Shown piece by piece: positions 1 through 28,821 of a stretch of DNA of 28,821 nt. Below the pieces are notes generated by a model, which saw nothing but the letters and a program-made list of their open reading frames with translations, was not told the origin of the DNA and did no database searches. The stretch is from a virus. How positions within the stretch are numbered: the first letter of the stretch is position 1; every line of letters starts with the position of its first letter. The stretch lies in IMG/VR virus record IMGVR_UViG_3300042868_002495, positions 1-28,821 of that record. One strand, given 5' to 3'. The position numbers and the translations under genes were made by a program.

Positions 1-120
1 CCTGACTACCGACCTTTTGCCTATACTAAATGGTCACACGGCTTTGCTTGTGTAGATGTAAACCAAGATGATACATTCCACGTTAATAATATGAGAATCA
101 TTAACGGCAAAATAGTATGA
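1..120 (+). CDS. C-terminal end of a probable metallophosphoesterase (partial)
   Basis: The first reading frame is open from the window edge to a TGA at 118-120, giving the last 39 residues of a protein. The tail carries a W-S-H-G-F-A pattern, then V-D-V-N-Q-D-D and F-H-V-N-N, and ends in I-I-N-G-K-I-V. That layout (HGF, a short strand, then a Gly-Lys end) resembles the C-terminus of calcineurin-like phage phosphoesterases. The metal-binding motifs of that family would lie upstream of the window and cannot be checked. The stop overlaps the next start (ATGA), so it belongs to the same transcript. That it is a real gene end is fairly sure; the family is a tentative reading. Confidence 0.5.
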   Translation, partial: PDYRPFAYTKWSHGFACVDVNQDDTFHVNNMRIINGKIV

Positions 121-332
121 GTAATATTAACCCGTTGCACTACAAAGGTGAAATCGAATGTATCGACGCAATTAAAAGTACAATGTCTCAAGAATCATTT
201 AAGGGCTATTTAAAGGGCAATATAATGAAGTATATTTGGCGTTATGAACGCAAAAACGGACACGAAGATTTACTAAAGGCACAATGGTATTTAAACAAAT
301 TAATCAATGAAACTAAAACAAATAATCTTTAA
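117..332 (+). CDS. DUF3310 family phage protein
   Basis: A 71-residue protein with the DUF3310 pattern: HYKG near residue 8, an E-C-I-D-A-I helix, G-Y-x-x-G-N in the middle, K-Y-x-W-R-Y, then E-D-L-x-K-A-x-W-Y-L. It covers essentially the whole domain. Members are common small phage proteins, sometimes annotated as nucleotide kinase-like without biochemical support, so no reaction is assigned here. It starts inside the stop of the upstream gene (ATGA), and its last 26 nt overlap the amidase gene. Confidence 0.8.
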   Translation: MSNINPLHYKGEIECIDAIKSTMSQESFKGYLKGNIMKYIWRYERKNGHEDLLKAQWYLNKLINETKTNNL

Positions 333-936
333 CGACTACTACAAAGAGGTCGCACCCAAAAAACAAATATACTTGCATCACACTGCTGGTACTGGCAAAG
401 GCGATAATGTTTTTGCAATTTGGGAAAATGACAAAATCGGTAAAATTGGTACGTGTGTAGTTATTGGACGTGATGGCACTATCTTTCAGGGGTTTAAGTC
501 TGAACATTGGGCTTATCACTTAGGGCTAACAAGCGCACCTTTTAAAGCAAATGGGCTACCTTTTTTGAACTTAGATAAAATTTCAATAGGTATTGAGATA
601 GTTAACTGGGGTTACTTGGTAAAAAAAGGCGATAAATTTTATACCTATGTAAATTCAGAAGTACCGGTTGACCAGGTGTGCGAACTTGCAACACCTTACA
701 AAGGTCAGAAGTACTGGCAAAACTACACAGATGAACAAATAGCATCGGTTGTGGACTTGTTAAAACTTTGGAAAACTAAATACGGAATTGATTTAACTTA
801 TAACGAAGATATTTGGGATGTAACTAAACGTGCGTTAAGTGGTTCAAATGGCGTTTTTACGCACAATAGCGTACGCAAAGACAAAGCCGATGTTTACCCT
901 CATCCAAAACTTATTGAAGCCTTAAAAACGTTATGA
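307..936 (+). CDS. N-acetylmuramoyl-L-alanine amidase (endolysin)
   Basis: A 209-residue Amidase_2/PGRP-type zinc hydrolase expected to cut the bond between MurNAc and L-alanine in peptidoglycan at lysis. Visible signatures: L-H-H-T-A-G (His24/25, first zinc ligand), G-R-D-G-T-I in the core, H-L-G, the G-I-E-I-V-N strand (Glu97), and a C-terminal T-H-N-S-V-R followed by K-A-D (His186 and Asp195 as likely ligands). No signal peptide is seen, so release would need a holin; candidates lie at 26652-27025. The start at 307 overlaps the DUF3310 gene by 26 nt but keeps the N-terminal strand before the HHT motif. The stop overlaps the next ATG. Confidence 0.88.
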   Translation: MKLKQIIFNDYYKEVAPKKQIYLHHTAGTGKGDNVFAIWENDKIGKIGTCVVIGRDGTIFQGFKSEHWAYHLGLTSAPFKANGLPFLNLDKISIGIEIVNWGYLVKKGDKFYTYVNSEVPVDQVCELATPYKGQKYWQNYTDEQIASVVDLLKLWKTKYGIDLTYNEDIWDVTKRALSGSNGVFTHNSVRKDKADVYPHPKLIEALKTL

Positions 937-1433
937 AGCAAGTTGATTTATCCGATATAGGCGTAAAGAAATCTTTATTTGATGACTTAAAAACCCCTGA
1001 CATTAACGGTATTATTGTTAATTGGGGTAATGATTTAATTACTGCACTACGGGATAAATTAGCAAAGAACAAAAGCAATGCAAGTGGTTCACTTTCTGCT
1101 GACATTAAGCCCGTTATTCGTGCAAGTGCAAAGGGAGTGAACTATATTGTGTTAATGAATGACTACTACATTAACGTCGAAGAAGGACAACAACCAAAAC
1201 AAGTAGCGTACAAAGACATCTTGCAATGGATGAAGGAAAAACGACGTTATGGTGTGTTTAAATCAGCATTCAATAAAGGCATTGAAAGTGTAATTGCAAA
1301 GGTAATTGTAAAAAATATAGGTCAAACTGGTACAAAAGCACGTCCTTTTATTGCACCAACTCTTAATCAAAAGCGTTTAGATACGTTGTCTCAGTCAATC
1401 GCTGACCACTTAGCACAAAAAATATTTACATAA
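933..1433 (+). CDS. HK97 gp10-like neck/minor tail protein
   Basis: A 166-residue protein with features of the gp10-like head-tail connector group: an A-S-G-S-L segment (50-54) after an N-terminal helix, a Y-I-N-V-E-E-G strand (79-85, like the usual Y-x-x-x-V-E-x-G), and a C-terminal G-T-K-A-R-P-F-I-A-P-T-L (about 133-144) resembling the ARPF signature. Such proteins sit at the head-tail joint and help complete the tail. It lies beside the endolysin, far from the other structural genes in this window, so the virion genes probably continue across the missing part of the genome. Family placement is by pattern only. Confidence 0.6.
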   Translation: MKQVDLSDIGVKKSLFDDLKTPDINGIIVNWGNDLITALRDKLAKNKSNASGSLSADIKPVIRASAKGVNYIVLMNDYYINVEEGQQPKQVAYKDILQWMKEKRRYGVFKSAFNKGIESVIAKVIVKNIGQTGTKARPFIAPTLNQKRLDTLSQSIADHLAQKIFT

Positions 1434-1446
1434 ATTGTAAAATAAA

Positions 1447-1477
1447 TTTTCATATTAAAAAACTTTTTGTATATTTG
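1447..1477 (+). promoter_or_regulatory. Bacteroidota-type promoter of the HTH regulator
   Basis: The -7 box TATATTTG (1470-1477) matches TAnnTTTG exactly. A T4 tract at 1447-1450 stands 19 nt upstream, where the TTTG -33 box is expected (one mismatch). The box ends only 4 nt before the ATG at 1482, which implies a leaderless or nearly leaderless mRNA. Confidence 0.7.
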
Positions 1478-1481
1478 CTCT

Positions 1482-1670
1482 ATGGATATACAAGAAGTAA
1501 TAAATCAAATCAAATTAAACAAGAAACACGGCATCGTATCTAAGGTGTCAAAAAAGACTGGCATTTCTATGCCTACTGTACGCAAATATCTAAATGGTGA
1601 TATTGTACAACCCAAAGCCCTTATCGTTTTAAATACTGCACTTCAAATCATTAAGGAGGATAAACTATGA
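1482..1670 (+). CDS. Small HTH DNA-binding regulator
   Basis: A 62-residue protein dominated by one helix-turn-helix: G-I-V-S-K-V-S-K-K-T-G-I-S-M-P-T-V-R-K-Y (residues about 17-36), typical of Cro/LacI-type recognition helices, followed by L-N-G and a short C-terminal helix. It probably binds an operator in the phage genome; being first behind a host-type promoter suits an early regulator. ATG at 1482 is chosen over the in-frame TTG at 1467, because the TTG lies inside the DNA upstream of the -7 box. It overlaps the next gene by ATGA. Confidence 0.78.
   Translation: MDIQEVINQIKLNKKHGIVSKVSKKTGISMPTVRKYLNGDIVQPKALIVLNTALQIIKEDKL
1653..1659 (+). promoter_or_regulatory. Strong Shine-Dalgarno sequence before the 1667 gene
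   Basis: AAGGAGG stands 7 nt before the ATG at 1667. This is a textbook site in a window where nearly all other starts have only A/T-rich leaders. It also encodes part of the C-terminus of the HTH protein (I-K-E-D), so chance cannot be excluded. Confidence 0.5.
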
Positions 1671-1918
1671 GTTACGTTGTTTTTTCCCTTGCTAAATGTC
1701 ATTTGTGTGATGGTGATTATGATTTTGAATACGACGCTGAAATTGTACAACAATTAATTATTGACGAATACCCTGAAGATTTAATTGATTATACCTTTGT
1801 TAGCTACGATGAAGATGGTTTACGAGATGAAGCAATTGACTGGCATTTATTCGATGATATGGGTAATAGAAGATTAACCGAAATTGTATTAGAATTAAAA
1901 AAAGAAAACAAGATATGA
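1667..1918 (+). CDS. Acidic protein of unknown function
   Basis: An 83-residue, strongly acidic protein rich in Asp, Glu and Tyr, with C-H-L-C near residue 11 (a single C-x-x-C, not enough for a zinc site on its own). I do not recognise a family. Its charge would be compatible with a DNA-mimic or a small partner protein, but nothing in the sequence proves that. It is translationally linked to the HTH gene (ATGA) and to erf (ATGA at 1915-1918), and carries an unusually good ribosome binding site. Confidence 0.7.
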   Translation: MSYVVFSLAKCHLCDGDYDFEYDAEIVQQLIIDEYPEDLIDYTFVSYDEDGLRDEAIDWHLFDDMGNRRLTEIVLELKKENKI

Positions 1919-2451
1919 AAGAACTATTTTTATCAGTAAGCAATTTTCAGGCGGAATGTCCGAAGATTAGCAAGGATGCAAACAATCCATTTTTCAAAGG
2001 TTCAAAGTATGCAACCTTACCACACATTTTATCTATCATCACGCCTATTCTTAAAAAGAATGGCTTAGTAATTATGCAACCAGTTATCAATAATTGCGTT
2101 GTAACTAAATTAATTCATATTGATAGTGGTGAGTGTATAGAAAGCGTTTATGAAATCAAATGCAAAGACGATACCAACCCTCAACAACTTGGTAGTGGTG
2201 TGAGTTATGCTCGTCGTTATAGCATATCTTCAATTTTGAATTTAAACATTGACGACGACGACGACGGCAACGCTGCGACTGGTAATGTAGCCACACAATC
2301 TAAAGCTATTGCAAAAGAAGAACTAACACCTAACCATCCAACTTGGATAAAGGCAAAGGAACACCTACAAACTGGTGGTTTGCTTGAGGACATCGAACGT
2401 AAATACACTATTAGTGCAGAAAACAAAAAGTTATTGATTGCTGCTAAATGA
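1915..2451 (+). CDS. erf: Erf-family single-strand annealing protein
   Basis: A 178-residue recombinase of the ERF superfamily, expected to anneal complementary single strands during phage recombination and circularisation. Signatures: G-S-K-Y-A-T-L (29-35), a P-I-L-K-K-N-G-L segment (about 44-51), G-S-G-V-S-Y-A-R-R-Y (93-102) and the family's acid run after it (five Asp at 113-117, encoded by GAC repeats). After about residue 125 comes a less conserved tail. The next gene encodes a YqaJ exonuclease, so the two form the usual annealase/exonuclease pair. Confident. Confidence 0.88.
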   Translation: MKELFLSVSNFQAECPKISKDANNPFFKGSKYATLPHILSIITPILKKNGLVIMQPVINNCVVTKLIHIDSGECIESVYEIKCKDDTNPQQLGSGVSYARRYSISSILNLNIDDDDDGNAATGNVATQSKAIAKEELTPNHPTWIKAKEHLQTGGLLEDIERKYTISAENKKLLIAAK

Positions 2452-2468
2452 AACTTTGATTTAGATTT

Positions 2469-3107
2469 ATGGACATTACTATAACACACGATGAATCAAA
2501 GTGGTTAGATTTACGACAAGGTAAATTTACGGCATCTGAAATTCACAAGCTAATGGGTACTCCGAGAAACAAATCGGAGTACCTTTCAGAGACGGCAAAG
2601 ACATTTGTGTACGACAAAGCAAGTGAACTATTAACTGGTATTAGAAAGCCAATTTGGGGCGAAGCGTTAACGTGGGGAACTGAAAACGAAAAGGAAGCGT
2701 TTGAGGTATTCCAACAAAACCAAGATGAGTTTTACACTTATTACGGTGGCGAGACTTATACATTTATTCCCTATGGTGAGTATTCAGGTTATAGCCCTGA
2801 TGCACTTGGTGGTAATTGCATAGTCGAAATAAAAAACCCTTTCAATAGTGGAATACATTTAAAGAATAGGTCAATCAAATGTGCTGAAGATTTAGGGAAA
2901 ATTCATGCAGAATACTACTGGCAAATGCAATTGGGAATGATAGCAAGTGCAGTTGACTTCGGTTACTTTGTTAGTTATGACAAACGTATGCCAGGTACTC
3001 ACAATCTATTCATAGCTCACATAGAACTTGAGGATGTACAAGAAATCATTGATGAAAAACTATATTACGCCAATGAGTTGTTACAGTCAATTGTCACAGA
3101 ATTGTAA
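2469..3107 (+). CDS. YqaJ-type (lambda exonuclease-like) recombination exonuclease
   Basis: A 212-residue PD-(D/E)XK nuclease of the YqaJ/lambda-exo class, expected to resect dsDNA ends so that Erf can load on the exposed strand. Order of motifs: W-L-x-L-R-Q-G-K-F-T-A-S-E (12-24), W-G-T-E-N-E (69-74, first acidic helix), S-P-D-A (Asp111), V-E-I-K-N-P (Glu120-x-Lys122, catalytic core) and Y-W-Q-M-Q (150-154). All expected active-site residues are present. It follows erf after 17 nt and has no clear Shine-Dalgarno. Confidence 0.88.
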   Translation: MDITITHDESKWLDLRQGKFTASEIHKLMGTPRNKSEYLSETAKTFVYDKASELLTGIRKPIWGEALTWGTENEKEAFEVFQQNQDEFYTYYGGETYTFIPYGEYSGYSPDALGGNCIVEIKNPFNSGIHLKNRSIKCAEDLGKIHAEYYWQMQLGMIASAVDFGYFVSYDKRMPGTHNLFIAHIELEDVQEIIDEKLYYANELLQSIVTEL

Positions 3108-3122
3108 ACAATATAAAATAAA

Positions 3123-3155
3123 TTTGCAATATTGAAAATAATTATATTATATTTG
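3123..3155 (+). promoter_or_regulatory. Bacteroidota-type promoter of the 3173-4019 genes
   Basis: TTTG (3123-3126), a 21-nt spacer, then TATATTTG (3148-3155): an exact match to the TTTG / TAnnTTTG consensus. The expected start of transcription is near 3160, about 12 nt before the ATG at 3173. The upstream A/T-rich flank resembles that of the 1470 promoter. Confidence 0.82.
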
Positions 3156-3172
3156 CTAAACAATAAAACGAT

Positions 3173-3361
3173 ATGAAAAAGACAATCATTCAAAATTTCC
3201 CAAGTAAAGCTGATGCTTTCGAGTGGGTAATGTTTAAAATGTTGGATGCAACAGTAGGTTGTATAACAACAACGCAGCAGTTTAGAGATAACGACGCTAT
3301 CATCGGTGAAGATGAAGATGTTATTTATGTAGGTATTTATAACGTAACCGAAAATGTTTAA
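3173..3361 (+). CDS. Small protein of unknown function
   Basis: A 62-residue soluble protein, first gene behind the 3148 promoter. It opens with K-K-T-I-I-Q-N-F-P and ends in an acidic segment followed by V-I-Y-V-G-I-Y-N-V. No known motif was recognised. It overlaps the next gene by 8 nt. The promoter position and tight coupling support a real gene, probably expressed early. Confidence 0.65.
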   Translation: MKKTIIQNFPSKADAFEWVMFKMLDATVGCITTTQQFRDNDAIIGEDEDVIYVGIYNVTENV

Positions 3362-3572
3362 TTTAATTTTGTTATTCGTGTACATCGGTTGTGTGACATT
3401 TTTATTTATGTTATACTTTACGCTTAAAAAAGAACCAAGTGAAGCTACACGTCAAGAATTTATCGACGTAAACGATATGCCCGACTGGCAGCCATTGAAC
3501 CCTGTTGCAAAGCGCAGCAACCAGGCACTTAAAAAAATGTACAAAGGAAGTTTAAAAAATGATTTAGTATGA
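3354..3572 (+). CDS. Single-pass membrane protein of unknown function
   Basis: A 72-residue protein with a hydrophobic helix at residues 2-23 followed by L-K-K-E-P, so the N-terminus probably anchors it in the inner membrane with a polar C-terminal tail of about 45 residues. The tail holds D-M-P-D-W-Q-P-L-N-P and a basic end. No family is recognised. It overlaps the genes on both sides, in a run of tiny membrane proteins. Confidence 0.62.
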   Translation: MFNLILLFVYIGCVTFLFMLYFTLKKEPSEATRQEFIDVNDMPDWQPLNPVAKRSNQALKKMYKGSLKNDLV

Positions 3573-3688
3573 AAACAATTTTAGAAATAATCGGACTTGT
3601 TATAATTTTCACAATTATGTTAGTTTTTGTATGGAATTTTGCAGAATATTTAGATAGGCTTTTTAGAAAATTATTTAAGAACAGATGA
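3569..3688 (+). CDS. 39-residue membrane peptide
   Basis: A short frame starting inside the upstream stop (ATGA at 3569). It encodes 39 residues: M-K-T-I-L-E, one hydrophobic helix (about 7-24), then W-N-F-A-E-Y and a basic C-terminus (R-L-F-R-K-L-F-K-N-R). The helix plus positive end is typical of small single-pass inner-membrane phage peptides. No function is assigned. The stop-start coupling on both sides is the main argument that it is translated. Confidence 0.5.
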   Translation: MKTILEIIGLVIIFTIMLVFVWNFAEYLDRLFRKLFKNR

Positions 3689-3738
3689 AACACATTTATA
3701 GAATTTTAACGGCTTTAATTTTGACACTATGCTTATAA
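3685..3738 (+). CDS. Possible 17-residue leader-like peptide
   Basis: ATGA at 3685-3688 links this frame to the previous peptide. It encodes M-K-H-I-Y-R-I-L-T-A-L-I-L-T-L-C-L and stops at 3736, after the next gene has begun at 3729. It has the K/R-plus-hydrophobic look of a signal peptide or tiny toxin-like peptide. It may simply relay ribosomes to 3729. Support is weak because of its length. Confidence 0.25.
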   Translation: MKHIYRILTALILTLCL

Positions 3739-4019
3739 TCAAAGAAGTAAAACAACGCTTAGAAAATAGCACAAAAATGCGTGACGATGACGCTTTACTA
3801 ATGGCTGATATTTGGCGTCAAGAATTAGCAGAACTTGGTGCAAAATCTGTCTACGATGTTTTAAACGCTATTGCTGGTCGAATGGTCACTTCGCCTGAAT
3901 CAATTAGACGGTCAAGACAAAAAGTACAACAAGACAATGCAAATCTTCGTGGTAACGTTTACAATCAACGACACGCAAAAGAAATTGAAGTTTTAAAAGA
4001 ATTAGGATATACAAAATAA
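3729..4019 (+). CDS. Conserved-looking phage protein of unknown function
   Basis: A 96-residue, charged, probably all-helical protein. Visible features: D-D-D-A-L-L-M-A-D-I-W-R-Q-E-L, then S-P-E-S-I-R-R-S-R-Q-K-V-Q-Q and L-R-G-N-V-Y-N-Q-R. The S-P-E-S-I-R-R segment looks like a helix-turn-helix-type positioning of an Arg-rich helix, so nucleic acid binding is possible but unproven. Last gene of the transcript from the 3148 promoter; the non-coding unit at 4026-4133 follows directly. Confidence 0.65.
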   Translation: MLIIKEVKQRLENSTKMRDDDALLMADIWRQELAELGAKSVYDVLNAIAGRMVTSPESIRRSRQKVQQDNANLRGNVYNQRHAKEIEVLKELGYTK

Positions 4020-4025
4020 ATAATA

Positions 4026-4033
4026 TATATTTG
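4026..4033 (+). promoter_or_regulatory. -7 promoter box of the 4039-4133 RNA
   Basis: TATATTTG, an exact TAnnTTTG match. No good TTTG lies 19-21 nt upstream, so the -33 part is weak. The expected transcription start (about 5-7 nt downstream) coincides with the first base of the hairpin at 4039. Confidence 0.62.
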
Positions 4034-4038
4034 TATTG

Positions 4039-4133
4039 TTAAGTGGAATGTTCAGGATTCCGAGTACTTAAAAAATATTTGCTCAATTAAAATAGTCGCA
4101 CCTGAACTGCACTATTTTGGTTGGGCTTTTTTT
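4039..4133 (+). ncRNA. Candidate structured RNA with two complementary (kissing) loops
   Basis: No gene covers 4020-4137. From the predicted start near 4039 the RNA folds into two hairpins. Hairpin 1: TTAAGT-GGAAT (4039-4049) pairs with ATTCC (4057-4061) and, after a 4-nt GAGT bulge, with ACTTAA (4066-4071); its loop is GTTCAGG (4050-4056). Hairpin 2: 4081-4100 pairs with 4108-4126 (19 bp, three G-U pairs, C4097 bulged); its loop is CCTGAAC (4101-4107). The two 7-nt loops are exact reverse complements, as in kissing complexes. Hairpin 2 runs into seven T, so transcription should end near 4133, giving about 95 nt. It could be a free small RNA or an attenuator of the replication operon that starts at 4138. 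Confidence 0.65.
4081..4133 (+). terminator. Intrinsic terminator (hairpin 2 of the structured RNA)
   Basis: A 19-bp stem (GCTCAATTAAAATAGT plus GCA against TGC plus ACTATTTTGGTTGGGC), loop CCTGAAC, then T7 at 4127-4133. It ends 4 nt before the ATG of the nuclease gene, so read-through is required for that gene unless another promoter exists. Confidence 0.75.
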
Positions 4134-4137
4134 ATTT

Positions 4138-4623
4138 ATGAAATTTTTAGAAAAAGATTTGGAAACAATCATCTATGAATCTGGAAGGGATTTATTAGAC
4201 GAAAGAGGTTTAGCCATTGAAGGTAAACTTTTAAGACAAGTGAAAATTGGTAATTATGGAATTGCTGATTTAATTTATTATTCACGTCCGTATTACAAGG
4301 GTAAAAAATTATTCTTTCCTGGACAAGTAACTATTATTGAATTAAAGAAAGAAAAGATTGGTATTGCATCATTTTTACAATCAATTCAATATGTAAAAGG
4401 AGTAATTGCATATTTAGAATATAAAAATGTATCACATTTATTTGATATAAATATTAAATTAATTGGTAAAGAATTGGATACACAAGGTAGTTTTTGTTTT
4501 ATTACTGATTTATTAAATGTTAAAGGGTGTGGAACAATTGAATATTATACTTATGATTTTAAAATTGATGGTATAAATTTTAATCTTGAAAGTGGTTATG
4601 ATTTAACAAACAAAGGTTTTTAA
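4138..4623 (+). CDS. PD-(D/E)XK nuclease-like protein
   Basis: A 161-residue protein with the core of a PD-(D/E)XK nuclease: G-N-Y-G-I-A-D-L-I (Asp44), then V-T-I-I-E-L-K-K (Glu68-x-Lys70) and a following helix with Q-S-I-Q-Y (Gln84), the arrangement seen in NucS/DUF91-like and related phage nucleases. Glu9 in the first helix may be the fourth active-site residue. The ATG at 4138 is preferred to the in-frame TTG at 4117, which lies inside the terminator stem. The gene is markedly more A/T-rich than most neighbours (12 G/C in the 60 nt at 4381-4440). First gene after the terminator, leading into the replication genes. Confidence 0.7.
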   Translation: MKFLEKDLETIIYESGRDLLDERGLAIEGKLLRQVKIGNYGIADLIYYSRPYYKGKKLFFPGQVTIIELKKEKIGIASFLQSIQYVKGVIAYLEYKNVSHLFDINIKLIGKELDTQGSFCFITDLLNVKGCGTIEYYTYDFKIDGINFNLESGYDLTNKGF

Positions 4624-4625
4624 TT

Positions 4626-5318
4626 ATGGCAATATTTAGAAAAATACATACATCATTTTGGAGTGATACATTTATTCAAGAACTGGATAATGAACATAGA
4701 TTATTTTATTTATATCTTTTGACAAATGAAAGAACTAAACAATGTGGCATATACGAAATAAGTAAAAAACAAATGTCTTTTGATTTAGGATACAGTATAG
4801 ATAGAGTATCTAAACTGATTAAATACTTTATAAAAATAGGTAAAATTCTATATTCTGAAGATACAAAAGAGATTGCATTAAAAAATTGGAATAAATATAA
4901 TGGTTCTTCAAGTCCAAAAGTTGTAAGTTGCATTCAGTCAGAACTTAAGCAAATAAAAGATAGAGTATTGATAGAGTATGTAAATGGTATGTATACTGCA
5001 TCGCAAGAAGAACAAGAACAAGAAGAAGAAGAAGAACAAGAAAAAGAAGTATTTGATATTGATTTTTTTAATACAGTTTGGAACTTGTATAATAAGAAAT
5101 TAAATAAAGACGAAAGTCTATCGGCATTCAAAAAAATAAAGTCAAGTGAATATGAGTTAATTAAAAACCATATTCCTAATTTTGTAAATCAATTTAAGGA
5201 CAAACAATATCAACCGTACTTTTCAACATATTTAAATAAAAAAAGATGGCAAGATGAAGTTGAAACAAAAAAACCAGTACAACCACGATTAGAAAGGAGA
5301 GCAAATTTAGATGATTAA
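4626..5318 (+). CDS. Replication initiator / helicase-loader-like protein (DnaD-like)
   Basis: A 230-residue protein with the N-terminal winged-helix layout common in Bacteroidota phage replication proteins: R-K-I-H-T-S-F-W (5-12), H-R-L-F-Y-L-Y-L-L-T-N-E (24-35), Q-C-G-I-Y-E-I (39-45), then N-W-x-K-Y-N and S-S-P-K-V. A Glu/Gln-rich linker at about residues 127-142 leads to a C-terminal helical domain (W-N-L-Y-N-K-K ... Y-L-N-K-K-R-W) like DnaD/DnaT-type loaders. The DnaB-like helicase follows with an 8-nt overlap, which fits initiation and helicase loading at the phage origin. The exact biochemical role is inferred from context. Confidence 0.7.
   Translation: MAIFRKIHTSFWSDTFIQELDNEHRLFYLYLLTNERTKQCGIYEISKKQMSFDLGYSIDRVSKLIKYFIKIGKILYSEDTKEIALKNWNKYNGSSSPKVVSCIQSELKQIKDRVLIEYVNGMYTASQEEQEQEEEEEQEKEVFDIDFFNTVWNLYNKKLNKDESLSAFKKIKSSEYELIKNHIPNFVNQFKDKQYQPYFSTYLNKKRWQDEVETKKPVQPRLERRANLDD
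5004..5049 (+). repeat. Purine-rich CAAGAA/GAA tract
   Basis: A low-complexity run of CAAGAA and GAA units, almost all purine on the + strand, encoding the Glu/Gln linker between the two domains of the initiator-like protein. Such tracts vary in length by slippage. It may only reflect the linker's amino-acid bias. Confidence 0.6.
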
Positions 5319-6534
5319 CTATTCAGAAGACAACATAATGGGTGCATTTATAATGTCCGATTATGCAAAGACAAAATTACCAAGTGTAAACCCTAAATGG
5401 TTTAACGACTTCAATTCAAGGGTTGTGACTATAATGCAACAACTTTACTACGATAGTAAACCAATAGCATTACACACTTTATTCCCATTTTTTAAAGATT
5501 ATGCATTTCAGTTGACGGATTTTACACGAAAATTCGTCACAGATAAAACTTTAGATTATGATTTGTTATTACTTGAAGTAAATTACAAGAAAACAAAACT
5601 GGTTGAAGATGTCGCTAAAATCGATTTTAACGATGAATTAAACGACTTACAGAATAAATTGGATATATGTATTCAAGAAAGTAGAATAAGCGTTAAAAAT
5701 CAAATAAAACCAATGTCAAAAGTAATTGGTAATGTATTAGACGAATTACAACAAAGAATTGATAGGGGAAATACACTTGAAGGTTTACCTACTGGATGGA
5801 GATATTTGGACAAATACATTGGTGGATGGTCAAAAGGTAACTTAGTTGTGATAGGTGCGAGACCAGGAATGGGCAAAACTGCACTCGGTTTAAATTTCTG
5901 TATTGAAGGTTGTAAATTTGCAAAGTATTTATTTGTTTCAATTGAAATGTCAGATGAAGAATTAGCCAAAAGGCAAATTAGTTATTTCTCTAACATTGAA
6001 AATTATAAAATTCGCAACGCTAATATGACATCTAAAGACATCGAAAACATATCTGAGATGTTATACAACAACGAACACGACTTTGATGTGATAGATTCAA
6101 AAGATAATAACGTGTTTAGTATAATATCGGTGTGTAAATTATTGAAAGCCCGTAAAGGTTTAGATGTGGTTGTAATTGATTACTTGCAAAAGATGGATGC
6201 AAACGAAAAAGATACTCGTAAAAATGTAGCGACTATTTCAACTGCGTTAAAAAACTTTGCACGTGAAACTGGAGTTACTGTGATTGCACTTGCACAATTA
6301 AATCGTGACGGCAAAGAAGATAGACCACAACTTACAGATTTAAAAGAATCAGGACAGATAGAACAAGACGCTGATGTCGTTTTGTTTCCTTATCGACCAT
6401 CGTATTATTTAGATGTAAAGCCTGATGTTGAAATGGATTGTGAGTTAATCATTGGTAAAAATCGTCACGGTCAATGCATAGACATTCCAATGAGTTTTGA
6501 AGGTAAGTACACACGTTATAAAGAAATATTATGA
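5311..6534 (+). CDS. dnaB: DnaB-like replicative DNA helicase
   Basis: A 407-residue member of the DnaB/RecA-fold hexameric helicases that unwinds DNA ahead of the phage fork. An N-terminal domain resembling DnaB-N (E-D-N-I-M-G-A-F-I) is followed by G-L-P-T-G-W-R-Y-L-D (about 158-167), Walker A G-A-R-P-G-M-G-K-T (182-190), I-E-M-S, Walker B V-V-V-I-D-Y-L-Q, the L-A-Q-L-N-R motif, and D-L-K-E-S-G-Q-I-E-Q-D-A-D near the end. It is somewhat shorter than cellular DnaB, mainly in the N-terminal half. It overlaps the loader-like gene upstream and the methylase downstream (ATGA), so it lies in one replication operon. Confidence 0.93.
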   Translation: MINYSEDNIMGAFIMSDYAKTKLPSVNPKWFNDFNSRVVTIMQQLYYDSKPIALHTLFPFFKDYAFQLTDFTRKFVTDKTLDYDLLLLEVNYKKTKLVEDVAKIDFNDELNDLQNKLDICIQESRISVKNQIKPMSKVIGNVLDELQQRIDRGNTLEGLPTGWRYLDKYIGGWSKGNLVVIGARPGMGKTALGLNFCIEGCKFAKYLFVSIEMSDEELAKRQISYFSNIENYKIRNANMTSKDIENISEMLYNNEHDFDVIDSKDNNVFSIISVCKLLKARKGLDVVVIDYLQKMDANEKDTRKNVATISTALKNFARETGVTVIALAQLNRDGKEDRPQLTDLKESGQIEQDADVVLFPYRPSYYLDVKPDVEMDCELIIGKNRHGQCIDIPMSFEGKYTRYKEIL

Positions 6535-7145
6535 TAAGCGAAGTTAAAAATATGGACTGCATGGAATATATGCAGCAGTTTCCTGATAACTATTTTGAGT
6601 TGGCTATTGTTGACCCGCCGTATGGGATTAATGTTAAAACAAGAATATTTAACGATAATAAAAAATGGGATAATCAAATACCATCAAAAGAATATTTTGA
6701 TGAATTATTTAGAGTTTCAAAAAATCAAATTATTTGGGGTGGTAATTATTTTTTAGATTATTTATCGCCTACGGCTTGTTATATTATTTGGGATAAAAAA
6801 ATGACAGATAAACATCTTATGTCTATGTCAGAATTTGCGTGGACTTCTTTTAATACAAAAAATTTAATATTTAGACAACCACCAGTAGGGGATAGAGGTT
6901 TTTATAATATTGATGGAAAAAGAATTCATCCAACTCAAAAAAGTATAAAATTATACCAATGGTTATTACAAAACTATGCAAAGCCAAATGATAAAATTTT
7001 AGATACTCATTTAGGTTCAGGAAGTTCACGTATTGCAGCCGATATGGAAGGGTTTGATTTTTACGCTTGTGAACTTGACAAAGATTATTTTGATGCAAGT
7101 TGCAAAAGATTTGAAGAATACAAACAACAATTAAAACTATTATGA
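6531..7145 (+). CDS. DNA adenine N6-methyltransferase
   Basis: A 204-residue SAM-dependent DNA methylase. The catalytic motif D-P-P-Y-G (28-32) comes first, H-P-T-Q-K-S lies at 133-138, and the SAM-binding motif D-T-H-L-G-S-G-S-S at 158-166. Motif IV before motif I is the beta-class order. No restriction endonuclease partner is adjacent, so it is best read as an orphan phage methylase that would mark phage DNA against host restriction or time replication. There is little room between the motifs for a target-recognition domain, so the site is probably short, but it cannot be predicted. The middle of the gene is strongly A/T-rich compared with dnaB. Confidence 0.88.
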   Translation: MISEVKNMDCMEYMQQFPDNYFELAIVDPPYGINVKTRIFNDNKKWDNQIPSKEYFDELFRVSKNQIIWGGNYFLDYLSPTACYIIWDKKMTDKHLMSMSEFAWTSFNTKNLIFRQPPVGDRGFYNIDGKRIHPTQKSIKLYQWLLQNYAKPNDKILDTHLGSGSSRIAADMEGFDFYACELDKDYFDASCKRFEEYKQQLKLL

Positions 7146-7591
7146 TAGATTATTATGTTTTATATCTCAAAGAACGTCGCCAAGTGCGATATTTAGAAAA
7201 CAAAGTAGAAGTAAGCGAACGAAACTACCAAAAAGAAATACAACGCTTAAAGGAAATGATTATAAACCCAATCCACAAGATGAACAAGAACAAAGAACTA
7301 ACAGAAATTTTGCAAAAGGTTTGTGATGCCAGTGGTATTATGCCACACGACATAATTTCCAAGAACAGAAAGCGTGAAATAGTTATAGCACGTCAACTAT
7401 TTTGTTATATCACAGTCAAATATTTTAACTACACTTTAAAGAACGTAGGTAATTTTTTAATTCGTGACCATAGCACCGTTATACATAGCGTAAACGCTTA
7501 CACAGATTATTTACAAATGAGATACAAAAACGAAACTGCAATATATGAGGATGCAAAAAACCTTTTATCAATTGGTGATGCAAAAGGATAA
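7142..7591 (+). CDS. DnaA domain IV-like DNA-binding protein
   Basis: A 149-residue protein with an N-terminal coiled-coil-like segment (about 8-40) and a C-terminal domain resembling DnaA domain IV. That domain shows R-E-I-V-I-A-R-Q-L-F-C-Y-I (78-90), T-L-K-N-V-G-N-F-L (98-106) and R-D-H-S-T-V-I-H-S (108-116), the counterpart of the DnaA signature R-D-H-T-T-V. There is no Walker A/B, so the AAA+ ATPase part is missing. It sits in the replication operon (ATGA overlap with the methylase), so it may mark the phage origin or compete for host DnaA boxes. Fold assignment is fairly firm; the role is inferred. Confidence 0.78.
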   Translation: MIDYYVLYLKERRQVRYLENKVEVSERNYQKEIQRLKEMIINPIHKMNKNKELTEILQKVCDASGIMPHDIISKNRKREIVIARQLFCYITVKYFNYTLKNVGNFLIRDHSTVIHSVNAYTDYLQMRYKNETAIYEDAKNLLSIGDAKG

Positions 7592-7694
7592 ATATCAGGA
7601 AGTGTACTGCTTAAATTCTGAAGAAGAAGTTGCCTACTATAAAAAAAAAGCAGAGAAAAATGGATATAAATTTGTAGAATTGAAAAAAATATAG
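7578..7694 (+). CDS. 38-residue peptide of unknown function
   Basis: A short frame starting inside the DnaA-like gene (14-nt overlap) and ending at TAG 7692-7694, just before the sigma-like gene. It encodes a charged peptide, M-Q-K-D-K-Y-Q-E-V-Y ... V-A-Y-Y-K-K-K-A-E-K-N-G-Y-K-F-V-E-L. The E-E-V-A-Y-Y-K-K-K-A-x-x-x-G-Y pattern looks like a genuine helix-strand unit rather than random frame. It fills the only gap in the operon. Confidence 0.5.
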   Translation: MQKDKYQEVYCLNSEEEVAYYKKKAEKNGYKFVELKKI

Positions 7695-7700
7695 TAATAT

Positions 7701-8201
7701 TTGCACATCAAAGATAAAATACTTATAGAAATTGCAAAATCAGAATGGCTTTATAAGGCGTCAAAAACAATATCGCCACTATTCCACGACGACTTAGCAC
7801 AACATCTTTTACTTATTTTATGTGAAATGCCTGATGACAAGTTAATTAAAGTTTACAACGATGGTTATATTAAATTATTTTGCATCAAAATAATGTGGTC
7901 GCAAAGCTCAACACCACGTCAAAAGTTCTACGACGTTATGAAGCCCATTGGATTATTTGATATTGAAAATGTACAGATAGAATATTTAAACACTATTGAC
8001 GATGCAATTGAAAAAGAAAATAAATATAAACTGATTGAGAATGTAGTAAGCAAAAACAAATGGTATGAGCGGGAAATCTTTACAATGTGGTCGAATGGTG
8101 AAAGTGCAAGGTCAATCCACCGTAAAACCAAAATAACATTGCGTGAAGTACTACGAGTAATCAAAGACATAAAAAGACAAATCATAAACGAATATGAATA
8201 A
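7701..8201 (+). CDS. Sigma-70-like transcription factor
   Basis: A 166-residue protein shaped like a minimal sigma factor. The N-terminal part (D-D-L-A-Q-H-L-L-L-I-L-C-E-M-P-D-D-K-L, about 29-47, then F-C-I-K-I-M-W-S-Q-S-S-T-P-R-Q-K-F-Y-D) resembles the helical region-2-like segment of Bacteroidota phage sigma proteins. The C-terminal part (E-R-E-I-F-T-M-W-S-N-G-E-S-A-R-S-I-H, about 114-131, then T-L-R-E-V-L-R-V-I-K) is a region-4-type HTH. The only upstream start is TTG at 7701, six nt after an in-frame TAA; no ATG occurs before Met42. It is the best candidate to read the late motif found before 14791, 20927, 21546 and 23647. Confidence 0.68.
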   Translation: MHIKDKILIEIAKSEWLYKASKTISPLFHDDLAQHLLLILCEMPDDKLIKVYNDGYIKLFCIKIMWSQSSTPRQKFYDVMKPIGLFDIENVQIEYLNTIDDAIEKENKYKLIENVVSKNKWYEREIFTMWSNGESARSIHRKTKITLREVLRVIKDIKRQIINEYE

Positions 8202-8376
8202 ACTTAAAGCATTTTATATTCGGATAATGCAATACCACGATATAGACAAAACAATAAAACACGAAATAAAGAAAGACTATGAATTTATTAAAAATCATTA
8301 TTGTATGCCTACTGATGACAATAGGCTACAAAGCGAGGGAATTAAAAGAGAAGGACGAAATAACGTACCTAAATAA
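8194..8376 (+). CDS. Small protein of unknown function
   Basis: A 60-residue basic frame that starts 8 nt inside the sigma-like gene. The first 33 residues (K-A-F-Y-I-R-I-M-Q-Y ... K-H-E-I-K-K-D-Y-E-F-I) look helical and protein-like, while the last part overlaps the next frame by 98 nt and looks less natural. Either it is a true overlapping gene or its end is affected by a sequence error. No function recognised. Confidence 0.42.
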   Translation: MNKLKAFYIRIMQYHDIDKTIKHEIKKDYEFIKNHYCMPTDDNRLQSEGIKREGRNNVPK

Positions 8377-8491
8377 CAAAATAAACACTTTACAACAACA
8401 ACTAACAAATGTATTCACTTATCGAAATAATTGGCATATCGAGTCTCGCAATAATCATTGCTACAGTTATGACACCACAACTACCAAGTAA
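8279..8491 (+). CDS. Membrane-anchored coiled-coil protein, possible spanin-like
   Basis: A 70-residue frame with an N-terminal hydrophobic helix (L-L-K-I-I-I-V-C-L-L-M-T-I-G, 3-16) followed by a charged coiled-coil-like stretch (about 18-43). The helix-plus-coil design resembles the inner-membrane partner of Rz-type spanins, but small membrane proteins of other functions look the same. The last 27 residues lie over the next gene and are poor in helical character. A one-base error near 8395 would end the frame just before the ATG at 8409. Role uncertain. Confidence 0.48.
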   Translation: MNLLKIIIVCLLMTIGYKARELKEKDEITYLNNKINTLQQQLTNVFTYRNNWHIESRNNHCYSYDTTTTK

Positions 8492-8633
8492 ATTAAGAAT
8501 CAAACCTTTGACGTGTGAAAGTTGCATTGCATTTCATATTGCGTTAGGTTACTTCTTTAATACCTGGCACATTGCTTGTATTATACCAGCTTCTTTATGT
8601 TACATTTTAGCTTACAAATTATATAGATTATGA
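8409..8633 (+). CDS. Small multi-pass membrane protein
   Basis: A 74-residue protein with two or three hydrophobic segments (about 5-21, 39-49 and 52-69) and a central K-P-L-T-C-E-S-C-I-A-F-H motif. The K-P-x-x-C-x-x-C-x-x-F arrangement between membrane segments is one I associate with small Bacteroidota phage membrane proteins of unknown function. The two Cys could form a metal or disulfide pair. It overlaps 83 nt of the preceding frame and ends on the start of the next gene (ATGA). Confidence 0.68.
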   Translation: MYSLIEIIGISSLAIIIATVMTPQLPSKLRIKPLTCESCIAFHIALGYFFNTWHIACIIPASLCYILAYKLYRL

Positions 8634-8935
8634 AAACCGAACACATAGATTTTATTTTAGAAGTCGAGCAGTATTTAACTGCATTCAGAAAAACAATGGT
8701 TATGAGAATGCCACCAGCCGACGAAAACAAAGTACGTGCAATTCATCAAGAAGTAATGGGAAATCCGATACCAATGTGTGGTAGTTGCTTTGTAGATTCA
8801 TTTACATCACTTGTGATAAGAGCAAGATTTGAAAAGGAAACTCAGATACCAACAATTAGTGAAATAGAAAACAACGCTTTAATTTTAGCACAATTAGCAG
8901 ACGATGAGCAAAAGCCAAAACGTAGAAAGAAATAG
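8630..8935 (+). CDS. Phage protein of unknown function with a C-x-x-C motif
   Basis: A 101-residue helical protein with N-P-I-P-M-C-G-S-C-F-V-D-S-F-T-S-L-V (about 45-62) and a very basic C-terminus (K-P-K-R-R-K-K). One C-x-x-C is present, without a second pair. The basic tail suggests nucleic acid contact. No family function is known to me. It starts on the stop of the membrane protein gene and overlaps the methyltransferase gene by 32 nt. Confidence 0.66.
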   Translation: MKTEHIDFILEVEQYLTAFRKTMVMRMPPADENKVRAIHQEVMGNPIPMCGSCFVDSFTSLVIRARFEKETQIPTISEIENNALILAQLADDEQKPKRRKK

Positions 8936-9485
8936 TTTTAACGGAACTTGGAATGATGCCAAATGTTTTGAACACGAAATGAAACTTTCGATTAATATGG
9001 ATAATCAAGGTTATGTATCGATGTTTGAAAACACGGCTAAAAAAATACGAGAGATAACCAATGCAAAATCGTTCACAGACTGCGGTGGTGGTATGGGTGT
9101 CTATGCCTATGCAATGCGTGATATCCTTAACAAGTACTATGACTTATCACCCTTACATTGTGAGTATGCCAGTAAATATATTCCTAAAGAGAAAATCATT
9201 CAAGGAGACTTCACAACTCTTAAAATAGATGAAAAGGAATTGGTATCTTCAATTGAAGTAATGGAACATATCGAAGATGAAAAACTCATTCCATTTTTAA
9301 CTAACTTGCAATGCAAGTATTTTCATTTTTCAAGCACACCACACAAAACAGATTTTGATGAAGAATGGGGGCATATTAACATCAAGCAAGAAAACGAATG
9401 GATAAAACTATTTGAGGACTGTGGTTTTAAATATCATAGCAATGTAGATTTACCAACAACTTGGAGTTTATTATTTAGCAAATGA
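8904..9485 (+). CDS. Class I SAM-dependent methyltransferase
   Basis: A 193-residue Rossmann-fold methyltransferase. The SAM site F-T-D-C-G-G-G-M-G-V-Y-A lies at 57-68, D-L-S at 80-82 follows as the second acidic strand, and S-S-I-E-V-M-E-H-I-E-D at 115-125 is the typical motif after strand 4. No DPPY motif is present, so it is not an N6-adenine DNA methylase; a small molecule, sugar, protein or RNA are all possible substrates. A glycosyltransferase lies 2 kb downstream, which would fit a surface or nucleotide modification, but nothing links them directly. Confidence 0.78.
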   Translation: MSKSQNVERNSFNGTWNDAKCFEHEMKLSINMDNQGYVSMFENTAKKIREITNAKSFTDCGGGMGVYAYAMRDILNKYYDLSPLHCEYASKYIPKEKIIQGDFTTLKIDEKELVSSIEVMEHIEDEKLIPFLTNLQCKYFHFSSTPHKTDFDEEWGHINIKQENEWIKLFEDCGFKYHSNVDLPTTWSLLFSK

Positions 9486-9742
9486 AAAAACACACAAAGA
9501 TTTATATGGACTATTTCGGCTATCATACAACATCGTGGATTCCGTGTGAAATTTGTGGCAATGCTGGTAATGATATTCACCACATAGAATGTCGTGGAAT
9601 GGGTGGAACTAAAAAAGAAGATACGATTGAAAACTTAATGTGTCTTTGCAGAGGTCATCATATTGCCTACGGCGATAAAAAACAACACAAAGAGATGTTA
9701 AAAGAAGTGCATTTGAATTTTATGAAGTACAATAAAAAATGA
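9482..9742 (+). CDS. HNH endonuclease
   Basis: An 86-residue HNH protein. Zinc-type pairs C-E-I-C (22-25) and C-R-G-H (56-59) frame the catalytic D-I-H-H-I (31-35) and E-N-L (50-52), and the domain ends in H-H at 59-60. Small HNH proteins beside terminase genes assist DNA cleavage during packaging in HK97-like phages; the same is plausible here because the small terminase follows within 600 nt. Overlaps on both sides are ATGA. Confidence 0.86.
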   Translation: MKKHTKIYMDYFGYHTTSWIPCEICGNAGNDIHHIECRGMGGTKKEDTIENLMCLCRGHHIAYGDKKQHKEMLKEVHLNFMKYNKK

Positions 9743-10272
9743 ACGACCATAATTTAAGACCAACACAAAAGGGTCAAATAAGAAACCCAAATGGAAGACC
9801 AAAAGGTAAAAGCAAAAGAACATTTTTAAAAGAATTAATAAAAGATATTATACACTTATACAAAAGAGAAATTAACCCATATACAAAAAGATTAATTTAT
9901 GATTTATATCAAATGTCAATATCTGATTATTCTCATAATGTTATTAATGATAGTATTTCGCATTTGTATTTTATGGAAAGTGATTTTGGTATTAAAATAG
10001 GGATTTCAAAAGATGTAAATCAAAGATTAAAACAAATTAAAAATTATGCACCAACAACAACAATTATTAAAACAATTAAATTTGCTGGTAATTATGAAAA
10101 ATTATTACACAAGAAATTTAAAAAGCAAAATATAAAAAACAATCCTTTGTATGGGGTAGAATGGTTTTATAAAAATGATGACTTATATTCGTTTATTGTT
10201 GAAACAAACACAATATTAGATTTAGCAAATGAGTTTAATCATTCAATACCAAAACAACTGCAATTATTTTAA
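9739..10272 (+). CDS. Small-terminase-like N-terminus joined to a T5orf172/GIY-YIG domain
   Basis: A 177-residue two-part protein. Residues 10-25 (K-G-Q-I-R-N-P-N-G-R-P-K-G-K) match the DUF5681-type signature that also opens the small terminase gene downstream. Residues about 75-155 have the T5orf172 layout of the GIY-YIG superfamily: L-Y-F-M-E (76-80), I-K-I-G-I-S (85-90), R96 (catalytic Arg position), Y-E-K-L-L-H-K-K-F (119-127) and V-E-W-F (140-143). The gene is far more A/T-rich than the terminase gene after it. It looks like a selfish or accessory nuclease that captured a terminase-like DNA-binding end. Domain calls are confident; function is inferred. Confidence 0.74.
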   Translation: MNDHNLRPTQKGQIRNPNGRPKGKSKRTFLKELIKDIIHLYKREINPYTKRLIYDLYQMSISDYSHNVINDSISHLYFMESDFGIKIGISKDVNQRLKQIKNYAPTTTIIKTIKFAGNYEKLLHKKFKKQNIKNNPLYGVEWFYKNDDLYSFIVETNTILDLANEFNHSIPKQLQLF

Positions 10273-10292
10273 AAATACAGAACAATAACAGA

Positions 10293-10655
10293 ATGAGCAA
10301 AGAAGATTTAATACCATACAAACCTGGTCAAAGTGGAAACCCTAACGGACGACCAAAAAAGATTGTTACCAAACTTAAAGAACTTGGTTATAGCAAAGAC
10401 GATATCAATCAGACGTATATGAATATGTGTGCAATGAATAGGCAAGAACTTGAACTAATCGACAAAGATAAAACTGGTCAATATACAATCATTGAGCAAA
10501 TCATTGCGGGGTCATTGGTCAAAGCCCACGACAAAAATTCTTTATTTAATCTTGAGACTTTAGTTACAAGGGTACACGGCAAACCAAAAGAGACGCTTGA
10601 CAACAATATAAAAACAGACGAGCCAATAATAATCACTTTAAATTTAAAACAATAA
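10293..10655 (+). CDS. terS: Probable small terminase subunit (DUF5681-type)
   Basis: A 120-residue protein that opens with Y-K-P-G-Q-S-G-N-P-N-G-R-P-K-K (9-23), the DUF5681 signature typical of small terminase-like proteins, followed by helices (I-V-T-K-L-K-E-L-G-Y ... V-T-R-V-H-G-K-P-K). It would recognise the packaging site and hand DNA to the large subunit at 12674. Spacing from the large subunit (2 kb, with six genes between) is larger than usual. The assignment rests on the N-terminal motif and location. Confidence 0.68.
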   Translation: MSKEDLIPYKPGQSGNPNGRPKKIVTKLKELGYSKDDINQTYMNMCAMNRQELELIDKDKTGQYTIIEQIIAGSLVKAHDKNSLFNLETLVTRVHGKPKETLDNNIKTDEPIIITLNLKQ

Positions 10656-10679
10656 AACCAAATTGCTCAAATTTAAATA

Positions 10680-11024
10680 ATGGAACACAATTCTGATTTT
10701 AAATACGATTTAATATTTGGCATCGAGGGTGAATTATCATTTGCAGATTTAGTAAATAAAAAAGTAGAAGTTAAAAGGGATAGGGTCGCACATAAAACTG
10801 GCAATTTATTTATAGAATATGAAAGTAGAAATAAACCAAGTGGAATTGCAACAAGTAAATCAGATTTTTACGCTTATTATATTTCGGATGTTTGTATTTT
10901 GATTAGCACAGAAAAATTAAAAGATATTTGTAGAAAATATTTAAACACAAATAAAGATATTAAAGGGGGTGATAACAACACATCCAAAGGAATATTATTA
11001 CCAGTAATCGAATTATTTAAATAA
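10680..11024 (+). CDS. PD-(D/E)XK superfamily protein (phage nuclease-like)
   Basis: A 114-residue protein with K-Y-D-L-I-F-G (8-14), K-K-V-E-V-K-R-D (27-34, the E-x-K core), then G-N-L-F-I-E-Y-E-S-R (41-50) and K-P-S-G-I-A-T-S-K-S-D (52-62). This is the pattern of small Hjc-like phage nucleases and their relatives. The acidic and lysine residues of the active site are present, so it is probably catalytic; the substrate is unknown. Like the nucleases at 4138 and 9739, it is more A/T-rich than its neighbours. Confidence 0.66.
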   Translation: MEHNSDFKYDLIFGIEGELSFADLVNKKVEVKRDRVAHKTGNLFIEYESRNKPSGIATSKSDFYAYYISDVCILISTEKLKDICRKYLNTNKDIKGGDNNTSKGILLPVIELFK

Positions 11025-11042
11025 CATAAAACAAAACAAACA

Positions 11043-11267
11043 ATGACAGAAACAATTTATCTCGGGAATGGTTGGGAAGACCAGTACGGAAACAATGTAT
11101 CAATTAACATCGAAAAACTAAATCAAGCCATTGCAAGTGGAAAACTTGAAGTCAACAAATATGGCGATGTGAAGTTAAGAATTGGCAAACTTAAAACGCC
11201 AAACGAAAAAAGCAAAGCGACTCATTATGTTGCAGTACCTAAACCAAAGAATGATTTGCCGTTCTGA
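11043..11267 (+). CDS. Conserved-looking small phage protein
   Basis: A 74-residue protein: Y-L-G-N-G-W-E-D-Q-Y-G-N-N-V-S-I-N near the start, then Y-G-D-V-K-L-R-I-G-K-L-K and A-T-H-Y-V-A-V-P near the end. It appears to be a compact beta-rich domain. The pattern seems familiar from Bacteroidota phages, but I know no function. The next gene begins on its last base. Confidence 0.68.
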   Translation: MTETIYLGNGWEDQYGNNVSINIEKLNQAIASGKLEVNKYGDVKLRIGKLKTPNEKSKATHYVAVPKPKNDLPF

Positions 11268-11488
11268 TGAAAGCGATTCTTGAATTTAATTTGCCCGAGG
11301 ATAATGAAGATTTCAATATCGCAATTGACGGTGTAAAATGGTCTTGGGCTATGTGGCGTATAGACCAACATTTAAGAAATCAACTTAAATATGAATCGGA
11401 AGGAATTTCAGAAGATACATTTAAGGCAATTGAAAAATGCCGTGAAAAACTACACGAAATACTAAATGAAGAAGGGCTAAAACTATGA
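11267..11488 (+). CDS. Small helical phage protein of unknown function
   Basis: A 73-residue protein beginning M-K-A-I-L-E-F-N-L-P-E-D, followed by I-D-G-V-K-W-S-W-A-M-W-R-I-D-Q-H-L-R and a helical end with A-I-E-K-C-R-E-K-L-H-E-I-L. The E-F-N-L-P-E-D start with a later D-Q-x-L-R is a recurring phage pattern without assigned function. It shares one base with the preceding stop and overlaps the next start (ATGA). Confidence 0.7.
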   Translation: MKAILEFNLPEDNEDFNIAIDGVKWSWAMWRIDQHLRNQLKYESEGISEDTFKAIEKCREKLHEILNEEGLKL

Positions 11489-11670
11489 AAGCCAGTTGGA
11501 GATTAACCGAAGAACAAAAACCAAGTGATGAACGTGAAGTAATAGGTAACTATTCATTCGGCAATCAATTGATAAAATTTGACGGAGAGTATTGGTACGA
11601 CACCACATCGGAAATAGTAGTGAGTGAACCTTTGTATTGGATGCATATTCCCAATTTACCACACGAATGA
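11485..11670 (+). CDS. DUF551-like small phage protein
   Basis: A 61-residue protein with the DUF551 layout: an early W (residue 5), E-x-x-P-S-D-E-R-E-V-I (10-20), a strand pair, and a final L-Y-W-M-H-I-P-N-L-P in place of the usual H-W-M-P-L-P. Function unknown. It sits immediately before the glycosyltransferase (ATGA). Confidence 0.68.
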   Translation: MKASWRLTEEQKPSDEREVIGNYSFGNQLIKFDGEYWYDTTSEIVVSEPLYWMHIPNLPHE

Positions 11671-12683
11671 GAATATTAGTATTAATGGATTCAGCAAGTG
11701 GGGTGAGTTTTCACAGACTATTCACCCCATACGCTCGTATGCAACAAGACTACGACATACAAGTAGATGTAAGCCAAAAACCACCATCGTGGATTAACAT
11801 AGATTTTACGCTTTACGATGCCGTTATATTCAATAGATGGATATCGGTTGCACAATATAACATATTTGAAAAGTTAAGCGAATTAGACATACCTACTATT
11901 TGTGATGTAGACGATTATTGGGTAGTGCCTAAATCAAACCCAGCGTATAGAGTCTATAAAAAAATGATTAAGAATGCAACTAAGGATGCAATCTTAAACG
12001 CTACACACATTACATCGTCAACTACTTTACTTGCTGAGAAGATAAAAGAGATAAATACCAACATAACTATTTTACCGAATGCATTGGACTTAACCCAAAA
12101 TCAATGGACGTTTGAGAAGGCAAAGAATGAGAAGTTGACAATTGGTTGGGTAGGTGGTATCACACACCTTGAAGATTTAAAACGAGTAGGCAATAGCGTA
12201 AAGAGATTCTGTGAAGAAAACGACGCTATCTTTTATATGGCTGGTTACCACACAGAAAGTCACGAATGGCAAATGTGCGAAAAGACTATCACGGGTGAAT
12301 CAATCGAAAACCGACCTAACTGGTTTAAAACTATTCGAGGTACAACGCCTACAGATTATGGCACTTCATATTCTTTATTTGACTTTTGTATAGCCCCACT
12401 TCAAGATACTAATTTTAACCAATATAAAAGCGAATTAAAGATAGTAGAGGCAGCCGCTTATAATTTACCTATCATTGTATCAAATGTCAAACCATATACG
12501 CTACACGAGGGGAATAAAGGAGTTATTTTTGCTGAGAATAACGAGCAATCGTGGTATGATTGTATTTGCCGTATGGCTAAACTAAACATTGGTGATTTGA
12601 ACACAGAATATTGCAACCAATATCACAACCTTAAATCTATAAATCAAACACGCTACGAATTACTCAAGTCACTATGCAAATAA
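11667..12683 (+). CDS. GT4-like glycosyltransferase
   Basis: A 338-residue GT-B-fold sugar transferase. N-terminal domain M-R-I-L-V-L-M-D-S-A-S-G-V-S-F-H-R; middle I-C-D-V-D-D-Y-W; C-terminal domain L-T-I-G-W-V-G-G, then F-D-F-C-I-A-P-L and K-S-E-L-K-I-V-E-A-A-A-Y-N-L-P-I-I-V-S (nucleotide-sugar binding region). ATG 11667 is chosen because it overlaps the previous stop (ATGA); a TTG at 11637 in frame is less likely. The last 10 nt overlap the large terminase gene. It may modify phage DNA, a capsid protein or the host surface; the acceptor is unknown. Confidence 0.8.
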   Translation: MRILVLMDSASGVSFHRLFTPYARMQQDYDIQVDVSQKPPSWINIDFTLYDAVIFNRWISVAQYNIFEKLSELDIPTICDVDDYWVVPKSNPAYRVYKKMIKNATKDAILNATHITSSTTLLAEKIKEINTNITILPNALDLTQNQWTFEKAKNEKLTIGWVGGITHLEDLKRVGNSVKRFCEENDAIFYMAGYHTESHEWQMCEKTITGESIENRPNWFKTIRGTTPTDYGTSYSLFDFCIAPLQDTNFNQYKSELKIVEAAAYNLPIIVSNVKPYTLHEGNKGVIFAENNEQSWYDCICRMAKLNIGDLNTEYCNQYHNLKSINQTRYELLKSLCK

Positions 12684-13861
12684 CTTACAATCGTCCATTC
12701 GTTACGACTTACCAACAAGCCATACTTGACGCTCCAGAACGTTATACAGTAACGGCAGCAGCAACAAAGTGCGGCAAAACGGCAAGTCATATCATTTGGA
12801 TGTTTGAACAAGCATTGAAACTAAAAGAAAATCAATCGGTGTGGTGGGTAGCACCCGTGTATCAACAAGCTGAGATAGCATTTCGTAGAATGAAAACCCA
12901 AATTAATGTGAAGGACTTTTTTATTAGCAACGAAAGTAAGTTAACATTGATTTTACCCAATGGTGCAAGAATAGAATTTAAGTCAGCAGAAAAGCCCGAC
13001 AATTTATACGGTGACGATGTCTATGCAGCAGTAGTGGATGAGGCGTCGAGGATGCGTGAAGAAAGTTGGTTTGCTTTGCGTACTACATTGACGGCTACAA
13101 AAGGCAAGTGCAAATTAATTGGGAACGTCAAAGGAAAAAAGAATTGGTTTTATAAATTGGGTGAACGTGCGAGACTTGGCGAACCTGATTATAAATTTTT
13201 TAAGATAACGGCATACGATGCTGCAAAAGAAGGCATTTTAGACTTAGAAGAAATTGAACAAGCCAAACGTGATTTACCTGAGTTTGTTTTTAAAGAGTTG
13301 TATTTAGCAGAACCTGGTGACGATAAGTCAAACCCTTTTGGAATAGACAATATTCGACGATGTTACGCACCGATTAGCAATAGTACGCCTATTGCATTTG
13401 GTATTGACTTAGCAAAATACACGGACTGGACTGTGATAACGGGGTTGGATAAAGATAATAGGGTGTGTTATCTCGACAGATTTCAATCTGACTGGGAGCA
13501 AACGCAAAGAAAAATAGTAAATGTGGTTGGCAGAATACCAGCGTATGTAGATAGTACTGGTGTCGGTGACCCAATAGTTGAGAACTTACAACGCTTATTG
13601 CCTAACATAAAAGGTTTTAGATTCACAAGTCAAAGTAAACAACAAATAATTGAAGGGCTGGTAATGGAAATACAACAAAATTCTATTGCATTCCCTGAAT
13701 CCCCGATAGGGTACGAATTGGAAAACATCGAGTATGAATATACCCGAACGGGAGTAAAGTATGCTGCACCAAGTGGGCTGAATGATGACTGTGTGATGTC
13801 CTTAGCACTTGCAGTAGATTGTAAAAAACACAATAAAAAAGGTATATTTGCATTCGCATAA
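12674..13861 (+). CDS. terL: Terminase large subunit
   Basis: A 395-residue packaging motor: N-terminal ATPase with Walker A A-T-K-C-G-K-T (30-36) and Walker B V-V-D-E (120-123), and a C-terminal RNase H-like nuclease with F-G-I-D-L-A (Asp245), Y-V-D-S-T-G (Asp293) and L-N-D-D-C (Asp371/372). All active-site residues are present. It should drive DNA into the prohead via the portal (27012) and cut the concatemer. The start overlaps the glycosyltransferase end by 10 nt, and the stop overlaps the next ATG. Confidence 0.92.
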   Translation: MQITYNRPFVTTYQQAILDAPERYTVTAAATKCGKTASHIIWMFEQALKLKENQSVWWVAPVYQQAEIAFRRMKTQINVKDFFISNESKLTLILPNGARIEFKSAEKPDNLYGDDVYAAVVDEASRMREESWFALRTTLTATKGKCKLIGNVKGKKNWFYKLGERARLGEPDYKFFKITAYDAAKEGILDLEEIEQAKRDLPEFVFKELYLAEPGDDKSNPFGIDNIRRCYAPISNSTPIAFGIDLAKYTDWTVITGLDKDNRVCYLDRFQSDWEQTQRKIVNVVGRIPAYVDSTGVGDPIVENLQRLLPNIKGFRFTSQSKQQIIEGLVMEIQQNSIAFPESPIGYELENIEYEYTRTGVKYAAPSGLNDDCVMSLALAVDCKKHNKKGIFAFA

Positions 13862-14418
13862 TGATAACAATTAAACATATACAAGAATTAAAAGAAATAG
13901 ACCACTATTCACCTTTAGAAAAAGCCATTCATACTATTTGCATAGTAGATAATAGAAATATTGATGAAGTTGAAGAAATGAAAGTTTACGACTTATTCAA
14001 TCGTTTCAATGAGATAATGGACAATTTAAAGTTTGAAGATACTATTCAGCTTAGATTTAAAATAAAAGGTCGACGCTTTAGGATGATTCCTAATGCAATG
14101 GAAATGCAAGGTCAACACTTCATATCACTTCAACAATTTAATAGCGAAGATACACTTCCAAACTTGCATAGAATTATGGCAATGATGAGTGAAGAAGTCA
14201 ACATATTGGGTCGACCTAAAAAAATCAAAAACTTAGGTGTTCAATTTGAAGAAGTCAGTAACTTGTTTTTACATTTGCCGTATCAAATAGCATATGGCTA
14301 CACGCTTTTTTTTTCTCGTCTTTATCCGAAATTGTTGGACGCTACCCAAACTTATTTGAGTCAGATGGTGGAGGCTCTGAAGGCAAAAGCAATGGAATAC
14401 AAGGATGGTTTGAGTTAG
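13861..14418 (+). CDS. Probable tail-assembly chaperone, short form
   Basis: A 185-residue helical protein: R-F-K-I-K-G-R-R-F-R-M-I-P (65-77), Q-H-F-I-S-L-Q-Q-F (85-93), I-M-A-M-M-S-E-E-V-N (105-114), then L-P-Y-Q-I-A-Y-G-Y-T-L-F-F (139-151). The layout matches Bacteroidota phage tail-assembly chaperone-like proteins that guide tape-measure folding. The decisive point is the slippery run at 14307-14313 followed by a long open -1 frame, as in the G/GT pair of lambda. It lies upstream of the tail genes, but two large genes separate it from the tape measure. Confidence 0.62.
   Translation: MITIKHIQELKEIDHYSPLEKAIHTICIVDNRNIDEVEEMKVYDLFNRFNEIMDNLKFEDTIQLRFKIKGRRFRMIPNAMEMQGQHFISLQQFNSEDTLPNLHRIMAMMSEEVNILGRPKKIKNLGVQFEEVSNLFLHLPYQIAYGYTLFFSRLYPKLLDATQTYLSQMVEALKAKAMEYKDGLS
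14307..14313 (+). promoter_or_regulatory. -1 ribosomal frameshift slippery site
   Basis: Nine T at 14306-14314 provide T-TTT-TTT in the correct phase: zero-frame codons TTT 14308-14310 and TTT 14311-14313. A slip of -1 re-pairs perfectly and continues at 14313 in the frame that stays open to 14595. Confidence 0.65.
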
Positions 14419-14597
14419 TGAATGCAATTTGCAAAGGTCAACGTGACAAATGGGACTACATTTTGCAAATGCCTATTGTTGAGTTTTTAAACACCGTTGC
14501 ATTTTATGTGGGTAAGCAAAAAGAGTTTAACAAAGATTTGCAAAAATGTACTACGTTTGAATCTATGGTACTTGCATATTTAAGAAATTTAGTTTAG
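14313..14597 (+). CDS. -1 frame extension of the tail-assembly chaperone (long form)
   Basis: The -1 frame is open from 14262 to the TAG at 14595-14597 and has no plausible ATG start near its beginning, so it is best read as a frameshift extension. A slip at 14307-14313 joins residues 1-151 of the 13861 protein to 94 new residues (245 in total). The extension begins F-S-S-L-S-E-I-V, has a Gly/Ser-rich linker (G-G-G-S-E-G-K-S-N-G), then a helical domain with W-F-E-L-V-N-A-I-C-K-G-Q-R-D-K-W-D-Y and P-I-V-E-F-L-N, like the T part of chaperone GT proteins. It also explains the protein-like sequence between 14418 and 14597. A sequencing error in the T run is the alternative. Confidence 0.6.
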   Translation, partial: FSSLSEIVGRYPNLFESDGGGSEGKSNGIQGWFELVNAICKGQRDKWDYILQMPIVEFLNTVAFYVGKQKEFNKDLQKCTTFESMVLAYLRNLV

Positions 14598-14639
14598 TTT
14601 TGTTTCGTTCTTCTAAAATACAAAAGTTTTGACTTTTAG

Positions 14640-14665
14640 CCCTGCACAAGTTGTGGGGTTTTTTT
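14640..14665 (+). terminator. Terminator after the terminase-chaperone transcript
   Basis: CCC-TG-CAC (14640-14647) faces GTG-GGG (14653-14658) around a short loop, followed by T7 (14659-14665). The TG bulge makes it imperfect, but position and T run are typical. Confidence 0.66.
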
Positions 14666-14689
14666 ATGTCATAAATTAGTGTATATTTG
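14659..14689 (+). promoter_or_regulatory. Bacteroidota-type promoter inside the 14.6-14.8 kb gap
   Basis: TATATTTG at 14682-14689 (exact -7 match), with TTTT at 14659-14662 lying 19 nt upstream as a one-mismatch -33 box. A transcript from about 14696 would meet the terminator at 14717-14750 almost at once. Confidence 0.68.
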
Positions 14690-14695
14690 CGTTAG

Positions 14696-14750
14696 TTCTT
14701 TCAATCGTGCTTTTAACCCTCATACCTTAAACCAAGTATGGGGGTTTTTT
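14696..14750 (+). ncRNA. Possible short leader or small RNA between promoter and terminator
   Basis: The expected product of the 14682 promoter, about 55 nt, ends at the terminator hairpin. It contains no open frame of useful length. Either it is a small RNA or an attenuated leader ahead of the tail operon. The 5' end is only inferred from the -7 box. Confidence 0.4.
14717..14750 (+). terminator. Strong intrinsic terminator before the tail operon
   Basis: CCCTCATAC (14717-14725) pairs with GTATGGGGG (14736-14744): 9 bp with one G-U, extended by A-T pairs at the base. Loop of 10 nt, then T6 (14745-14750). It would block upstream transcription from entering the tail genes. Confidence 0.82.
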
Positions 14751-14757
14751 CATCAAA

Positions 14758-14785
14758 GCAACAAAATTCACAAAGTGCTAATATA
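14758..14785 (+). promoter_or_regulatory. Late motif copy A, before the first tail gene
   Basis: GCAACAAA (14758-14765), 12 nt, CTAATATA (14778-14785), then 5 nt to the GTG at 14791. Same two boxes and spacing as the copies at 20893, 21511 and 23613. It stands right after a terminator, so a new transcript must start about here. Confidence 0.72.
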
Positions 14786-14790
14786 TAAGT

Positions 14791-15930
14791 GTGAGTATAA
14801 CAGTCAATCAAAAACCCGACGATAACGCACCAGCTTATAATGATTTGAATTTTGTGATAAGTGAGAGTGATAGTGCTATTTACACTAAGCCAAACTTTAA
14901 ATTTATTGCCGATGTATTTGAAAATACAACACGAATTGCACGGTTAAAAGCACCTATCTATCCCAATAGCACCAACAAAAGTGTTTTTAACATTGGGCGT
15001 CTAATTGAAAACTTTGTAACTTTTGATTGGGACATTGACGATACGTCTGTGAGTGGATGCCCAAATAGTTACATTCCTTACAAGGTAAACTTTGGTTACG
15101 AGTATTCTACTGGCACTACTTCACCAATTATTGAAGTAAGTGGTGCAACCAACGTCACGGGGTTAACGGCGTACAATATGGCTTTAAATCCTATTGACTT
15201 TGTTTCCTTTGCTGAGAACGACTACAAAATTAACACGTCAACCAATGCTGAGTTTTTAACATCTTTAAGAAGTAAAACCATTTATCAAAATCAAAAAGAC
15301 TGGCTTTACTTTTGGCGTGGCAATGCTGCAAGTGTAGAAATTAAAACATACCCAGCAGCAACAACACAAATCATTTTACTAAGTGGAATAACCGATTCAG
15401 TTATACGGATTCCAATTATACCAGCAAGTGGTGCGACCTATTTAGAGGTCAAGGCAGTTGGTTCTGGCTCAACAAGTGAAACATACAGAATAGACATAAA
15501 AGATGAATGTACAAAGTACGCAAATAATGACGTTTACTTCCTCAACAGATACGGGGCTATCGAGTCATTTCGCTTTAATAGGGTCAGAAAAGATAACTTT
15601 ACTATACAAAGAAAAACCTACAAGCAAACACAATACAGTTTATCAGGTTCAAGTTATTCCTACGAGACCAGTGCAAGAAGTACAAGTAACTACAACACCG
15701 AAATAATGCAAAAAATCACACTTAATTCTAATTGGATAACAGAAGAAGAAAGTGTATGGCTCAAAGAGTTGGTAACTTCACCCTCTATATGGTTGTTAGA
15801 CGATGGTGTTTTAAAAGCAATTAACATCACGAATAGTGATTACTCGGTAAAGACATTGTTAAACGACAAAGTTTTTAATTTGACAATCGAATGCGATTTG
15901 TCATTTGTAGATAAAGTTCAACGCTTATGA
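14791..15930 (+). CDS. Tail/baseplate protein
   Basis: A 379-residue beta-rich virion protein. It starts with S-I-T-V-N-Q-K-P-D-D-N-A-P-A-Y-N, a beginning common to Bacteroidota phage tail proteins. A middle region with G-A-T-Y-L-E-V-K-A-V-G may be a small Ig-like domain. Near residues 250-275 comes V-Y-F-L-N-R-Y-G-A-I-E-S-F-R-F-N, and W-L-K-E-L-V-T-S-P follows at about 325-333. GTG is used as start because no in-frame ATG lies near and the late motif ends 5 nt upstream. The tail hub and tape measure genes follow, so it probably belongs to the tail tip or baseplate. Confidence 0.68.
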   Translation: MSITVNQKPDDNAPAYNDLNFVISESDSAIYTKPNFKFIADVFENTTRIARLKAPIYPNSTNKSVFNIGRLIENFVTFDWDIDDTSVSGCPNSYIPYKVNFGYEYSTGTTSPIIEVSGATNVTGLTAYNMALNPIDFVSFAENDYKINTSTNAEFLTSLRSKTIYQNQKDWLYFWRGNAASVEIKTYPAATTQIILLSGITDSVIRIPIIPASGATYLEVKAVGSGSTSETYRIDIKDECTKYANNDVYFLNRYGAIESFRFNRVRKDNFTIQRKTYKQTQYSLSGSSYSYETSARSTSNYNTEIMQKITLNSNWITEEESVWLKELVTSPSIWLLDDGVLKAINITNSDYSVKTLLNDKVFNLTIECDLSFVDKVQRL

Positions 15931-18644
15931 TAAACTTATTTGTAAATAATACGCTGGTCGATTTAAGCGAAGATTTCGACTTGCTTATAACTCGTTCAAT
16001 TGCTGATATTAAAAACCCTGAGCAAAGGTCAAGTGACTGGTCAAAGACTGCAAAGATACCAGGCACAAAAACAAACAACATTTTATTCGGTGGTATATTT
16101 GAAGTTGAACATACCGTCTTAGGTAGTGGGCAATTTGCACCTAACTTTAACCCAAACAAAAAAGCTGATGTCGTTGTTTTGGTCGATGGCTTTGAGCAGT
16201 TAAGGGGCTTTATTAGATTGATTCAAATAAACGTCTTAGACCACGATTTTATTGAATATGAATGTTCACTGCACGGACAGACTGCAGACTTGTTTACAAC
16301 GCTGGGAAATGCTAAATTAAGTGAGTTAAACTTTGACGAATATAACCATACGTTAACCGATACCAATGTGACTAATTCTTGGGACACGTCAATTGTAAAA
16401 AATGGAGGTTCACAAGCCTTTGCGTATGGTGAAGGTTATGTTTACGCACAAATGCTTAACAAGTATGGTTCACAAAATACAAACACAAATGAATGGCGTG
16501 TAGATGACCACGTACCTTGTTTATATGCGAAGACAATAGTCGACAAAATAATGTCAACTACTGGTTACCAATATACAAATGATTCTTTTTTTACAACTGC
16601 AAGATTTAAGCGTTTAATTATACCATATACAAATTATGGTTTTACAAGTGACGATGCAGCAGTACAACAAAGGTTATTTCAAGCTGGGTTTAATGCTGCA
16701 GTAATTGCTATAAATCCAAACGACCTTATTACATTTAACAACGATTCAACGGGTGGTAACTTTGACAATGGTGGTAATTTTAACACTACAACTTATCGTT
16801 ATGTATCACCAACGGCAGCGAATTTTGATTTCTTTTTAAAAGTAAAAGCCGTCGCATCAGTAGGTTCACCAATTCCATCAGCAGATTATGGAGTTTTAAC
16901 CTTTGGGCTTTTTAAAAATAATGTACTTGTAAAAACATTTTCAGGCGTTTCAGATAATAGTTCAGATAGTGCTTGGAATTTTGATTATACAGATGTGCAA
17001 ACCATCCAATTAATTGCGGGTGATTATGTGCAAGTAAAATATTTAAATTTTAAGTTTTTAAATATAGGTTCAGGAAATCCCTTTGTAGATTTATATAACG
17101 ATACTAAATTTTATAATCAATCGGCAGCAAATCAATTTGCATATAACAACGCAATAGATTTTGGTTTATTTTTTAGTGGTGATAATACACAAAAAGATAT
17201 TCTTTTAAACTTTGTTAAAATGTTCAATTTGTATATTGAACAAGACATGGACAATCCTAAGAAACTTAGATTTGTACCACGTGACGAATTTTATAGTGGC
17301 ACAACTCAGGACTGGACAAATTTAGTCGACTATTCACAAAATGTACAGATAGTTCCAATGGGTGACCTTGAAGCTAACCCTTACATATTTACATACAAAG
17401 AAGGTGAAGATTTCTACAATAAAGAATATAAACAAAGCACAAGCAAAATCTATGGTGACAGAATTGTTCGAGTTGACAATGATTTTGTAAAGCAAGAAAA
17501 GAAAATTGAAATCACATTTGCACCGACGATGTTATTATCTTCAGGGAATAGATACTATTCTATTATTTTAAATGGGAATAATGACAAAGGACAATTAAGG
17601 TGTTTATATTATAATGGCTTAAAAAACACAACGCCTTATGAATTATACAACACTACGTTAACTGGCACACCAAACAAAAACAAATATCCGTTAACGCTGC
17701 ACATTGACGATACCGATAATATGCAATTTGACCTTAATTTTGGTATGTCGAATTACATTTTAGCCGACAAAGGGCTTAAATTTAGCAATCAAAACTTAGT
17801 TAATGTCTATTGGTTTAAAACAATTAGGGAAATTACTGACAAAAATTCTAAGGTATTTAAAGGATATTTCCGTATCAATCCGTATCAATGGGCAAACATT
17901 CAGTTTAAAGACTTATATTTCTTTGAAGGTCAGTACTGGAGATTGAATAAAATAACCGATTACAACCCTTTACAAGAAGGGGTCTATTTATGTGAGTTTC
18001 TTTTGGTGACTTATTACGAACCATCGACTTCAAACAAAAAAAATGTAGGCGTTGGGGGTGGTGATGTATTAAACGATACATATCCATTCGGCAAACCAGT
18101 TGGATTCACCGGCGTAACTACTGGGGGCGTAAACATTGGAGACAGTGGTTTAGATTCAAAAGACAATATCACGGTAGGGAATGACCACGTTTCGCAAGGT
18201 CGATTCGCAAACACTATTTTAGGCGGTACACAAGTAGACATTCCAATTACTTTTGAAAGTGTAACGGCGATAAATTGCGATACTTATTCTATCACAGAAT
18301 CAAATAGATTTTACGTAGAAAATTTCCCACAGATGGGTGCTTATAGTTGTGGTGGTAATGTAATTGAAATTGACCACACCGATAGCCCTTACACGTCTTT
18401 ATACGATGACTATTTAATTGTATGCGATATGACTGGCAACATATCAATAGTTTTACCTAACCCGTCAACTAACAAAGGCAAAATATTTGTAGTTAAAAAA
18501 ATAGGTGGTGCGCATACAATAACTGTAACTGCTGGTGATGGTTCTATTTTAATAGACGATGCAACAACTAACACAATAACTACAGACAAAAAAACACATC
18601 AATTTATTTCAACAGGAACACAATATTACGTTATAGTACCTTAA
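15927..18644 (+). CDS. Large tail hub/tip protein with receptor-binding-like end
   Basis: A 905-residue tail protein. The N-terminus (L-F-V-N-N-T-L-V-D-L, then I-A-D-I-K-N-P-E-Q-R-S-S-D-W-S-K-T-A-K-I-P-G-T-K-T-N-N) has the I-P-G-T-x-x-N pattern of Bacteroidota phage/prophage tail proteins. A long central region follows. After a Gly-rich break at about 706-710 comes a separate module ending in D-M-T-G-N-I-S-I-V-L-P-N-P, G-K-I-F-V-V-K-K-I, and T-G-T-Q-Y-Y-V-I. That end resembles fibre-tip domains (V-x-L-P ... I-K-K ... W/Y-x-I). It overlaps the previous gene by ATGA and probably combines tip structure with a host-contacting tail. Confidence 0.72.
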   Translation: MINLFVNNTLVDLSEDFDLLITRSIADIKNPEQRSSDWSKTAKIPGTKTNNILFGGIFEVEHTVLGSGQFAPNFNPNKKADVVVLVDGFEQLRGFIRLIQINVLDHDFIEYECSLHGQTADLFTTLGNAKLSELNFDEYNHTLTDTNVTNSWDTSIVKNGGSQAFAYGEGYVYAQMLNKYGSQNTNTNEWRVDDHVPCLYAKTIVDKIMSTTGYQYTNDSFFTTARFKRLIIPYTNYGFTSDDAAVQQRLFQAGFNAAVIAINPNDLITFNNDSTGGNFDNGGNFNTTTYRYVSPTAANFDFFLKVKAVASVGSPIPSADYGVLTFGLFKNNVLVKTFSGVSDNSSDSAWNFDYTDVQTIQLIAGDYVQVKYLNFKFLNIGSGNPFVDLYNDTKFYNQSAANQFAYNNAIDFGLFFSGDNTQKDILLNFVKMFNLYIEQDMDNPKKLRFVPRDEFYSGTTQDWTNLVDYSQNVQIVPMGDLEANPYIFTYKEGEDFYNKEYKQSTSKIYGDRIVRVDNDFVKQEKKIEITFAPTMLLSSGNRYYSIILNGNNDKGQLRCLYYNGLKNTTPYELYNTTLTGTPNKNKYPLTLHIDDTDNMQFDLNFGMSNYILADKGLKFSNQNLVNVYWFKTIREITDKNSKVFKGYFRINPYQWANIQFKDLYFFEGQYWRLNKITDYNPLQEGVYLCEFLLVTYYEPSTSNKKNVGVGGGDVLNDTYPFGKPVGFTGVTTGGVNIGDSGLDSKDNITVGNDHVSQGRFANTILGGTQVDIPITFESVTAINCDTYSITESNRFYVENFPQMGAYSCGGNVIEIDHTDSPYTSLYDDYLIVCDMTGNISIVLPNPSTNKGKIFVVKKIGGAHTITVTAGDGSILIDDATTNTITTDKKTHQFISTGTQYYVIVP

Positions 18645-18653
18645 AACAAAACA

Positions 18654-20891
18654 ATGGCAAAATCAACCGCAGCAATAGAAATAGAAGTAGTACCTAAAGG
18701 TAATGCTGAAGCAACCGTAAAAACGTTTAAACAACAATTAAGGGAAGCCAAAAATGAGGCTCAACAATTAGTTGCAACATTTGGCGAATTTAGCAATGAA
18801 GCGTTAGCGGGTCAACAAAGAGTTGCAAATCTTTCAGACCAAATGGAAGATTTTAACGACCGAGTAAAGGCTTTAAACCCTGATAAATTCGCACGTGTAC
18901 AAACGGTTGTTAATGGTGTTGCAAGTGGATTTAGTGCAGCTCAAGGCGCTATGGCTTTGTTTGGTTCTGAAAGCGAAGATTTACAAAAGCAATTAGTTAA
19001 AGTACAAGGTGCTATGGCATTGGCTCAAGGTCTTGAGGGACTTGGCAAAGTACAACAACAATTTACCACACTTGCAAAAAATACATTACAAGGCGTTATA
19101 AAAGCATTTAGCACTTTAAAAGGGGCTATAATTGCAACCGGTATTGGTGCGTTGGTTGTGGGGTTAGGATTGCTTATTACATATTGGGACGATATCAAAG
19201 AAGCGTTGGGTGGTGTAAGTGAAGAACAAATCAAAGTCAATGCAGCGACACGAGATGCAGTTGCAGCACAACAAGGTAATATTGAAAAATTAAAGTCATA
19301 TCAAAAACTTGTTGGAGATACTTCTTTATCAGAAAAAGAAAGAAAGGTTGCCTTAAATGAATTAAATAAATTAGGAATAGAAACAAGAGATATTAATATA
19401 AATAGTGCAAATAGTTTATCTCAATTAAATGCTCGTATAACTGATAATATTAATTTAATTAAGCAAAAAGCACAAGCACAAGCATTAGAAAAAATTATTG
19501 CTGAAGAAACTGAAAAAATATACCGTGAACAAAATAAAACTGTTGATGAACAAGTAGGATTTTTAGATAAATTATATGCTATTGATATGGCATTAATGAC
19601 ATCAGATTATGAAGGCGCAAAAGCAAGTAGGGCAAAACAAAAAGCAAATGAAAACATTACTAAATCACAAGGTTTATTAAATATTGCGACGGAAGCATAT
19701 AATAACATTTTAAAAGATTTAACTAAAAGTGAAACAAAAGTTGCTGAAGTTACAACAACAGTAAACGACGCTTACGAAAGGCAAAATTCTACACTTCAAA
19801 ATAAATTAAATCTTCAATTAATTGCACTTGAAAAAGCAAAGGCAAAAGAAGTTTCTAATTTGGTTTTAACAGAACGTGAAAAAATTGTAATAGAAAATAA
19901 ATATGCAGAACTTTCTTTAAGTGCAAAAGAAAATGCAATTAAAAAAGAACAAGGATTAATTGGTGCAATTACTGACCCAAAACAAAGACTTTCACAACAA
20001 AGAAAACTAAATGAAGATTTAGCAAAATTAGATGTTGATAGAATAACTCAAAAAACTGCTTTTAATGAAAAAATAAAGGCAGACGATTTGAAAATAAAGG
20101 CAGAAGCCGAAAAATTAATTGCTCAACAACAAACAGATACTGATGCAGCAAATCAAATTCTTTTAAAAAGCTACGACGAATACTACGCACAACAAATTTT
20201 GATTGCAAAAGAAAGTGGTAAAACAAAAGAAGAAATTGAAAAAGAAGTTGCACGTCTTGAAGTTGAAAATCTTGAGGCAAAATTAGTTTCTGTTCAAGAT
20301 AGTGGTGATGCAACTATAGAAATTGAAACTCAAATTTTTGAGAAGAGAAAAGCAATAAAAGACAAAGAAGCTGCCGATGATTTAGAACGTGAAAAGAATA
20401 AACAAGAAGGTATTTATAATATAGCAAATAGTTCTTTGAGTGCTTTGTCTTCATTAAATGAAGCCTTTGCCAGTGATAGTGAAGAATCGCAAAAACGTGC
20501 GTTTGAAATTGACAAGGCGTTAAAATATGCAAGTACAATAATGTCAACAATTGAAGGTACACAAAGTGCATTCACAACTGCAAACAAATCACCAATAACT
20601 GCAATATTTCCAGCTTACCCGTACGTTCAGGCTGGGGCTGCACTTGCATTTGGTTTAGCTAACTTAAAGAAAATTAGCGATACTAAATTTCAAAGTAAAA
20701 CCACACCAAGTGCTGGTGGAAATCGTGCTGCTGGTGGTGGTGAAGTTACACAAATGGCTGCACCAAGAATGTCAAGTTTAGGCAATGGTAATGAGTTAAC
20801 ACAAGATAGACGAGTGTACGTTACCGAAGGCGATATTTCACGCACACAGAAGCGTGTAAGCAACAATCAAAGTGTAAGTGTAGTAGAATAA
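18654..20891 (+). CDS. Tail length tape measure protein
   Basis: A 745-residue, mostly helical protein whose length sets the tail length. An N-terminal E-I-E-V-V-P-K-G-N-A-E start leads into coiled coils. A hydrophobic segment lies at about 157-178 (G-A-I-I-A-T-G-I-G-A-L-V-V-G-L-G-L-L). A long Lys/Glu-rich coiled-coil stretch covers about 200-600. A second hydrophobic part (A-I-F-P-A-Y-P-Y-V-Q-A-G-A-A-L-A-F-G) lies near 645-665, and the end is Gly/Ser-rich. With about 0.15 nm per residue known for tape measures, a tail near 110 nm is expected. The central coiled coil is clearly more A/T-rich than both ends. Confidence 0.88.
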   Translation: MAKSTAAIEIEVVPKGNAEATVKTFKQQLREAKNEAQQLVATFGEFSNEALAGQQRVANLSDQMEDFNDRVKALNPDKFARVQTVVNGVASGFSAAQGAMALFGSESEDLQKQLVKVQGAMALAQGLEGLGKVQQQFTTLAKNTLQGVIKAFSTLKGAIIATGIGALVVGLGLLITYWDDIKEALGGVSEEQIKVNAATRDAVAAQQGNIEKLKSYQKLVGDTSLSEKERKVALNELNKLGIETRDININSANSLSQLNARITDNINLIKQKAQAQALEKIIAEETEKIYREQNKTVDEQVGFLDKLYAIDMALMTSDYEGAKASRAKQKANENITKSQGLLNIATEAYNNILKDLTKSETKVAEVTTTVNDAYERQNSTLQNKLNLQLIALEKAKAKEVSNLVLTEREKIVIENKYAELSLSAKENAIKKEQGLIGAITDPKQRLSQQRKLNEDLAKLDVDRITQKTAFNEKIKADDLKIKAEAEKLIAQQQTDTDAANQILLKSYDEYYAQQILIAKESGKTKEEIEKEVARLEVENLEAKLVSVQDSGDATIEIETQIFEKRKAIKDKEAADDLEREKNKQEGIYNIANSSLSALSSLNEAFASDSEESQKRAFEIDKALKYASTIMSTIEGTQSAFTTANKSPITAIFPAYPYVQAGAALAFGLANLKKISDTKFQSKTTPSAGGNRAAGGGEVTQMAAPRMSSLGNGNELTQDRRVYVTEGDISRTQKRVSNNQSVSVVE

Positions 20892-20892
20892 C

Positions 20893-20920
20893 GCAACAAA
20901 ATTTAAATTAAACTAATATA
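20893..20920 (+). promoter_or_regulatory. Late motif copy B, before the head protease
   Basis: GCAACAAA (20893-20900), 12 nt, CTAATATA (20913-20920), 6 nt, ATG at 20927. It starts 2 nt after the tape measure stop and fills nearly the whole intergenic gap. Shares GCAACAAAATT with copy A. Confidence 0.72.
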
Positions 20921-20926
20921 CATTAT

Positions 20927-21505
20927 ATGGATTTACCTATTTACAAATTGACCATATCTGAGGACGATTTAGAAAGTGGCGTAGAATTTATTTCTTTAGT
21001 TGACAAACCAGCAATTGAAAAAGATTTTATGGCTTTCAATCAGCGTAGAAAATTTGCTATTCAAAATGAAGAAAAAAGGATTATTTCAGGGGCTGCGATG
21101 TTGGCTGATTTGCCAATTTATCGTCGTGATGATTCTCGTGGTGAATATTACGTGGTCTTTGATAAGGAAACCATTTATAAAATTGCTAAAAAGTGGGCGA
21201 AAAACAACAAGTACAATAGTGTAAATGTGGACCACGATAAGGCAATAGATGGATGCGTTTTATTTGAATCTTATTTATTGGATTTTGAACGTGGTATAAT
21301 GCCACCAAAAGGATTTGATGATGCAAAAGATGGTAGTTGGTTTGTTAGTTACTTTATTGAAGACGATGCAAATTGGGAAAAATGCAAAGATGGTACTTGG
21401 AATGGGTTTAGTGTAGAGGGCTTTTTTGATTTTGTAGAACCTATACAAGAAGATAAAATTTTAGAAGACTTGAAATCACTACTATCAAAGTGGAATGGCA
21501 AATAA
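20927..21505 (+). CDS. Prohead protease, XkdF-like (Peptidase_S78_2)
   Basis: A 192-residue serine protease-like protein that should trim scaffold or capsid during head maturation. Signatures: G-V-E-F-I-S-L-V-D-K-P-A-I (18-30), I-I-S-G-A-A-M-L-A-D (52-61), Y-Y-V-V-F (74-78), S-V-N-V-D-H-D (98-104, His103 of the active site), L-F-E-S-Y (112-116), D-G-S-W-F-V-S-Y (135-142) and N-G-F-S-V-E-G-F (159-166, nucleophile Ser162). Both predicted catalytic residues are present. The scaffold-like and major capsid genes follow in the usual order. Confidence 0.82.
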   Translation: MDLPIYKLTISEDDLESGVEFISLVDKPAIEKDFMAFNQRRKFAIQNEEKRIISGAAMLADLPIYRRDDSRGEYYVVFDKETIYKIAKKWAKNNKYNSVNVDHDKAIDGCVLFESYLLDFERGIMPPKGFDDAKDGSWFVSYFIEDDANWEKCKDGTWNGFSVEGFFDFVEPIQEDKILEDLKSLLSKWNGK

Positions 21506-21510
21506 AAAAT

Positions 21511-21538
21511 GCAACAAATAAAACATAAAACTAATATA
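21511..21538 (+). promoter_or_regulatory. Late motif copy C, before the scaffold-like gene
   Basis: GCAACAAA (21511-21518), 12 nt, CTAATATA (21531-21538), 7 nt, ATG at 21546. Occupies the short gap after the protease gene. Confidence 0.72.
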
Positions 21539-21545
21539 TATAAAA

Positions 21546-22091
21546 ATGGACTCTAAAAGTTTAATTCAAGAAATCCGCTCAATGTTGAAATTTGACGATG
21601 CGGTATCTGTTGAAATGGCAAGTGCCGTTTTAACAGATGGAACGGTAATCAAATGGGAAGGTGAACTTTCTGTAGGTACTGCTATTTTGGTAGAAACTGC
21701 CGAAGGCGATATTCCTGCTCCCGACGCTACTCACGAAGTAGAAGGTGGTACACTTGTAACTACTGTTGCTGGTATCGTTACTGAAATCGTAGAACCTACT
21801 GCAGAAGTTGAAGTTGAAATTGAAGCTGCAAAAGAATTTGCAACAATTGAAAAATTCAACGAAGTAGTAAGTAACTTAGAAAGCAAAATCGCTATTTTGA
21901 CTGCACAATTTGAAAGTGTAGTTGCTAAATTAGAAAAGCAAAGTGAAATGTTTTCTAAAACTGTTGACTTAGTAGAGAAGGTTGCAAATCTTCCAAGTGC
22001 TGAACCAACAAAAGCACCCGAGACGTTAAGCAAAAAAGAACAACAATTTGCAAACATTGTAAAAATCGCACAACAACTAAAGAAAAAATAA
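21546..22091 (+). CDS. Probable capsid scaffold / assembly protein
   Basis: A 181-residue protein between protease and major capsid genes. It opens with a helix (L-I-Q-E-I-R-S-M-L), has a beta-rich, Val/Thr/Glu-rich central part (V-L-T-D-G-T-V-I-K-W ... G-G-T-L-V), then a long coiled coil (about 95-140) and a Lys-rich end with K-K-E-Q-Q-F-A-N-I-V-K. The place and the C-terminal coil fit a scaffolding protein that the XkdF-like protease could remove. No motif proves it. Confidence 0.62.
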   Translation: MDSKSLIQEIRSMLKFDDAVSVEMASAVLTDGTVIKWEGELSVGTAILVETAEGDIPAPDATHEVEGGTLVTTVAGIVTEIVEPTAEVEVEIEAAKEFATIEKFNEVVSNLESKIAILTAQFESVVAKLEKQSEMFSKTVDLVEKVANLPSAEPTKAPETLSKKEQQFANIVKIAQQLKKK

Positions 22092-22095
22092 AAAT

Positions 22096-23040
22096 ATGTC
22101 ATTTGTAGTATCATCACTCGCAAATTACACCAATGAGCAGAGTCTTAATTTATTAAGCAAAGCCCTATTCGGTGGTAAAACGGCTCGTTTAATGTACGAC
22201 GCTGGTCAAGTTCAAGTAGGTATCAAATCTGCTGAAACTCTTAACATTCTATCTTCAGACGTTTATTTCCAAACAGACGGATGTGGTCTAACCCCATCAG
22301 GTCTAACAACTTTCACACAAAGAACTTTAACAGTAGGTAAACTTGCAGTTGAAGAAACTTTATGTCCTAAAACTTTGGAAGCTAAATGGATGCAAACACA
22401 AATCGCTCCAGGTTCTGCAGTAGCTTTACCATTTGAAGAACTTATTGGTTCTGAAAAAGCTGGTGTAATTGCTGAGAAATTGGAAATTGCTATCTGGCAA
22501 GGAACTGTTGCAACATCTAACACTAACCCTAACACTAACAAGTTTGATGGTTTTACAACTATCTTGACTGCGTTGGGCTTCGGTGGTTCAGGTGACCCTA
22601 TTTCAGGAAACACAATTTCTGCAACTTCAGTTACAACTTCAAACGCTGACGATATCTTAGACGCTATCTACGCTGCTATTCCTTCAAGAATTGCAAGTAA
22701 AGACAACTTGGTTTGTTTTTGTGGTGTAGACTTTTACAAGAAGTTCTTAGTTAACTTGAAGAATGCTAATTTGTACCATTATATGCCTGAACCAGGAATG
22801 ATGGATATGATTATTCCAGGTACTAACATGAAGTTAATAGCAGTTGGTGGTTTGGATGGAACTGACAAATTGGTTGCATCTCATTTGACTAACTTCTTTG
22901 TAGGAACTGACCTTGCAAATGAAGAGGAGCAATACAAATTTGTATTCGACCCAATTAGCGAAAACGTATATTTCAAAGCGAAAATGAAATATGGCGTACA
23001 ACTGGCATTTCCTGACGAAACGGTTTATTTCACCCTTTAA
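22096..23040 (+). CDS. Major capsid protein
   Basis: A 314-residue protein assigned to the major capsid by pattern and position. It has F-T-Q-R-T-L-T-V-G-K-L-A-V-E-E-T-L-C-P-K-T-L-E (about 74-96), A-L-P-F-E-E-L-I-G (114-122), I-A-E-K-L-E-I-A-I-W-Q-G-T (128-140), a central beta/helix core, and a C-terminal strand Y-K-F-V-F-D-P-I-S-E-N-V-Y-F-K-A-K-M-K-Y-G-V, as in other Bacteroidota phage capsids. An HK97 fold is expected but not provable by eye. Codons here use more G/C than in the A/T-rich accessory genes, in keeping with high expression. No separate promoter motif precedes it, so it is read from copy C or B. Confidence 0.82.
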   Translation: MSFVVSSLANYTNEQSLNLLSKALFGGKTARLMYDAGQVQVGIKSAETLNILSSDVYFQTDGCGLTPSGLTTFTQRTLTVGKLAVEETLCPKTLEAKWMQTQIAPGSAVALPFEELIGSEKAGVIAEKLEIAIWQGTVATSNTNPNTNKFDGFTTILTALGFGGSGDPISGNTISATSVTTSNADDILDAIYAAIPSRIASKDNLVCFCGVDFYKKFLVNLKNANLYHYMPEPGMMDMIIPGTNMKLIAVGGLDGTDKLVASHLTNFFVGTDLANEEEQYKFVFDPISENVYFKAKMKYGVQLAFPDETVYFTL

Positions 23041-23052
23041 TATTTATAAGAT

Positions 23053-23559
23053 ATGCCGTGTTTAATTTCTCAAAGTTTTGCCCTTGATTGCAAAGATGCA
23101 GTCGGTGGCGTTAAATCTATCTATCTTGTTAACTGGGCTAAAACTGGCTTTACAGTAGCAAGTGGTGAAGTTACGGCAACATCAGTAGCAAGTGGGGATG
23201 TTTACACTTATGACATCCCTAAGGCGACTGCATCAATGACTAACACAACCAACGTAAGCGTTGAAAACGGCACGGTTTTTAACCAATGTGACGTGGCTTT
23301 CAAATTGCGTAGGTTGTCAACTGCTAAACGTAACGAGTTAAAATTGTTAGCTCAAGGACGTGTCTTTACAATTGTAAAAACCAACAACGATGAGTATTGG
23401 TTGGTAGGTAAAGAAAGCGGTTGTGATGTTAGTTCAATGGTTGCGAATACTGGTGCTGCGTTTGGTGATTCTACTGGTTATGAAGTTACACTTCAGGCTA
23501 TGGATATTGAAGCACCATACAAACTGCAGTCTTCTGTAGTAACTACATTAGGACTTTAA
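23053..23559 (+). CDS. Structural protein, probable tail tube
   Basis: A 168-residue beta-rich protein right after the capsid gene. Features: C-K-D-A-V-G-G-V-K-S-I-Y-L-V-N-W (13-28), F-K-L-R-R-L-S-T-A-K-R-N-E-L-K-L-L (about 83-99), N-D-E-Y-W-L-V-G (111-118) and T-G-Y-E-V-T-L-Q-A-M-D (about 141-151). Bacteroidota phages often carry such a protein, and tail tube is my best reading; a head decoration protein is the alternative. It ends at a strong terminator, which suggests that capsid and this protein close one abundant transcript. Confidence 0.6.
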   Translation: MPCLISQSFALDCKDAVGGVKSIYLVNWAKTGFTVASGEVTATSVASGDVYTYDIPKATASMTNTTNVSVENGTVFNQCDVAFKLRRLSTAKRNELKLLAQGRVFTIVKTNNDEYWLVGKESGCDVSSMVANTGAAFGDSTGYEVTLQAMDIEAPYKLQSSVVTTLGL

Positions 23560-23583
23560 TTTCTGTCTTGTTTTCATATGTGG

Positions 23584-23609
23584 GGGGTGGCTTAGGTCAC
23601 CCCTTTTTT
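23584..23609 (+). terminator. Strong terminator after the capsid transcript
   Basis: GGGGTG (23584-23589) pairs with CACCCC (23598-23603) around an 8-nt loop, followed by T6 (23604-23609). A clean rho-independent terminator. Confidence 0.88.
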
Positions 23610-23612
23610 ATT

Positions 23613-23640
23613 GTAACAAATTACTTTATTTGCTAATATA
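23613..23640 (+). promoter_or_regulatory. Late motif copy D, before the fibre operon
   Basis: GTAACAAA (23613-23620, one difference from the other copies), 12 nt, CTAATATA (23633-23640), 6 nt, ATG at 23647. It begins 4 nt after a terminator, so a new transcript is needed here. A weak TTTATTTG box (23625-23632) overlaps it. Confidence 0.72.
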
Positions 23641-23646
23641 CTTATA

Positions 23647-23988
23647 ATGCTATTAATCACTAAAGGCGAAACAAAATTTTGGTACTTGACACTTACTGAA
23701 AAGGTCACAATAAGCAACCCTTATTTTTTGTTTAGTCTTACCCATCGGCAAACAATGAAAGAGTATAATTTTATTTTAACCGATGTAAGCACCTTTAAAG
23801 ATAGATATAATAAGTTTTCAATTAACGAAAATACATACAACTTTTTTGAAGGCGAATATATGTACAATGTTTACGCTCAAACATCAAGTGTAAATATTAT
23901 TCCAAGTTTAGCGAATGAGTTAGTCGAAGAAGGCATTTTAAAAGTTCAATTAGTTGATTCACCTGAGGTATTTTATACACCAAGTTAA
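23647..23988 (+). CDS. Probable virion-associated protein upstream of the fibre
   Basis: A 113-residue protein: F-W-Y-L-T-L-T-E-K-V-T-I-S-N-P-Y-F-L-F-S-L (11-31), then D-R-Y-N-K-F-S-I-N-E (52-61), G-E-Y-M-Y-N-V-Y-A-Q (69-78), and N-E-L-V-E-E-G-I-L-K-V (90-100). The L-x-L-x-E / N-P-x-x-L-F / R-Y-N-K-F pattern is one I associate with proteins encoded just before the fibre in Bacteroidota phages, without known function. First gene after the terminator and late motif D. A beta-rich tail or fibre-attachment protein is likely. Confidence 0.62.
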   Translation: MLLITKGETKFWYLTLTEKVTISNPYFLFSLTHRQTMKEYNFILTDVSTFKDRYNKFSINENTYNFFEGEYMYNVYAQTSSVNIIPSLANELVEEGILKVQLVDSPEVFYTPS

Positions 23989-24197
23989 TGCAAAAGATAA
24001 TTACAATAACGACTAATTCAAAGACTTACACACCAAGTCAAACGCAAAAACAAACAAGTTTAAGCGTTGAATCGGTTGCATATAGTCCAAGTTTAACCGA
24101 AAAAATCATTGCAACGGCTTTTGATGGCTTTTTGTTAAGCAATTTAGACAAGTATTTAACAACAAATAACGGAAATTTTATCACTTATGGCGAATAA
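23988..24197 (+). CDS. Small protein of unknown function before the fibre gene
   Basis: A 69-residue Thr/Ser-rich protein (I-I-T-I-T-T-N-S-K-T-Y-T-P-S-Q-T) with a helical end containing L-S-N-L-D-K-Y-L. It shares a TAATG junction with the previous gene and overlaps the fibre by 11 nt. No motif recognised. Its place suggests a small virion or fibre-assembly component. Confidence 0.58.
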   Translation: MQKIITITTNSKTYTPSQTQKQTSLSVESVAYSPSLTEKIIATAFDGFLLSNLDKYLTTNNGNFITYGE

Positions 24198-26064
24198 AAA
24201 GTTTGAAGATTATGTAATTGCTGGTGATAATATCACTTTAACGTATGACAATAACGCAGATACTGTAACTATTGACGCTGCTGGAAATGTAGATAGCGTA
24301 AATGGTCAAGTAGGAGTTGTTGTTTTGACTAAAACTGATATCGGTTTAAGCAACGTAGACAATACAAGCGATGCAAATAAACCTATTTCTACTGCAACAC
24401 AATCAGCATTAAACGGAAAACAAGATACCCTTGTAAGTGGAACAAATATTAAAACCGTCAATTCCAATACTTTATTAGGTAGTGGAGATGTTGTAATTGA
24501 TAAGTCAAGTGTTGGACTTGGAAACGTAGCAAATGTAGACACTACAAACGCTTCAAATATCACAAGTGGTACTTTGGGTGATGCAAGATTATCTTCAAAC
24601 GTTACAACGCAAGGAAACACGTTTAACGCTGCCAACAAATTAGTTCAGTTAGATGGCACTGCAAAATTACCCGCAGTTGACGGAAGTCAATTGACGAACT
24701 TACCAAGTTTCACCCCACCTAACGGACTTTTAAAAATTGCAAGTGCAATCTCAACTACATTCCAAGTCGTTAAAGATTATTTAGACAATGCAAGTGTATT
24801 GTTTTTAAATAGTCGTAGAATCGGCATAGGCAAAGATACAAGCGTCACAACTCAAAGTGTTGCAGTTGTTGAGGTTCAAGATGCCAACACTTCTATAGTA
24901 TTAAAACCAAACGGAACGGGTGGAATTATTGCAAGTGTTCCTGATGGAACGGATGCTGGTGGCGGTAATGCAAGAGGAAATGGCGCAGTTGATTTGCAAA
25001 TATCAAGGTATAATAAAGTACAAGTTGCGAGTGGTAACTTTTCATTTATTGGTGGTGGTGCAAATAATAGGGCAACCGGAGTGACTTCTGTATGCGTGGG
25101 TGGTGATAATAACTTTTCCACAGGGTTAAGAAGTTTTGTAGGGTCAGGGACTAACGTTAGTGCAAGTGGGCAAGATAGTGTTGCAGTTGGTGGTAATACA
25201 ATCACTTGTGCAGCAACTGGGGCTACAGTAAGTGGTGGAGTTTCAAACAATATTCCAACAAGTGCAGCAGCCTACTCCACCATCTCAGGTGGTCAATCCA
25301 ACACCGCATCAACAAACACTCATGCAACTGTTGTGGGGGGTCAGAGTAATACGGCAAGTGGATTGTGGAGTATTTCAGGGGGGAATGGGAATATCGCTTC
25401 GGCATCGGCTTCTGTATCTTTAGGACGTACAAATACAAGTAGTGGTTTATATTCATTTTCTAGTGGATTTGGAGTTACTGCAAGTGGGGCTTATTCTTTT
25501 GCTTTTGGTGCAAATCAAACATTTGCAAATAAAGATTTTGCAGTATCATTAGGGAATATGGGTTACGGTTATTTGTATGGAATGTTTGCTTTTTCAAGTG
25601 GTCAAATGGGGGCTGCATATGATAATCAATATAGCACACTTTTAGCCAAAAGAGAAGCGACTTTAACCACAGCAGCAACCACCGTCCTATCACTAGATGG
25701 AACTGGCACAACCAATTTGATTTTATCTTTTGCATCCAATAGGATTTGGAATGTTCAAATTGATACTGTTGCAGTAGTTATAGCAATAACTGGCACTGCA
25801 ACGGGGGTCACCATTGGCGACTGTTATCGAGAAACAAAACAACTTTTATTTAAGCGAATAGGTGGCACGTCTTCAATAGTTGGCACGGTTGACACGTCTG
25901 CAATTAAATCGGATTCGGGAATGGCAACGGCATTGCTTACAATTTCTGCGGGTGGTTCTCAACAAATGGCAATTACATTTACTGCGCCTACTTTTGCGGG
26001 TGGTGGTTCGGTTACATGTAGAGTAGTTTCAAAGGTAAGTTTAGTAGAAGTCACAGCATTATAA
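24187..26064 (+). CDS. Tail fibre / receptor-binding protein with YadA-like repeats
   Basis: A 625-residue fibre. The N-terminal part has phage-fibre repeats: V-N-G-Q-V-G-V-V-V-L-T-K-T-D-I-G-L-S-N-V-D-N-T-S-D-A-N-K-P (about 39-67) and a second V-G-L-G-N-V-A-N. Residues about 285-440 carry short repeats of the type G-G-x-x-N-x-A/S-x-G (S-G-G-Q-S-N-T-A-S, V-G-G-Q-S-N-T-A-S, S-G-G-N-G-N-I-A-S), as in the YadA/Hia head of trimeric adhesins (left-handed beta-roll). The last 140 residues are a beta-rich, non-repeat domain that may bind the receptor. A trimer is expected. No intramolecular chaperone motif was recognised. Confidence 0.84.
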   Translation: MANKKFEDYVIAGDNITLTYDNNADTVTIDAAGNVDSVNGQVGVVVLTKTDIGLSNVDNTSDANKPISTATQSALNGKQDTLVSGTNIKTVNSNTLLGSGDVVIDKSSVGLGNVANVDTTNASNITSGTLGDARLSSNVTTQGNTFNAANKLVQLDGTAKLPAVDGSQLTNLPSFTPPNGLLKIASAISTTFQVVKDYLDNASVLFLNSRRIGIGKDTSVTTQSVAVVEVQDANTSIVLKPNGTGGIIASVPDGTDAGGGNARGNGAVDLQISRYNKVQVASGNFSFIGGGANNRATGVTSVCVGGDNNFSTGLRSFVGSGTNVSASGQDSVAVGGNTITCAATGATVSGGVSNNIPTSAAAYSTISGGQSNTASTNTHATVVGGQSNTASGLWSISGGNGNIASASASVSLGRTNTSSGLYSFSSGFGVTASGAYSFAFGANQTFANKDFAVSLGNMGYGYLYGMFAFSSGQMGAAYDNQYSTLLAKREATLTTAATTVLSLDGTGTTNLILSFASNRIWNVQIDTVAVVIAITGTATGVTIGDCYRETKQLLFKRIGGTSSIVGTVDTSAIKSDSGMATALLTISAGGSQQMAITFTAPTFAGGGSVTCRVVSKVSLVEVTAL

Positions 26065-26068
26065 AATT

Positions 26069-26374
26069 ATGGCATTAAATATAAATACAACAATCACAAC
26101 GGATGAAGGCTTTGAAGTTTCAAACGCTTTCGGATATTTGAACATATACATTTTAGCACCTCAAAGTAATTGGGTGAACTTGAACTATTATAAATCTGAG
26201 CAAGACTGGATTGACGGCAAAGCGCCTTTGAATGTTTCTTCACTACCTAACCAAGTTCAAACCGAGTTAACAACTGAGGAGTTCTGGGGTTCAGTTACGA
26301 TGATTATTCACGAAAAATGCAAGGCTAAAATTCAAGAAGTTACGGGCGAAAACACAGTCACTATAGTACAATGA
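26069..26374 (+). CDS. Small protein downstream of the fibre, unknown
   Basis: A 101-residue protein: I-N-T-T-I-T-T-D-E-G-F-E-V, Y-L-N-I-Y-I-L-A-P, L-N-Y-Y-K-S-E-Q-D-W and a helical T-E-E-F-W-G-S-V-T-M-I-I-H-E-K. The position right after the fibre suggests a fibre assembly or tip protein. No family function known to me. It overlaps the next gene by 4 nt. Confidence 0.6.
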   Translation: MALNINTTITTDEGFEVSNAFGYLNIYILAPQSNWVNLNYYKSEQDWIDGKAPLNVSSLPNQVQTELTTEEFWGSVTMIIHEKCKAKIQEVTGENTVTIVQ

Positions 26375-26655
26375 GTTTACCAATTTCATTTGAAGAATTT
26401 AAAAAAAACCCAATAGCGGCGGTGGCTTTTTGTATGCTTTTAATTGTAGGCTATTTGTACTACGATTCAGAAAATACAAAGAAAGCCATTATAGCAAAGT
26501 GCGAAGGTGAAAATGCAAAAATGGGCGATAGGTTGCACAAAATGGAACGTCAACAAAAGCAAAGCGATTCACTTTTGGCAGTTTATTCTTATGAAATTAA
26601 ATTTTACCTGAATGCCATTGAAGGGTATTCTGAATCAATACAAGAAAAAAAATGA
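26371..26655 (+). CDS. Single-pass membrane protein with coiled coil, possible i-spanin
   Basis: A 94-residue protein with a short cytoplasmic start, one membrane helix (about 15-31, A-A-V-A-F-C-M-L-L-I-V-G-Y-L-Y-Y) and a long periplasmic coil (35-75). The type II-like topology with a coiled coil is what inner-membrane spanins show. It lies next to holin-like genes (ATGA with 26652), which supports a lysis role, but no outer-membrane lipoprotein partner was seen nearby. Confidence 0.6.
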   Translation: MSLPISFEEFKKNPIAAVAFCMLLIVGYLYYDSENTKKAIIAKCEGENAKMGDRLHKMERQQKQSDSLLAVYSYEIKFYLNAIEGYSESIQEKK

Positions 26656-26828
26656 CAAAATTTAACGACACGGCAGCCGATAGTAGCAGCATTATATCAG
26701 TAGTGAGTGCCTTTGCATCCATTAGCACAACGGCTCAACCTATCATTTCGGCAATGGCTGGTTTAGTGGCTATCATTTCGGGGTTATTTGCAATACGTTA
26801 TTACATAAAAAAAACAAATCAGTTATGA
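26652..26828 (+). CDS. Holin-like small membrane protein
   Basis: A 58-residue frame with ATGA overlaps on both sides. It encodes M-T-K-F-N-D-T-A-A-D, then two hydrophobic segments (about 14-33 and 35-52, the second with I-S-A-M-A-G-L-V-A-I-I-S-G-L-F-A-I), and a basic end (R-Y-Y-I-K-K-T-N). The size, two membrane helices and positive C-terminus fit class II holins that let the amidase reach the wall. Function inferred from topology and neighbours. Confidence 0.62.
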   Translation: MTKFNDTAADSSSIISVVSAFASISTTAQPIISAMAGLVAIISGLFAIRYYIKKTNQL

Positions 26829-27025
26829 AAATATTTGAAATATTCAAAGGTGATAAAGGCGAATTTAGCTCAAAGCGATTAATCGGCATTGTCGGTGGTT
26901 TAGCTTTGATAGGTGCAATGCTTTATCACAATAGCGATAAGTTAATTGAAAGTGTTGAGTGGGTAACTATTCTCGCATTGGGTTTTACAAGTGTAGATAA
27001 ATTCGGAAACAATGGAAAACAATAA
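26825..27025 (+). CDS. Second holin-like membrane protein
   Basis: A 66-residue protein: G-E-F-S-S-K-R-L-I-G-I-V-G-G-L-A-L-I-G-A-M-L-Y-H (13-36) gives one membrane helix after a basic start, and V-T-I-L-A-L-G-F-T-S-V-D-K-F (about 47-60) a second. The S-S-K-R before the helix and the D-K end recall a small membrane protein family of Bacteroidota phages, often named holin. It may be the antiholin or holin partner of the 26652 product. It overlaps the portal gene by 14 nt. Confidence 0.62.
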   Translation: MKIFEIFKGDKGEFSSKRLIGIVGGLALIGAMLYHNSDKLIESVEWVTILALGFTSVDKFGNNGKQ

Positions 27026-28751
27026 GTTCGCACTCGATAGACTTTCTTTTGCTGGAATTTCTTTGCCTACATTTAAAGAAAATAAAACAAAGGGTTACAC
27101 AACTTTTGGTGAGGATAACTTATATCCTCAAAAATTGATTGACCTTTACAACAAAAGCCCTAAGCATAACGCTATTGTTAACCAAAAATCGTCTTATATT
27201 GCTGGTGAATCATTCGAAATTTATGCAGATGACACGCTAAACAAGGCAAAGGCATTCGACAAGTTAAGAAATATCAACGCATTTGAAGATTACGAGTCGT
27301 TTAATACCAAGATTTCACAAGATTTTGAACTATTTGATGGCTATTATATTGAAGTTATTTGGAACAAAGCCAAAACAGAGATAGCAGAGTTGTATCATTT
27401 ACCCTTTCAGAACGTTAGATTAGGCAAAGATTGTGCCTATTACTCAGAAGACTGGGGAAATAGCCGTGAAGCCGTAATCGAATATCCTTTATTTAACCCA
27501 ACAACAAGGGAAAATAAACAAGTATATGCGTTTAAAATGTATCGTGCCGGTCAGGGAAAATACCCTTTGCCATCTTATATAGGTGCTTTAAAGTATATAG
27601 AGATTGACGTAGAGATAGGTAACTATTATTTGAGTAATATCAAAAATGGATTTTTTGCACAGACAGTAATTCAAATGTTTAAGGGTCAACCAACGCCCGA
27701 AGAAATGAGAATTGCAAAGCGTCGTTTCAAAAAGAACTATCAGGGGGCAGAAGCTGAAGAAAGTGGTGGTCTTATCATTATGTATAATGAGCAGAACGAA
27801 AAACCTGCAGAAATTACCAACTTACAACCGTCTGACTTTGACAAACAATTTCAGCAGTTAAACGACCAAGTACAAGAAGAAATCTTTGTAGGTCACCGAG
27901 TAAGCACACCAGTTATTTTTGGTATTGCAACGCCAGGTACATTGGGTCAACGTAATGAGATAATCGAAGGTTACGAGTTATTCCAAACGTCTTATATTGA
28001 ACCACGCCAAAAAATAAAGGATTCGTCTTTTAATGTGGTGTTTCAATATATGGCTGATGCTAAATTGAAAACTACTAACAAGCCACCAATTGGACAAGAT
28101 TATATTTTACTATTTGAAAAAGGTATTCTTGACAAAAACGAAGTTCGCAAAGAATTAGGTTTTGCCATTGTAGAAGAATTTGCAATGTCTAAAAAGCAAA
28201 GCGACCAAGATGTTTTAAATTTATTTGCTGAGTGTGGGGTATCAAAGAATGACTATGAACTTTGTAAATTTGAATTTGCAAGTGCAAGTGAAACTGCCAT
28301 TTTACAAATCTTAAATGCAAACGAAGGCATAACAGTAGGCGAAATTGCAAAGTACGTTAACATCGACGCTCAGAAGGTAATGGATGCAATCACTCAAATG
28401 ATTGACGATGGCTTGATTAATTCAGACAATGGTAAACTTTCAACTTCTACAAAAGGTACACGTGAACTTTCTAAATCAGTAGACACTCAAATTGAATTGC
28501 GTTATGAATATGGTTTAGATGCTGCGTTTACTGGTCAACCTGAGTTAATCGATACAAGCCGTGACTTTTGCCGTCAATTGATAGGGTTAAATAGATATTA
28601 CACACGTACAGAAATTGACACGATTTCAAGCCGTGTTGATAGAGATGTGTGGAAAGAAAGAGGTGGGTGGTACACTATACCTGACACCGACGTACACATT
28701 AACCATTGCCGTCACGCTTGGAACTCTAAACTTGTAAGAAAAAAATTATGA
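27012..28751 (+). CDS. Portal protein with a C-terminal winged-helix-like segment
   Basis: A 579-residue portal, the ring through which DNA enters the head. The N-terminal part has G-E-D-N-L-Y-P-Q-K-L-I-D-L-Y (34-47), S-P-K-H-N-A-I-V-N-Q-K-S-S-Y-I-A-G-E (49-66), D-G-Y-Y-I-E-V-I-W (about 109-117), and later P-G-T-L-G-Q-R-N-E. After about residue 425 a winged-helix-like unit follows (A-I-L-Q-I-L-N-A-N-E-G-I-T-V-G-E-I-A-K-Y, D-D-G-L-I), then a separate end (F-C-R-Q-L-I-G, Y-T-R-T-E-I-D, G-G-W-Y, H-C-R-H-A-W) whose Cys/His residues could bind metal. The core call is firm; the added end resembles extended portals of Bacteroidota phages. Confidence 0.86.
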   Translation: MENNKFALDRLSFAGISLPTFKENKTKGYTTFGEDNLYPQKLIDLYNKSPKHNAIVNQKSSYIAGESFEIYADDTLNKAKAFDKLRNINAFEDYESFNTKISQDFELFDGYYIEVIWNKAKTEIAELYHLPFQNVRLGKDCAYYSEDWGNSREAVIEYPLFNPTTRENKQVYAFKMYRAGQGKYPLPSYIGALKYIEIDVEIGNYYLSNIKNGFFAQTVIQMFKGQPTPEEMRIAKRRFKKNYQGAEAEESGGLIIMYNEQNEKPAEITNLQPSDFDKQFQQLNDQVQEEIFVGHRVSTPVIFGIATPGTLGQRNEIIEGYELFQTSYIEPRQKIKDSSFNVVFQYMADAKLKTTNKPPIGQDYILLFEKGILDKNEVRKELGFAIVEEFAMSKKQSDQDVLNLFAECGVSKNDYELCKFEFASASETAILQILNANEGITVGEIAKYVNIDAQKVMDAITQMIDDGLINSDNGKLSTSTKGTRELSKSVDTQIELRYEYGLDAAFTGQPELIDTSRDFCRQLIGLNRYYTRTEIDTISSRVDRDVWKERGGWYTIPDTDVHINHCRHAWNSKLVRKKL

Positions 28752-28821
28752 CAAACTTTGTTTATTTAATATCGACCACTTATCTTAAGAACGAAAGTCC
28801 CATTAACGAAAATGTCGACGA
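28748..28821 (+). CDS. Start of a head-tail connector-like protein (partial)
   Basis: The frame starts with ATGA overlapping the portal stop and is open to the window edge (24 complete codons). It begins M-T-N-F-V-Y-L-I-S-T-T-Y-L-K-N-E-S-P-I-N and continues E-N-V-D. The x-S-P-I-N-x-N-V-D pattern resembles the first residues of adaptor proteins that sit below the portal in Bacteroidota phages. Position supports this; the visible part is too short for certainty. Confidence 0.5.
   Translation, partial: MTNFVYLISTTYLKNESPINENVD

Follow-up and report, generated by a model that had tools for sequence, protein, structure and literature searches.

A two-hairpin RNA with complementary, covarying loops precedes the replication genes of a group of uncultivated phages

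Results

The window, by which we mean the whole 28,821-nucleotide stretch of DNA analysed here, is the 28.8-kb record of an uncultivated phage whose genes include those for an Erf recombinase, a YqaJ-type exonuclease, a DnaD-like initiator, a DnaB helicase, a terminase and a portal protein. Between the gene for a 96-aa protein and the replication operon lies a short intergenic segment (Table 1) in which a promoter-like box is followed by two hairpins and a run of seven Ts, which ends 4 nt before the next ATG (4138). All the elements named in a preliminary description of this DNA (the box, the two hairpins, both loops and the T-run) are found in the sequence where it had placed them, and the loops, GTTCAGG and CCTGAAC, are exact reverse complements. 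The box has the form TAnnTTTG, the −7 element of Bacteroidota promoters, whose end lies at −5 (PMC6847099). The RNA predicted to start at the foot of hairpin 1 folds with −30.1 kcal/mol (z = −4.26 against shuffled sequences), and its minimum free energy (MFE) structure leaves both loops as unpaired 7-nt loops. The earlier proposal of a structured RNA, some 95 nt long and placed immediately ahead of the replication operon, is supported at the level of a predicted transcript. A second promoter within the linker, where GATATTTG resembles TAnnTTTG, was considered and rejected, because its first T is absent in the family and its last G is not conserved.

Table 1. Features of the two-hairpin element and of the genes around it, in window coordinates.
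Feature	Position	Strand	Evidence or remark
96-aa gene	3729..4019	+	no Pfam/PHROG match; upstream of the RNA, not always adjacent in relatives
Putative Bacteroidota −7 promoter element TATATTTG (TAnnTTTG)	4026..4033	+	sequence; consensus from PMC6847099
Predicted +1, foot of hairpin 1	G4038	+	spacing from the TAnnTTTG box, PMC6847099
RNA, ~96 nt, predicted start to end of T-run	4038..4133	+	fold, match to covariance model R1, 77 distinct relatives; predicted transcript
Hairpin 1	4039..4071	+	lower stem TTAAGT/ACTTAA, upper stem GGAAT/ATTCC, 7-nt loop
Hairpin 1 bulge GAGT	4062-4065	+	
Loop 1, GTTCAGG	4050..4056	+	exact complement of loop 2; co-varies in all relatives
A-rich linker AAAATATTT, nine bases	4072..4080	+	linkers of relatives: AAAAGATATTT, AAAGACATTT
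Hairpin 2, 19-bp terminator stem (16 + 3 bp)	4081..4126	+	one-base bulge at 4097; apical stem of 3 bp
Loop 2, CCTGAAC	4101..4107	+	exact complement of loop 1; co-varies in all relatives
T7 run, completing the predicted intrinsic terminator	4127..4133	+	sequence; T-run in all relatives
First gene of the downstream operon, 161 aa	4138..4623	+	no Pfam or PHROG match
Replication initiator (DnaD-like / replisome organizer)	4626..5318	+	PHROG 6251, E = 5e-47; PHROG 1701, E = 1e-37
DnaB-like replicative helicase	5311..6534	+	PF03796, E = 1.3e-70; PHROG 19, E = 3.9e-75

Three of the neighbouring proteins may be described briefly. The 96-aa protein is highly conserved and has no relative in the cultured phages or cellular genomes scanned; the 161-aa protein (4138-4623) contains the sequence IIELKKEK, which by eye resembles a PD-(D/E)XK nuclease; and the phage protein encoded at 7142-7591 contains the DnaA C-terminal helix-turn-helix domain (PF08299, E = 1.9e-19).

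In random first-order sequences of equal length, two hairpins with complementary loops arise on average 0.22 times per strand, and TAnnTTTG boxes occur in the window at chance frequency (52 observed, 49.8 expected). Taken by itself, the loop match in this single window is therefore weak evidence, being only mildly unlikely by chance.

A search with the 96-aa protein returned 35 viral contigs, where the same architecture recurs with other loops, either after the 96-aa gene or further downstream where genes intervene; the loop pairs include GTAGAAG/CTTCTAC, GTAAGAG/CTCTTAC, GTCAGAT/ATCTGAC and GTACAAG/CTTGTAC. A loop-blind DNA pattern on hairpin 1 returned 37 contigs, four of them chance matches in unrelated sequence without the RNA, and every RNA-bearing one has complementary loops. 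Further loci were matched by the covariance model R1, which treats both loops as unpaired, and DnaB searches brought in phages with DnaB identities of only ~36-50%. After removal of one false row, the collection comprises 77 distinct RNA sequences, and the loops, 6 to 9 nt long, come in about 30 alleles, a count that includes four loci (L018, L119, L244 and L328) added to the 77-sequence set.

The RNA lies upstream of the initiator and dnaB genes in every locus with a dnaB relative that extends more than ~610 nt upstream of dnaB; the dnaB loci that lack it are contigs starting closer than this, and L125 begins inside the RNA. The gene that follows varies, belonging to one of several unrelated initiator families or being a small extra gene placed before them, and the position of the RNA is invariant although the initiators have such diverse origins. 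No DNA match around the RNA was found in cultured phage records, whose DnaB relatives are distant only (<60% identity, and 28-38% among the best matches listed), and DnaB matches in cellular genomes have ~30% identity, the RNA not having been found in their vicinity. Judging from the TAnnTTTG box alone, the host is apparently a member of the Bacteroidota.

The preliminary description had proposed, as a check, to see whether the two loops change jointly in related phages, and this check was passed: complementary loops are kept in all 45 distinct RNAs that were found by means blind to loop pairing (for nearly all of them the covariance model). In 44 of these the complementary loop of 6-8 nt sits within closed hairpins; in the last, L018, 7/7 loop pairs are present by eye and the terminator apex is unpaired. 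An alignment of nine sequences has double changes at 6/7 loop pairs, with 100% of cells paired, and one of 26 sequences has them at all 7, with a loop-loop covariation score of 0.79 against 0.17 for shuffled sequences and at most 0.13 for slid registers; the 26 were chosen by a detector that demands complementarity, so that their 100% pairing is partly by construction. Loop changes come in matched pairs and G-U intermediates are rare; the single G-U pair in L119 and its kin (GTGGGAG with CTTCCAC) reads as an intermediate between paired states.

The stems are supported in the same manner, with double changes at all 5 pairs of the hairpin-1 upper stem (26 sequences) and in the stem of hairpin 2, which measures 15-21 bp across the family; the lower stem of hairpin 1 is missing in part of the family. 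The A-rich linker is similar in most relatives and spans 9-19 nt when counted from the outermost hairpin-1 pair, or 13-25 nt from the upper stem. Since loop 1 is closed mostly by a U-A pair and loop 2 mostly by an A-U pair, the complementarity does not continue past the loops, as one would expect of a kissing complex. The comparison confirms that the observation lies far beyond chance, and the two-hairpin element appears to mark a new RNA family.

No third conserved target of the loops was found in their contigs. A third copy of the loop-1 motif (TTCGCAGC), placed after the terminator and just before the start codon of the initiator gene, occurs in the TCGCAGC group only (L144, L151, L157, L286, L310, L319, L331 and L333). 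Loops of 9 nt (TGAGAGAGA/TCTCTCTCA) are found in L246, L247, L249, L250, L252 and L267, and the TGAGAGAGA group has an imperfect third copy (ATGAGAGAGT) at the initiation codon of the gene that follows.

In 62 of the 77 distinct relatives a TAnnTTTG box stands ahead of loop 1, in most cases at a distance of 24-28 nt. The other 15 divide into two with TAnnTTCG and 13 with the box further upstream; in these 13 an extra hairpin and T-run lie between the distant box and hairpin 1, making tandem terminators (the upstream sequence was inspected for ten of them). Such tandem-terminator leaders, with a second promoter-like box, a hairpin and a T-run immediately before the two-hairpin RNA, are seen in L250, L277, L259, L261, L248, L254, L255, L113 and L116. 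All 77 variants have the T-run, and a start codon follows 0-14 nt downstream wherever one was identified, a spacing that leaves out three variants with no assigned start. A predicted intrinsic terminator thus stands between the promoter and the first start codon, as in an attenuator, and because the T-run abuts the start codon there is no room for another promoter, so that the operon would depend on read-through.

For predicted transcripts truncated right after loop 2, 53 of the 77 MFE structures hold a nested helix between loop 1 and loop 2, and this helix is not consistently extended beyond the loops. With more of the terminator 3′ arm added, the terminator hairpin takes over in several transcripts. 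No conserved extended antiterminator was found.

Among 31 contigs with DnaB proteins ~99% identical (genes with 93-96% nucleotide identity to that of L287), there are seven loop alleles and five initiator families. Four alleles are combined with one and the same initiator family, and one allele is shared by two of these families; the RNA is therefore exchanged as a cassette. The loci L286-L319, with their ~99% identical DnaB proteins and five initiator families, look like a hot spot of replication-module exchange. Loop pairs were not seen to change faster than hairpin-1 stem pairs, and different alleles can partly pair with each other (60 of 306 cross combinations have at least 6/7 pairs), so that these comparisons lend no support to selection for distinct specificities.

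Discussion

The RNA probably controls when the replication genes are switched on. Our preferred reading, which is tentative and which we would put somewhat short of an even chance, is that it is a cis-acting transcription attenuator, that is, a structured leader of the phage replication operon. The preliminary description had offered a regulator of replication, an attenuator or part of the origin, and among these the position of the T-run and the relatives with tandem terminators favour the attenuator. The comparison establishes the architecture of the RNA, the covariation of its loops, its constant position and its closeness to the start codon; from the sequences we infer the promoter, the start, the occurrence of termination, and both the existence and the direction of an effect of loop pairing on it. 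Transcription would start at about 4038 or upstream and yield hairpin 1, and the polymerase would then meet the intrinsic terminator made of hairpin 2 and the T7 run just before the first start codon, so that the replication genes would be made only through terminator read-through. Loop 1 would pair with the terminator loop as the latter leaves RNA polymerase, and this pairing would set how often the terminator is completed.

The pairing itself can take the form of a kissing contact between two intact hairpins, or of a short-lived long-range helix that would exist before the terminator 3′ arm and compete with the terminator. Covariation cannot separate the two, and the confinement of the complementarity to the loops favours kissing. 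We dropped the idea that kissing within one molecule is sterically impossible, since a linker of 13-25 nt could span the terminator stem; by this rough geometry, the two loops of a single molecule could just reach each other, and loops of separate molecules could pair as well. Against the attenuator speak its long terminator stem, with which default read-through may be low, the fact that no conserved extended antiterminator was found, and the confinement of the complementarity to the loops, a limit more in keeping with kissing than with the helix of a classical antiterminator.

The near-fixed distance of the TAnnTTTG box in 62 of the 77 variants, the terminator present in all of them, the stable fold and the conserved A-rich linker would also suit an independent phage sRNA that has a promoter and a terminator to itself, in which a compact kissing pseudoknot acts on some protein or other target and the next gene is close merely through genome compactness. 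We consider this unlikely. It would leave the downstream operon with no promoter, no other conserved match to the loops was found in the contigs, and 13 of the 77 variants have no near promoter and lie behind another terminator, where a free-standing sRNA gene is unexpected and a regulated leader is expected.

About equally doubtful is a trans-acting, self-pairing RNA. According to this proposal the terminated RNA would accumulate, loop 1 of one copy would pair with loop 2 of another to give dimers or rings, the level of the RNA would feed back on the operon, and the alleles would serve as self/non-self tags between co-infecting phages. In its favour, the loops are complementary to each other and not to themselves, as in the oligomers of phi29 pRNA (PMC7357161), they have no third conserved partner in their contigs, and seven alleles coexist among 31 phages with ~99% identical DnaB, four alleles being combined with one initiator family. 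However, with loop pairs changing no faster than the stem pairs of hairpin 1, point mutations give no hint of diversifying selection, the alleles partly cross-pair, the cassette exchange may be carried by the neighbouring genes, and the linker may be long enough for intramolecular pairing. The fullest version of the idea, an RNA class that recognises its own copies via a matched loop pair, whose terminated form regulates the replication operon both in the phage that encodes it and in any co-infecting phage and whose cassette-exchanged alleles are RNA-level compatibility groups, is somewhat less likely again.

Improbable, in our estimation, is a processive antitermination signal, in which the folded RNA would bind or modify RNA polymerase, as put and nut RNAs do, and let it pass both this terminator and those further on. 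The replication transcript does begin with two stem-loops, and some relatives have tandem terminators, but the signal would contain the very terminator that it has to override, and no partner protein was identified. A part in the replication origin, for example as a primer transcript, is very improbable: the RNA always adjoins the initiator and dnaB genes, but the window has no GC-skew switch at 4 kb (its genes run on one strand), and the RNA assorts independently of the initiator family. Finally, a chance or artefactual combination of a terminator with an unrelated hairpin, for which one could cite the only mildly unlikely match in the window (0.22 expected per strand), is refuted by the covariation of the loops, with ~30 alleles, all complementary, across 77 distinct RNAs, and we give it next to no weight.

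The element is of interest in several respects. It is kept in every sufficiently long locus examined of a large group of uncultivated, apparently Bacteroidota phages, and we know of no earlier described control element for the replication genes of these phages. Its very clean loop-loop covariation would make it a convenient model in which to study RNA kissing and termination, and the approximately 30 natural matched loop pairs are in effect a ready mutant set with which pairing within molecules could be told from pairing between them.

The preliminary description had known of no described Bacteroidota phage RNA of this form, and our searches agree with it: with Rfam 15, the whole window gave no match at the gathering score (the best sub-threshold hit was a Tetrahymena snoRNA, 28.5 vs 50 bits), and a literature search of open-licence papers found no description of such an RNA. 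RNAI and RNAII of ColE1 are transcribed from opposite strands and are fully antisense to each other. The phage element shares with them loop-loop pairing and the tie to replication, but it has both loops in one predicted RNA on one strand; no TAnnTTTG box was found on the minus strand from 2989 to 5301, and with both loops in one predicted transcript and no sign of an antisense strand we rejected membership of that family. The put RNAs of HK022 and the nut sites of lambda are likewise RNA elements that lie early in a phage transcript and affect termination; to our knowledge they follow no complementary-loop rule.

The pRNA of phi29 is also a small RNA from a phage, and its two distinct stem-loops carry loops that complement each other (PMC7357161); the element resembles it in having two different complementary loops in one RNA. 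Unlike the element, which precedes replication genes, pRNA belongs to the packaging motor, and its molecules pair with one another through 4 bp. The distinct packaging and protein-primed replication of a phi29-like phage are not what the window encodes, with its terminase large subunit, portal and DnaB helicase, and this genome context rules out both membership of the pRNA family and a role as packaging RNA. GOLLD, ROOL and OLE are structured RNAs with kissing loops supported by covariation; GOLLD and ROOL are phage-borne and use the kissing loops in homo-oligomers (PMC12286853). The likeness lies in a structured RNA with covarying loop-loop pairing; those RNAs, however, are large, whereas the phage element has about 95 nt and an intrinsic terminator as its second hairpin, and the Rfam covariance models of GOLLD, ROOL and OLE have no match in the window. 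With attenuators that work through intrinsic terminators the element shares a structured leader and a terminator just upstream of the first start codon, and it may share an alternative helix; it differs from them in that the proposed pairing involves only the terminator loop and the loop of an upstream hairpin, and in that these are swapped as allele pairs. It is most safely filed as a new RNA family, most likely a variant of the attenuator.
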